NCBI GenBank assembly: GCA_020721805.1
Contig: DYMB01000006.1
Span: forward strand, 46,598-110,597
From: Acetofilamentum sp.
GTDB lineage: Bacteria; Hydrothermota; 32-111
Length of the DNA: 64,000 nucleotides
Direction of reading: 5' to 3'
Below, piece after piece: positions 1 through 64,000 of this stretch. A model generated the notes under the pieces. The model was not told the origin of the DNA. It ran no database searches and saw only the letters and a program-made list of their open reading frames with translations. Both the position numbers and the translations under genes were made by a program. Each line of letters begins with the position of its first letter. The first letter of the stretch is position 1.

Positions 1-133
1 TTATACCGATTATTCCAAGGATCATAAAAAGATATGGATACGATCCATAACTAAAGATTGCTAAAAAAAATGGTATGAAAAGAAAAGAAACAAATAATCT
101 GTAAGAGAGTTCTTTATTTTTAAATTTTACCAA
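1..133 (-). CDS. cdsA: Phosphatidate cytidylyltransferase, N-terminal fragment (truncated by window edge)
   Basis: Reverse-strand translation reads (TTG)VKFKNKELSYRLFVSFLFIPFFLAIFSYGSYPYLFMILGIIGI, a hydrophobic CdsA-like N-terminus directly after uppS (classic uppS-cdsA order). Putative TTG start overlaps the uppS 3' end with an AGGGAG upstream. Not in the ORF track because it is partial. Confidence 0.65.
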   Translation of the reverse strand, partial: MVKFKNKELSYRLFVSFLFIPFFLAIFSYGSYPYLFMILGIIGI

Positions 134-848
134 ATCTTCTCTCCCTTTTTGAATAATCCTGAATCGCTTTATCAAACTCTTTTTCGTTAAAATCAGGCCA
201 AAGAACATAGGTAAAATAGAACTCCGAATAGGCTGTCTGCCATAGTAAAAAATTGGATATTCTAAATTCTCCACTCGTTCTTATAACCAGATCAGGATCC
301 GGGACATCAGGGAGATATAAGAACTTTGAAAATTCAATATTATCAAGTTGTTTGATCTGGTTTGTTTTCATCTTCTGACATATACTCTTACAGGCATCAA
401 CTATCTCCTGCCTTCCCCCATAATCTACTGCGAGTATGAGTTTTAAACCAGTATTTTCTCTTGTAACCTCTTCAGCGTTTTTAATGTTGTCAATCAATTC
501 CTTTGAGATTTTATCCTTTCTTCCAATGAAATAAACTTTAACATTATTTTTATACAATTCTGGGAGTTCTTGCTTTAAAAGCATTGAAAACATTTTCATC
601 AAACTATTGACTTCTCTTTTGGGTCGATCCCAATTTTCAGTTGAAAAAGTGAAGAGTGTAAGATATTTTACTCCGATCTTTGAGGAATATTTTACAATTT
701 TTCTAACAGTTTCGACACCCTTTTTATGCCCGTAAATTCTATTTTTTCCTCTCAATCTTGCCCATCTACCATTCCCATCCATTATTATGGCAACATGAGT
801 GGGAATTTTAATATCATTTTCACCCTTTTTAGTGTTCAAGGATCTCAT
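120..848 (-). CDS. uppS: Undecaprenyl diphosphate synthase (cis-prenyltransferase)
   Basis: HVAIIMDGNGRWA and RTSGEFRISNFLLWQTAYSEFYF motifs; synteny frr-uppS-cdsA. Confidence 0.97.
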   Translation of the reverse strand: MRSLNTKKGENDIKIPTHVAIIMDGNGRWARLRGKNRIYGHKKGVETVRKIVKYSSKIGVKYLTLFTFSTENWDRPKREVNSLMKMFSMLLKQELPELYKNNVKVYFIGRKDKISKELIDNIKNAEEVTRENTGLKLILAVDYGGRQEIVDACKSICQKMKTNQIKQLDNIEFSKFLYLPDVPDPDLVIRTSGEFRISNFLLWQTAYSEFYFTYVLWPDFNEKEFDKAIQDYSKRERRFGKI

Positions 849-1386
849 TTTCCTTCTTTAAAAGTATTTCATCAACCAGAGAGACATATTTTTCAGTAAT
901 TTTTTGAATCTCTTTTTCCAATCTTTCCTCATCATCCTCGGATGTTTTTCCATCCTTTTTCATCTCTTTCAATTTTTCGATATTATCCCTTCTTATCTGT
1001 CTTATACCTATTTTAATATCTTCTGCTAACTTTTTTAAAGTTTTGATTATCTCTTTTCTTCTTTCTTCAGTTAAAGGTGGAATTGCCATCCTTATAACAT
1101 TTCCATCATTTGATGGAGTGAGTCCTATATTTGCTTTTAAAATTTCCTTTTCAATTACAGAAAGAACAGTTTTGTCCCAGGGTTGAACAACTATCATTTT
1201 TGGATCGGGAGTTGAAATCGTAGCCACCTGATTCAGAGGGGATTTGACACCATAATATTCAACTGTTATTCCATCAAGTAATGAGGGGGTTGCTTTACCT
1301 GTTCTTATCTTTGAAAGTTCACTTTTAAACACTTCTATACTTTTTTTCATAGAATTTTCTGCTTCCAATAAAAGTTTTTCAGGCAT
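829..1386 (-). CDS. frr: Ribosome recycling factor
   Basis: LSKIRTGKATPSLLDGITVEYYG ... PPLTEERRKEI; synteny with pyrH. Confidence 0.97.
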   Translation of the reverse strand: MPEKLLLEAENSMKKSIEVFKSELSKIRTGKATPSLLDGITVEYYGVKSPLNQVATISTPDPKMIVVQPWDKTVLSVIEKEILKANIGLTPSNDGNVIRMAIPPLTEERRKEIIKTLKKLAEDIKIGIRQIRRDNIEKLKEMKKDGKTSEDDEERLEKEIQKITEKYVSLVDEILLKKENEILEH

Positions 1387-1395
1387 ATTTCCTCC

Positions 1396-2112
1396 TTAAT
1401 TTACAAGAGTACCAATTTTTTCACCTTTGATTATTTTTATCAGATTACCATAGTTTAAAATATTAAAAACGATTATGGGTAATTTATTTTCCTTACTTAA
1501 AGATATAGCTGTCATATCCATCACATTCAATTCTTTTACCAGTACGGAAGAATATTTGATGTTTTTATACATTTTTGCATTTTTATTTTTAACAGGATCA
1601 AAATTGAAGACACCATCAACCTTTGTCCCTTTCAGAAGAACATCGGCTTCTATCTCGGATGCCCTTAACACAGCTGCGGTATCAGTGGTAAAGAAGGGAT
1701 TTCCAGTTCCACCGGTAAAGATCACTATTCTTTTCTTTTCAAGATGAGAAATCGCTTTTCTTCTAATATACGGTTCCGCTATCTGTTTTATCTCTATAGC
1801 CGTCATCATCCTTGTTGAGATTCCCTCTTTTTCTATCATAGATTGTAACACCATGCCATTTATTATAGTTGAAAGCATTCCGGTATAATCGGCGCTAACC
1901 TTGTCAAGATGCAACTGCTTTACCAGATTCGATCCCCTTATAATATTTCCACCACCTATTACAATACCAATTTCCACACCATAATTGTAAACCTGAATTA
2001 TCTCTTTAACAAGAGTTAATAATGATTTTTCAGAAAAAACAGAATTTTTGTCTCCAAGAATTTCACCTGAAAGTTTCAACAGGATCCTTTTGTATCCTTT
2101 AAAATCTTTCAT
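1396..2112 (-). CDS. pyrH: UMP kinase
   Basis: RILLKLSGE, GIVIGGGNIIRG and FTGGTGNPFFTTDTAA motifs. Confidence 0.97.
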   Translation of the reverse strand: MKDFKGYKRILLKLSGEILGDKNSVFSEKSLLTLVKEIIQVYNYGVEIGIVIGGGNIIRGSNLVKQLHLDKVSADYTGMLSTIINGMVLQSMIEKEGISTRMMTAIEIKQIAEPYIRRKAISHLEKKRIVIFTGGTGNPFFTTDTAAVLRASEIEADVLLKGTKVDGVFNFDPVKNKNAKMYKNIKYSSVLVKELNVMDMTAISLSKENKLPIIVFNILNYGNLIKIIKGEKIGTLVN

Positions 2113-2709
2113 CTACTCTCCGATTTTAAATAAAGAGAATCTTCTCACTATTATGTTTTCTCCAAATTTTGCAATATTTTCTTTTATATAATCTTCAACC
2201 GTTTTCTTATCTTCGCTACCAAAAAACTGCTGTTTGTAAAGACAGTTATCCTCATAAAATTTTTGAAGTTTATTCTCTATTATCTTTTTAATAACATTTT
2301 CAGGTTTTTTTGAATCCTTTAACTGCTCTCTGTATATCTCTTTTTCTTTTTCAATAATTTCCGTTGGAACATCATTCTCATTTACAAATTGTGGCTCCAT
2401 TGCACCTATGTGTATTGATATCTGATGAGCCATATCAATAAAATCCTGAGTTTTTGCAACAAAATCGGTTTCACAGTTAACCTCAACAAGAACACCGAGT
2501 TTTTTGTTGTAATGTATGTATGAATCTATAACACCTTCGGATGCTACCCTTGATGATTTCTTCGCTGCTTTTAGAATCCCTTCTTTTCTTAAATAATCTA
2601 TAGCTTTCTCTATATCGCCCTGACTTTTTATTAAAGCATTTTTACAATCCATTATTCCAAGTCCTGTTCTTTCTTTTAGTTCTTTAATCATGTCCATCGA
2701 TATATTCAT
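2113..2709 (-). CDS. tsf: Elongation factor Ts
   Basis: [19 protein letters not shown] and [13 protein letters not shown] motifs. Confidence 0.97.
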
Positions 2710-2728
2710 AATAAAATCTCCTTTTAAA

Positions 2729-3541
2729 TTATTCTATCCTTTTTTTTCTTTTTATTCTTTCAATTTTAGTATCATCGGAATCTATTTCTTCCTCATCCGT
2801 TTCACCTGGGACTCTTGTTTGAGAAACTTCCTCAACTTTCTTTTTATCCAGATAATCTTTTCTTTCAAGCAAACCCTGATTTACAGCATCACTTATGACC
2901 CTTGTTATTATTTCTATAGATTTTATAGCATCATCGTTACCAGGTATCGGTATGGTTATATTATCCGGATCAGAGTTAGTATCGACTATCGCAACTATTG
3001 GTATTCCCATAAGGTTTGCCTCATTTATAGCGATTTTATGTTTCTTTGTGTCAACAACATATATCAGGTCTGGTAATCTCGTCATCTCTTTTATTCCAGA
3101 AAAGATCTTTGAAAGTTTCTCTATTTCCCTTTCCTTCATTCTTCTTTCCTTTTTGGTCAGACCTTCATATTCACCCTTCTTAAGACGATTTTCACTATCT
3201 TTCAGTTTATCGATAGTCTTTTTTACGGTAGAGAAATTGGTTAAAAGTCCTCCAAGCCATCTCTCATTCACATAAAAAGAGTTACAATTTTTTCCCTCCT
3301 GTTCAATTATATCCTTTGCCTGTTTCTTTGTTCCTACAAAAAGAATGTTACCACCCTCTGCCATCTTATTTTTAACAAAAGAATGTGCGATTTTTAACTG
3401 TTCTAAGGTTTTTACAAGATCGATTATGTGAATATTGTTTCTTGATGAAAAGATGAATCTCTTCATCTTTGGGTTCCATCTTTCAATCTTATGACCGAAA
3501 TGAACGCCACACTTTAAAAGTTCCTCAATTGTTACCTTCAT
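2729..3541 (-). CDS. rpsB: 30S ribosomal protein S2
   Basis: [19 protein letters not shown] and [12 protein letters not shown] motifs. Confidence 0.97.
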
Positions 3542-3568
3542 TGAAAACTCCTCCTTCGGTTATACTTC

Positions 3569-3623
3569 CACTGAACCTATGGGAACGGATTGACCCGCAC
3601 CGCCCATAAGATTTTGATCAGTG
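3569..3623 (-). promoter_or_regulatory. Candidate structured mRNA leader between rpsI and rpsB
   Basis: Minus-strand RNA can fold: outer CACUGA/UCAGUG, then CUUAUGGG/CCCAUAGG (8 bp, one G-U), then an apical GCGG/CCGU. Lies upstream of an exposed GGAGGAG SD for rpsB. Confidence 0.45.
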
Positions 3624-3638
3624 TGTTTAGTTTTTTTA

Positions 3639-4028
3639 TTATCTCTTTGAGAATTGATATCTCTTTCTTGCTTTTGAGAGCCCGTATTTTCTTCTTTCCT
3701 TTTCTCTCGGATCCCTTGTTAAGAATCCATTATCCTTTAAAAGGTTTTTTAAATCTGGATATCTTTTTGCTATGGATCTTGCAATTCCAAGTTTTATAGC
3801 ATCTTTCTGCCCGGTTATTCCACCACCATTTACCTTAGCGTAAACAGATATCTTTTTTTCAAGACCACACAATTTTAAAATATTTAAAAGTTCTTCCCTA
3901 TGATCAAACCTTTTTATAAAATCTTCAAGTTTTTTACCATTTATCAAAAATTTTCCTTTACCTTCTACCAGCCTAACTCTTGCAACAGATTCTTTTCTTC
4001 TACCCACAAAAAGATTATTCTCCGCCAA
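3639..4028 (-). CDS. rpsI: 30S ribosomal protein S9
   Basis: GRRKESVARVRL; C-terminal GLSKARKRYQFSKR. Confidence 0.97.
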   Translation of the reverse strand: MAENNLFVGRRKESVARVRLVEGKGKFLINGKKLEDFIKRFDHREELLNILKLCGLEKKISVYAKVNGGGITGQKDAIKLGIARSIAKRYPDLKNLLKDNGFLTRDPREKERRKYGLSKARKRYQFSKR

Positions 4029-4040
4029 AATTTCCTCCTA

Positions 4041-4469
4041 TTATAGTTTGATTTCAATCGGTTTCTGTGCTTTTTGTCTATGATTAGCATTTTTGTAAAT
4101 CTTTAATCTGGTCAACATTTTTCTTGCAAGTTTGTTTTTGGGTAACATTCTTTTTACAGCGAGTAAAAGAACCTTTGAAGGATTCTTCTCAAGAAGTTCT
4201 TTTAAAGTAATCTCTTTGAGATTGCCCATATAACCTGAATGGGAATAGTAAACTTTACTTGAAAGTTTATTACCTGTTACTTTAACCTCACCTGCATTTA
4301 TAACGACAACGCCATCCCCATTATCGAGATCGGGTTGATAGTTAACTTTATTTTTACCCATAAGAATAATGGCGATTCTGCTTGCAAGTCTTCCCAAATT
4401 CTTATCTCTGGCATCGATAAGATACCAGTTGTGTTTTACATCTTCTTTTCTCGTTATAGTTGTTCTCAT
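4041..4469 (-). CDS. rplM: 50S ribosomal protein L13
   Basis: WYLIDARDKNLGRLAS and VKRMLPKNKLARKML motifs. Confidence 0.97.
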   Translation of the reverse strand: MRTTITRKEDVKHNWYLIDARDKNLGRLASRIAIILMGKNKVNYQPDLDNGDGVVVINAGEVKVTGNKLSSKVYYSHSGYMGNLKEITLKELLEKNPSKVLLLAVKRMLPKNKLARKMLTRLKIYKNANHRQKAQKPIEIKL

Positions 4470-4479
4470 CAGAATCTCC

Positions 4480-5559
4480 TTATTTTCCTTTTTTCTTTAA
4501 ATCCTCATATTTTTTATACGCTTCGACAGATTTCTCATTCATCTTCATCCTTGAATAACTATCAGCAAGAATAAGATAGAGATCACTTATTTCAACACCG
4601 GCTTTTTTTATATAATCTTCAAGCGTTTTAACCGCATCAGCGTAATCTTTATTCTTGTAATAAGCGAAACCAAGGTTAAGAAGAGATTCCAGATCTTCGC
4701 TGTTATCGGTTATTGCTAATAAAAAATATTTTATAGCATTTTTATATTCCTTTTTTTCTTCAAGATAAATTTTACCCAGTTTATAATCCACATCGTTCTT
4801 ATAGGTTATAAGTTTTGTTTTCATTAAAGAATCGGAATTTTCAAAAATCTGATCGAATTTTACAAAATTATCGATAGCATTATTAAAATCTTTTCCAGCA
4901 AAAGCAACTTCTCCCAACCAGTATAGTATCTGTGGATTTTCAAAATCTATCTCTTTTGCCTGGTCTAAATATTTTTTAGCCTCCTGAAGGTTATTACTTT
5001 CGATATAATATTTTGCAACATTAAAAAGTAATGATAGATTTTTGGGATTCTTCGATAGGGATTTATCCATAATCTTTTTCATATTGATCTCATCCTGATT
5101 TTCAAGATAAAGTAAAACAAGATAATCATAATTAACTGTGGTATCTTTAATCTCTTCTGCCTTTAAAAGGTAATTCTCATACTTTGTCCTGTTTTCTTTT
5201 CCATCTTTGTTTCTTAAAAATCCGGTACCCGCGTTGAAAAGTACTGGCCAGTAAAATTCTACATTCTCTTTCATTTCTTTCAAAACCTGTTTTGTTGTAT
5301 CCTTTTCAACTGCAATCAAAAAATTCTCAGCTGCCAGATCAAACTCACTCTTTGATCCATAGGCTTTACCAAGCCATAGGTAAGCCTGAGGATTATTAGG
5401 CTCTATTTTTATCGCCTCTTTGAACTGGACAATCGCTTTATCAAAATCACTCTGTTGCATATATATTATACCCGAGGACATATATTGATTATTACATCCT
5501 GTCAAAAGTATAATAAAAAAAATAACAGAAAAAGATATTTTAAATAACAATTTTAACAT
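4480..5559 (-). CDS. TPR-repeat lipoprotein (ORF track starts at 5640; the Met at 5559 is the likelier start)
   Basis: Lipobox-like MLKLLFKISFSVIFFIILLTGC; GGAGGT SD 4 nt before the 5559 ATG; TTGACA-N16-TAAAAT lies inside the longer ORF; many TPR repeats. Confidence 0.8.
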   Translation of the reverse strand: MLKLLFKISFSVIFFIILLTGCNNQYMSSGIIYMQQSDFDKAIVQFKEAIKIEPNNPQAYLWLGKAYGSKSEFDLAAENFLIAVEKDTTKQVLKEMKENVEFYWPVLFNAGTGFLRNKDGKENRTKYENYLLKAEEIKDTTVNYDYLVLLYLENQDEINMKKIMDKSLSKNPKNLSLLFNVAKYYIESNNLQEAKKYLDQAKEIDFENPQILYWLGEVAFAGKDFNNAIDNFVKFDQIFENSDSLMKTKLITYKNDVDYKLGKIYLEEKKEYKNAIKYFLLAITDNSEDLESLLNLGFAYYKNKDYADAVKTLEDYIKKAGVEISDLYLILADSYSRMKMNEKSVEAYKKYEDLKKKGK

Positions 5560-5593
5560 TAGTACCTCCAGATAAAGATAAAATTGGTTTATT

Positions 5594-5621
5594 ATTTTAT
5601 CAAAAAATATTTTTTTGTCAA
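5594..5621 (-). promoter_or_regulatory. Sigma70-type promoter for the TPR lipoprotein
   Basis: TTGACA (rc of 5616-5621), 16-bp spacer, TAAAAT (rc of 5594-5599). Confidence 0.6.
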
Positions 5622-5685
5622 TATATGTGATTCTTCTCATAATTCAGAATGAATACTATAAGAAAAAAATAGAGTTATTATTTTA

Positions 5686-6156
5686 TTATTTATTAAATAT
5701 ATCGTTCAAAATGTTCTCGATTTCGTTTTTAAACTGAGCATCAAAGGTTATATTCTCTTCTTCTTCCTTCATAAGTGATAAAATATTCTGACATACTTTT
5801 TGGGACATAACCTGTATAACTCCAATGATCGCATTTTTTGTAAAGATGGAGATAAGAATTAAATCGTCAGTGATAGCATAATAAAAAAAAGAATATTTTT
5901 TACCTTCCTGAAAGAGAGTTAAAAAATAATCCTCTTTTAATAGTTTTGCTATACTTCTTGTAGCGTTGAATATTCCAGAACAGAGTGCTCCGATAGATTG
6001 GTTAAAATAATCATCATTTTTTTGACCATTTTGAAAAAGAATCTGTCCTGAGGTGTTTATGACCAAAACACTCGTTACTCTTGTCTCGATTGTAAATGCC
6101 CTCAATAACCGTTCAACATTTTTAACGGTAATTTCATCAAGAACAAGTTTTTTCAT
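5686..6156 (-). CDS. Roadblock/LC7-like small protein
   Basis: About 156 aa alpha/beta fold, TSVLVINTSGQILFQNG ... ILISIF pattern, adjacent to two more roadblock-like proteins. Confidence 0.5.
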   Translation of the reverse strand: MKKLVLDEITVKNVERLLRAFTIETRVTSVLVINTSGQILFQNGQKNDDYFNQSIGALCSGIFNATRSIAKLLKEDYFLTLFQEGKKYSFFYYAITDDLILISIFTKNAIIGVIQVMSQKVCQNILSLMKEEEENITFDAQFKNEIENILNDIFNK

Positions 6157-6166
6157 ATAATTTAAA

Positions 6167-6511
6167 TTAAATTAATTCCTGTAATGATGTTGCAATATTT
6201 TTAATCTGGATTATAAGAGATCCTATGTTAACATTCTTTTCAGCAAGTGTAAAAAGAATAAACTTTTCTTTTGAAATGAATAAAATTTCTCCCTTATCGG
6301 TATATATGGTTGAAAATATTGGAAGAGGATCCGTGCTCTTTCCAAGACTCTTTTCCATCTCAATATTTATCTTTGCGACCATCGCACCCAGAAGTTCAGC
6401 CAGATCAGTTTCGTAGAACAACTTTTCAACTATCAGTCCATCCTTTGTTAAAACCGCGACACCTTTTACCCCTCCTATTTCCATCACTTTTTCGATCTTT
6501 TCTTTTATCAT
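6167..6511 (-). CDS. Roadblock/LC7 domain protein (MglB-like)
   Basis: GGVKGVAVLTKDGLIVE ... AELLGAMVAKINIEME ... SLIIQIKNIATSLQELI. Confidence 0.7.
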   Translation of the reverse strand: MIKEKIEKVMEIGGVKGVAVLTKDGLIVEKLFYETDLAELLGAMVAKINIEMEKSLGKSTDPLPIFSTIYTDKGEILFISKEKFILFTLAEKNVNIGSLIIQIKNIATSLQELI

Positions 6512-7239
6512 TGTTCAAGCACCTGTTTTATATTTTTTAAAAGTTGTTTTGCCTTTATCAGTATCAATCCAATTTTTACAATCTCTTCTGTAAATATTCC
6601 AAGTATGTATCCATTACCTTTAAAAAGATATATTCTCACCTTGCCAATTTCTATAAATATTCTATCTATGGGTCCAAGATCTGTTTTCCCTATAGAATCT
6701 TCACAGACCAGAAAAATTGTAGAGAATAAGGCTGAGGTTATTTCAGGATCAAGATTCTCAATCATCTTCGATTTGACAACAAGTCCAGATTCTTCAATTA
6801 TGATACTTCCCAAAACACCGTTTACTTTATTGATCTCACCAAGTGATCTATCGAGTAAACTTTCAGTTTCATTTGCTGTTATAATATTTTCTTTTTCGAT
6901 TTTTTCCATCACCTCAAGATTTACAGATGAAATGGTTTCTTCCTTTTTTTCTGGTTTATTTTCTTCCAATTTCTTCACAGGCTCAACGAAAGACTTTATC
7001 TGTTGATCATCTGGATATTCATTTAATAGTTCGTTCAGAACATTCAAAGCTGTTGGATCGTTTAACCCCTTTAAAGATTTGTAAAGAAGAATTTTTGCAT
7101 CCTTTATATCTGGAAATTCAGAAAGAATCATTTTGCAGTATGTTATCGCTTCATTGTATGCTTTATTCTTGTAAAGATCCTCAGCGATCATTATAAAAAC
7201 GGAAAGACTCTCCCTATCAACTTTCATCCCCTCATTCAA
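6508..7239 (-). CDS. TPR plus C-terminal roadblock/LC7-like domain protein
   Basis: N-terminal TPR-like helices; C-terminal VNGVLGSIIIEESGLVVKSK ... GYILGIFTEEIVKIGLILIKAKQ. Confidence 0.65.
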   Translation of the reverse strand: MNEGMKVDRESLSVFIMIAEDLYKNKAYNEAITYCKMILSEFPDIKDAKILLYKSLKGLNDPTALNVLNELLNEYPDDQQIKSFVEPVKKLEENKPEKKEETISSVNLEVMEKIEKENIITANETESLLDRSLGEINKVNGVLGSIIIEESGLVVKSKMIENLDPEITSALFSTIFLVCEDSIGKTDLGPIDRIFIEIGKVRIYLFKGNGYILGIFTEEIVKIGLILIKAKQLLKNIKQVLEQ

Positions 7240-8341
7240 ATTTACCTCCTAAAAATTCTTCAAAAAGTTTTTGACTTTCCTTCAAATGATCTATGAGTTT
7301 TTCAATCTTACTCTGCTTTTCTGGAGTTTTAAGAAGATCGTAAAGAGATATCAACTCTTCTATACTCTTTTCTAACATTCCTCTTTTGAAATAAGCAAAA
7401 GAGTTATACTTTTTTATAAAAGGATCATCCATCTGTTCTTTTTTTACAAGTGAAGCGTAATCGTTAACCTTTTCAAACTGGCCTGTAGCAAAAAAAGAGT
7501 ATATTATCATTCTATAAGCATCGATATTTTTTGGATCAATTTTTAAATAGTTTTTTAGTTCTAAAATCGATTTGTCGTAAAGTCCATCATCAAAATAATG
7601 CTTTGCAACATCAAAAGAATTTTTATCGGATTCAATATGCGATGTTTCAACAACAACGATTCCAAGGGTTATCATTCCATAAATCAATTTTGCGATTTCA
7701 AATTCATCCCCATACCTTTCAGCAATATCTTTAATACTGTTTTTTCCATTTATCATAGAAAAAATTTCCCATTCTTTGGGTTTCAAATCCAGAAGATCCA
7801 TCTTATCAGGATTATCAGAGATTTTTGGCACCACAGATGAATTGGGAATCTTGGAAGATAATCTTGACCATTCGTCTATCCTTCTGGAACCTTCCATTAT
7901 CAGGGATTCAGTTTTTATTCTAAACTTTATTAAATTATCAAGTAATATACTGGTTTCCTCAAATTTGAAATAACCATCTTTCCATTCGAAAAGTTTAAAA
8001 ATAGTATCTTCGATTCTTAACTGCAAGAATTTTCTTAACTCGTTTTCACTCATAATTTTCATCTTTACTACCTCTCTTGCAAACTCCAGATCATCGTTAG
8101 GTATCCTGTTTAAGATTTTCTCTTCATAAAATTCCTTTGTTATTTTTCCCGCTTTGATCAAAAGCAAAGGTAGATTGATTCCCTCAACATTAGCATAGAC
8201 AACGTTTCCCTTTTCAAAAAAAACATTTGCTTTTTGATCATTAACAGATTTAATCCTCAGAATACCACTCTTCTGGTTGAAAGAGAGTATTTGAAAGAGA
8301 TCTATCAGGTTGAGTTCGCTTATCGGTCCTTCTATAGCCAA
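7232..8341 (-). CDS. PATAN/DUF4388-type protein with C-terminal TPR
   Basis: MAIEGPISELNLIDLFQILSFNQKSGILRI ... VFFEKGNVVYANV typical of DUF4388/PATAN. Confidence 0.75.
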   Translation of the reverse strand: MAIEGPISELNLIDLFQILSFNQKSGILRIKSVNDQKANVFFEKGNVVYANVEGINLPLLLIKAGKITKEFYEEKILNRIPNDDLEFAREVVKMKIMSENELRKFLQLRIEDTIFKLFEWKDGYFKFEETSILLDNLIKFRIKTESLIMEGSRRIDEWSRLSSKIPNSSVVPKISDNPDKMDLLDLKPKEWEIFSMINGKNSIKDIAERYGDEFEIAKLIYGMITLGIVVVETSHIESDKNSFDVAKHYFDDGLYDKSILELKNYLKIDPKNIDAYRMIIYSFFATGQFEKVNDYASLVKKEQMDDPFIKKYNSFAYFKRGMLEKSIEELISLYDLLKTPEKQSKIEKLIDHLKESQKLFEEFLGGKFE

Positions 8342-8349
8342 TTTGACTC

Positions 8350-11058
8350 CTATTCAAATATCGATATCCAATTTCTTGCTGCCTCTATCGCTTTCTGACT
8401 TTTGATAGCGAATTCAGAACCGGGAGCATTTTTTGTGACACTGTTCCATCTTTCAATCGCTTCCTTTATATAACCTTCTTTGGCTATAAGTTTAGCATAA
8501 TTAAAATTCGCTTCAGCATTATTGTTATCGAGTTTTAGAATATTTTGATACGCATCCTTTGCCACTTCAAAATTATCGATTTCCTGACATATAGCCCCTA
8601 TCTTTAAAAACGCTTTTATGTTTGCAGGATCTATCTGAACTATTCTTGTGTAAATTTGAATCGTTTTGTCAAAATCTTCATCAAGTTCATATAACATACC
8701 AAGTTCCCAGAGATAATCTAAGTTATTATAATCTTTGCTGACAAGAGATTCCAGTATCTTTATCGATTCATCATAAATTTTCATTTTTCTTAAAAGATTT
8801 GCCTTTTTAAACAGGATTTCAAAATTCTCAGGGAAGATCTTCAGTATACGGTCATAGATTTCAAGAACATCTTTATCCCTGTTCTGAGAAAAATATATTT
8901 CTGCAAGATTTGAAAGAGCATCAACATTTTCTGGTTCCTTTATAAGGATATCTCCAATTATTTTGATCGCATCATCAAGTTTATTGTTCTTCCATAAAAG
9001 CATGGCATAGAGGTTCATAATTTCAGTTGGAGAATTATCTTTTTGAATTATTTTGGATAAATATTCAAGAGGTTCATTGTAAACACCTTTACCGTATAAT
9101 AATTTTGAAAGTTTGAAGACCGCACTTCTATTTAAAGGTGAAATGTTAACGATCTTTTTATAATACTCTTCAGCCTCACCATAAATATTTTTAATATTGT
9201 AAACATCCGCGATCAATTCAAGCATTTCAATATCATTTTCATCTTTTCTCACCACTTCCAGTGCTAACTGTAAAGCTGCGTCGTATTCACTTTTATCAAA
9301 AGATTCCTTCGCTTTTTTTCTCTTATCATCAATTACATCTATCTCTTTTAATTTATCATCCTCTTTTTCAAAAGTATCCTCAGTTTCCTCTTCAAAAACA
9401 GCTGTAAAAATATCTGCACTTTTTTGTTCATCCATCAAAAATCCTTCAAGCTGCTCAGAAGATGTTACCTGATAATCCTTGGACAATGTTCCACTTATAA
9501 GGACATCAACCTTATCGGCATAGTAATCGAGTCCAAGTTTATATCTCGTTTCAACATAATATGGATTCAACTTTAAAGCCTCTTTGGTATACTTTAAAGC
9601 CTCTTCGTACTTTCCAATTTTAGATAATGTAAATGCAAGATTATAATATGCTTCAGCAAATTTTTCATCATATTGAATCGCTTTTTCGAAAACTTTTATG
9701 GCATCCTCATATTTACCATTTTCTCTATAAATTATTCCGAGATAGTTATAGGTGAGAGGATAATCTCCCTTTACCTCCAGAACCCTATCTATAAATTTTT
9801 TTGCCTGTTCAAAATTTTTTCTCTCGATGTTTAAAATCGAAAGGTTGATAAGAGCATCAACATAGTCATCTCTGATCTCGAGAGATTTTAAAAACAACTT
9901 TTCACCTTCATCATTCTTGTTGAGATGCACCATCGCTATACCGATATTGTTGTATGCCATAACATACATCGGATCAATTTTGATGGACTGATTGTAACAT
10001 TCAACAGCCTTACTCAATTCTCCTTTTCTGTGAAAGGCTATACCCATATCGTTATAAGCCTTTGCGGCAAACGATTCATCTTTTAACGCGAGTTTGTATT
10101 CATCTATCGCTTTATCATTTTCTCCAAGAAGAAGATATATCTCTCCAATCTGTATATGAATTATGGATCTTTCAGGTTCAACTGATTCGGCTTTTCTGAA
10201 TTCCTTTAAAGCTTCGTTGAATAATCCTTTATTTCTGAAACCTATACCCAGAGTAAAATAGGTCAAAAAACTGTTTGGCTGGAACGAAACATTAGACTCC
10301 TCGTTGAGAAAAGATTGATACGCTCCCTGTTGGTAAAATTCTATCCCGAGATTAGCCTGCGTTTTTCCATATGCTGGATTGAGTTTTATAGCCTTTTTCG
10401 TCTCTTTTATCGCATCATCGAAAAGCCCTTTTTCACCATAAACAAAACCTAAAAGAAAATGCGCTTCGGCAAGGTTTACATCAAGTTCAAGTGCCTTCTG
10501 GAACTCTTTTATCGCTGAATCAAGTATTCCCTTATTGTAATAAACTTCTCCAAGCATTGAATGTATCTGAGCAGATTCGGGTTGAAACTTTAAAGATTTT
10601 CTGTATTCCTCTATAGAATCATCATACATCCCTAAAGATTTATATATTTTGGCAAGATTCAATCTTGCATCGATAAAGGATGGATTCCCCTTTAAAATCT
10701 TTTTGTATTCAGCGATAGCATCAAGTGATTTACCCATATTGTTCAAAGCTTCCGCTAATTTGAATCTTGTATTCAAATCTTCTTGATCGTTTTCTAAAAT
10801 ATTTCTATATTCATATATTTTTTTGTCATACATTCCGGTTTCACGGTATATAAGTTCAAGGTTGTTTTTTGCAAGAGTAAATCTTGGATCTATTGATAAA
10901 GCCTTTTCTAACTCTTCTATGGCTTCATCGTAGAGTCCTTTATTGTAGTAAACAACGGCAAGATTGTTATGTGCTCCAGCATCTTTAGGATCTATTCTCT
11001 GTGCCAGTGATTTTAAAACCTTTTTCTCCGCTTCAGAAATCTGGATCTGTTTTTTCAT
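8350..11058 (-). CDS. Large (902 aa) TPR-repeat protein
   Basis: Roughly twenty degenerate 34-aa repeats of the form AYNNLGIAYxxKGxYDEAIxEFxKALxLDPxx. Confidence 0.9.
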   Translation of the reverse strand: MKKQIQISEAEKKVLKSLAQRIDPKDAGAHNNLAVVYYNKGLYDEAIEELEKALSIDPRFTLAKNNLELIYRETGMYDKKIYEYRNILENDQEDLNTRFKLAEALNNMGKSLDAIAEYKKILKGNPSFIDARLNLAKIYKSLGMYDDSIEEYRKSLKFQPESAQIHSMLGEVYYNKGILDSAIKEFQKALELDVNLAEAHFLLGFVYGEKGLFDDAIKETKKAIKLNPAYGKTQANLGIEFYQQGAYQSFLNEESNVSFQPNSFLTYFTLGIGFRNKGLFNEALKEFRKAESVEPERSIIHIQIGEIYLLLGENDKAIDEYKLALKDESFAAKAYNDMGIAFHRKGELSKAVECYNQSIKIDPMYVMAYNNIGIAMVHLNKNDEGEKLFLKSLEIRDDYVDALINLSILNIERKNFEQAKKFIDRVLEVKGDYPLTYNYLGIIYRENGKYEDAIKVFEKAIQYDEKFAEAYYNLAFTLSKIGKYEEALKYTKEALKLNPYYVETRYKLGLDYYADKVDVLISGTLSKDYQVTSSEQLEGFLMDEQKSADIFTAVFEEETEDTFEKEDDKLKEIDVIDDKRKKAKESFDKSEYDAALQLALEVVRKDENDIEMLELIADVYNIKNIYGEAEEYYKKIVNISPLNRSAVFKLSKLLYGKGVYNEPLEYLSKIIQKDNSPTEIMNLYAMLLWKNNKLDDAIKIIGDILIKEPENVDALSNLAEIYFSQNRDKDVLEIYDRILKIFPENFEILFKKANLLRKMKIYDESIKILESLVSKDYNNLDYLWELGMLYELDEDFDKTIQIYTRIVQIDPANIKAFLKIGAICQEIDNFEVAKDAYQNILKLDNNNAEANFNYAKLIAKEGYIKEAIERWNSVTKNAPGSEFAIKSQKAIEAARNWISIFE

Positions 11059-11063
11059 TTATC

Positions 11064-11681
11064 CTACCTGTTTAAAAAATCAAGAAGTTTTTTTAAAGAT
11101 ATCGGATCGGGTAAAAGTATAAGGTATCCTTTTAAAGGTTGTGGTTCATCTTCAAAGGTAAACTCTGTTTCAACACAGAAAACTATATCTTTGTTTGCGC
11201 TAAAATCTATATAGGCAGAAGTTACAACAGCGGAACCTATATCTATGACAAGGTTTGGAACAGAAGGTAGAATAAGCATGTTGAGAAAATCACTCATCGC
11301 TGTAAGGTATGAACCTACAACTATATTGGCAACCTCCTTTATTGCGGATTGCTCTATTTCACTCAATACCGTAGTGGTTCCAACAGGTTTCCCCATAACC
11401 ATATCGACAAGAAGCATGGATTCATCTCTTGGAAAAAGAAGTAATGTCCTTCCAGTAAGATCTCCAAGAAATTTCACAAGTACACCGGTTACGATTTCAT
11501 CCTGATTGTCGATTATTCTATAAATTTCCTCAGAGGAAATTAAATGAACTTTTGGAACAGATACCATAACTCTTTTGTTAACCAACTGGGAGAGAACTGT
11601 CGCTGCATGACCACCACCAATGTTTGATATTTCTTTGATACCATCGAGGTGAAAATCTTTCAGGTTCTTATAATCTATCAT
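11064..11681 (-). CDS. cheC: CheC-like CheY-P phosphatase
   Basis: Two CheC phosphatase motifs: DGIKEISNIGGGHA ... P and EQSAIKEVANIVVGSY ... P. Confidence 0.88.
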   Translation of the reverse strand: MIDYKNLKDFHLDGIKEISNIGGGHAATVLSQLVNKRVMVSVPKVHLISSEEIYRIIDNQDEIVTGVLVKFLGDLTGRTLLLFPRDESMLLVDMVMGKPVGTTTVLSEIEQSAIKEVANIVVGSYLTAMSDFLNMLILPSVPNLVIDIGSAVVTSAYIDFSANKDIVFCVETEFTFEDEPQPLKGYLILLPDPISLKKLLDFLNR

Positions 11682-11684
11682 AAA

Positions 11685-13547
11685 TTACCCCACTTTTGAA
11701 ATCGTTACGATCCCTGGAACATCCACAATAAAAGAAGGCATCCCATTATTTAAAATTGTTACACCTGCCAGCCCAGGTATTCCAGCAAGCATTCCCTTTA
11801 AAGGTTTTACAACGACTTCCGATTGTTCAACAAAATTTTCTACCAGTATTCCATACAGGGATTCATCAACTTCAACCAGAACTATTTGAAAATTCTCTTT
11901 TTCTCTATTATATTCGCTTTTGAAAATATCCGCAAGTCGTATCAATGGGACTATACCTTCTCTGAGAATAAATACTTCTTTCCCCATTATTGTATAAATT
12001 TCATCCATATTTATTCTAATGGTTTCAACTATATGTGTCAAAGGTATTATGTATACCTCCGAGCCTACATTTACAAGCAAAGCTTTTATTATCGCGAGTG
12101 TTAAAGGAACTTTTAAAATAAATGTGGTTCCTCTACCCGTCTGCGAAGAGATCTCAAGTGTCCCACCTATATGTTTTAAAACATTATAGACCGCATCAAC
12201 ACCAACACCCCTTCCTGATATATCTGTGACCTCCTCCTTGGTTGAAAATCCACTATTTAAGATAAGGGAGAATACCTCATGATCACTCATCCTTGTAGAT
12301 TCATCCTCGGAAATCAAATTTAAAGATATCGCTTTTGAAATGATCTTGTTTTTGTCCAATCCCTTTCCATCATCTGAAACAATAATTAAAACTCCATTCT
12401 TTACCCTTTTCGTCTCAAGCAAGATATAACCTTCTGGAGATTTTTTATTTTTTATTCTTTCATCGGGTGTTTCAATACCGTGATCCACAGCATTTTTTAA
12501 AAGATGAAGTAATGGATCCGCAAGAGCGTTCAGTATGGCTCTATCAAGTTCTATATCACTTCCTTTTATTTCAAATTTTATTTTTTTGTTTAATCTGTTT
12601 GAAAGATCCCTCATAAATCTTGGATATCTATCAAAAACCTGTCCTACAGGGACCATTCTGATTTTCATTATTTCATCCTGTATAGCTGAAATTGTTTTTG
12701 ATGCCGAATTCAGAGAATTTATCAAATCTTCATTTTGAATAGAATAAGCTATCTGCTGTAATCTTCCTCTTTCTATAACAAGTTCTGCTATATAATTTTG
12801 AAGGTTATCGAGTCTTTCAAGTGATACCTTAATATCCTTTTTTTCAATAACCACATCGTTATCACTCTTTGCCTCATCTTTAACAACAACATCTTTTATT
12901 TCTGGAATACTTTTTATATCATCTATTAAAGGTGCAATTTCTTTTACATTTTTGATGTTTATATTAATCTCGTTACCGAATTTTTCTTTCATTATAGAAT
13001 CGAAATCAGGTTCGGTATTTATAAAAATATTTTTATCCTGTAGACTTTTTATAACCACATAGGCTCTTGCCGATTTTAAAACCACATCATCAGCAAAGAT
13101 TACTTTTAAAGTTATATTTTTTTCATTCTCTTTTTTTTCTTCAACTTTTTCGGTTTCTATTATTTTTTTAGATGTTTCAACACCCGTTTTGATCGATTCT
13201 ATAACCTTTAAAAAACTTTTTATTATGTTCTCATCGATTTCCCTTTTATTGACAAGAGAGGTTAGGTAATCGGTCCCCTTCAACAAAAGATCTATCAAAT
13301 CAACCGTTATGTTGAGTTTTGAATTCCTTATAAGATCCATAATATCTTCCATGGCATGGGAAATCTTTGTTATTGAAGAATAGCCCATAGAAGCAGCCAT
13401 ACCTTTAAGTGTATGCATACCTCTAAAAATTGAATTGATAGCTTCAGTATCGTTCATATCCTTCTCAAGTTTGAGAATTGAATTGGATATCTGCTCTAAA
13501 TAATCTTCCGCTTCACTTATGAACAATTCTTCATAATTTGAATTCAT
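11685..13547 (-). CDS. cheA: Chemotaxis histidine kinase CheA
   Basis: HPt IFRGMHTLKGMA; LLHLLKNAVDHGIETP; VSDDGKGLD; DISGRGVGVDAV; C-terminal CheW-like domain. Confidence 0.95.
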   Translation of the reverse strand: MNSNYEELFISEAEDYLEQISNSILKLEKDMNDTEAINSIFRGMHTLKGMAASMGYSSITKISHAMEDIMDLIRNSKLNITVDLIDLLLKGTDYLTSLVNKREIDENIIKSFLKVIESIKTGVETSKKIIETEKVEEKKENEKNITLKVIFADDVVLKSARAYVVIKSLQDKNIFINTEPDFDSIMKEKFGNEININIKNVKEIAPLIDDIKSIPEIKDVVVKDEAKSDNDVVIEKKDIKVSLERLDNLQNYIAELVIERGRLQQIAYSIQNEDLINSLNSASKTISAIQDEIMKIRMVPVGQVFDRYPRFMRDLSNRLNKKIKFEIKGSDIELDRAILNALADPLLHLLKNAVDHGIETPDERIKNKKSPEGYILLETKRVKNGVLIIVSDDGKGLDKNKIISKAISLNLISEDESTRMSDHEVFSLILNSGFSTKEEVTDISGRGVGVDAVYNVLKHIGGTLEISSQTGRGTTFILKVPLTLAIIKALLVNVGSEVYIIPLTHIVETIRINMDEIYTIMGKEVFILREGIVPLIRLADIFKSEYNREKENFQIVLVEVDESLYGILVENFVEQSEVVVKPLKGMLAGIPGLAGVTILNNGMPSFIVDVPGIVTISKVG

Positions 13548-13553
13548 AGTTTT

Positions 13554-13922
13554 CTATTTTAAATTCAAAACTCTATTAACGGATTCAAGCACCCTTGAAG
13601 GTTGAAAGGGTTTCACTACAAAGTCCTTCGCACCAGCCTGTATGGCTTCAACAACCAGTGATTGTTGTCCCATCGCTGATACCATTAAAATTTTAGCATT
13701 GGGAAACTCTTTTATGATCTCTCTTACGGCATCGATACCGGACATATCTGGCATTATGATATCCATGGTTACAAGATCGGGCTGTAACTCCCTGTACATC
13801 TGAACCGCCTGTGTACCGCTTCCAGCTTCACCACAGATCTCAAATCCTTCCTTTTTTAAAATATCAGAGATCATTCTTCTCATAAAGATCGCATCATCAA
13901 CAATAAGCACCCTTGTAGCCAT
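13554..13922 (-). CDS. cheY: CheY-type single-domain response regulator
   Basis: VLIVDDAIFMRRMI, LVTMDIIMPDMSG, MVSAM, FVVKPF. Confidence 0.93.
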   Translation of the reverse strand: MATRVLIVDDAIFMRRMISDILKKEGFEICGEAGSGTQAVQMYRELQPDLVTMDIIMPDMSGIDAVREIIKEFPNAKILMVSAMGQQSLVVEAIQAGAKDFVVKPFQPSRVLESVNRVLNLK

Positions 13923-13933
13923 ATCGATTCCTC

Positions 13934-14338
13934 CTAATTTTTATTTAGAATATTTTTAACATCAATAATTATTATCTCTCTTCCATCCTTTTGAATAAAA
14001 CCCTTTATATAACCTTCTTCGATTTCCTCCATGTTGACAGATTCAACATTTATAATACCTTCTATCGAGTCTACAAGAAATCCATATTTTTCTTTGTTGT
14101 TCTCACATATGATTATATAATTTTCTTCAACTTTTTTGTTGATCCTTAATTTTTCTTTCAAAGAAACCAGAACAACAACCTCTCCTCTTAAATTTATAAC
14201 TCCATAAAGAAAATTCTCTGCATTTGGAATTCTCACCGCTGGTAGTTTTTCATAGATATCGATAATATCTGAAATATGTATACCATAAAACTTCTCTTCA
14301 ATTTTAAAAGTGATAAACTGTTTATTTTCGTTTTTCAT
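13934..14338 (-). CDS. cheW: CheW-like coupling protein (ORF track starts at 14398; internal Met at 14338 preferred)
   Basis: FITFKIEEKFYGIHISDIIDIYE ... VINLRGEVVVLVSL; longer start would overlap the upstream gene by 77 nt. Confidence 0.88.
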   Translation of the reverse strand: MKNENKQFITFKIEEKFYGIHISDIIDIYEKLPAVRIPNAENFLYGVINLRGEVVVLVSLKEKLRINKKVEENYIIICENNKEKYGFLVDSIEGIINVESVNMEEIEEGYIKGFIQKDGREIIIIDVKNILNKN

Positions 14339-17300
14339 CCAATTCCTTCCAGCAATATTCAATGGGCAATTTATCCAAGGGATGGAGATAAAATCCATGA
14401 ACTTTATTTAAAATTGCGGATTGTTTGTAATTATGTGTCAGGAAAACCCAGGGGGCATCATCCACTATCATTTCCTCTATTTTTTGATAGATACCGTTTC
14501 TCTCTTCATAGTTTGTGGTCATCCTTGCTTTTTCGATCAAAGAATCTATTGTTTTATTTGAATAGAAAGAATTGTTTCCACCATCTCCAAAACTATAAGT
14601 ATGAAATAGAGGATAGAGGAAATTATCAGGTTCTCCAGTATCACCTGCCCAGCCCATCATAAAAATATCACATTTGCCAGAATGCATTCTTTCAAGAAGT
14701 TCCAACCATTTGAGAGGAATTATTTTAATTCTTATACCTATTTCCTTCCACATCGCTAAAAGTAATTCAGCCCTTTTTATAACAGTTTCGCTATCAGAGC
14801 AGATCATTTCAAATTGATTTTTTATACCATCAGGATAACCCGATTTTATCATAAGTTCTCTTGCTTTTGCAGGATTGTAAGGATAACCTTCAAGCAATTT
14901 ATTATAACAGGGTAAAGATGGTGGAAAGATGCCTTTCGCTATTATTCCAAGTCCATACATAGTTTCATTTATATACCTTGTTTTATCCGTTGCATAGTTA
15001 ATCGCCTTTCTGACATCTTTTATAAATGCCAGTTCATTTCTTCTTGACAGGTTGAATCCAACATATTGAACATCGAGTGAAGAAATGGTTAAAATATTTA
15101 TATCTATCCTGTTCGATTTTTTTAAAACTTCCAGGTCCTTTACATTGATCGAAGAGTAATCTATATCCCCTGATAAAAGATTTTTAAATTCCTCCTCTTC
15201 TTTTTTTAATTTTATTATGATACTCTCAACAAAAGGTTCACCCTCAAAATAATCTTTGTTGGATTCCATCTCTATCCTATCTTCCCAGATACCTTTTAAA
15301 ACGAATGCACCACAACCGATACAATTAGATTTCATTTTTTCATCAGAAAATTTCACCATATCCTTTTTTAATATTGATAAAGGGAGAACGGCAAGGTTTG
15401 AAAGAAACGGAATATATGGATATTCAAGAATGAATTTTATAGTATGATCATCGATGATTTTTATCCCTTCAACATCCCTTACTCTTCTTTTCATATAATC
15501 TGTGGAACCTTTGATCATATTAACGAAAGAGGCGTTTGGAGTTAACAGAACATTTTTGATAGTTTCCGAAACATCTTCTGATGTAACAGGTGTGCCATCA
15601 TGAAAATATGCGTTCTCTCTCAAAAAGAATATCCATTCGGTTGCATCAGAATTTATCTGCCAGGATTTTGCCAGAGCTGGTATAACACTAGTATCCTTTC
15701 CAAATTTAACAAGACCACAATGTATATGTTGTAATATAGTATTACTCGTGGAATCCCCGACAAGAGCGGGATGCCAGTGAACCGGGAAATTGTTCATAAT
15801 GAATCTGAAAACATTTCTTTCGGTATTCCGTTTTGGAAGATATTTTTGTGAAAAAGTATCCATAATGCCGGAAACCATTTTTTCAGTATCCTCATTTTTC
15901 AACAGATCGTCTTTAAACATCTTGTTCAACTCTTCAGCTTTGATCGTTATCTGTTGGAATTTTTTTATTATATCGGTATAAATTTTTACTATCTCATCTT
16001 TTAATTTTTCCTGATTTGAAAGTGAGTTATAAATTTCTTTTAAAAGGGTTTTGTAATTTTCAGTGGATTTCTTTGTTTCGACAACAACAGAGTTACTCAT
16101 CTCGATGGAAGAGATTATATCGTTTGATGATGATAATTCCCTTTCAGCTACTTTTACAACATTTTTTAAAAGTTCGTCCATATTCTTTACAATGTCGTTG
16201 ATTTCAGAAGATGCCTCAGTTGTCCTTTTTATAAGATCTTTTGTTTGTAAAACTATCACTGAAAGATTGTTTTGAAATTTTGCATCCCTTGCAGCCTCAA
16301 TAGCAGCATAAAGGGATAGAAGTTTTGTTTGTTCGGAAAGATCTTTTAATTCGGAACTCGTTTTTATTATTTCCTTAAGATTATCGGAAATCTGAGTAAA
16401 AACAATTTTCAGGTTATTTATATATTCAAGAGTTTTTTCTATTTCATTTTTCATGTTGGTTATACTTGTTGAAAATTCGTTTACCGAACCTATCAGAAGG
16501 TTTAAATTATCTTCAATTTCACCAACATTTTTCATCATCAACTGTTCACTCTCTTCTATAGATTCGACTGCACCAAAATAATTTTTTATCACCTCTTCCT
16601 GTTGTAAATTACTTTGAATAAAATCATCTATTACACTCATCATGGAATCAACGATGTTTTTACTGTTTTCTAAAAAATATTTTATCTTTTTAAATATTTT
16701 GATTTCTGTGAAAATAGCATGGTCTAAATCTTTTTTCTCATATATAAAATTCGAAAGGGGTTCAAGTTGGTCCATCAGATGGGAAAGAAAGATTTTAACA
16801 TCGGATTGGGTTTTTAATATCGATAAAAGTTTTTCAGTATTCTGCAGGGAATGATCAATAATATACTGAATTTTTTTATTAAGATCACTGATCGAGGCTT
16901 TATTCTTGTTCTGTATGTTGCTATACTCTTTCATCCTATCCGATTTATTAACGATATCAACAAGATTCATCTCAACATTCTTTAATCTAAAATTCAAAAG
17001 ATCAACATTTTTTGTTAAACTGTCTATTTTAAAATTTATTTCATCTATCATCTCAACAACTTTTTCATTTTTCTGTTGAACACCCTTTATGTTTTCAGGT
17101 ATCATCTTTGTAAGTTTAAAAGTCTTGTTTGCCAGAAGAAGCATTCTATCAGCAATAACCTCAAATCCCTTACCATTTTCACCAGCATGGTATGCTTTGA
17201 TTCCAGCATTTCTGGCGGCAGATTCTGTCATCTGGGCTATGTCGATAATTATCCCTGTTATCTGATCTATATGTTTTGAATATTCGTTTAAAGGCTTTAC

Positions 17301-17675
17301 ATTTTGAAGAATTTCATTCGACCCTGTAGCGAACATATTCAATTTTTCAATTATCCTATCAAACTCTTTAACACTCTTTTGAATATTTTCTGATGATTTT
17401 TTTGAATAATCTATTAAAACATCCGCGGCTTCCGAAACTATCTGGATGGAAGCGTAGAGTTGGTTACCTTTATTATCAATCTTTTGAATCTGACCGACAA
17501 CATCTTTTTCATCTCTTGAAATTTCAGAAAGAACTCCTGTTGCATTATTATTTATTTCAAGAAGTTCCTCTTCTTCAATTTTGACTGTCTTTAAAGCATA
17601 TATGAATGCCGTAGGATCAAATTCTTCTTCTTTCTTCGAATGGTTTTTCTTTAAAAAACTCAAAATTGATACCAT
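14322..17675 (-). CDS. Predicted cytoplasmic chemoreceptor: two MCP-signal-like modules fused to a C-terminal family-5 solute-binding domain
   Basis: Tip-like sequences IAQMTESAARNAGIKAYHAGENGKGFEVIADRMLLLANKT and LSEQTKLLSLYAAIEAARDAKFQNNLSVIVLQTKDLIKRT. C-terminal half has SBP_bac_5 features: LAKSWQINSDATEWIFFLRENAYFHDGTPVTSEDV, VRKAINYATDK, GYPYNPAKARELMIKSGYPDG, PDNFLYPLFHT. No obvious signal peptide or TM helix. Confidence 0.88.
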   Translation of the reverse strand: MVSILSFLKKNHSKKEEEFDPTAFIYALKTVKIEEEELLEINNNATGVLSEISRDEKDVVGQIQKIDNKGNQLYASIQIVSEAADVLIDYSKKSSENIQKSVKEFDRIIEKLNMFATGSNEILQNVKPLNEYSKHIDQITGIIIDIAQMTESAARNAGIKAYHAGENGKGFEVIADRMLLLANKTFKLTKMIPENIKGVQQKNEKVVEMIDEINFKIDSLTKNVDLLNFRLKNVEMNLVDIVNKSDRMKEYSNIQNKNKASISDLNKKIQYIIDHSLQNTEKLLSILKTQSDVKIFLSHLMDQLEPLSNFIYEKKDLDHAIFTEIKIFKKIKYFLENSKNIVDSMMSVIDDFIQSNLQQEEVIKNYFGAVESIEESEQLMMKNVGEIEDNLNLLIGSVNEFSTSITNMKNEIEKTLEYINNLKIVFTQISDNLKEIIKTSSELKDLSEQTKLLSLYAAIEAARDAKFQNNLSVIVLQTKDLIKRTTEASSEINDIVKNMDELLKNVVKVAERELSSSNDIISSIEMSNSVVVETKKSTENYKTLLKEIYNSLSNQEKLKDEIVKIYTDIIKKFQQITIKAEELNKMFKDDLLKNEDTEKMVSGIMDTFSQKYLPKRNTERNVFRFIMNNFPVHWHPALVGDSTSNTILQHIHCGLVKFGKDTSVIPALAKSWQINSDATEWIFFLRENAYFHDGTPVTSEDVSETIKNVLLTPNASFVNMIKGSTDYMKRRVRDVEGIKIIDDHTIKFILEYPYIPFLSNLAVLPLSILKKDMVKFSDEKMKSNCIGCGAFVLKGIWEDRIEMESNKDYFEGEPFVESIIIKLKKEEEEFKNLLSGDIDYSSINVKDLEVLKKSNRIDINILTISSLDVQYVGFNLSRRNELAFIKDVRKAINYATDKTRYINETMYGLGIIAKGIFPPSLPCYNKLLEGYPYNPAKARELMIKSGYPDGIKNQFEMICSDSETVIKRAELLLAMWKEIGIRIKIIPLKWLELLERMHSGKCDIFMMGWAGDTGEPDNFLYPLFHTYSFGDGGNNSFYSNKTIDSLIEKARMTTNYEERNGIYQKIEEMIVDDAPWVFLTHNYKQSAILNKVHGFYLHPLDKLPIEYCWKELDEKRK

Positions 17676-17751
17676 TTTTATCCCTTTAAATAAAAAAAAT
17701 ATAACATATTATTAAAAATAAATCAATACAAAATAAAGATTGGGAATATCA

Positions 17752-18342
17752 TTATTCTATTTTTTGTCTTCTCTCTATAGAACATTGAAGGGTAAAATCA
17801 TCTATATACTCAAAATCGGTTCCAAAAGGAATTCCACGTGCAACGGTAGAGATTTTTTGGACCTTATCTTTAAAAAGTTTTAAAATATACATAGAAGTCG
17901 TTTCACCTTCAGTTGAAGGTGGTAGAGCAAGAATTATTTCACCTATATGATTTTTTTCAACCCTTTCCAAAAGTTTATTAAAATTTAACTTTTCAGGGGT
18001 AATTCCATCAAGTGGAGAGATAACCCCTCCAAGAACATGATACAAACCTTTATATTTTTTTGTTTTCTCGAAAATGAAAACATCCCTTGCTTTTTCAACT
18101 ATCATCAAAACATTTTTATCCCTCGTCTCATCATTACAAATTTTACATGGATCATTTTCATCTATAAAACCACAGATGGAGCACACTTTTGTATTTTCTA
18201 CCAGATCGACTATAGAATCCGATAGTTCTCTGGAAAAAACTTTACCCTTCATTATCAAAAAAAATATTAACCTTTCAGAGGATTTATCACCTATTCCCGG
18301 TAATTCTTTTAAATTTTTCTTTAACCTTTCAAAAAGCTCCAT
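17752..18342 (-). CDS. recR: Recombination protein RecR
   Basis: LPGIGDKSSERLIFFL; CSICGFIDENDPCKIC; ILALPPSTEGETTSMYI. Confidence 0.96.
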   Translation of the reverse strand: MELFERLKKNLKELPGIGDKSSERLIFFLIMKGKVFSRELSDSIVDLVENTKVCSICGFIDENDPCKICNDETRDKNVLMIVEKARDVFIFEKTKKYKGLYHVLGGVISPLDGITPEKLNFNKLLERVEKNHIGEIILALPPSTEGETTSMYILKLFKDKVQKISTVARGIPFGTDFEYIDDFTLQCSIERRQKIE

Positions 18343-18654
18343 TTAAAACCCCATCATATTTCGCATCTGTAAACCACCTGTAATTTTTTGCATCTCATCT
18401 TTATTGAGAGTATCAACCTTATTTTTTGCCTCGTTGAACGCTGATTTCAATAGATCTGAGATCAAAGAAGGCTCCTCTTTTAAAATATCCTCAGATATTT
18501 TTATTTCATCAACTTCATACTTTCCATTCATTTTTATGAAAACCATCCCACCTCCAACACTTACTTCAACGAATATTTTTTTGAGCCTATCATCCATATC
18601 TTCCATCATCTTTTGCATCTGCTGTGCCTGTTTTAAAAGTTTTTTCATATCCAT
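18343..18654 (-). CDS. ybaB: YbaB/EbfC nucleoid-associated protein
   Basis: MDMKKLLKQAQQMQKMMEDM; between dnaX and recR. Confidence 0.93.
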   Translation of the reverse strand: MDMKKLLKQAQQMQKMMEDMDDRLKKIFVEVSVGGGMVFIKMNGKYEVDEIKISEDILKEEPSLISDLLKSAFNEAKNKVDTLNKDEMQKITGGLQMRNMMGF

Positions 18655-18665
18655 TAAAATCCTCC

Positions 18666-20180
18666 TTAATTTACTATCTCTCCATCGAATCTTTCCATAA
18701 TGGATTTAAATTTTTTATTCTGTTTTATGGAATCTCTATTTAAAGAAACGGTTTGGTTCTTTTCTCTCTGATAGTTTATTTTAATGTTCAACTTTTCATT
18801 AAAATGTTTCAGCATAGATTTTAAACTGCTATCGTTTAAGATATTTTCATCCTTTGATAAAACAGCAATTTCAACAAAATCATCTTTTATTTGAATCACC
18901 CTCGCGTTTTCGATTGTTTCTCCCAATACAGGATCCTGAATTTTACAAAAATCGATAAACTTTTCATAAATCACGGATAAATCCTCATCAGGGATCATAT
19001 CGGTTTCTTTTGTCTCAACTTTTAATTCTGGAGTTTCACTTTTAATATTTTTTTTTGAATTCAACAACTTTAAGATTTCATCGATATCCCTTCCATCTAT
19101 CATAAATGGAATCCTCATCAACTGATTTTCAACAACAATTTTTCTATTTGAGGCAAATTTTAGTTTGTTGGAAAGTTCTATCAATTCTCTTACTATTTGG
19201 TTTAAAACTGTGTTTGAAAAATTTTTGGATTGATTTTTAGCCTTATCAATTATATCGATATGTAAGGATTCTATCTCATCGGTCTTGATATCATTTTTTA
19301 AAAGAACGAGAATATGGAAATATAAAGCGAGTTCGAATACAAAAGTCTCTATATCAAAGCCCTTCATAAGTAAATCTTCAAAACTTTCCATAATACCCTT
19401 TATATCCTTCTCTATAATCTTCTGAACAAATTTAACAAAAAAATAGGTATCTATTCTTCCAAAAGTTTGATTGATTTCATCGTATGTTATTTTTTTATGC
19501 ATAAGAGCTATCTGATCAAGCATTGAGAGAGCATCTCTCATCCCACCGTCTGCCATCTGGGCTATCAACTTAAGACCTTCAATCTCATATTCTATTTTCT
19601 GATCTTTACATATGATTTCAAGTTGTTTGACTATTTCGGTTATTGATAATCTTTTAAAATCAAACCTCTGACATCTTGAAAGAATGGTGGGAAGAACATT
19701 GAAAGGTTCGGTAGTACAAAAAATAAATTTTACATGTTCGGGTGGTTCCTCGAGTATTTTCAAAAGTGCGTTGAATGCTTCCTTGGTAAGCATATGGACT
19801 TCATCTATTATGAATACTTTATTTTTTCCAGAAATCGCCACATAACCTGCTCTATCCCTTAAGTCCCTGATCTCATCGATACCTCTGTTGGATGCACCAT
19901 CTATCTCTACAACATCCACATCCCTTCCATCCATGATATCTCTACAGGATCTACAGGTAAGACAGGGTTCTCCGTCTTCAACATTTTCACAATTAAGTGC
20001 CATCGCAAGAATCCTTGCTGTTGAAGTTTTACCAACACCCCTTGGGCCCGAAAAAAGTAACGCGTGGGGAATCCTGTTTCTTTTTACAGCATTTTTCAAT
20101 ACCTTAATAATGTGATCCTGACCGATAACATCATCAAATCTCTGTGGTCTGTATTTTCTTGCAAAGACTATATAAGACAT
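18666..20180 (-). CDS. dnaX: DNA polymerase III gamma/tau subunit
   Basis: FARKYRPQRFDDVIGQDHI, GPRGVGKTSTARI, FIIDEVHMLTKEAFNALLKILEEPP. Confidence 0.97.
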   Translation of the reverse strand: MSYIVFARKYRPQRFDDVIGQDHIIKVLKNAVKRNRIPHALLFSGPRGVGKTSTARILAMALNCENVEDGEPCLTCRSCRDIMDGRDVDVVEIDGASNRGIDEIRDLRDRAGYVAISGKNKVFIIDEVHMLTKEAFNALLKILEEPPEHVKFIFCTTEPFNVLPTILSRCQRFDFKRLSITEIVKQLEIICKDQKIEYEIEGLKLIAQMADGGMRDALSMLDQIALMHKKITYDEINQTFGRIDTYFFVKFVQKIIEKDIKGIMESFEDLLMKGFDIETFVFELALYFHILVLLKNDIKTDEIESLHIDIIDKAKNQSKNFSNTVLNQIVRELIELSNKLKFASNRKIVVENQLMRIPFMIDGRDIDEILKLLNSKKNIKSETPELKVETKETDMIPDEDLSVIYEKFIDFCKIQDPVLGETIENARVIQIKDDFVEIAVLSKDENILNDSSLKSMLKHFNEKLNIKINYQREKNQTVSLNRDSIKQNKKFKSIMERFDGEIVN

Positions 20181-20198
20181 ACTTTCCTCTTTTTAAAA

Positions 20199-20270
20199 GG
20201 CGGCGGAGACATTGGCCTCTTACTGCTGCTTCTTTTCAGACCTGACAGGGTTCGAGACATATCTCCCCGC
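20199..20270 (-). ncRNA. ffs: Small bacterial SRP RNA (4.5S-type)
   Basis: Minus strand GCGGGGAGAUAUGUCUCGAACCCUGUCAGGUCUGAAAAGAAGCAGCAGUAAGAGGCCAAUGUCUCCGCCGC contains the SRP core GUCAGGU-(GNRA loop)-AGAAGCAGC with pairing ends GCGGGGAGAUAU/AUGUCUCCGC; immediately upstream of dnaX. Confidence 0.9.
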
Positions 20271-20277
20271 AATTTTT

Positions 20278-20305
20278 ATAATAACATCAAAAAATCTAAT
20301 TTCAA
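20278..20305 (-). promoter_or_regulatory. Promoter of SRP RNA
   Basis: TTGAAA-N16-TATTAT ending 7 nt before the inferred RNA 5' end. Confidence 0.5.
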
Positions 20306-20308
20306 GAA

Positions 20309-21304
20309 TTATTTTTTATCATTTTTTCTTTGAGCTTTTAAATGATCCCTGTAATTTTTTGTAAAGGTATGGGTTCCATCTCCATTGGATACATAAAAAA
20401 GATAATCATGCTTTACAGGATTCAAAGCCGCATCTATTGATACGGGACCGGGAGAACATATCGGTGTTGGAGGCAAACCTGGATTTTTATAAGTATTATA
20501 AGGTGAATTGATCTCAAGATCTTTATAAGTAAGTTTTCCCGATTCCCTTCCGAGTGCATAAAAAACCGTGGCACAGCATTGTAGATTGATACCTTTTTTC
20601 AATCTGTTATAATAAACACCAGATATCAAATATTTTTCACTATCAAGTTTTGCTTCCTTCTCTATCAACGAGGCGAGTATTATATATTCATATTTTGTAA
20701 ATTTTAACTCATTTGATTTAAAAATTGATTCGGGATAACTCTGGTCAAACTGTGATAACATTTTTATAATCATTTCCTCTGGTTTCATATCATCGGTAAA
20801 AAAATATGTTTCAGGCATCAGAAAGCCTTCGCAGTTTTCTTTTGGAATATTGTATCTTTCCAAAATTTTCTTGTCGGAAACAATTTTGAAAAATTCAAGT
20901 GAGTCTATATTAAAATTTTCTTTCAATCTTCTATATATCTGTTTTAAGGTAAAACCTTCGGGTATGATTATTTTTTTTTGAAGCACCTTACCCTTGTATA
21001 TTTTATAAAATGCATCAAATTCGTTAAGATTTTCCGTTAAGAGATATATACCTGATTTAAGTTTTTTATCTGCATTATAGATCTTTACAAAAAATTTAAA
21101 AAGTTTTGGATTCTTGATTATACCACTGTCAAGAAGCATTTTTTGTATATCGTTAAGTTTCATACCCTTTTTGATATTAATTTTCTTATATTCGTTCGGT
21201 TCCACTTTCTTTGAAGGAAGAATATAAGTGTAATTTATCTTCATAAAAAGAAAACCTGAAATTAAAAAAATCAAAAATAAAAAATATTTTTTAAAATTTT
21301 TCAT
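20309..21304 (-). CDS. mltG: Endolytic transglycosylase MltG (YceG-like)
   Basis: IIPEGFTLKQI, LASLIEKEA, YNRLKKGINLQCCATVFYALG, SPYNTYKNPGLPPTPICSPG. Confidence 0.94.
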   Translation of the reverse strand: MKNFKKYFLFLIFLISGFLFMKINYTYILPSKKVEPNEYKKINIKKGMKLNDIQKMLLDSGIIKNPKLFKFFVKIYNADKKLKSGIYLLTENLNEFDAFYKIYKGKVLQKKIIIPEGFTLKQIYRRLKENFNIDSLEFFKIVSDKKILERYNIPKENCEGFLMPETYFFTDDMKPEEMIIKMLSQFDQSYPESIFKSNELKFTKYEYIILASLIEKEAKLDSEKYLISGVYYNRLKKGINLQCCATVFYALGRESGKLTYKDLEINSPYNTYKNPGLPPTPICSPGPVSIDAALNPVKHDYLFYVSNGDGTHTFTKNYRDHLKAQRKNDKK

Positions 21305-21689
21305 TTTCCATATACTCTTTCAATATTATCATCGCTGAAACAGAATCGATGATATCCTTTTTTTTCTTCTTTAAACCTTCTTCCCTTATAAACCTTTCAG
21401 ATTCTTTCGTGGTCAATCTCTCATTAAAAAAAGTTTTTTCAACATTCTGTAATCTTTTCATAGAATCTATTTTACCTCTAATCCATAAAGACATACTATT
21501 ATCATTTCCATTCTTATCAAGCGGAAGACCGATTATTATTTTTTGAATGTTGTAATCTTTTAAATATCCGAGTATAGTTTCCTCAAGATTTTCGGTTTTT
21601 ATAGACTTCTGAGGGATAATTATTCCATCCAGATATAAACAGATACCTGATAATTTTTTACCCACATCAACCGATAGAAGATTCTGCAT
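21291..21689 (-). CDS. ruvX: RuvX/YqgF-type Holliday junction resolvase-like protein
   Basis: LLSVDVGKKLSGIC, IIIGLPLDKNG, FFNERLTTKESER, KKKDIIDSVSAMIIL. Confidence 0.88.
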   Translation of the reverse strand: MQNLLSVDVGKKLSGICLYLDGIIIPQKSIKTENLEETILGYLKDYNIQKIIIGLPLDKNGNDNSMSLWIRGKIDSMKRLQNVEKTFFNERLTTKESERFIREEGLKKKKKDIIDSVSAMIILKEYMENEKF

Positions 21690-22713
21690 ATTTCTGAACT
21701 ATTCTGTTTATTTTTTTTAAAATTGAAAACCTTGAAAACTCTTTTGCTTTTTCTTTACCTTTTGTAGAATATTCATAGAGTTTTTCCCTGTTTTTGTTAA
21801 GATCTTTTAATTTCCGTATCGCTTCACCTGCATCGGGTTCAATATAGATAACTGTATCAAATAAATTTTTTTCTATATCAAAACTTTTTGTTGTTAAAAC
21901 CACACAATTCGAAGCCATAGCTTCGATCATCGTCCTTCCCTGTTGTTCCTTCCATTTTTTTGAATCAATGGAGAGATTCAAAAAAATATCAACATCCCTG
22001 TAAAAATATGGCATCTCATCAGGTTTTATAAAACCACGGAATTCATATTCTATTTTTTTATCGTTTAAAAAATTTATCAGTTTTTTCTCCATTTTACCAT
22101 TACCTGCAATCTTTATTTTAAAATCTTCATTCAAATCTTTTAAAATATCCATAAAAAGTAAGACACCTTTTTGACTTTCAAGTCTTCCCGCAAAACCGAG
22201 AGTCAGTTTATCCTTTGAAAAATTTTTATCAGGATTGGAAAAGAACATATCGGGAATATGTAATGGAACTATTTCAATATTCTGTTGAAATATTTTCTCA
22301 AGAACCATCTTTGATCCTTCACCAACAGCAACAAAAGAATCTATCCTTTTTTTAACAAAATCGAACATCAATTTTCTATATGGATCCATTTTTAAAATAT
22401 TCTGAGCGCTTCTTAAAATCGCCTTTTTAAATATTATCGATTTAAGTATAAAATATGTTTGCGGTAGATATGGTTCCTCATCTATCCATAATATATCATA
22501 TTGATTTTTATCTCTGATAAAAGGAATGTATCCATTTTTCGTTTTCGGAATTTTTATCTTTTTGAAACCGCTTTCATCAAAATATTTTTCAAAAAATTCT
22601 CCACTCCATTTGGACGGATAAACTATCTTTACCTCATGTTCTTCCATAAGCATCTCAAAAATCTCCCTGTTGTATTTATTCACATACATATGTCCAACCA
22701 CGATTATTTTCAT
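21667..22713 (-). CDS. Family-1-like glycosyltransferase
   Basis: LGFAGRLESQKGVLLFMDIL ... QQGRTMIEAMASNCVVLTT (GT-B fold). Confidence 0.85.
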   Translation of the reverse strand: MKIIVVGHMYVNKYNREIFEMLMEEHEVKIVYPSKWSGEFFEKYFDESGFKKIKIPKTKNGYIPFIRDKNQYDILWIDEEPYLPQTYFILKSIIFKKAILRSAQNILKMDPYRKLMFDFVKKRIDSFVAVGEGSKMVLEKIFQQNIEIVPLHIPDMFFSNPDKNFSKDKLTLGFAGRLESQKGVLLFMDILKDLNEDFKIKIAGNGKMEKKLINFLNDKKIEYEFRGFIKPDEMPYFYRDVDIFLNLSIDSKKWKEQQGRTMIEAMASNCVVLTTKSFDIEKNLFDTVIYIEPDAGEAIRKLKDLNKNREKLYEYSTKGKEKAKEFSRFSILKKINRIVQKYAESSIG

Positions 22714-22715
22714 AA

Positions 22716-23438
22716 TTACCTCAAAAACCTGACATCCCCAGCAAGAAAATTTTTTACTCCATCCTCATTTTTTATAAGAATCGAACCATCGTCCAAAAAT
22801 CCTTCAACCATACCTGTAAAATTTTTATCCAGTGTTGATATTTCCACTTTTTTTCCGATCATACCACTTTCGTTTAAAAATTTTATGATTTTACGCAAAT
22901 CCTTCACACTGAATATTTCATTTAAAATTTCTAAAAGAACATCTTCCAGTTTCAATTTTTTCCCAGTCAAAATAAAAATCGAGGTTCCAATATTTTTGAT
23001 CGTATCTGAAAATTGGTTGTTGTTAACATTTATACCAATACCGGCAAGAATAATTTTTTCATAATTTTCAAGAAGTATACCAGAGATTTTTTTCCCCTCA
23101 ACGAGTAAATCGTTGGGCCACCTGAAATCCACATTAAAAGAAAAATTCTTTTTTAAATATCCGTAAATTCCCATCGATGCTGATACCGAAAAGAGATGGG
23201 AAGGATAATTCAACTTTAAAGGATCCACTGTAAATGTGAAATAAAGACCACCTTCCATCGATTCCCATCTTCTGTTAAATCTACCATAACCTTTAGTTTG
23301 TCTTTTAGCAAAGATCAAAAAATTTTTTTTCCCAGTTTTCAAAAGTTCCATTCCTTTTAAATTGGTGGAATCTATGATATCATAATAAACATAATCCTCA
23401 AAATCAAAGATATCTTTAAATTTTAAAAAATCAAACAT
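22716..23438 (-). CDS. birA: Biotin-[acetyl-CoA carboxylase] ligase
   Basis: DSTNLKGMELL, KRQTKGYGRFNRRWES, RWPNDLLVEGKKISGIL, GIGINVN. Confidence 0.92.
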   Translation of the reverse strand: MFDFLKFKDIFDFEDYVYYDIIDSTNLKGMELLKTGKKNFLIFAKRQTKGYGRFNRRWESMEGGLYFTFTVDPLKLNYPSHLFSVSASMGIYGYLKKNFSFNVDFRWPNDLLVEGKKISGILLENYEKIILAGIGINVNNNQFSDTIKNIGTSIFILTGKKLKLEDVLLEILNEIFSVKDLRKIIKFLNESGMIGKKVEISTLDKNFTGMVEGFLDDGSILIKNEDGVKNFLAGDVRFLR

Positions 23439-24282
23439 TCTTCACCTTTAAACTTATATCAAGCGCTCTGGCGGAATGAGTTATTTTTCCAACAGAAATA
23501 TAATCCGGATAAAGTTTAGCATAATTTTCAATATTTTTTTCATCTATATTTCCGGAGATCTCAACTTCACATCTGTTATTTATTATTTTTATAGATTCTT
23601 CAACTTTCGATGGATCCATATTATCAAGTAATATTCTATCAACAGGATATTTTAATATTTTTTCTATGTCACTTTTATCCTTTATTTCAACGATTATAAT
23701 TTTATCAGGATATTTTGTCTTCATTCTCTGTATAACGGTAAAATCATCCTGAAGAAAGATTTGATGGTTGTCCTTTATCATTATCTGATCGTAAAGATCT
23801 GTCCTATGGTTTATCCCTCCACCACAGAGAACAGCATATTTGTCAAGAGATCTGAAACCGGGAATCGTTTTTCTTGTGTCAAGAATCTTAACATTGAACT
23901 TTTCAACAAGTTTTACAAATCTGTTGGTATAGGTTGCAACACCTGAAAGATGTTGTATAAAATTTAAAATTATTCTTTCAGCGGAAAGGATCCCCCTCAA
24001 TTTTCCTGTAATCTGTGCAAGAATATCACCCTTTTTTATTATATCTCCATCCTCTTTAAAATACTCAACAACATATACACCAAAATTCTGAAGTATAACT
24101 TCAGTTATCTGTATTCCCGATAGTATGCCAGTCTCCTTTGAAATTATATTACAGACACCTTCGGTTTCTTCCGGTATACACATCTGAGTTGTTAAATCGA
24201 CGAAAGCCTTATCTTCCTTTATCGCTTCCATAACAAGCATTTCAATATTTGACCTGTTAACAGATTTAAATATGTTCAACAT
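23431..24282 (-). CDS. nadC: Nicotinate-nucleotide pyrophosphorylase (internal Met at 24282 preferred; ORF track 24300)
   Basis: AERIILNFIQHLSGVAT, ILDTRKTIPGFRSLDKYAVLCGGGINHRTDLYDQIMIKDNH. Confidence 0.95.
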   Translation of the reverse strand: MLNIFKSVNRSNIEMLVMEAIKEDKAFVDLTTQMCIPEETEGVCNIISKETGILSGIQITEVILQNFGVYVVEYFKEDGDIIKKGDILAQITGKLRGILSAERIILNFIQHLSGVATYTNRFVKLVEKFNVKILDTRKTIPGFRSLDKYAVLCGGGINHRTDLYDQIMIKDNHQIFLQDDFTVIQRMKTKYPDKIIIVEIKDKSDIEKILKYPVDRILLDNMDPSKVEESIKIINNRCEVEISGNIDEKNIENYAKLYPDYISVGKITHSARALDISLKVKNV

Positions 24283-24955
24283 GCACCCCCTTATCATCAA
24301 TGAGAATGTAACTGCCCAAATTTTTAAAGTCCCCTATAAAGAATATTCTTTCGTTTTCTGAAATATAATCCATATGAAAATGGGAAATTATGATTTTCTT
24401 ATATTTCTCATACTTTTCAGAGTTATACTCTTTTTCTACCAGTTTGATCTTTGATAATCTATCAACATTTCTTACACCCATCATTTTCGAAACAAAAATC
24501 CCAAGAGAGTATCCTATACTTTCAGGTAAAAGCGAATAGAAAAATTTATCCGATCGATTTTCAAGAACAAAATAAAAGAATTTTTTAAAGAAACTTTCAT
24601 CATTGATCCTATGGCCATGAAATAAAAGTATTTCTCCAACTGAGGATTTTAAAATAAGGTTATCATAGATTTCAACTGAAGGAATCTGTTCTTTCAAATA
24701 GCCATCAATAAAAAGATCATGGTTTCCTCTAACAAAAGTGATCAAAAATCTTCTGGAAATTTTTTTAACGAAATCTATCATTCCATCATTATGTTTATAA
24801 AAACGGTTGCCGTATTCAAAGTAAAATTCAAAAACATCACCAAGAAAAACTATATGTTCCAATTCATACATATTGAAAAGGTTGTCCATCTTCTGAATAA
24901 TCTTTTTATCACTATCCGTGTAATGAATATCAGCCAGAACGAGTGTTTTCAACAT
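24266..24955 (-). CDS. LpxH-like metallophosphoesterase
   Basis: LADIHYT, FLGDVFEFYF, VRGNHD, LLFHGHR, ISHFHMD. Confidence 0.78.
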   Translation of the reverse strand: MLKTLVLADIHYTDSDKKIIQKMDNLFNMYELEHIVFLGDVFEFYFEYGNRFYKHNDGMIDFVKKISRRFLITFVRGNHDLFIDGYLKEQIPSVEIYDNLILKSSVGEILLFHGHRINDESFFKKFFYFVLENRSDKFFYSLLPESIGYSLGIFVSKMMGVRNVDRLSKIKLVEKEYNSEKYEKYKKIIISHFHMDYISENERIFFIGDFKNLGSYILIDDKGVHVEHI

Positions 24956-25844
24956 AACTCTGATAGATCCAGTTTAGTGTTTCTTCAAGTGTGTATCTGT
25001 TTTTATAACCTGTCAAAGATTTAAAAAGAGCACAGGAGCCATAAAATTCATAGGGTTCATCTTTCCTTATGAGGGATGAATCCTCGTTTAGTATCAATTT
25101 TTTGTTTGAAAGTTTTAAAATGAAATCCACAATATCAAAAAGGAGAACACTTTTTTCGGAACAAATGTTATATATTCCATTTTCAAGATCCATCGCAAGA
25201 CGGTATGCAAAGACCATATCCCTTACATCGGTGAAATCTCTTTTTAAATTCAAATTACCAACACTTATCGAATCCCCATCTTCCGCATTCAAGATCTTGC
25301 TTACAAGCGATGGTATAAAAAAATTTTCGCTTTGACCAAAACCGATATGGTTGAAAGCTCTTATTATGATATAACGAATATTAAAATTTCCATAGTTTTC
25401 TATAATCTCTTCACATAATTTTTTAGAGTTCGAATATGGATTCAAAGGTCTCAATTGGTGTTTTTCATCAACTGGAAGGTATTGGGGTTTTCCATAAACA
25501 TCTGAGGTTGATATGAATATAAATTTTGTGTTAGTTCTGTTTAATATTTTTAAGGCTTCAAGAATGTTCAAAGTTGATATTATATTAACTTTATAGGTAA
25601 GATAGGGATCCACTAAAGAAACTTTAGTAGAGGATTGTCCTGCAAGATGGAAGATATAATCATAATTTTTTTCCTTTAAGAATGAAAAGACCTCCTCTTT
25701 TTCTGTTAGATCGAGTTTATACGATGGATAGTCCAATTTTTTATCTAAAAATACAGTTCCTTCAACTTTATAAAAATTTTTTAGTTCTTTGAAAAGATAT
25801 GATGCGACAAAACCTTCGGCACCGGTTATCAATACTTTTTTCAT
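24930..25844 (-). CDS. NAD-dependent epimerase/dehydratase, GDP-4-dehydro-6-deoxymannose reductase-like
   Basis: KKVLITGAEGFVASYL, HLAGQSS, FISTSDVYG, NPYSNSKKLCE, RAFNHIGFGQSENFF. Confidence 0.82.
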   Translation of the reverse strand: MKKVLITGAEGFVASYLFKELKNFYKVEGTVFLDKKLDYPSYKLDLTEKEEVFSFLKEKNYDYIFHLAGQSSTKVSLVDPYLTYKVNIISTLNILEALKILNRTNTKFIFISTSDVYGKPQYLPVDEKHQLRPLNPYSNSKKLCEEIIENYGNFNIRYIIIRAFNHIGFGQSENFFIPSLVSKILNAEDGDSISVGNLNLKRDFTDVRDMVFAYRLAMDLENGIYNICSEKSVLLFDIVDFILKLSNKKLILNEDSSLIRKDEPYEFYGSCALFKSLTGYKNRYTLEETLNWIYQSYVENTRSG

Positions 25845-26572
25845 AATCCCTTCCTCAGTCTTTCGGCAAGAATCTTTGGTAGTTTCGCATCGATAATCTT
25901 TTTCATTGCACCATCTATATCGTATTCAACACGGTTGTATTTAACCATCATCTCATCATGATCAAAAATAACATATGATGCCCTGTTATCACCATCTCTG
26001 GGTTGTCCCACAGAACCAACATTGATTATGTACCTTTTATCATCTTCAATCTTTATGAGATCATCTTCAAGAATTCTTACCTCATCACCATTCTTCTCAT
26101 ATGCTACAGGGATATGGGTATGTCCTATAAAAGATATTTTGAAATCGTCTGATAGAAATTCATCTTCAGCCTCATAAACAGATGTTATATATTGCCAGTA
26201 TAGAGGATTCTGGAGTGTCGAGTGTGTTATTTTAAAATCGGAAAAAGAAAAACTGTATGAAAAATTTTTTATAATTTGAAAATACCTTTTATCGATAACT
26301 CTTTTTGTCCAGAGTATCGCTTCCCTTGCCGAATAATTGAAAAAACCTATATCGGTTGAACCGATAAGTCCACTTTCATGGTTCCCCATAACGATAGATT
26401 TTGTTCTGGAAATTACAAGGTCAATACATTCGTTTGGTTGTGCACCATATCCTATAATATCCCCAAGACATAAAATAAAAAGTTCATTTCCAAACTTTTT
26501 TGTAGCATCATCAATTACACTTTTCAAAGCCTGATAGTTTGAATGAATATCGGATATTATTAAATATTTCAT
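25841..26572 (-). CDS. Calcineurin-like (YfcE-type) metallophosphoesterase
   Basis: ISDIHSNYQAL, LGDIIGYG, VMGNHE, FIGHTHIP, INVGSVGQPRDGD. Confidence 0.9.
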   Translation of the reverse strand: MKYLIISDIHSNYQALKSVIDDATKKFGNELFILCLGDIIGYGAQPNECIDLVISRTKSIVMGNHESGLIGSTDIGFFNYSAREAILWTKRVIDKRYFQIIKNFSYSFSFSDFKITHSTLQNPLYWQYITSVYEAEDEFLSDDFKISFIGHTHIPVAYEKNGDEVRILEDDLIKIEDDKRYIINVGSVGQPRDGDNRASYVIFDHDEMMVKYNRVEYDIDGAMKKIIDAKLPKILAERLRKGL

Positions 26573-27006
26573 TTAAAATCTGCCAAATATTTTTCCTTGT
26601 TCTTTAATATTTTATCGAGTATACCGTTAACAAAACCACCTGAATCTGCTGTAGAGTACATCTTCGCTATATCTATAGCCTCATCTATAGCAACAACATC
26701 TGGAACATCATCCTGCATAAATATTTCAATAAGTGCTATTCTTAAAATATTTTTATCAATATGTGCCATTCTTTCTATAGACCAATTTTTTGTTACGCTA
26801 TCTATAATCTGATTCAATTTATCAAAAAAGAGTACAACCTTGTTGACAAGATTCAACGAATAACTTTTTACATCATCCGTTAAAGGTGATTCAACACTTA
26901 TGATATCATCTATTCTTTTTTCAAGTTCTGAATATTCGTTCATTTCATACATATAAAGTATCTTCAAAGCGAGTATTCTTGCTCTTCTTCTTTTTCCCAC
27001 CATCAT
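26569..27006 (-). CDS. nusB: Transcription antitermination factor NusB
   Basis: GKRRRARILALKILYMYE ... DKNILRIALIE ... VVAIDEAIDIAKMY ... FVNGILDKI. Confidence 0.93.
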   Translation of the reverse strand: MMVGKRRRARILALKILYMYEMNEYSELEKRIDDIISVESPLTDDVKSYSLNLVNKVVLFFDKLNQIIDSVTKNWSIERMAHIDKNILRIALIEIFMQDDVPDVVAIDEAIDIAKMYSTADSGGFVNGILDKILKNKEKYLADFK

Positions 27007-27467
27007 ATCCTTTTGTAAAGGTTTGCAAGTTCCAGGACAGTCTCTGCAGCGTCGTATCCTTTGTTTCCTGATTTTGTTCCAGCTCTCTCTATTGCCTGAT
27101 CTGTAGAATCAGCAGTTATTATACCAAAAGATAGTGGAATATCAACATCGAGATTGAGTCTGGCTATTCCCTTTGAAACTTCAGAGGCAATATAATCAAA
27201 ATGCGGTGTTTCGCCTCTTATCACTGTTCCAAGACATATAACACCGTTTAAATCTTTATTCTTTTTTAAGACCATTTTGGCAACCTGTGGAATTTCGAAA
27301 GCACCTGGAGCAAGATATAATTTTATATCCTTCTCTTCAACATTGTGTCTCAAAAGACAATCCAAAGCACCATCTATCAAATTTTTTGTGACGAAGTTAT
27401 TAAACCTTGAACAAACGATCGCGAATCTCATTCCCTTTCCATCAAGTTTCCCTTCAAATTTTTCCAT
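27003..27467 (-). CDS. ribH: 6,7-dimethyl-8-ribityllumazine synthase
   Basis: FAIVCSRFNNFVT, APGAFEIP, GTVIRGETPHFDYI, AGTKSGNKGYDAA. Confidence 0.96.
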   Translation of the reverse strand: MEKFEGKLDGKGMRFAIVCSRFNNFVTKNLIDGALDCLLRHNVEEKDIKLYLAPGAFEIPQVAKMVLKKNKDLNGVICLGTVIRGETPHFDYIASEVSKGIARLNLDVDIPLSFGIITADSTDQAIERAGTKSGNKGYDAAETVLELANLYKRI

Positions 27468-27477
27468 AACTCCTCCT

Positions 27478-28677
27478 TTATATTGTTTTTAAAATATGCC
27501 CAAGTTTTTTCTTTTTTGTTAAAAGATAATTTTTATTATGTTTATTTGGACTTATCTCTATTGGAACCCTTTCCACTATTTTTATTCCATAACCTTCCAG
27601 TCCAATTATCTTTTTTGGATTGTTGGTTAAGAGCCTTATGGTTGATAACCCAATATCTTTCAATATCTGTGCACCTATTCCATAATCCCTTAGATCGGGA
27701 GGAAATCCAAGTTCTAAATTCGCTTCAACAGTATCAAAACCTTTTTCCTGAAGGTGATAGGCTTTTATCTTGTTTACAAGTCCGATGCCTCTTCCCTCCT
27801 GTCTCAAATACAAAAGAACCCCTTCCTTTTCCCTTTCAATCATTTCAAGGGAAGTTTCGAGTTGTTTTCCACAATCACATTTTTGTGAATGAAATATATC
27901 TCCGGTAAAACATTCTGAATGGACTCTCACTAAAACATTTTTCTTACCCTTTGGGTTACCCTTTATCAACGCAGCATGAATATGATCGTCTATATCGGTT
28001 GAGTACAACCTTATTTTGAAGTTCCCAAAATCTGTTGGAAGTTTTGCTTCAACTTCTTTATGAATGAGTTTATCAGTTTTACATCTATATGAGATAAGAT
28101 CCTTTATGGTTATTATCTTCAACTTGAATTTTTTTGATATCTTCATCAATCTTTGTAATCTTGCCATTTTACCATCTTCATCCATTATCTCGCATAAAAC
28201 ACCTGCCGGTTTTAAACCAGCGATTCTGGCAAGATCAGATACAGCCTCCGTATGACCTGCACGTTTTAAAACACCACCCTTTTCGGCCTTTAAAGGGAAA
28301 ATATGTCCCGGTTTTGCAAAATCATCAGGGGTAGATTTTTCATCTATAAGCATTTTAATGGTATGCGCTCTATCATAAGCGGATATTCCAGTATCAACAC
28401 CTTTTTTAGCATCAACGGATACGGTAAATTTTGTTCCATGAAGGGCAGAGTTGTTTTCACACATAAGTCTTAAACCAAGTCTTGAAAGCATCTCTTCGGT
28501 CATAGAAAGACATATCAATCCCCGTCCTTCCTTAGCCATAAAATTTATCTTTTCTGGAGTAGCAAGTTCAGCAGCCATTATAAAATCACCCTCATTCTCT
28601 CTGTTTTCATCATCCACAACTATAACAATCTTTCCATTCCTTATATCCTCTACGGCATCCTCTATTCTATCAAACAT
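27478..28677 (-). CDS. ribBA: Bifunctional DHBP synthase / GTP cyclohydrolase II
   Basis: [73 protein letters not shown]. Confidence 0.97.
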
Positions 28678-28680
28678 ATT

Positions 28681-29274
28681 TTACTCCTTTAAAAATTGGT
28701 AAGTATTTTTGGTTATCTGGTTTATTTCTATATTCACTTTATCTCCCGCTTTAATTCCAGTAAAATTTGTTCGGCTTAAAGTTTCAGGTATTATATCGAG
28801 TACAAAGATATTGTCGAATACACTCTTTATTGTCAAACTCACACCATTTACTGCAATTGAATCATTTTCAACAAGAAATTTTCCATATCTGGAAACCAGT
28901 TCTATCATAATCTCCATTTTGTTTTTATTCGGCTTTGTCACCCTTTTAACATCTCCCACTGTATCCACATGTCCGTATACAAGATGTCCACCGATTCTAT
29001 CTCCAAATTTTAAGGATCTCTCAAGATTTACGACATCTCTGTTTTTATAATACTTTATTATACTTCTCTGGGCTGATTCAAACAAAGCATAAAAAGTGAT
29101 AAAAAGCCCCTCTATTTTTTCAACAGTTAAACAAACACCATCCACTGAAATGGAATCACCATTTTTTATATCGTTTATAAAATCCTTTCCGGTCGAAATG
29201 ATTATAGCATAGTCTCCGGAAACTCTTTTTATATCTTCCATTATACCTTTTTCCTCTATTAAACCTGTAAACAT
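28681..29274 (-). CDS. ribE: Riboflavin synthase alpha chain
   Basis: [42 protein letters not shown]. Confidence 0.96.
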
Positions 29275-30329
29275 CTATACCTCAAAAAAATGTCATTTCC
29301 AATTTTTTTTTCCTCTAAAAGTTTAAAGTTTTTATATTTATCTATTATTTTTTCAATATCAAATTTTAAACCTTTTTTCAAATTTATTGTAGATCTATAA
29401 ATGTTTATTTCGTCAACCATTTCACTTTTTAAAGCACTTATCAAAACTTTTTTTCCACCCTCTATCATAACTGATATTATCCCTTTATTGTAAAGATCGT
29501 TTTTTATAATATCCCAGCTTTCATTTTTATCTTTGATAAAAATGTATTTCAAATCGCTTCTATCTTTTAGAATATTACGAAATTTTTTTGAAACGAAAAC
29601 ATATTTTAACCTTTTAGGATCTTTCACTATATTTTTTGAATAATCGAGTTTATTTGAAAAATCAAGAATCAAAATTTTAGGTTTATAATTTTTTTTGATG
29701 TTTCTCGTATCAAGTATCGGGTTATCAACATTTATAGTGTTTGATCCGACAAGTATGGCATCAAATCCAAACCTTTTTTCGTGAAGGTCAATTCTTGATT
29801 CTTTAGAGGTAATATACTTTTCTGGAAATTCTTTAGAATAGATGAAAGAATCTTTTGAAATGGCAACTTTTAAAAGCAGATAAGTTTTAAAAGATTTTAT
29901 GAAACTTTCAAAATAGGGATTAAGTTTTTTTACTTCATTTTCACAAACTCCAACACTAACATTGTATCCTGCTTTTTTCAAAATTTTAATCGATTTTCCA
30001 TTTACTCTGGGATTGGGATCAACCGTTCCAATAACTATTCTTTCAAATGGGATCATTTTTATCGTTTCAACACAAGGCGGTGTTTTCCCCCAAAAAGAAC
30101 AGGGTTCAAGAGTTATATACAACGTGCTACCAGCGAGTGATTCCGGTGCACCATTTATAGCCTCAATTTCCGCATGTGGATACCCTGGACCTTTGTGATA
30201 ACCTCTGGAAATAATTCTTTTATCTTTTACTATTACCGCACCAACCAATGGATTTGGGGAAGTGTCTCCTTTGGCTTTTAACGCTTCTCTTATCGCCTGT
30301 CTTATAAATTTTTCATCTTCCTTAAACAT
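29259..30329 (-). CDS. ribD: Bifunctional riboflavin deaminase/reductase
   Basis: TSPNPLVGAVIV, GYHKGPGYPHAEIEAI, TLYITLEPCSFWGKTPPCVE. Confidence 0.96.
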   Translation of the reverse strand: MFKEDEKFIRQAIREALKAKGDTSPNPLVGAVIVKDKRIISRGYHKGPGYPHAEIEAINGAPESLAGSTLYITLEPCSFWGKTPPCVETIKMIPFERIVIGTVDPNPRVNGKSIKILKKAGYNVSVGVCENEVKKLNPYFESFIKSFKTYLLLKVAISKDSFIYSKEFPEKYITSKESRIDLHEKRFGFDAILVGSNTINVDNPILDTRNIKKNYKPKILILDFSNKLDYSKNIVKDPKRLKYVFVSKKFRNILKDRSDLKYIFIKDKNESWDIIKNDLYNKGIISVMIEGGKKVLISALKSEMVDEINIYRSTINLKKGLKFDIEKIIDKYKNFKLLEEKKIGNDIFLRYRCLQV

Positions 30330-30330
30330 A

Positions 30331-30354
30331 AAAAAACCCGATTAAATAATCGGG
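30331..30354 (-). terminator. Intrinsic terminator-like hairpin of the riboswitch expression platform
   Basis: Minus strand CCCGAT-TATTTA-ATCGGG-TTTTTTT; the T-run touches the ribD ATG. Confidence 0.8.
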
Positions 30355-30357
30355 GCA

Positions 30358-30466
30358 AAACCTTCTTCCATCCTGACTTTACAGTCGGCACCGTAATCTC
30401 AACGGTTCAGCTTTCGCTCGCGGGCTTTACCGCCGGTCGGGATTTGCACCCTGCCCCGAAGGAATC
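30358..30466 (-). promoter_or_regulatory. FMN riboswitch (RFN element)
   Basis: Minus strand CCUUCGGGGCAGGGUGCAAAUCCCGACCGGCGGUAAAGCCCGCGAGCGAAAGCUGAACCGUUGAGAUUACGGUGCCGACUGUAAAGUCAGGAUGGAAGAAGG matches the RFN consensus core; precedes ribD. Confidence 0.97.
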
Positions 30467-30469
30467 TTT

Positions 30470-30497
30470 ATTATATATTAAAAAAAAACCTTGTCAA
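30470..30497 (-). promoter_or_regulatory. Promoter of the rib operon
   Basis: TTGACA-N16-TATAAT directly upstream of the FMN riboswitch. Confidence 0.75.
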
Positions 30498-30584
30498 TAA
30501 AATTATATTTTAGTATGATGAGATAAAGAAAATCTTTAAATTAAAAATTTTTAATTTATATAACAATTCTAACTTTGAATGATA

Positions 30585-30612
30585 TTGACAGACAAAATGA
30601 TTATTTTACAAT
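30585..30612 (+). promoter_or_regulatory. Promoter for the plus-strand gene at 30651
   Basis: TTGACA-N16-TACAAT. Confidence 0.6.
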
Positions 30613-30650
30613 TTAATTAAATAAAAAATTAAACTCTCTATTAAAAATTA

Positions 30651-31121
30651 ATGAAACATAAAAAATTTTTCTTCATCTTATTAAGTTTTGTTATTTTCTT
30701 TCAGTCATTTGCACAAAATGGAACTTTAAAAATTTTTTCTGATATTGATGATATTTCAATATTCATAGATGAACTCTTTGTTGGTAAAAATAGTAACAGT
30801 ATAGATAACCTTCAAAGGGGAACCCATTATCTAAAAATCTTAAAGGATAGCGTTGTTATATATGATACTATAATTTCAATTCTGGAAGATGCTACAACAA
30901 GTATAGTTATTAAAAATTCACCACAAATAATGGCTAAACTTATTCAGGCAAAGTCCAGACAGTTTAAAGAGTATGAATCGTTAAAGATTTCAATTGATGA
31001 TAATATAAATTTTTATCAGGGGAAAAGAAATCTTACACTTTCCGAATATGCTAAAATTTTAGGAAAAGATGTTAAAAAATATGAAAAAATAGAGAAAAAA
31101 AATCTTTTGGGAAACAAATAA
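30651..31121 (+). CDS. Exported PEGA-like protein (probably the 5' part of a gene split at an A8 tract)
   Basis: Signal peptide MKHKKFFFILLSFVIFFQSFAQ; NGTLKIFSDIDDISIFIDELFVGKNS ... LQRGTHYLKI resembles PEGA. Confidence 0.65.
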   Translation: MKHKKFFFILLSFVIFFQSFAQNGTLKIFSDIDDISIFIDELFVGKNSNSIDNLQRGTHYLKILKDSVVIYDTIISILEDATTSIVIKNSPQIMAKLIQAKSRQFKEYESLKISIDDNINFYQGKRNLTLSEYAKILGKDVKKYEKIEKKNLLGNK

Positions 31122-31449
31122 AAGAAAGATAATAAAAAATGTCATCAACACAACCGGATCAATTCTCTTTATTACAGGTTTGACGACAACAATTTTAACC
31201 TTTTCAAGTATACTTGCCAACTGGCCATCTCTTAACCAAAATATTTACGATGCCCTCCCATATATTGGAAGAGCATCTATTTGGGGATGTATCGTTGGAT
31301 ATGGAATTATCACATTTCCAAATACTTCTCAAAAATCTGTGAATTTAAGGAAATATCTTTGTTATGAAGATGAAGAAAAAAGCATTAAGATTTATAATGA
31401 TAGTTTAATAAAAAAACTTGGCATCTCAGAATTCTTTAAAGTCAAATAA
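31093..31449 (+). CDS. Continuation in the +1 frame: membrane segment of the preceding gene
   Basis: Open frame from 31093 (after TAG 31090-31092) reads RKKIFWETNKRKIIKNVINTTGSILFITGLTTTILTFSSIL...; no ATG/GTG start in the N-terminal region, TTG at 31180 falls inside the hydrophobic stretch. Confidence 0.55.
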   Translation, partial: RKKIFWETNKRKIIKNVINTTGSILFITGLTTTILTFSSILANWPSLNQNIYDALPYIGRASIWGCIVGYGIITFPNTSQKSVNLRKYLCYEDEEKSIKIYNDSLIKKLGISEFFKVK

Positions 31450-31546
31450 AATTTAAAGTCCAATTAAAAATTATATTTTTCTATAAAACATTTTGAACAG
31501 AAAAGAAATTATGCCATTTGATGCCTATTTTTTAATGAATTAAAAT

Positions 31547-32242
31547 TTAAAATTGTAGTGATATATTTATAAAAGGATTAAAATGTTTTCGATAAAATTC
31601 TAAATCCTTATCATAAACAACTCTATATTTAAAACTTTTATAAAACCTTAACTCAAAACCAAAAGAGAATCTTATTATTTTAAATTTAATCTCTGGCATA
31701 AAGTTTAATCCATATGTTAAAAAATCGTAAGAAAGATTATTTTCGTTAGAAAAATATTTATAATAACCAGTTTGAATTCCGGTTGTTAGAAAAATAATGT
31801 TAAAACCAGAATATGTCAAAATAAAAGGTAATTCAAAACCTACGGTTAGATTTGTATCGGAAATCTCTATATCTTTTTGATAACTATATTTAAAGTTTGG
31901 CAAAGTTGCCATTTTAAGACCAAGTTTATCAAAAAACTGGTATTTAACTCCAAATCCAAATATTGGATTAAAAGGAAATGAAAGACTTGCATAGATGTCA
32001 ATTTTCTTTGTTATCCCCAGACCTCCAAAAAGATTAACAAGTGGGAATGAGAGTCCAAGATTTTTTAAACTATCTCCAATTAAAGAAGCATCACTCAAAA
32101 ATCCAAACTGGCCTCCTGCGCCCACCCTGAAATGAAGAGGTCCAAGGGTATCGGCACTTTTATAGGTTTCTATAGATATGGCTGAACAGGAAAAAAATAG
32201 TAAAAAATAAAGAGTTATAAAAAGTAAAAGAATCTTTTCCAT
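31547..32242 (-). CDS. Predicted outer-membrane beta-barrel-like or exported protein
   Basis: N-terminal signal; alternating amphipathic strands ending in ...YRKHFNPFINISLQF (aromatic C-terminus). Confidence 0.55.
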   Translation of the reverse strand: MEKILLLFITLYFLLFFSCSAISIETYKSADTLGPLHFRVGAGGQFGFLSDASLIGDSLKNLGLSFPLVNLFGGLGITKKIDIYASLSFPFNPIFGFGVKYQFFDKLGLKMATLPNFKYSYQKDIEISDTNLTVGFELPFILTYSGFNIIFLTTGIQTGYYKYFSNENNLSYDFLTYGLNFMPEIKFKIIRFSFGFELRFYKSFKYRVVYDKDLEFYRKHFNPFINISLQF

Positions 32243-32326
32243 AAAATAATTTTAACATATAAAATATTTTTGTAAAGTAAGAAGATTTATTGACTTTTAA
32301 TATATACTTAATTATTATATATAAAC

Positions 32327-33472
32327 ATGAAAAACAGTAAAGGGAATATATTTGATTCGCAAAACAATTTTGAAAAATTTTTCTGGATTTTAAATTTAAG
32401 AAAAATCTTAATACTTTCATTGATTTCTCTATTTTTCATATTCTACATTTTTAATATACATTTAGAGAACTCTTCCTCAACTTTTTATTTACTTGTCTGG
32501 CAATTAGTATCTCTGATGTTAAATTTTTTATTTTATTTTTATTTAAAACATCTTGAAAAAAATCAACATGCTCTTATGGATGATGAACAGTTTAAGTATA
32601 TCGGTATACTGCAGATCGATTTTGATATCGTTTATACGATAATTACAATACTATTATCAGGTGGACTCAAATCGCCACTTATATTTTTGTTCACCTATAA
32701 CATTCTGACTTTAACCTTTATAATACAGGATAAAAATTCATTCTTTTATATGTTGCTACTTTTTGTTTTAATGTTCATATCTGAATTTAGATTCACTTTT
32801 AAACAATCTTTTCCATATGTCGAATATGTGCCATTAGAAAGGGTTGAAAATATTCTTTTAACTTTTTTAGTTTATATGTGTCTATTTTATATATCAAAAT
32901 ATATATACGACAGGTTGAGTAAAAAACAGAACGAATTGAATGAACTTTATAGAGAGACATATAACCTCTCTATAACCGATAGGTTGACTGGATTGTTCGA
33001 CCAAACATATTTCAGGACAAGTGCAACAGATGCACTAAATATAGCAAAATTTAACGGTAACAAACTTGCACTTGTGATGTTTGATATAGATAATTTTAAA
33101 AAGTTTAACGATACTAATGGACATCTTATGGGATCAAGAGCTTTAATTCAAATAGCTGATATTATGAGAAAGAGTTTTAGAAAAACGGATCTTCTCGGTA
33201 AATATGGCGGAGATGAGTTTATAATACTTTTAAAGGATATCGATGAGGATTATATATTGTTCGTTCTGGAAAGATTTAAAAAGAATATTCAAAATCATAA
33301 TTTTAAAGAGAAAAATTCCGGAGTTTGCAGATTAACCATATCTATGGGGGTTTCATTTTTCCCAAAAGATGGAGATGATCTTGAAACCCTTATAGATAAA
33401 GCCGATAAAGCTTTGTACATCGCCAAAAATGTTGGTAAAAACTCTTTAGCTATTTTTAACGATAGACATTAG
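32327..33472 (+). CDS. Membrane-anchored GGDEF diguanylate cyclase
   Basis: Hydrophobic N-terminal half; SITDRLTGLFDQTYF, GKYGGDEFIILL active site, RKTD five residues upstream (I-site RxxD). Confidence 0.92.
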   Translation: MKNSKGNIFDSQNNFEKFFWILNLRKILILSLISLFFIFYIFNIHLENSSSTFYLLVWQLVSLMLNFLFYFYLKHLEKNQHALMDDEQFKYIGILQIDFDIVYTIITILLSGGLKSPLIFLFTYNILTLTFIIQDKNSFFYMLLLFVLMFISEFRFTFKQSFPYVEYVPLERVENILLTFLVYMCLFYISKYIYDRLSKKQNELNELYRETYNLSITDRLTGLFDQTYFRTSATDALNIAKFNGNKLALVMFDIDNFKKFNDTNGHLMGSRALIQIADIMRKSFRKTDLLGKYGGDEFIILLKDIDEDYILFVLERFKKNIQNHNFKEKNSGVCRLTISMGVSFFPKDGDDLETLIDKADKALYIAKNVGKNSLAIFNDRH

Positions 33473-34936
33473 GATTTCAACGATATCAGGGTCGTATATT
33501 ATACCGGTATTTTCTTTGAAGATCCCATATATGTGTTTTTCAGTTAATTTGAATATATCTTTGAAAGCACAGTATTCGGATGTGATTCTGATGATTCTTG
33601 AACCAACAGGTATCTTTTTTCCAACCAGTTTGTTTGGTCCTGTCCCATCATAATTTTCAAAAAGAAATTTTATTATCTTCTGGGAATCAACAAGCATAAC
33701 GAGAGGTGCTATGATATCGGCTCCAGAAATTATAGCATCCCTTATCTGAATAAATTTTTCTTTATCAAAATAACTTGAAGCGTTGAGAAGAGCCGTCGAT
33801 TTATTTAACAATCCAAGAAGATGAAGTAATGCCGCATACTGGATATCCCTTATCTGTTCATCAGAAAGTTCCATCTTCCTTGCTATCTTCACAGATAATG
33901 CTGAAACTTTTTCACTGTGTTTTTTTAAACCAGGTTGAATTCTCTCTTCAAGGTATAAAAAGGCTATCAACGATTCAAGATAACTCCTTCTCGAATCCTC
34001 AAAAAACTTTGCAGAAACGAGAGAGTTTGTTAAAACGAGTCTCGCTATTTCGAATAAAATTATTTTTTCATCCTTAACCTTCTCAACTTCCATATCCAGA
34101 ATGAAGAGTCCGATTATAAGGCTACCTATAAAGATTGGTAGCACAACGGTTTTATTATTTTCCATACCTTTAATTGAATTTTCAACCTGAATTTTCGAAG
34201 TTTTAAAATACTTGCTAAACTCGTTTTTATTTATTTTTGTTCCAAATAAGAACTCTTTTTCAAAATTCTTTTCCTTCCAGACTTGGAAATCACTACTCTT
34301 TCCATCATACAAAAATAAAACTATAGAAAATGGATTAAATATCCTATCAAGTTGTTCAAAAACATTTGTACAGGTTGATTCAAAAGATTTTATAACAGAG
34401 ATCATTTCAGAAAAAGTTCTTAATTTTTCTATATTTAAAAGTATATCTTTCAGATAATTATCCAGTTTTTCCTTTTGTTGACTGACAAGTTCATTGGTTT
34501 TCATAAGATCTTCATTCATTTTCTGAATATCGTTGTTAAGTCTTTCTTTATCAAGAAGCAATTGTCTCTTCTCATAGGCATTTCTTATAACAAGTAGCAT
34601 GGTATCGGTAGTAAAAGGTTTTGATACAAAATCGTATGCGCCACTTCTTATACATGTCATTGCAAGATTTATATCTATAGTTGCTGAAATAACTATTATT
34701 GGTGAAAAAGGATTCTTTTGTGAATAATTCGCTATAAAGTCAAAAACATCTATACCGGGTAATAAAAAATCTATTATCACCATTGAATATTGTCCAGAAT
34801 CAAGTAGATTTTTTAATTCTTTACCATCGGTTGCCACATCCACTTCAATATTTTCTCTTTTTTCGTATTCTATTATCTTTTTAAGAAAATTGGCAACTGC
34901 CACCTCATTGTCGGCAATAATAATCCTTTCTTTCAT
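33446..34936 (-). CDS. Response regulator: REC - coiled coil - GAF-like - degenerate HD-GYP-like domain
   Basis: REC motifs IIADNE, MVIIDFLLPG, VSKPF; C-terminal HSEKVSALSVKIARKMELS ... YAALLHLLGLL ... ENYDGTGPNKLVGKKIPVGSRII resembles HD-GYP with lost catalytic residues. Confidence 0.8.
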   Translation of the reverse strand: MKERIIIADNEVAVANFLKKIIEYEKRENIEVDVATDGKELKNLLDSGQYSMVIIDFLLPGIDVFDFIANYSQKNPFSPIIVISATIDINLAMTCIRSGAYDFVSKPFTTDTMLLVIRNAYEKRQLLLDKERLNNDIQKMNEDLMKTNELVSQQKEKLDNYLKDILLNIEKLRTFSEMISVIKSFESTCTNVFEQLDRIFNPFSIVLFLYDGKSSDFQVWKEKNFEKEFLFGTKINKNEFSKYFKTSKIQVENSIKGMENNKTVVLPIFIGSLIIGLFILDMEVEKVKDEKIILFEIARLVLTNSLVSAKFFEDSRRSYLESLIAFLYLEERIQPGLKKHSEKVSALSVKIARKMELSDEQIRDIQYAALLHLLGLLNKSTALLNASSYFDKEKFIQIRDAIISGADIIAPLVMLVDSQKIIKFLFENYDGTGPNKLVGKKIPVGSRIIRITSEYCAFKDIFKLTEKHIYGIFKENTGIIYDPDIVEILMSIVKNS

Positions 34937-34937
34937 T

Positions 34938-37900
34938 CTATTTCCTTATTGGCAATTTGATAACAAAGGAAACGCCATTTTCTCTGTTAACCGCCTTTAT
35001 CAAACCATTATGTTCCTTAATAATATTATAAGATATTGCCAATCCAAGTCCCGTTCCTCCACTTTTTGTTGTAAAGAATGGTGTAAAAATTTTTGAAAGA
35101 TTCTCTTCAGGTATTTTTGGACCATCATTAAAAATATCTATAACCATATACTCTTCTTCTTTTCCAACCGATATTTTTATCAAACCATTCTTACCGATCG
35201 ATTGGATAGCATTTATCAAAATATTTATAAAAACCTCTATCATCTGTTCTTCGTCAAGTAAAACCGAAGGAAGATCTTTGTCTATGTTTATTTCAAATTT
35301 TATATTGTTTTCTTCAAATCTATTTTTTATCATTTCCATTGAGTGTTCCACTACATTAAAAATGTTAACCTGGGTAAGTAATATTGTTTTTGCTTTAGCA
35401 AAAGAGGTCATATCGTTTACAAGTCTATCAAGTCTTTTAACCTCCTTTATCACAAGATCCAGTGATTCAACTACGATAGGATCGTTTTTTAATTTCATCT
35501 TCAAAAATTCCATTCCGGTCAGAATACCCGAGAGTGGATTCTTTATCTCATGTGCCATACCTGCAGCCATCTGACCAAGTAAGGCGAGATTCTCTTTTGC
35601 TTTTAACTCGTTCTGAATTTTTTTAATTTCCGAAAGATCCTGTATTATACATACCAATTCAAGATCTTCCTGGTATTTTATAGGAGTTATACTTATACCA
35701 CATGGGATCTCTCCCCTCTTTTTATTTATAAGATATATCTCATCCCTGAAAACAGGCTTTTGATCGTTTATAATATTTTTTATCAGTTGGTTATGATCTT
35801 TAAAAACTTCCTCATACATTTTTCCATATACATCCTCTTTTGTAAAATCACCTATTTTTAAAAAGGAATTATTATAATGTATTATTCTTCCAAACCTATC
35901 TATGTATGCAACACCTGAAGGAATGTTGTTAAGGATAAGATCGGATATCTGCAAATCTTTTATAGATCCTTGAAATCTCGATAAGGCTATTATGGCACTA
36001 TTTGAAAGGGTTTTTAGGAACTGTTCATCAAATTCTGAAAATTGACCAGATTTTTTATTATCCACTGCCAGAACACCTATGGTTTTACCAAGAAATTTTA
36101 AAGGAACATTGATCGTATTTTTTATTTTATAAATTTTATTAAGAGATTCGATTGGTTTGAAATTGGGATCATTTTGAGTATTGTTAATTATTATAGGTGA
36201 ACCTGTTTTAAAAACATTTTCAGCAACAGTTTTAGATAGATCCTTAATCTTTTCTAAAATTTCAATGTCAACACCAATCGATGCTTTAAATTTTAATTTT
36301 TCGTTCTCTTCCAACATAAGGGTTGCGTATGTCCCATCGACTATATCAATGGCAGATTTAAGAAGTGAATTAAAGTACTCATCTATATCCTTAATGTATA
36401 TCAACTTTTCAGTTAAATCACTGATAATATTATACTGCTTCAATTTTCTTTCATTCTCTTCGAAAAGCAAAGCGTTTTCGAATTTGATATAAATTTCCTG
36501 AATTATAGCGTTAAAGGTGTAATCATAGATTTTTGTTTTTAAATCGTTATCAGTAAAAACCAATATTAGAAATTGATCTTTTTCGTTTAAAAAAATTGGT
36601 AGAACAGTTAAATATCTATATGGATTTTTAAAAAATTCTCTTGAAAGTTCATAACTGTTTCTAAAATGGCTTACCAATCCTTTATCAATTTCATGGGGAA
36701 ATCTATAAATATTTTTTTTTAAAAGATTCTCTTTGGTATTTTCATTCTCAAAATAGAACTCTTTCAAAACATATCCACCATCAATTTTTTCCAGAAGTAG
36801 AGTTGCTTTAGATTTTAATAAACTTCCAAGTGTGGTAGTAACGATTTTAGAAATGAATGAAATATTTAAAGAATTTCTCAAACTTATAAATATTTTATAA
36901 AGCAATGTCAGCTGTTCGATCTTGTTATCCGAATCCATCTGTAGTATGAGAGACTTTACAAAACTCGATGTATTGTTGGCAATTATCTTTACAAATTCAA
37001 AATCTTTCTCTTCAAACGGTAGCCTTCCAAATCTGGTCAACATAAGAATACCAACAAGTTCATCCCTGTAGATTATTGGAACACAGATGGCAGACTGCTC
37101 TTTCTTTCTAAATCCTTTGGTATATTCAAGATAGGGAAAGTCAAGAACATTTTTAAGTAATAGAGGCTCCTTCGTTTTGGCAACCGTTCCTGATATACCC
37201 TTGCCGAATTCAAACTCTTTTTCCATCAATTCCTTTTGATCGATTCCCACCGCAGAAACAGCTCGAAGTTTCTCCTCATCGGTTCTTACAAGTATAAAAC
37301 CCCTGTCAGCTTTTACTTCATCCATCAAAAGTTTTGTGAGTTTTTTAAAACCTTTATAATAATCTTTATCCAGAGATAACATTTTGGAAACTTTTAAAAT
37401 TGTTTCCAATTTTTTTAGTGTCTCATTTTTTTCTTCATTTATATATGATTTTTCAAAAATGTTACCAGCCGACTTAAAAAAGGTTTCAATAAAATCTTTT
37501 TTTATTCTGTCATTTTTAATTTCCCGGGTAAATTCGATAACGACTTTTCCATAAATTTTTCCACTATTAGATATCGGAATATAAACGACACTTTTAATTC
37601 TCTTTTTTAAAATCAGATCTTTTATTTCCTTATTCGTTAGATATAAAATATTTTGATCATCCAATTTTTTAAAATACTCTGTAAGTCCAATCTGCCCCTT
37701 TTTCAAAATCTGATTCTTTGGATCGAATTTAAAAGTATTGTTTGTGTTGGAATCTATATAATAGAGTGCATCGGAATTTAAATTTTTATGGAGGTATTTT
37801 AAAACATTCAAAATGAGGGAAGATTTTTCAATATCCGTTGAAAACAATTTGTTAAGTTCGTTCACTATCTCATTCTTTTTTTGAAACAGATTAAACTCAT

Positions 37901-38885
37901 CCTCTAAAATCTTTTTTTCGGTAATATCCTCTATCAAAACAACAACACCAACACATCTACCATTTTCTATTAGAGGATATCCATAAAGATTCTGCACAAG
38001 TTCCTTTTTCAAACGGTTGGAATATCTCTTCAGATTTAAAATCTTTTTTGTCTTCTTGGTTGCAATTATTTCTGCAAGAACTTTGTCAAGATTATAGTTT
38101 AAAAAATCCGGGAAAAGATGAAAAATATTTTTCCCTATCATTTCAGAGTTGTTAAATTTATATTTTTCGGTTGTAAACTTGTTGAACTTTATAATATTTC
38201 CCTCTTTATCGAGAACTATGATTCCCTGTGCGATAGCATCAAAAACCAGATTTTGAATTCTTTTTAAACCTTCTATTTCCTTTGCCCATATTTCCTTTTC
38301 CTTCAAATCGGTTATTATCACTATAGAATACTCTTCAAATGGAAAAATATTTAATTTCACACTCAAAGTATTCCCATTTATATCATACATCTCAACATGT
38401 AATTCCTGCCTTGTTCTGCTTTTCAATGAACCTATAACTCTTTCAAGATACTCGGGTAAAATAAATTCACTAAAATATGTTATTCTCCCCAGATAGGTTT
38501 CACTGAATTTAATGTTGAAATTTTGATTGGAAAGAATAATTTTATAGTTACCATCAAGAAAACAAACTGAAGAATCTACACTATCTATCAATTCCGAAAT
38601 TAAATATATATCCATCAAAGAGTCTGGATTTGTTGAGGATTTAAAAAAAATTACCAACTTTTCGTAGTTTGGTATATTAAAAAACCAGAATCCATTGTAA
38701 GAATCAATATAAAATCTGTTTTTTTTTAAATTATCACTTTTCAAAAAAGAATTTAAATCAAGAGTCACATTTAAAAAATTTTCTTTTTTATAATCCGATA
38801 ATATTTTTCCACCGTATGTTATAAGTATATATGGGATTTTTTTTAACTTGATAAATTCAATAAAAGTGGTTAAAATACCTCTCAT
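34938..38885 (-). CDS. Large soluble sensor histidine kinase with multiple PAS/GAF domains
   Basis: QMAAGMAHEIKNPLSGI (H-box), FFTTKSGGTGLGLAISYNIIKEHNG (G2); PAS- and GAF-like repeats; no obvious TM helix. Confidence 0.92.
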   Translation of the reverse strand: MRGILTTFIEFIKLKKIPYILITYGGKILSDYKKENFLNVTLDLNSFLKSDNLKKNRFYIDSYNGFWFFNIPNYEKLVIFFKSSTNPDSLMDIYLISELIDSVDSSVCFLDGNYKIILSNQNFNIKFSETYLGRITYFSEFILPEYLERVIGSLKSRTRQELHVEMYDINGNTLSVKLNIFPFEEYSIVIITDLKEKEIWAKEIEGLKRIQNLVFDAIAQGIIVLDKEGNIIKFNKFTTEKYKFNNSEMIGKNIFHLFPDFLNYNLDKVLAEIIATKKTKKILNLKRYSNRLKKELVQNLYGYPLIENGRCVGVVVLIEDITEKKILEDEFNLFQKKNEIVNELNKLFSTDIEKSSLILNVLKYLHKNLNSDALYYIDSNTNNTFKFDPKNQILKKGQIGLTEYFKKLDDQNILYLTNKEIKDLILKKRIKSVVYIPISNSGKIYGKVVIEFTREIKNDRIKKDFIETFFKSAGNIFEKSYINEEKNETLKKLETILKVSKMLSLDKDYYKGFKKLTKLLMDEVKADRGFILVRTDEEKLRAVSAVGIDQKELMEKEFEFGKGISGTVAKTKEPLLLKNVLDFPYLEYTKGFRKKEQSAICVPIIYRDELVGILMLTRFGRLPFEEKDFEFVKIIANNTSSFVKSLILQMDSDNKIEQLTLLYKIFISLRNSLNISFISKIVTTTLGSLLKSKATLLLEKIDGGYVLKEFYFENENTKENLLKKNIYRFPHEIDKGLVSHFRNSYELSREFFKNPYRYLTVLPIFLNEKDQFLILVFTDNDLKTKIYDYTFNAIIQEIYIKFENALLFEENERKLKQYNIISDLTEKLIYIKDIDEYFNSLLKSAIDIVDGTYATLMLEENEKLKFKASIGVDIEILEKIKDLSKTVAENVFKTGSPIIINNTQNDPNFKPIESLNKIYKIKNTINVPLKFLGKTIGVLAVDNKKSGQFSEFDEQFLKTLSNSAIIALSRFQGSIKDLQISDLILNNIPSGVAYIDRFGRIIHYNNSFLKIGDFTKEDVYGKMYEEVFKDHNQLIKNIINDQKPVFRDEIYLINKKRGEIPCGISITPIKYQEDLELVCIIQDLSEIKKIQNELKAKENLALLGQMAAGMAHEIKNPLSGILTGMEFLKMKLKNDPIVVESLDLVIKEVKRLDRLVNDMTSFAKAKTILLTQVNIFNVVEHSMEMIKNRFEENNIKFEINIDKDLPSVLLDEEQMIEVFINILINAIQSIGKNGLIKISVGKEEEYMVIDIFNDGPKIPEENLSKIFTPFFTTKSGGTGLGLAISYNIIKEHNGLIKAVNRENGVSFVIKLPIRK

Positions 38886-38892
38886 ATTATCA

Positions 38893-39150
38893 CTATCTAT
38901 TGATCAATTTTTCAAGATGCTTTTTTGCATCTTCATTGTTCTTATCCAGTTCTAAAACCTTTTTAAAAAAATCCCTCGCTTTATCAAATTCGTTCACACT
39001 TTCATATAAGATGGCAAGGTTATAGAGTAAGTCAACATCATCAGGGAAGTTTATGATCTCTTTTTTTAGTATCTTTATAGCTTTTTTATATTTTTGATTC
39101 TGGAAATAAAAATATACTGCTTCAAGAATCTTTTCTTTTTCGTTTTCCAT
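38893..39150 (-). CDS. Small TPR protein
   Basis: VDLLYNLAILYESVNEFDKARDFFKKVLELDKNNEDAKKHLEKL. Confidence 0.75.
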   Translation of the reverse strand: MENEKEKILEAVYFYFQNQKYKKAIKILKKEIINFPDDVDLLYNLAILYESVNEFDKARDFFKKVLELDKNNEDAKKHLEKLINR

Positions 39151-39162
39151 TTTAATATAATA

Positions 39163-39861
39163 TTATAATTTCTCAATCTTTTCAAGATGTTCTTTTAAAC
39201 CTAAAATTACGAGTATATCCCCCTCTATTATTCTTTCCTTTGGTGAAGGTGATATGATGGTTGTCTGTTCAAAGTTAAGTTTAAAATCTTCACCTTCGGT
39301 TGGCTGGTTTCTTTTGATCGCAATAATGTTTATGTCGAACCTTTTTCTTATATCTATCTCCTCTATCGTTTTCCCAAGAAAAGGTTCGGGTGCTTTTATT
39401 TCAACAAGATTATAAGTGGGTGAAAGTTCTATTATATCGAAAATTGAAGGGGTGATGAGTGTACTTGCAAGATGTTCTGCACTTTCGATTTCGGTATATA
39501 TTATCCTATCGACACCAACCTTTTCAAGTACCTTTCCATGTTTTACATCATTTGCTTTAGCAATAACGAGTTTTATCTTTAATTCCTCTTTTAAAAAAGA
39601 ACTTAAAAGTATACTAGTAGCAAGTTCTTTTATAGCAATTATAACAATATCCACATCTGTAAATCCTATCTCTTTTAAACTTTTTTCATCAAGCGCATTC
39701 AACTGTATAGCATGTGTTACTTTATTTGATATATCATCAATTTTGTTTTCATCTTTATCTATAGCCATAACTTCATAACCCTTTTCAGAAAGTTTCGTTG
39801 CTACCGTATAACCAAAACTTCCAAGTCCTATTACTGCAAAAACCTTTTTATTTTCCATCAT
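39163..39861 (-). CDS. trkA: Potassium uptake RCK subunit TrkA/KtrA
   Basis: FAVIGLGSFGYTVATKLSEKGYEVMAIDKDENK; TrkA-C-like C-terminus. Confidence 0.92.
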   Translation of the reverse strand: MMENKKVFAVIGLGSFGYTVATKLSEKGYEVMAIDKDENKIDDISNKVTHAIQLNALDEKSLKEIGFTDVDIVIIAIKELATSILLSSFLKEELKIKLVIAKANDVKHGKVLEKVGVDRIIYTEIESAEHLASTLITPSIFDIIELSPTYNLVEIKAPEPFLGKTIEEIDIRKRFDINIIAIKRNQPTEGEDFKLNFEQTTIISPSPKERIIEGDILVILGLKEHLEKIEKL

Positions 39862-39866
39862 ACCTC

Positions 39867-41243
39867 CTATCCCACAATGACTTTTGTTTTGGAATAAAGA
39901 AAATGTTCTTTTCTATCTGCTGTAAGAAAAATGTTTATCGCTGTTAATATACCAACTCTTCCAATAAGCATTAAAAAAATTATTATAGCCTTTCCATACA
40001 CTGTAAAATTTGCAGAGAGAGAAACATTTTTTAATTCACCACCCATAGAGAGACCGACCGTTCCATAGGCTGAAAAAACTTCAAAAATCATTTTGAAAGG
40101 ATTTTGATCTTCAGTTATTAAAAGTATAAAAATTGATAAAGTCAAAATCAAAATGGAAATGTTAAAAATAAAGTGTGATTTTTTTATCGCATCCTGATCG
40201 ACTCTTTTTTTAAAAATATTTAAATTTTCTCTTCCCTTTAAACTGTTTATAATATGAGAGATTAAAATATAGAATGTTGTTGTTTTTATTCCACCGGCTG
40301 TTCCTCCGGGAGAACCTCCAATAAACATAAGAATTATTATAAAAAAAATTGTTTTGTTATGTAATATACCAAAATCGATCGAGTTAAACCCTGCTGTTCT
40401 CGGAGTTATAACTTGAAAATAAGAGTTGAAAATTTTATCCACAATCGAAAATTCAGAAAGAGAGTTATTATTTTCAAAAAGTATAAAGAGTATCAATGGA
40501 ACAATTATTAAAATTGAGGTCATTATAATAACGACCTTTGAATGTGTCTGAATCCTTTTTATGGAAAATAGATTCATTTTTATATCCCTTAAGGTTACAA
40601 ATCCAAGTCCACCGATAACTATAAGCATCGAGAAGATAAAAAGTATCACGGGATCCTTTCTAAAATTGTAAAGGTTTGTTGAAAAAGATGAAAAACCAGC
40701 ATTACAGAATGCCGAAACAGAGTGGAATATAGAATAAAAAATAGTTTTTAGAATATTTTCGCTTAAATTTTTAAACCTTAAAAACAAGAGAAAACCACCT
40801 ATAAACTCAACTGAAAAAACGAATATGAATATTTTTATAATATAACTTCTTATCTGTTCACTTGAAAATTTTTGAAATTCCGAAAGTGTTTGAAACCTGA
40901 TATTTGAATCGATCCTTTTTGTAATAGCGATTGTGAAAAAAGTCGCTATCATCATATAGCCGAAACCACCAATCTGGATTAGAAGAAGTATAATGAGTTT
41001 TCCAAATGGAGAAAAAAATGTTGCAGTATCTTTTACTATGAGTCCTGTCACACAAACAGCAGAAGTTGCGGTAAAAAATGAATCGATAAAATTCAAACTA
41101 TTCTGTTCTTTAACAGATATGGGCAATAGCAAAAGAAGAGTTCCAGAAAAAATTATAACAAGATATCCAAAAACAATTATAAGTGAAGGATTTACCTTTT
41201 TTACAATAAAATCGTTATCGAAATAATATTTTTGATGTTTCAT
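39867..41243 (-). CDS. trkH: Potassium uptake channel subunit TrkH/KtrB
   Basis: FFTATSAVCVTGL, SAFCNAGFSSF, ITPRTAGFNSID, FIGGSPGGTAGGIKTTT. Met at 41243 preferred over 41258. Confidence 0.93.
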   Translation of the reverse strand: MKHQKYYFDNDFIVKKVNPSLIIVFGYLVIIFSGTLLLLLPISVKEQNSLNFIDSFFTATSAVCVTGLIVKDTATFFSPFGKLIILLLIQIGGFGYMMIATFFTIAITKRIDSNIRFQTLSEFQKFSSEQIRSYIIKIFIFVFSVEFIGGFLLFLRFKNLSENILKTIFYSIFHSVSAFCNAGFSSFSTNLYNFRKDPVILFIFSMLIVIGGLGFVTLRDIKMNLFSIKRIQTHSKVVIIMTSILIIVPLILFILFENNNSLSEFSIVDKIFNSYFQVITPRTAGFNSIDFGILHNKTIFFIIILMFIGGSPGGTAGGIKTTTFYILISHIINSLKGRENLNIFKKRVDQDAIKKSHFIFNISILILTLSIFILLITEDQNPFKMIFEVFSAYGTVGLSMGGELKNVSLSANFTVYGKAIIIFLMLIGRVGILTAINIFLTADRKEHFLYSKTKVIVG

Positions 41244-43536
41244 AAATATCACCAACAAAAAAGAAATTCAAATTTTTTTTTACATATTGAGGTATCATTG
41301 AAAAATAATTTTTATTTTTATCCGGGATAATTATATTTTTTATTCCATCGATCTGGGCAGCAACTATTTTTTCAAGTAATCCTCCAACGGGAAGAATCAT
41401 TCCAGTTAAAGTTATCTCTCCAGTCATCGCAAAATCGGGACTTATAGGTTTTTCTCTTAAACTGGAAAGTATCGACATTGTGATAGTAATACCAGCAGAG
41501 GGTCCATCTTTTGGAATGGAACCTTCAGGGATATGAATATGTATATCATATTTTTTATAGAATTCATCATCTATACCAAAAAACTTATAATTTTTTCTAA
41601 GAAAACTTATAGCTGTTTTTGCAGATTCTTTCATAACATCCCCAACCTGACTCGTGATCTGAATATTACCACTTCCTTTCAATAAAAGAGTCTCTATGGT
41701 TAGAACTTTTCCACCCAATGGAGTCCAGGCAAGACCATTTACAACTCCCGGAAATACTTTTTTGTTTTTTGTTCTTTCAAGATACAATTCGGGTCCAAGA
41801 TATTTTAAAACTTCTTTTTCCCCGATTTTAAAATCTTTAATCTTTTGACCAAGGGCTATCTCTTTAGCCCTTTTCCCAATTATTGTCTGAATATTTTTTT
41901 CCAATCCCCTTATACCAGGTTCAGGTGAATAATTCCTTATGATTTTTAAAATCCCATCATTTTTAAAATAGATCTGGTTAGCCTTTAATCCAGATTTTTT
42001 CATAATTTTGGGGATTAAAAATCTTTTTCCAATTTCAACTTTTTCATTTTCAAGATAACCTGAAATCTCAACTATTTCCATCCTGTCCCTTAAAGGTGCG
42101 GGTATGGTATGAATTACATTGGCTGTACAGATAAAAAGAACTTTAGAAAGATCATAATCTATCTCAAGATAATGATCAGAAAAAGAATCGTTTATGTCCG
42201 GATCAAATATTTCCAGTAATGCGTTTGAAGGATCCCCTTTAAAATCTCCTCCCATTTTATCTACTTCATCAAGCATAAAAACGGGATTTACAACTTTTGC
42301 CCTTTTCATCATCTGAATTATTCTTCCAGGCATTGAACCAACATATGTTCTTCTATGTCCTTTTATTTCACTTTCATCCTTGATTCCACCAACTGAGACT
42401 CTTACAAATTTTCTTCCCATAGCTTGGGCAATAGAATGCCCAAGTGAGGTTTTACCAACACCAGGGGGTCCAACAAAACAGAGTATACACCCCTTCTGAT
42501 TACCTGATAACTTTAAAACAGATAAAAACTCAAGTATTCTTTCTTTAACTTTATCTAGACCATAATGGTTTCCGTTTAAAATTTTTTTTGCAAGTTTAAT
42601 ATCAAAATTATCAGGGGTTGTCTTTTCCCATGGTAGAGATAAAATCCATTCAATGTAATTTTTTATCAAACTGTACTCTGGAGAATAAACAGTTAAATCT
42701 TTTAACTTTTCCAATTCTTCCAGTGCTTTTTCTTTTGCATGTTCCTTTAAATCCGAGTTAAGAATTTTTGTTTTTATTTTTAATATCTCATCCTCTTTGT
42801 CATCTTTTTCACCGAGTTGACTTCTTATAATTTTCATCTGCTCCATCAAAAGATGTTTTCTTGATTTTTCAAGATCCTTTTTGATAACCGATTCAAATAT
42901 TTCATTTTCAATCTTTACTTTTTCAATTTCATAAAGAAAATGTTTTATTACCTTTTCTGTTCTTTTTTCAAGATCAGTTTCCGTAAGAATCATTTTTAGT
43001 TCTTCATCATCAATATCAACATAGAAGAGTAAAGAATCTATAATTTTGAGTATATCGTTTTCACTTGAAATTAGAAAACCGGTATCATCATCAATATTTT
43101 TATACAGAGAATATTCTTTAAAATATTTTTTCAAAAGACTCAGATAAGCATCCTTTTTTTTAATATCGGAAATTTCTTTGAAATTTGCTTTCACAACTTT
43201 TACTTTAGCATATCTATTATAATCTATGACCTTTGTTATTTTCACATAGGAAAGTGGTGATACAAAAAGACGAAAGATACTTTCGCCGATTTTTTCCTTA
43301 TCTATTATCTTTACAAGTAATCCGGATATATCAAAATTGTCGAAAAGTTTAATAACAGTTAACTCTTCTTTAACAGGTAAAAATTTTTCAGGTTCACTAG
43401 CGTTTAATATTATATCAATTTGGGAAATATTTGAAAAAGTAAAATTTTTTAGTTTTTTATTTTTATGAGAAATATCTATAAGAAAATAGAGCGAATCTGG
43501 TGAAAAAAGTAAATTTTCTTCCATATCAATCTTCAA
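41215..43536 (-). CDS. lon: ATP-dependent protease Lon
   Basis: [46 protein letters not shown] (catalytic Ser). Confidence 0.97.
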
Positions 43537-44707
43537 AAAACTCTTTCAGATCCTTTTTTGTAACTTTTATATTCTTGATATCATCTCTTTGAGGAATTTC
43601 AAACATAATATCAAGCATATACGATTCTATTATGGATTTCAAGCCTCTTGCACCAGTTTTTTTTTCAAAAGATTTTTTTGCGATATATTGAAGAGCTTCA
43701 TCTGTAAATTCAAGATTCTTTCCATCAAGCATTAAGAGTTTCTTATATTGATTTACTATAGAATTTTCAGGGTCAACGAGTATCCTTGCAAGTTCATCCT
43801 GTGTCAATTCGAAAAGTGGAGCCACGATCGGAAACCTACCGATAAACTCTGGTATCATTCCATAGTTGACAAAATCTCTATGTTCAATTTTTTTCAATAT
43901 TTCGTTTTCTTGATGTGTGGGGGTAATTTTATCTTTTTTAAAACCTATTGTTGTTTTATCAAGTCTTTCCCTTATGATTCCATCTATCGAATTAAAAGCT
44001 CCACCACCTATAAAAAGTATGTTTGTGGTATCAAGTTGGATATATTTTTGTTCTGGATGTTTTCTACCACCCATAGGTGGAATGTTGGCAACCGTGCCCT
44101 CAAGAATCTTCAAAAGAGCCTGCTGAACACCTTCTCCGGAAACATCCCTTGTTATGGATGGATTACCTGCATTTTTGCTTCCTATCTTATCTATCTCATC
44201 AATATAACATATACCTATCTTCGCTCTTTCAAGATCATAATCTGCGGCTATTATCAACCTCAAAAGAATATTCTCAACATCCTCACCAACATAACCTGCT
44301 TCGGTTAAAGATGTCGCATCCGAAATCGAAAATGGAACATTTAAAATCTTTGCAAGAGTTTTTGCTATAAGAGTTTTTCCAACACCTGTTGGACCAAAAA
44401 GAAGAATGTTTGATTTTTCGATAATATCATCCTTTACACCAAGTTTTATCCTTTTGTAATGATTGTATACTCCAACGGAAACTACTTTTTTTGCATAATC
44501 CTGTCCAACTATAAATTTATCGAGTTCTCTTTTAATCTCCTGTGGGGTGGGAAGTTTTTTCAATAATCTCTCTTCCAGTTTGGTATCTTTTTCATTATGA
44601 ACCAAGAGGCCGGCACATTCAAAACAAAATCTTTTACCTTCTATCGAAATGAAATCTTCACCTAACTCTTTTTGACATTTTACACATAGGTTTTCATTTT
44701 TTTTCAT
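43526..44707 (-). CDS. clpX: Clp protease ATP-binding subunit ClpX (Met at 44707 preferred)
   Basis: C4 zinc finger CVKCQKEL...[36 protein letters not shown]. Confidence 0.97.
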
Positions 44708-45293
44708 TAACTTTCCTTGATGTGATAACATTATCTATTATTCCATAATTTTTTGCTTCTTCTGAACTCATCCAAAAATCTCTGTCAGTATCTATTTCCA
44801 CCTGTTTTATATCTTTGCTGGTATGATAAGAAATAATTTCATTCAATTTTTGTTTTATTCTTAAAATCTCTTTTGCATGAATTTCTATATCTGAAGCCTG
44901 ACCCTGAACACCACCCATCGGTTGATGGATCAGAATCCTTGAATTAGGAAGTGCGAATCTTTTACCTTTACTCCCAGCCATCAATATTACAGCAGCCATA
45001 CTCGCAGCAACTCCCATACAAATTGTTGAAATATCACATTTTATATACTGCATCGTATCATATATGGCAAGTCCACTACTGACAAGTCCACCCGTTGAAT
45101 TTATATAAAGATTGATATCCTTTTCAGAATTGTCAGCTTCAAGAAAAAGCATCTGGGCAATTACAAGATTGGCAGCTTCATCATCTATCGGTCCACCAAG
45201 AAAAATTATTCTATCAACAAGAAGACGAGAATATATATCATATCCCCTTTCACCCCTTCCCGTTCTTTCAACTACCATTGGTACTAGAGTCAT
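44694..45293 (-). CDS. clpP: Clp protease proteolytic subunit
   Basis: [49 protein letters not shown]. Confidence 0.97.
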
Positions 45294-45305
45294 ATTCGCT
45301 CCTTT

Positions 45306-46550
45306 TTAATTTGTAACTATCTCAACTCTGTTGTTTATAAACTCCATAGTTTTGTTATAAATTATGCCCTTTTCTATCTCCTCTTTGAAATCTCCATCAT
45401 CCGCAAGATCTCTTATTTTTGAATTGGGATGTTCTTTAACTTTTTTTATTTCATCCTCGATCTCTTCATCGGAAGCTTTTATATTTTCCTGCAAAGAAAT
45501 GGTTGTAAGTATTATCTCCCTTTTTGCTCTCCATAGAGCATAGTTTTTATAAAGTTCATCAAGTTTTTTATCATCGCTAAGATCTTTCTTATCATTTTTG
45601 TTAAGTGAATTCTTTATAGATTCAAGATGCATTAAAACCAAAGAGTCTGGAACATCAAAATTATTTTTCTCTATAAGATAATCTATTATCTTTTCCTCTT
45701 TTTGTAATTCATAATCTTTTTCAAAATCATTTTCAAGTCTTTTCCTTGTTATTTCTTTTAAACTTTCATAATTCTCAAAACCAAAATTTTTCGCAAAGAC
45801 CTCATTATCGTTTTCGACTATTTTTCTTTTTACCTCTTTTATAAAGATGTTTATTTTAACATTTTTTCCTTTCAATTCCTCATCCTGATAATCGGAAGGA
45901 TATGAATACTCAAACGATACAGTATCCCCTTTCTTTTTTCCTTTCAGATTATCAATAAAAACATTTAAAATTTCCCCTTCATTCAATTCTATTGAAAAAT
46001 CTTTATAATTTAAACTTTCAATCTGTTTTCCTTTCTCATCTTTAAAATCCATATCAACTATTGCGATATCTCCAGGTTCTAGTTCCCCTTCTTTATTTTC
46101 GATCTTAGCATAAAAACTCTTTAAAAGTTTAATATTTTTTTCAACCATACTATCATCGATTTCTTTCTTTTTAACATTTATCTTAATCTTATCATAACCT
46201 TTTATAACAATCTCTGGATAAAGATCAAATTCGACAACGAACTTCAAATCACCTATACCTTTCTGAACTTTTGTCACAATAGGTCTTGAAAGAATTTTAA
46301 ACTCTTTCTCCTTTAATACATTTAAAAAACCTCTCTGTACAAGTTTATCTTCGGTTTCATTTTCTATTTCACTTTTATACCTGTTTTCAATTAAACTATC
46401 AGGGGCTTTGCCAGGTCTGAAACCGTCTATTTTTGCATTATTCTTTATTTCCTGTAGAGTTCTTTTATACTCAACAAGATATTCTTCATTTGAAAAACTG
46501 ATGTTCAATACCACATGCCATTTTTCTTTTTGTTCAAAATTGTATTCCAT
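45306..46550 (-). CDS. tig: Trigger factor
   Basis: IDGFRPGKAPDSLIENRY; PPIase-like centre; synteny tig-clpP-clpX-lon. Confidence 0.94.
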   Translation of the reverse strand: MEYNFEQKEKWHVVLNISFSNEEYLVEYKRTLQEIKNNAKIDGFRPGKAPDSLIENRYKSEIENETEDKLVQRGFLNVLKEKEFKILSRPIVTKVQKGIGDLKFVVEFDLYPEIVIKGYDKIKINVKKKEIDDSMVEKNIKLLKSFYAKIENKEGELEPGDIAIVDMDFKDEKGKQIESLNYKDFSIELNEGEILNVFIDNLKGKKKGDTVSFEYSYPSDYQDEELKGKNVKINIFIKEVKRKIVENDNEVFAKNFGFENYESLKEITRKRLENDFEKDYELQKEEKIIDYLIEKNNFDVPDSLVLMHLESIKNSLNKNDKKDLSDDKKLDELYKNYALWRAKREIILTTISLQENIKASDEEIEDEIKKVKEHPNSKIRDLADDGDFKEEIEKGIIYNKTMEFINNRVEIVTN

Positions 46551-46567
46551 AAAAACTCCTTATTCTA

Positions 46568-46649
46568 TGCGAAAGGGGGGAGTTGAACCCCCACAGGATT
46601 ACCTACTGGATCCTAAGTCCAGCGCGTCTGCCAATTCCGCCACTTTCGC
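46568..46649 (-). tRNA. tRNA-Leu (anticodon UAG)
   Basis: Acceptor GCGAAAG/CTTTCGC with discriminator A, anticodon stem-loop CTGGA-CTTAGGA-TCCAG, extended variable arm, T-arm GGGGGTTCAACTCCCCC; 3' CCA not encoded. Confidence 0.95.
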
Positions 46650-46662
46650 AGATTTAGATTTT

Positions 46663-46690
46663 ATTTTATTTAAAAATATATTTATGTCAA
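46663..46690 (-). promoter_or_regulatory. Promoter of tRNA-Leu
   Basis: TTGACA-N16-TAAAAT, 13 nt from mature tRNA 5' end. Confidence 0.65.
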
Positions 46691-46718
46691 CAATATCAGA
46701 ATGGTTAAAATTGAATAC

Positions 46719-47072
46719 TTATTTTACCCTATCATAATTTTCCTTATATTTTTTTAGCGTATCATCATTTTCATCATAGATAATCTTTGCTATTTCATAC
46801 GCTTTTTGATAATATTCTGCCGCATTTTTCCTGTCAGATAACTTTTCATAGGCAAGTCCAATATTGTTATAAGTATGGGCAAGTTCTATACTTTTTGGAC
46901 TAAAATTTTTTATGGTATAATCCACATGTTCTTTTGCTTTTATTTCCGACTTTGAATAATCACCATCAAAATAGTATGTTCTCACAGTATCATATAGCTC
47001 CTGCCATTCATCAGCAAATGAAAAAAGAAAAAAGATTGAAATAAATACAAAAGAAAGAAAAAATTTTTTCAT
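46719..47072 (-). CDS. Small exported TPR protein
   Basis: Signal peptide; TYNNIGLAYEKLSDRKNAAEYYQKAYEIAK. Confidence 0.75.
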   Translation of the reverse strand: MKKFFLSFVFISIFFLFSFADEWQELYDTVRTYYFDGDYSKSEIKAKEHVDYTIKNFSPKSIELAHTYNNIGLAYEKLSDRKNAAEYYQKAYEIAKIIYDENDDTLKKYKENYDRVK

Positions 47073-47114
47073 AAGTCCTCTTTTTAAAAAATTAAAATGT
47101 AGGAGAATATTTTT

Positions 47115-47300
47115 CTATTTTTTACAGGTGTTTATTTTAAATGGGATATAAAGAAGACAGAATCCAGTAAGAGCGGTTAAGAAAACAATTCCTCCCAGAA
47201 TATACAAAACCCATAGATCTGTAAAAAGGGCGACAAAAAATAGAATTATTGAAATTATGGTTCTTATTATTCTGTCAACCTTTCCAAGATTACATTTCAT
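47115..47300 (-). CDS. DUF2892/YgaP-like small membrane protein
   Basis: MKCNLGKVDRIIRTIISIILFFVAL ... GGIVFLTALTGFCLLYIPF; Met at 47300 preferred. Confidence 0.75.
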   Translation of the reverse strand: MKCNLGKVDRIIRTIISIILFFVALFTDLWVLYILGGIVFLTALTGFCLLYIPFKINTCKK

Positions 47301-47314
47301 TTTACCTCCCCTTT

Positions 47315-47653
47315 TCAACCTGGTGGCCAACCCATAACTCTTCCACCAAGTAAATGTATATGTAAATGAAAAACTGATTGTCCTGATTCCTCTCCATGGT
47401 TTGAAACTATCCTGTAACTTTTCAAATTAAACTTTTTTGCCATAATTGGTATCGTCTCAAAAATTTTACAAATCACTTCAAGGTTTTCTTTATTAATATC
47501 GTTTATCGATACTATATGTTTTTTGGGAATTATAAGTAAATGGACAGGTGCTTTTGGATCAATATCCTTTAACGCAATAACATATTCGTTTTCAAAAACA
47601 ATTTCGCTCTTTATCTCTTTTTTAACAATTCTGCAAAAAATACAATCATCCAT
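47315..47653 (-). CDS. HIT family (HinT-like) protein
   Basis: CIFCRIVKKEI; SVFHLHIHLLGGR. Confidence 0.94.
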   Translation of the reverse strand: MDDCIFCRIVKKEIKSEIVFENEYVIALKDIDPKAPVHLLIIPKKHIVSINDINKENLEVICKIFETIPIMAKKFNLKSYRIVSNHGEESGQSVFHLHIHLLGGRVMGWPPG

Positions 47654-48331
47654 TTTTTATTCCTTTCAAGTAGTGAAAAATTGAAAGAATTGAAATTGCA
47701 AAAGTCTCGGTTCTCAGTATACCAACATCAAAAAAGAAAGGTTTTACTCCGTTTTTCATCAAAAACTCCTCTTCATCATCCGTAAAGCCAGATGGAGGAC
47801 CTACAAATATGTTAACATAGTTTGAATTAAAAACAATATCTTTTTTATGTTTTCTTTCGAGTGAACCAAAGAATGAATCAATATTCTTATCAAAATCTAT
47901 ATCTTTTATAGGTTTTGGTTCGTTATATTCTGGCAAATTTAATCTTCTTGATTGTTTTATTGCTGCTTTTAATATATTTTCAACCCGTTCTTTTTTAAGA
48001 AAAAATTTTTCACTCTTTTTTGTTATTATAGGGTTAAAAGATTTTACCCCTATCTCTGTTCCCTTTTCGAATATGAATTTCATCCGATTCTTATCACATA
48101 AACCAAAATAGAGGTTTACAAATTGATCATCATCTATAGAGGACTCCACAATAACGATATCTTCAAGTATTCCATTCTTTTTTACGATACCCGAATAAAG
48201 TCTTCCATCACCTGCTGTAAATAGAATTTTTTGTGGGATCTTTATTTTAAAAATGGTAATATGGTGAAGTTCATCTTCTGGAAGATAAAATTGATCTTTT
48301 TCTTTTTTTGCAAAAAAAATAGGTTCGAACA

Positions 48332-48332
<1 letters not shown>
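47646..48332 (-). CDS. rsmE: 16S rRNA m3U1498 methyltransferase
   Basis: LPEDELHHI, KGTEIGVKSF, AAIKQSRRLNLP, VGPPSGFTDDEEEF, ILRTETFAI. Confidence 0.92.
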
Positions 48333-52007
<3,675 letters not shown>

Positions 52008-52029
52008 ATAATACTCTATTTAATAAATT

Positions 52030-52057
52030 AATTTAATTTAAGTTAATCTTTTGTCAA
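52030..52057 (-). promoter_or_regulatory. Promoter of grpE-dnaK-dnaJ
   Basis: TTGACA-N16-TAAATT. Confidence 0.5.
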
Positions 52058-52061
52058 GTTA

Positions 52062-54716
52062 TTATCTAAAAATAACAACTTTTTCAGTTAAATTTCTCCC
52101 GGAGATATTAAGCCTGATAAAATAAACACCTGTTTTAAAATCGTATTTTAACAGATACTCTTTTTTATCCTTCCCGAAATAAACATTTTTGGCAAAAATT
52201 CTTCTTCCTGAAGAATCGTATATTTCAAGTTTGCCAAAAACAGAGTTCGAGGAAGAATAGTTTATCCTGACAAGACCGGAAGATATCCTTGAAACTTTAA
52301 ATTTAAAATCTTTTAAAATGTTTTTCTCATCCAACACAAGATAGGGTGAATATTTACCCAGAAGCAGCCCATCGGATGGCACTGCAACATATACCCTTTT
52401 ATTCAATGTATCGCTCATAACTTTCTCAATCCTTGCCTGTCGATAAAAATGTGAAATTTCATCGAATGCATCAAAGGAAAATATTCCATAACCTTTTGTA
52501 TTATCATATGCTGCGACACCATTTTCAACAATTGATATTCTGTTAACATTTATCCCTATGTTTTTATTGAATATAAAAGTGGGATTTACTGGATCTGAAA
52601 TATCATACTTTACAAGTCCAGAGGTTCCAGCAGCAAGATATAGAGTAGAATTTTCTATATCACAGTAAGACTCGTTGTAATCTGTTGGATAAAGCAAAAT
52701 TTTCACTATTCCACTTGAAGGATATGAAGTTTTTAAAATGTATATACCATTTAAAAGGTCGGTAAGATAAAAGATAGTATCAAGAATCGCCGTAGAGGTG
52801 TAATATTTTCTTGTTCCTTCAGTAAAAGTTCCAGCGTTCGCGAATTTAAAATCTGGTAATATGTTCAAAAGGTAAAGTGTTGTTTGGGTTGTAATGAAAA
52901 GAACATCATTTTTTAAATCAACATCAGATATCGTTGCACCAGCAAGAAATGAATCTATTTTTGAAAAATTGTTTCTGTTAAATGAGAATATGGCATTTTC
53001 ACTAACAAAAATCATTATGGAATCATCATACTCTATCATTCTTCGATAATCTGTCCCATCTGAAAAAATTTGGTTGATATTTAAAATGGTTGTATCTAAA
53101 AGATCTACGGAAAAAATACCATCGTTTCCACCACAAACCCACAATTGATCATCAATAAACTTCATATCATAGGTTTTGTTTAGATCGAATGTATAAGATA
53201 TTATTGTGACATTGCTTGTATCATCATAAGATTTAACATTCAAAGAATTATATGTCCCATCAGTCGCTATGATGGAAGAAAATTGATTATAAAATTCAGC
53301 GGATATATTTGTAAGCCCAGAACTTACAGGGATAAAATAACCAATAGTATCAAAGATCTCCCCGATAAAATTTTTTGATGAATAGTTATCGGTTGTCCAG
53401 TAAAGTTTTGTTGAAAATAAAGAATCAGAGATATTTTTTAAATAGATTTTGCCTTTAAGATCCTTTATGTAAATTTTATTCTCTATATCAAGATATCCCT
53501 TTCTGTAGGGATTACCACCTGAAGGTTTTACTTCATAAACACAGGAATAGGATAATTCACCGTTTACATTTGTGTAAAGATTCCAGAATGGTTCGGTGTA
53601 ATCCCAGGTATTATGAACCTGAATAAAAGTATCCGTTCCACCATCATCATAACCTATACCAACGATAGAATGACCTATATACTCACCATTATAATAATAA
53701 TTCAAAACAGCCCAGTGAACAGGTCTTGTTGAATCGATTTCATTTTTAATATATCTATAAAAAAAGGTATCAGCAGTTTGTCCCAAAAGATGTTGACCTA
53801 AAACAAATGAATATTGATGTATTGAATTTGCAAAATTTGAATGTGCAGTCTTTATATTATAGATGGATGTTCCACCACTGTTAACAGAATCGGTATCCAT
53901 AAGAACCGAAAGTTCTCTCTGGGCTGAAGGAACATTGTGTCTATAAGATGATGTAACATCATCATATCTTGTGAAATAATAATCAACAAAATCGCCATAA
54001 CCTCTTGAATCATAGTATGAAAATATCATTGAAGATGATGTTGGTGAACAACCATATGACCATAAGACAAATGGCACATCCGCAACATAATTTGTTGCTT
54101 TCAAAGATGAGACCTTATATTGATTGTTAAAAACCTGTTTCCATTTAAAATTTATATTATCAGATTTTATATAATCTATTTTTTGGAAAGTTTTATAAGT
54201 TGCAAGATCAAGTATTTCATTTTCATTTAAATCGTAATAAAATCTACCAAATCCAGTATAATATAATACTCTGTTATCCTTCAAATTAAAATATTCTTTT
54301 AAATTCTTCCAGTTTGTTATAAAATAGGGAACACCCTTTGAGTATTCTAAAATAACATTGTTTTCTTTACGGGCTGATACTATGATGTATCCTGTTTCAT
54401 CTTTCAAAGAGAGTTTTTCTGGTTCAATATTCTTCTTTTTAAGGGATTCTATCCTTTCAATTAAACCTTCAAAATCAACATTACCATCTTTTGAAAAGAA
54501 AAACATATAGGCGTAAAGATAGCCATCAGGATAAGAAAGATACAATGGTTCATAATTCAAAACAAAAGAATTTTCAAAATTCTTTATTTTTTCATTTGCG
54601 ATAGATCTTGCTCTGTTTACATCTATAAAATTATCATCAAGTTGTGGCTTTTGAAACTGTGCTATCAAAAATAAAAAAGAGAATGAAAAAATAATAAAAA
54701 ATAAACTTTTTTTCAT
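52062..54716 (-). CDS. Secreted C39-like cysteine peptidase with repeat region and T9SS-type C-terminal sorting domain
   Basis: Signal peptide MKKSLFFIIFSFSFLFLIAQ; WSYGCSPTSSSMIFSYYDSRG (Cys), GHSIVGIGYDDG (His), HNTWDY (Asn); C-terminus KLEIYDSSGRRIFAKNV...TGVYFIRLNISGRNLTEKVVIFR. Confidence 0.75.
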   Translation of the reverse strand: MKKSLFFIIFSFSFLFLIAQFQKPQLDDNFIDVNRARSIANEKIKNFENSFVLNYEPLYLSYPDGYLYAYMFFFSKDGNVDFEGLIERIESLKKKNIEPEKLSLKDETGYIIVSARKENNVILEYSKGVPYFITNWKNLKEYFNLKDNRVLYYTGFGRFYYDLNENEILDLATYKTFQKIDYIKSDNINFKWKQVFNNQYKVSSLKATNYVADVPFVLWSYGCSPTSSSMIFSYYDSRGYGDFVDYYFTRYDDVTSSYRHNVPSAQRELSVLMDTDSVNSGGTSIYNIKTAHSNFANSIHQYSFVLGQHLLGQTADTFFYRYIKNEIDSTRPVHWAVLNYYYNGEYIGHSIVGIGYDDGGTDTFIQVHNTWDYTEPFWNLYTNVNGELSYSCVYEVKPSGGNPYRKGYLDIENKIYIKDLKGKIYLKNISDSLFSTKLYWTTDNYSSKNFIGEIFDTIGYFIPVSSGLTNISAEFYNQFSSIIATDGTYNSLNVKSYDDTSNVTIISYTFDLNKTYDMKFIDDQLWVCGGNDGIFSVDLLDTTILNINQIFSDGTDYRRMIEYDDSIMIFVSENAIFSFNRNNFSKIDSFLAGATISDVDLKNDVLFITTQTTLYLLNILPDFKFANAGTFTEGTRKYYTSTAILDTIFYLTDLLNGIYILKTSYPSSGIVKILLYPTDYNESYCDIENSTLYLAAGTSGLVKYDISDPVNPTFIFNKNIGINVNRISIVENGVAAYDNTKGYGIFSFDAFDEISHFYRQARIEKVMSDTLNKRVYVAVPSDGLLLGKYSPYLVLDEKNILKDFKFKVSRISSGLVRINYSSSNSVFGKLEIYDSSGRRIFAKNVYFGKDKKEYLLKYDFKTGVYFIRLNISGRNLTEKVVIFR

Positions 54717-54729
54717 AATTACCACCTTT

Positions 54730-55071
54730 TTATAGAACTCTTGGAATCACACAGATAAATTTAAACTCTTCATCATATGGATTTTTAAACTGATGTAATT
54801 CGTTTGGAAGAACAAAAACAAAATCGCCTTCCGAAATCTGGGTTTCACCTTCGGATGAAACAACTATACCCTTTCCACTTTCAACCTTGACAAGATGTTC
54901 ATAATTATGAGTGTGAAGTGGCGAGTAACCTTTTGGTTTTATTGTAAACAATCTCATTATTATCTTTTCTGAACCTTCATCAACGCCTATGGGTATCTGT
55001 ATTTCAACATTTGCAGCTTTTTCATCAGTAACAGGATTTTTTTTAACCGAAGAAATTTTATTTATTATCAT
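54730..55071 (-). CDS. Cupin-domain protein (Met at 55071 preferred)
   Basis: GYSPLHTHNYEHLVKVESGKG ... ISEGDFVFVLPNELHQFKNP. Confidence 0.88.
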   Translation of the reverse strand: MIINKISSVKKNPVTDEKAANVEIQIPIGVDEGSEKIIMRLFTIKPKGYSPLHTHNYEHLVKVESGKGIVVSSEGETQISEGDFVFVLPNELHQFKNPYDEEFKFICVIPRVL

Positions 55072-55072
55072 T

Positions 55073-55720
55073 TTATTCTCCGTGTGGATCCTTTTCTTTA
55101 AAAATTTTTTTATAATCCGGACCAAAATATTCTATCGCTTCAACGATAATAATCTTTTTCATATAATCACCCTTTTGAATCTTATCTAAAACTTCAATAT
55201 TTTTTATAACCTGTCCAAAAACGGTGTATTTCCCATCAAGATTTGGAGTGCTATCAAGACAAATGTAAAATTGACTACCAGCACTGTTTGGATCCTGTGC
55301 TCTTGCCATGGCAACGGTCCCCTTTAAATGTTTTATATCGTTAAATTCAGCATCTATAGTATAACCGGGTCCTCCTCTGTTGGTATTGTCCGGACTACCA
55401 GTTTGAATAACAAATTTTGGTTCAACTCTGAAAATTATCAGACCATCGTAAAATTTTTTTAAAGATAGGGTAATAAAATTTTTTACATGGTTTGGTGCTT
55501 TCTCTGGATAAAATCTTATCACCATCGTATCCTCTTCTTTCCCATCCTTAGATTGCCATACAAAAAGAGCAAGATAGTCTTTTGAAAAATTAAAATTTTT
55601 TATCACATCATTTTCCTCTTTGGTTTCCACTTTTACCTCTTCTTTCTTTTTTTCTTCACATCCATAAAATGTAAATATGAGCGTTATGAACAAAAACATA
55701 AGAGTGAAAATTTTTTTCAT
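55073..55720 (-). CDS. Cyclophilin-type peptidyl-prolyl isomerase lipoprotein
   Basis: Lipobox FTFYGC; VKNFITLSLKKFYDGLIIFRVEPKFVIQTGSP, SQFYICL, YTVFGQV. Confidence 0.93.
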   Translation of the reverse strand: MKKIFTLMFLFITLIFTFYGCEEKKKEEVKVETKEENDVIKNFNFSKDYLALFVWQSKDGKEEDTMVIRFYPEKAPNHVKNFITLSLKKFYDGLIIFRVEPKFVIQTGSPDNTNRGGPGYTIDAEFNDIKHLKGTVAMARAQDPNSAGSQFYICLDSTPNLDGKYTVFGQVIKNIEVLDKIQKGDYMKKIIIVEAIEYFGPDYKKIFKEKDPHGE

Positions 55721-55728
55721 TTTTCCTC

Positions 55729-56688
55729 CTACTTTCTTAAAGAGATTAAAAAAATATATAAAATGTAAGTAAAAAGCATTATCGATGAACCCTTTCTACC
55801 TAGAATATGTTTTTTCCCTAAAAACATAAGTAAAAATAAGATCAATGTAGCATAGATCAGGTATATCACATCAAAATTTAAATTCAAGTTGAATGGAATA
55901 TTCTTTATCATACCTGAAATACCCATTATAAAAAGTAAATTAAAAATATTTGAACCGACTATATTCCCTATCGCTATATCGCTATTTTTTCTAAAGGCTG
56001 CTACAGTTGATGTAACAAGTTCTGGAAGTGATGTTCCAACCGATACTATCGTAAGGGATATAAAACTTTCTGAAACTTTTAACATTCTTGCGATGTTTAC
56101 AGCGGACAATACAAGAATTTTTGAAGATACCATTAGAAAAATTATACCAAAAAAAATAAAGAATAAACTTTTGTTTAAAGAATAGAGTTTAATATTCTCT
56201 TCTATAACAGGCTCGATTTTTGCTAATTTGATAATATAGTATATAAATCCCAGAAAAAAAATAAAAAATATAAATCCATCTGTTCTTGAAAAAACATTTT
56301 CAAAACTTTTTCCACATACCAATCTATCGTTTACCAAAATTAAAAATAGAAGAGTTGAAAATAAAGAGAATGGAATCTCTTTATATGTTGTATTTTTCTT
56401 AACAACGATTGGATTGATAAGTCCTGAAACTCCTAAAATTAAAAGAAGGTTTAATAGATTTGAACCTATAATGTTACCAAGAGCAATATCCGTATGGTTT
56501 TGAAATGATGCAAAAATGTTTGTAAACAATTCAGGTAAAGATGTTCCAATAGATACCAGTGTAAGACCTATAACTATTTGAGAGACTTTAAACTGTATAG
56601 CCAAAGATGCTGAACCTTTAACAAAAAAATCTGCTGATATAATTAAAAAATATAATGAAATAAAAAAAATAAAAAAATTATAAACCAT
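55729..56688 (-). CDS. Na+/Ca2+ exchanger family protein (CaxA/YrbG-like)
   Basis: Duplicated alpha repeats IGLTLVSIGTSLPELFTNIFAS...GNIIGSNLLNLLLI and ISLTIVSVGTSLPELVTSTVAA...GNIVGSNIFNLLFI. Confidence 0.93.
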   Translation of the reverse strand: MVYNFFIFFISLYFLIISADFFVKGSASLAIQFKVSQIVIGLTLVSIGTSLPELFTNIFASFQNHTDIALGNIIGSNLLNLLLILGVSGLINPIVVKKNTTYKEIPFSLFSTLLFLILVNDRLVCGKSFENVFSRTDGFIFFIFFLGFIYYIIKLAKIEPVIEENIKLYSLNKSLFFIFFGIIFLMVSSKILVLSAVNIARMLKVSESFISLTIVSVGTSLPELVTSTVAAFRKNSDIAIGNIVGSNIFNLLFIMGISGMIKNIPFNLNLNFDVIYLIYATLILFLLMFLGKKHILGRKGSSIMLFTYILYIFLISLRK

Positions 56689-56730
56689 TTGTATAATTAT
56701 ATATATTCCTGGTTTAAAGTAAACAGGGTT

Positions 56731-59085
56731 TTAAATCGTGATCTTTTCGTTTCTTTTAACTTCCCCACTTATTATCATCTGTGCAAGTCTATCTTCAATA
56801 AAAGTCTGTATGTATCTTTTAATAGGTCTTGCTCCATACTCCTCTGAGAATCCTTCATCTATTATCTTCTCCCTTGTTTTATCGGTTACCAGCAAATCTA
56901 TACCATATTCAACAACCCTTTGTTTTACCTTTTCAAGCAGAATATCTACTATCTTTCCAACCTGATCTTTTGTAAGTTTTTTGAAGACGATTATATCATC
57001 AAGTCTATTTACAAATTCAGGTTTGAAATGTTTTTTGATTTCGAACATCACATCCTCTTTTATGTCTTCATAATCACCTGAAAAATCTATTTTCCCTGAG
57101 CCGATGTTGGATGTCATAATGATTACAGTGTTTCTAAAATCAACGATATGTCCCTTACCATCTGTCAGTCTTCCATCATCAAGAATCTGTAACATAATAT
57201 TATAGATATCAGGATGTGCTTTTTCAATTTCATCGAAAAGGATAACGGAGAATGGCTTTTTCCTTATCAGTTCAGTCAACTGTCCTCCCTCTTCATATCC
57301 AACATAACCCGGAGGAGCACCTATCAATCTACTGACTGAAAATTTTTCCATATACTCTGTCATATCTATCCTTACGAGAGCATCTTCGGTATCAAACAAA
57401 AATTCTGCAAGTGATTTGGCGACCTCGGTTTTTCCAACACCTGTTGGACCAACAAAAAGAAAAGAGCCTATGGGCTTTTTCGGATCAGAAAGTCCGGATC
57501 TTGATCTTCTTATCGCGTTGGATATCTTCTCTATAGCCTCATTCTGTCCTATAACTCTTTGATGTAACCTATTTTCCATCTTCAAAAGTTTTTCCTTTTC
57601 ACTTTCAACCATTCTTGAAACTGGTATACCTGTCCATTTGGAAACTATCTGTGCAACTACTTCACCATCAACTTCAGTCTTCATATGATTCTTTTTTATC
57701 CATTCATCCTTTTTTCTTTTCAGTTCCTTTGATATTTCATCACTCTCCTTTTTTAACATAGCAGCCTTTTCATAATCCTTTCTTATAACTGCGAGTTCTC
57801 CATCTTCAACTATTTTTTTAAGCCTGTTTTCAAGTAATTTTATTTCTTCAGGCATTGAAAAAAGTTTCAATTTCAGTCTCGCTGCAGCCTCATCTATCAG
57901 ATCTATAGCCTTATCGGGTAATCTCCTTTCGGTTATATACCTGTATGATAATTTTGCAGCCTGAATTATTGCCTCATCTAAAATTTTTATCCTATGATGT
58001 TCTTCATATTTTTTTCTCAAACCTTTTAAAATCTCTATAGTCTGCTCAACGGTTGGTTCTTTAATAAGGACAGGTTGAAACCTTCTTTCAAGTGCTCTAT
58101 CCTTTTCAACATATTTTCTGTATTCATCTATAGTTGTTGCACCGATCACCTGCATTTCCCCTCTGGCAAGTGCCGGTTTCAAAAGGTTGGAAGCATCAAG
58201 AGAACCTTCAGCCCTTCCAGCCCCGACAAGGTTGTGCATCTCATCTATAAAGAGTATTATTTTACCATTTGATTTTATTATTTCATCAACTATAGATTTC
58301 AACCTCTGTTCAAACTCTCCACGAAATTGTGTCCCTGCAACCAGTGCACCCATATCCAGCCCAAGTATCTTTTTTGATTTAAGGTTATCTGGAACATCAT
58401 CCTCAACTATCTTTTGAGCAAGCCCTTCAACTATCGCTGTCTTACCAACACCAGCATCACCTATCAAGACTGGATTATTCTTGGTTCTTCTCAATAGGAT
58501 CTCTATCGTTCTTTCTATCTCTTCATCCCTTCCTATAACGGGATCAAGTTTATGTTTTTTTGCAAGTTCGGTAAAATCTTTTGTATATTTTTTCAAAACA
58601 TTATAGTTCTTTTCGGCATTTTCATCGGTTATGGTTTGATTTCCCCTTATATTTTGTAAAATATCGTATATCTTTTCTTTTGTAAGATTGTATCTTAAAA
58701 AAAGGTTGTTTATTATTCTGTTTGAAAGATCAAAGAGAGCAAGAAAAAGATGCTCTGAACCAAGATACTGATCCTTTATCCTTTCCCTCTCCCTATCAGC
58801 ATCTTCAAAAAGTTGCTCGGTATCATAGGTTATATAGATCTGATGGGAAACACTATGTTCAACATATGGAAGTTTGTTTAACTCTCTATCAACATCATCG
58901 GTTATCTGTTTTACATTTATTCTTAACTCTTCCATTATGGAAGGTATAACAGATTCCTCACTTACAAGAAGTCCCTTCAATATATGTAAAGGTGTTATTT
59001 CGGTGTGTTTTTTCTGCTTAACAGTATCCTGTGCAATCGATAGAGCGGATCTTGCACCTTCTGTTAATTTTTCAAAATTTATCAT
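56731..59085 (-). CDS. clpB: Class I Clp/Hsp100 AAA+ ATPase (ClpB/ClpC type with short UVR-like middle region)
   Basis: Two Walker A sites ([32 protein letters not shown]); Clp_N domain; short linker with [14 protein letters not shown] resembling ClpC rather than a long ClpB M domain. Confidence 0.93.
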
Positions 59086-59087
59086 AA

Positions 59088-59126
59088 AATACCTCCGATT
59101 AAAAATATAATTTAACCGAAGGTATT
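59088..59126. repeat. 13-bp-arm inverted repeat overlapping clpB -10 and Shine-Dalgarno
   Basis: AATACCTCCGATT (59088-59100) / 13-nt spacer / AACCGAAGGTATT (59114-59126); 11 of 13 Watson-Crick, other two G-U in the minus-strand RNA. Confidence 0.85.
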
Positions 59127-59131
59127 GTCAA
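59104..59131 (-). promoter_or_regulatory. Putative clpB promoter
   Basis: TTGACA-N16-TATATT; inverted-repeat arms lie either side of the -10. Confidence 0.55.
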
Positions 59132-59135
59132 GTTA

Positions 59136-59942
59136 TCATTCCACAATATATGGTAATATTAATCCTCTGGAAGAATAAGGTAAAGAATCATCATTTAAAC
59201 TACCCTCTGTGAAACCATCTATTACAAGTTTGTATCTTTTCTTTATCAGTGGCATTCTCAGATCAACTGAAAAATTATTTTGTGAATTTAACGATAATTC
59301 AACTCTTCTGAGTCCAGTATGAACAAAAAATCTTGAAGTCGAATCTGTTGAAAATAATGTTATGTTGAGATATGTTCCAGATGGAATAGATAAGATTCTA
59401 TTTTTTTCATAATATATGGTATCCATTTTGATAATTGTATCTATTATATTTTGAGCATAAAGTTTAATAGAATCAATTTTTACCTCTGGTGGATTTTTAG
59501 TATAAAAATAGGTATCGGTTATTTTTACAAGACGCCAACCGTTATGGAAATCTTTAACAGTATCCTTTTTAAAAAAACAATATCTTAGTAAAGTATCAAC
59601 ATATTCTTTAACAATCTTTACAGTATCGTTGGTACTATCCATATACCATATATTCATATTTCCGGGTAAAATTATTTTGATCGTTGCAAAGGCTGAATCC
59701 TTGGAAACATTTACATCAACCGTGTATGTTAAAGAATCGGTCATTGAAGGTGCCCTATACCATAAAAAAGGTTCTATATACGATTTACTCTTTGTGCTCT
59801 CTTCCTCCTGATCATATATCACCAAAAGAGAATTTTTTAAAGAATATATAATATTATCTATACTCGCTTCATCACTCTGTTTATTCAAAGAACAGGATAA
59901 TAATAAAGATAGGATAACCAAAAAAAATAATAATTTTTTCAT
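59136..59942 (-). CDS. Predicted lipoprotein, unknown function
   Basis: Lipobox MKKLLFFLVILSLLLSC. Confidence 0.7.
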   Translation of the reverse strand: MKKLLFFLVILSLLLSCSLNKQSDEASIDNIIYSLKNSLLVIYDQEEESTKSKSYIEPFLWYRAPSMTDSLTYTVDVNVSKDSAFATIKIILPGNMNIWYMDSTNDTVKIVKEYVDTLLRYCFFKKDTVKDFHNGWRLVKITDTYFYTKNPPEVKIDSIKLYAQNIIDTIIKMDTIYYEKNRILSIPSGTYLNITLFSTDSTSRFFVHTGLRRVELSLNSQNNFSVDLRMPLIKKRYKLVIDGFTEGSLNDDSLPYSSRGLILPYIVE

Positions 59943-60457
59943 AGATCCTCATCCTTTTTCATTTTTTTTATAAACTCTCTGCCCTTTAAAAAAAATTCTT
60001 CAGCCTCAAAACTTTTATAATCCGGATATGTCCAGGGAAGATATTTTATGCCATCTTTTGTAAATATAAAAGTGACTTCACAAAATATTCCCTCTCCAAG
60101 ATAGACTCTATGAGAAAAATTTTTTGTCGTTAAAAGTTGAACATTGTTTAAGGTTATAACACCCGGATCTATGTTTATCCTTCTTTTCCCATCGATTCTA
60201 TACTTGTTTTCTATTTGAATCGAAAATTTTTTCTTCTCGAAAAAATTTTCAAGTGATATAGGTTCCTGAAAAAGTATCCATTCTCTTGTTATATCGTTAC
60301 CTATCTCATCATCATAATAATGTGTAAATTTTGAAAAGTCTATAGTTTTCGAAAAAATCATCATTTCACCAAATGCATCGTTTAAATCTGATAAGACTTT
60401 GTATCTTATATTTCTATCGGCATAGAGCAAACCAGAAAAAAGCAGGTTAAAACTCAT
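59939..60457 (-). CDS. Hypothetical protein
   Basis: Open frame overlapping both neighbours by 4 nt; operon-like spacing. Confidence 0.65.
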   Translation of the reverse strand: MSFNLLFSGLLYADRNIRYKVLSDLNDAFGEMMIFSKTIDFSKFTHYYDDEIGNDITREWILFQEPISLENFFEKKKFSIQIENKYRIDGKRRINIDPGVITLNNVQLLTTKNFSHRVYLGEGIFCEVTFIFTKDGIKYLPWTYPDYKSFEAEEFFLKGREFIKKMKKDEDL

Positions 60458-61239
60458 AAATATAACCTTTTTATAAAATCTAATATAAGAAAAATAAAAA
60501 ATGATGATAAGGAAAGAAATGGAACAAATGGAATCACTTTATCATCTTTATCTTTATAATAGGTATAGTAAAAGATTATTCCAAATATACCTGCAAAAAT
60601 AAAGACAAAAAAGATATAAGGAAAACCTATAAATAATCCTATAAAAGCGGCAACATATATATCGCCCTCTCCCATCCCTTCCTTTTTTAAAATCTTTCCT
60701 CCAAAAAATCTTATTATAAAGAAGAAAATAGCACCGGTTAAAAATCCTGTTATAGATTCTTTTAAACTTATATATGTAGATGGAAATAACCAAAAGTTTG
60801 AAAAAATATTAAACTCTATAAAAAGGGCATATAAAACATATAACAATGATGGAAATATGAATAGTGATATATAAATATTTTTAGTCTTTAAATCTATGAA
60901 AGAGTTTACAAGTAAAGATGAAAAAATGATTATGTATACTAAAGATAATATGTTTATACCTGTTTTCCAAAAAACTATCAAAAACAAAAAACCTGTAATA
61001 GTCTCAACGATAGGATAAAAGAGACTTATCTTTTCTTTACAATATCTACACCTTCCCTTTAAAATCAGATAAGAGATGATAGGAAGGTTATCATACCATT
61101 TTATAGGTTTTTTACAGTTTGGACAGAAAGATGCTGGAAAGATTATAGATTTCTTTATGGGTATTCTATAGATCAGAACATTAAAAAAGGATCCAAAAAC
61201 TGCACCGATTACAAATATAAAAAACCAGAAAATTATCAA
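60454..61239 (-). CDS. Prepilin peptidase (type IV, PilD-like)
   Basis: GSFFNVLIYRIP, CPNCKKPIKWYDNLPIISYLILKGRCRYCKEKIS, GEGDIYVAAFIGLFIG. Confidence 0.93.
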   Translation of the reverse strand: MIIFWFFIFVIGAVFGSFFNVLIYRIPIKKSIIFPASFCPNCKKPIKWYDNLPIISYLILKGRCRYCKEKISLFYPIVETITGFLFLIVFWKTGINILSLVYIIIFSSLLVNSFIDLKTKNIYISLFIFPSLLYVLYALFIEFNIFSNFWLFPSTYISLKESITGFLTGAIFFFIIRFFGGKILKKEGMGEGDIYVAAFIGLFIGFPYIFFVFIFAGIFGIIFYYTYYKDKDDKVIPFVPFLSLSSFFIFLILDFIKRLYL

Positions 61240-62012
61240 TCCTTTACCTCTAACGATATTGAATCTTTAAAAAACTTTATATTAAACTGAAAGGAGATAA
61301 AATCAATCTTTTTAAACTCTTCCATTATTTGAAATTGGTTTTCCCCCTCTTTAACCTTTTTTTTATAAATTTCCTTTAAAATGGTTATTATGTTATTTAT
61401 AGCCTTTTGTTTTTCAAATCTGTTATTTGAATTGTCATATATCTGGTTCCATAATTTTATTGCTGTGATATAATCTCCCTCCTTTTTTTTCGAAGCGGCT
61501 GCAAAAGTTTTACAATAGTATGGTGCATCCTTCTTTGTTGAAGAGAAAAGAAACCATCTGTAAGATTTTTCATAATCTTGAAAATAAACATAATATAAAA
61601 ATCCCTGAATAAAAGGTATCTGCCAGAGTGTTGGTAAATTGACCATTCCCTTTTTTAAAATAGCCATTCCAAGATCTGGCTTTTTCATATCATATGTTAT
61701 CACCGTTCCTCCAAAAATATAACATTGCAAAAAATTTGAATCAAGTTGGGTTATAGCATCGAAAAGTTTATAAAGATGATCAAGTTTTCTATCGGTTAGC
61801 AAATGCTGTCCATAATACTGAATAATCTGAAACCACATTATATTTGTCAATGTAGTTTTGTAATCAAGTGATATCTCTTTTATCATCTTTCCAGAAGGAA
61901 AATATAAGAGTTCAGTTTCAAACTTTCCCTTATTTTCAGGCAGATTTTGAAGCAAAAAAGCGAATGATAATGTTAAAATGAAAAAAATAATTACTATCAA
62001 AAATTTTTTCAT
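61236..62012 (-). CDS. Membrane-anchored TPR-like hypothetical protein
   Basis: N-terminal TM helix; alpha-helical repeats. Confidence 0.6.
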   Translation of the reverse strand: MKKFLIVIIFFILTLSFAFLLQNLPENKGKFETELLYFPSGKMIKEISLDYKTTLTNIMWFQIIQYYGQHLLTDRKLDHLYKLFDAITQLDSNFLQCYIFGGTVITYDMKKPDLGMAILKKGMVNLPTLWQIPFIQGFLYYVYFQDYEKSYRWFLFSSTKKDAPYYCKTFAAASKKKEGDYITAIKLWNQIYDNSNNRFEKQKAINNIITILKEIYKKKVKEGENQFQIMEEFKKIDFISFQFNIKFFKDSISLEVKD

Positions 62013-62776
62013 AAAAATTCTTTTTTTCTAAAAATCAGAACCGAAATGTAAAGAAGAAATACTATATATATGAAAGTATAAGAAAAAGAAAAAAAGATAA
62101 AATTCAATGAAACAGGGATATTGTTCACAGCATAAACTTTTAAATCAAGAAAATAAAAGTTTGGTATTATAAGCATAAGAAATTTAAAGAAAATTTTAAG
62201 AAACATTTCTGGTGTTCTCTGTATCAGAAATGATAGGTTGTTAACAAAAAAACCTGCAACATATGTGAAAAATGTGAATACACTTGAAAGTATCGGTGTT
62301 GTGAATGTTGAATAGAATATTGCAAAAGAAGATAAAAGTAGAGATTGAAAAAAAATGTTCAAAATAGAATAAAGGATTGTGGTGTTGAAAGTTATGCTGT
62401 TAAAAAGCAAAATTAGAATAAAAAAAATAGAAGTGATTATAACAAAAAGAGATATTATAAAAAATAGACCAAAAAACTTTCCAATTATTATTTCATCTTT
62501 AGAAATAGGTTTTGTAACAAGAATAAAAATAGTCTTCTTTTCTATTTCCTGATAGATTATCCTTGTCCCGGAAAATAATATAATAAAAAGAGAAAATAGA
62601 GAAATGGTTGATAATCCACTATCTTTTACAACACGATCCCCCTCTCCAAGTGTCAAAGGGTTTAGTGAGAGTGAAATAAGCATTAAAAGAAGTGAAATTA
62701 GAATACTGAAGAACACAATTCTGTGTCTTATAGATTCTTTAAAAACAACAGTTCCTATATTTATAATATTGTTCAT
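62009..62776 (-). CDS. ABC transporter permease (ABC-2 type)
   Basis: Six hydrophobic helices; FKESIRHRIVFFSILISLLLML, KKTIFILVTKPISKDEIIIGKFFG. Confidence 0.82.
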   Translation of the reverse strand: MNNIINIGTVVFKESIRHRIVFFSILISLLLMLISLSLNPLTLGEGDRVVKDSGLSTISLFSLFIILFSGTRIIYQEIEKKTIFILVTKPISKDEIIIGKFFGLFFIISLFVIITSIFFILILLFNSITFNTTILYSILNIFFQSLLLSSFAIFYSTFTTPILSSVFTFFTYVAGFFVNNLSFLIQRTPEMFLKIFFKFLMLIIPNFYFLDLKVYAVNNIPVSLNFIFFSFSYTFIYIVFLLYISVLIFRKKEFL

Positions 62777-62778
62777 CC

Positions 62779-63708
62779 TTATTCCCTGTTAACCAGTTTC
62801 ATAAAATAATCTTCAAGGCTATACTCTCTTGGAATGAAAGATAGTATCTTACCTTTATATCTGTTAACCAGATCAACTATATCTTCAGCAAGAGATTCTT
62901 TTTCAACCGTTATATAAATCTTTTTTTCACGGACCGAATAAAATTTAAACCCATCTTTTAAAATATCAAGTTCTTTAATTATATCTTCATTATTCACTAT
63001 CTCTATATCTATCTCCTTTATCTGCTTTTTTATTATATCCTGCAAATATCCAATCCCAACTATATTTCCCTTATTTATAACACAAACCTTATCAGCGATC
63101 ATCTCTATATCGGGTAAAATATGGGTTGAAAAAATTATGGTTTTCCCTCTTTTTTTTGCCATCAAAATGATATCCTTTATATCTTTCCTTCCCAAAGGAT
63201 CCAGACCAGACATCGGTTCATCGAAAACAATAAGTTCAGGATCGTTTATCAGAGCAACACCTATACCAAGTCTTTGGATCATACCTTTGGAAAAAGTCCC
63301 AACTTTTGAATAGAGATTTTTTTCAAGTCCAACGAATGAAAGTATTGTTTTTATTCTATCATTTAAAATTTCTTTTTTAATATTAAAAAATTTTCCAACA
63401 TATTCAAGAGTTTCATATGCAGTTAAAAAAGGATAAAATGATGGGTTTTCAGGTAAAAATCCTATCCTCTCTCTTACACTCTTTTCTTTTATATTAGAAC
63501 CAAAGATTTCTACATTTCCTTCGGTTGGCTTGAGAATACCCATTATAATTTTTAAAGTGGTTGATTTTCCAGCACCATTTGGACCTAAAAAACCAAATAT
63601 TTCATTTTCGTTAACATCAAAATCTATTCCCTTTAAGGCTATATTTGTGGTAAATGGGAATTGAGTTTTATATATTTTTTTAACTTTTTCAATACCGACA
63701 ATCTTCAT
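62779..63708 (-). CDS. ABC transporter ATP-binding protein
   Basis: GFLGPNGAGKSTTLKIIMG, FSKGMIQRLGIGVALINDPELIVFDEPMSGLDPLGR. Confidence 0.96.
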   Translation of the reverse strand: MKIVGIEKVKKIYKTQFPFTTNIALKGIDFDVNENEIFGFLGPNGAGKSTTLKIIMGILKPTEGNVEIFGSNIKEKSVRERIGFLPENPSFYPFLTAYETLEYVGKFFNIKKEILNDRIKTILSFVGLEKNLYSKVGTFSKGMIQRLGIGVALINDPELIVFDEPMSGLDPLGRKDIKDIILMAKKRGKTIIFSTHILPDIEMIADKVCVINKGNIVGIGYLQDIIKKQIKEIDIEIVNNEDIIKELDILKDGFKFYSVREKKIYITVEKESLAEDIVDLVNRYKGKILSFIPREYSLEDYFMKLVNRE

Positions 63709-63730
63709 ATTGATAATTATATCAAAAAAA

Positions 63731-63750
63731 AGGGGCTTTTAAAAGCCCCT
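63731..63750 (-). terminator. Intrinsic terminator for the truncated pilin-like gene
   Basis: Perfect palindrome AGGGGCTTTTAAAAGCCCCT followed on the minus strand by TTTTTTT. Confidence 0.85.
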
Positions 63751-63768
63751 TTTTTAAAAAGAAAAATT

Positions 63769-64000
63769 TTACTGTGTTGTTCCAGGTGTTAATTCAAGAT
63801 CAACTAGAGCTGCTTTTCCAAAACCTGTAATCTTATAATCCTGTCCTGCTACTCCTGCTGCACTACCAGGATTTGGCGATTCATAGCCAACAAGTCCCTG
63901 AGCATTTGCCGGCGATAGCCATACATAAGCATTACCAACACCTGTTGTGCTAGTATATGGGTTTTTAAAATTTTGTGGCAGATAGCCTGTTGGTATATCA
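63769..64000 (-). CDS. Pilin-like protein, C-terminal fragment (truncated by window edge)
   Basis: Minus-strand translation DIPTGYLPQNFKNPYTSTTGVGNAYVWLSPANAQGLVGYESPNPGSAAGVAGQDYKITGFGKAALVDLELTPGTTQ* resembles a type IV pilin/pseudopilin C-terminus; terminator follows. Confidence 0.55.
   Translation of the reverse strand, partial: DIPTGYLPQNFKNPYTSTTGVGNAYVWLSPANAQGLVGYESPNPGSAAGVAGQDYKITGFGKAALVDLELTPGTTQ

Follow-up and report, generated by a model that had tools for sequence, protein, structure and literature searches.

The window, a stretch of 64,000 nucleotides of contig DYMB01000006.1 from Acetofilamentum sp., harbors a chemotaxis operon on the minus strand. The host genome has a size of 1.70 Mb and is 99.8% complete. 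The first gene of the operon encodes a fusion of tandem MCP signalling hairpins with a C-terminal solute-binding domain and is followed by the genes for CheW, CheY, CheA, CheC, a TPR protein, a DUF4388 (PATAN) protein and three Roadblock/LC7 proteins:

14322-17675 (-), fusion gene, tandem MCP signalling hairpins plus SBP_bac_5, 1117 aa (ORF, Pfam, homologues)
13934-14338 (-), CheW, 134 aa, start codon at 14338 (Pfam, NCBIfam)
13554-13922 (-), CheY, a single receiver domain (Pfam)
11685-13547 (-), CheA, the only one of the genome, with Hpt, P2, dimerisation, kinase and CheW-like domains (Pfam, genome search)
11064-11681 (-), CheC-type CheY-P phosphatase (Pfam, NCBIfam)
8350-11058 (-), TPR protein, 902 aa (Pfam, NCBIfam)
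7232-8341 (-), DUF4388 (PATAN) protein (domain search)
5686-7239 (-), three Roadblock/LC7 (MglB-like) genes at 6508-7239, 6167-6511 and 5686-6156 (domain search)

The stop codon of the fusion gene lies inside the start of cheW, resulting in an overlap of 17 nt. A further in-frame ATG for CheW is located upstream at 14398, within the fusion gene. In deep relatives (L027, L028), the Che operon likewise contains the TPR protein, which shows weak similarity to PilW/Tgl and SgmX of type IV pili.

The ORF is intact and, as proposed by an initial sequence-only reading of this DNA, joins an MCP to an SBP_bac_5 domain. Both Pfam families are matched well above their cut-offs. MCPsignal is found in two stretches (E 3e-27, 96 bits versus a cut-off of 34.6), which appear as separate matches in the same frame in a profile search of the genome, and SBP_bac_5 spans residues 664-1028 (E 2.4e-77, 261 bits versus 32.4), which bears out the assignment that the initial reading had made for the C-terminal part. 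No NCBIfam model attains its cut-off on the fusion protein. The same reading had seen neither a signal peptide nor a transmembrane helix, in agreement with the mean hydropathy over 19 residues, a simple measure, which reaches a maximum of 1.28 in the fusion protein and of 1.54 across 31 homologues. By comparison, values of 2.85-2.91 are obtained for the two transmembrane MCPs of the same genome and 1.94 for an SBP lipoprotein. By this criterion, a hidden transmembrane helix or signal peptide was ruled out in all 31 members. Since the binding domain, normally situated outside the membrane, is here part of a cytoplasmic receptor, what it senses is probably intracellular. The N-terminus (window positions 17640-17675) has the sequence MVSILSFLKKN (MVSFFNFLKRK in a sister species) and could form a short amphipathic, membrane-contacting helix; conservation of this segment is confined to the genus.

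The strict methylation consensus, of which the two transmembrane MCPs of the genome contain 4 and 5 matches, is absent from the fusion protein and was found only once among 31 family members. A receptor devoid of this motif would not adapt, and judged from its sequence the fusion receptor is probably unmethylated and non-adapting.

The C-terminal part of the protein displays the fold of a DppA-like binding protein:

14325-15812 (-), SBP_bac_5 domain (aa ~622-1117), DppA/GbpA-like, without signal peptide (Pfam, AlphaFold2, Foldseek)
14640-14642 (-), codon of D1012, corresponding to DppA D436 in precursor numbering, invariant in 31/31 (alignment)

The closest solved relatives are GbpA and DppA, with TM-scores by target of 0.78-0.81 (Foldseek), and the whole two-lobed fold is kept. 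In a phylogeny with 76 free-standing SBPs, the 31 fused domains form one separate clade (31/31, support 0.974). Although the overall identity among them is only 25-30%, the equivalent of DppA D436, the Trp ahead of it and D641 are each found in 31/31. The equivalent of DppA R383, by contrast, is present in none of the 31 fused domains but in 69 of the 76 free-standing ones; a more careful alignment showed the R-P-Y loop to be deleted, a loss of three residues. Thus, of the Asp436/Arg383 pair with which DppA-type proteins hold the dipeptide ends, only the Asp is retained. In the DppA mutant of structure 8z1z, it is these two residues, R383 and D436, that are exchanged. Because the amine-binding Asp is kept while the carboxylate-binding Arg is lost, a plain dipeptide is unlikely as ligand.

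A role of the domain in transport was ruled out for this genome, which contains no Opp/Dpp importer ATPase (oligo_HPY) and in which the fused domain carries no export signal. The only other SBP_bac_5 protein is of the lipoprotein type with a C-terminal TonB_C domain (L115:6302-8404(-); G000 contig C5, P0002), and the fused domain is therefore not a by-product of a transporter locus. The SBP-TonB_C fusion is odd in a genome lacking an Opp/Dpp ATPase; in most fusion-bearing relatives, SBP matches occur in open frames of ~680-735 aa. From the peptide or metabolite sensor suggested by the sequence-only reading, a sensor domain with an invariant amine-binding Asp remains, whereas the absence of the Arg from all fused SBPs, together with that of the importer ATPase, renders the term oligopeptide uncertain.

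With the ligand-contacting Arg gone, the domain may bind nothing peptide-like at all. It could instead be a protein-docking or structural module, either capping the rod or binding a partner such as the long TPR protein of the same operon, in which case the receptor would act as a constitutive scaffold or activator of CheA; the missing methylation motifs, leaving no sign of a tuned receptor, would fit such a role. However, invariance of the two Asp residues and the Trp in domains that are otherwise so divergent goes beyond the needs of a pure scaffold, and the entire two-lobed fold has been retained, which makes a docking module rather unlikely. Based on these features, the fusion protein most likely senses a metabolite or peptide with an amino group in the cytoplasm, probably without adapting.

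The N-terminal part, for which an MCP-type stretch of ~620 residues had been predicted, is indeed of the MCP type, but its ~612 residues form two hairpins and not one:

16740-17615 (-), hairpin 1 (aa 21-312), two antiparallel helices of ~145 aa, heptad period 3.50 (AlphaFold2 helices, periodicity)
15840-16727 (-), hairpin 2 (aa ~317-612) (AlphaFold2, periodicity, second MCPsignal match)

AlphaFold2, applied to the hairpin part with seven sequences, yielded four helices of near-equal length (143, 149, 147 and 148 residues; pLDDT 86.9, pTM 0.62), which are broken at residue 164 (tip 1), residues 314-316 (mid-linker) and residue 464 (tip 2); this structure prediction, a check suggested at the outset, is concordant with a model of the whole chain. 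In all four arms the hydrophobic period is exactly 3.50, above 300/300 shuffles. The two hairpins are equal in length and connected by a mid-linker of ~4 residues, and the tip-to-tip spacing amounts to 285-306 aa throughout the family. A Foldseek search with the hairpin model mostly retrieved unrelated coiled coils, with weak matches to chemoreceptors (2ch7, TMt 0.52). The MCP part is thus a natural single-chain receptor in tandem, with two hairpins in one soluble chain. Most likely, the hairpins pack together into a single four-helix rod for signalling, i.e. a covalent pseudo-dimer, or do so via a swap with a neighbouring chain; the predictions comprised a single chain, and packing was judged from pTM and helix lengths rather than from coordinates.

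The tips of the two hairpins were compared with Tsr and with the transmembrane MCPs of the genome (ALNAAIEAARxGExGKGFxVVA):

17151-17213 (-), tip 1 (aa 155-175, RNAGIKAYHAGENGKGFEVIA) (comparison with Tsr, 31 members)
16287-16319 (-), tip 2 (aa 453-463, LSLYAAIEAAR) (comparison with Tsr, 31 members)

Tip 1, with the consensus RNAxIKA(F/Y)HAGxxGKGFEV, retains the Tsr residues N381, G390, G393, K/R394, G395 and F396 and carries R at L380, K/T/M at E385 and H at R388. Tip 2, with the consensus LSLYxxIEAAR, retains L378, L380, E385 and R388, has Tyr in place of N381 and is followed by a segment that has lost GxGRGF. This pattern is strictly kept within the family: N381, G390, G393, G395 and F396 of tip 1 are found in 31/31 members and E385 in 0/31, while tip 2 has E385 in 31/31, R/K388 in 29/31 and Tyr at N381 in 31/31. 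The canonical signature is therefore divided between the two tips, each feature being kept by one of them, and this complementary split appears to be new. Some of these positions are taken to be those contacting CheA and CheW. Such a split would be expected if the hairpins had become the inner and outer subunits of the receptor array, and from the sequences we infer roles of this kind for the two tips. The retention of F396 in tip 1 alone fits poorly with a clean inner/outer division, since in one model (PMC8144572) its stacking is placed at the interface of the trimer. Tandem MCP with split tips, missing methylation sites and the SBP Asp kept without its Arg are three features that the sequence-only reading did not contain.

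Alternatively, pairing could take place between chains, either hairpin 1 with hairpin 1 and hairpin 2 with hairpin 2 or in a swapped manner. Dimers of this type would contain no pseudo-dimer, and each assembly would hold two SBP domains, which could dimerise. Subunit swapping is seen in engineered single-chain Tsr (PMC4692393), and single-chain AlphaFold2 models would not reveal it. However, a pair of hairpins 1 would be without the E385/R388 lock and a pair of hairpins 2 without GxGRGF, so that only the mixed pair restores both, and the short linker between hairpins of equal length likewise points to intramolecular packing. Inter-chain pairing is accordingly regarded as improbable.

Within the phylum (WOR-3), ~46 of the 147 genomes encode full-length homologues (1035-1138 aa) that share the domain order, a few of them cut by contig ends, and so do 10/10 genomes searched of a second phylum (Edwardsbacteria/UBP2). 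The genome contigs were searched by alignment, using two short peptide patterns, and therefore other phyla may have been missed. Apparent MCP-SBP matches from Paenibacillus and Marinomonas (L091, L092) turned out to be separate genes. The same architecture thus exists elsewhere, as a search proposed at the beginning was meant to find out, and the possibility of two separate genes raised there is contradicted by homologues that run without interruption in dozens of independently assembled genomes. A wrong gene model or an assembly chimera of an MCP gene with a dppA gene, which the unusual combination and the meeting of the Pfam families only at residues ~612-622 might suggest, can practically be dismissed in view of the uninterrupted architecture in two phyla and the monophyly of the fused SBPs with their own loop deletion; with more than 31 independent full-length homologues, artefact, chimera and frameshift were all ruled out. 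The receptor architecture is real, conserved and unusual, and a sensor function is likely from its sequence features. Several genomes (families f10/f36, e.g. G016, G105, G108) encode the entire fusion twice, the second copy being more divergent, which suggests different ligands.

Within the first phylum, CheA is encoded in 45/147 genomes; 43 contain both genes, 3 the fusion alone and 2 CheA alone (Fisher p 5e-31, a value that overstates the evidence because genomes and not independent events are counted). The co-occurrence pattern is clear across many families. Fusion and CheA lie less than 6 kb apart in 32 of the 43 genomes, and in deep relatives the order CheW, CheY, CheA, CheC after the fusion is retained. 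In Edwardsbacteria/UBP2 the fusion is located beside other genes, and CheA is also present in the genome (two genomes tested). The evidence for a partnership with CheW and CheA is genomic, comprising the cheW overlap, the cheA operon and this co-occurrence. Together with the lack of an export signal, the intact fold and the invariant Asp, it supports the earlier proposal of an intracellular sensor wired to CheA/CheW, in which ligand binding and control of CheA would be the functional steps.

No flagellin was found in the genome, which ruled out a flagellar output of CheA, whereas five matches to T2SSE (PilB/PilT/GspE-type ATPases) were obtained. Given this combination, CheA most likely steers type IV pili. 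The PATAN and the three Roadblock/LC7 genes (5686-8341) behind the Che genes suggest that CheA is linked to the polarity of the pili in a Frz/MglAB-like manner. CheR and a second CheW are encoded at another locus together with a PilT-type ATPase; further neighbours, read by eye, appear to be CheD and CheB (from their sequence starts) and an MglA-like GTPase. An MglA-like GTPase (by eye) and a probable roadblock-like gene also adjoin the gene of a transmembrane MCP (L114:2526-5291), which may represent a second entry into the CheA/pilus pathway.

In the mechanism proposed, the signature that comprises GxGKGF would come from tip 1, and the E385/R388 lock, which serves in trimers of dimers, from tip 2. 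One DppA-like venus-flytrap domain, having lost its export signal, would be attached directly to helix 4, at the end of the rod distal to the tips. When this domain closes on an amino-group-bearing ligand of the cytosol, for instance a peptide or an amino metabolite, helix 4 would be altered and the sole CheA, met through the CheW of the overlapping gene, thereby biased. For want of methylation motifs, the fusion receptor would signal the internal level in absolute terms, leaving adaptation to the two transmembrane MCPs. The output would run via CheY, CheC and probably the PATAN, Roadblock and MglA proteins to type IV pili. Taken as a whole, this cytoplasmic single-chain receptor with specialised tips, ligand-sensing SBP and pilus output is a reasonably probable account of the protein. 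An extended version, namely an asymmetric natural single-chain chemoreceptor whose hairpins have become fixed in different places, one facing CheA/CheW and one at the trimer axis, and which is under the control of a cytosolic SBP and acts as core non-adapting input in two phyla, is put forward tentatively and with somewhat more doubt than belief.

Precedents exist for tandem MCPs and, separately, for cytoplasmic SBP_bac_5 sensors, but the two together appear to be new, and a non-exhaustive literature search found no description of a fusion of MCPsignal with SBP_bac_5. Natural soluble MCP domains in tandem occur in Rhodospirillum centenum and others, as cited in PMC4692393, and like the engineered, signalling-competent Tsr~Tsr of that work, whose two subunits take inner and outer trimer places, they have two signalling hairpins per soluble chain. 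In contrast to these, the fusion adds the C-terminal SBP_bac_5 and invariantly complementary tips, as judged from a comparison with Tsr and the transmembrane MCPs of the genome. SgrR and DsvR (HTH plus SBP_bac_5) share with the fusion a cytoplasmic SBP_bac_5 sensor (PMC13060122), in agreement with the precedent named in the sequence-only reading. However, the N-terminus of the fusion is an MCP without HTH match, its output is CheA instead of DNA, and the SgrR model matches it very weakly (27.8 bits versus a cut-off of 476). DppA and GbpA (HbpA) are the closest relatives of the SBP domain in sequence and fold and have W433 and D436 in common with it; unlike them, the fused domain lacks a signal peptide and a transporter, and its R383-P-Y loop is deleted. 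Receptors of the FrzCD/TlpT type in Tfp-type systems resemble the fusion in being cytoplasmic MCPs without transmembrane helices and in the presence of MglA, Roadblock and type IV pilus genes, but differ in the tandem hairpins and the SBP sensor. FrzCD is not known to be a tandem.

In ordinary receptors the subunits are identical although differently placed in the array, and mutations therefore cannot separate their jobs, a problem for which Mowery et al. built a single-chain Tsr (PMC4692393). The fusion family looks like a natural version in which these jobs have already been separated, making the question directly testable. Moreover, with this family chemoreceptors join the few systems, such as SgrR, in which a binding fold of the periplasmic type works in the cytoplasm. 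The finding also suggests that two little-known phyla receive their main chemosensory input from a metabolite or peptide within the cell.
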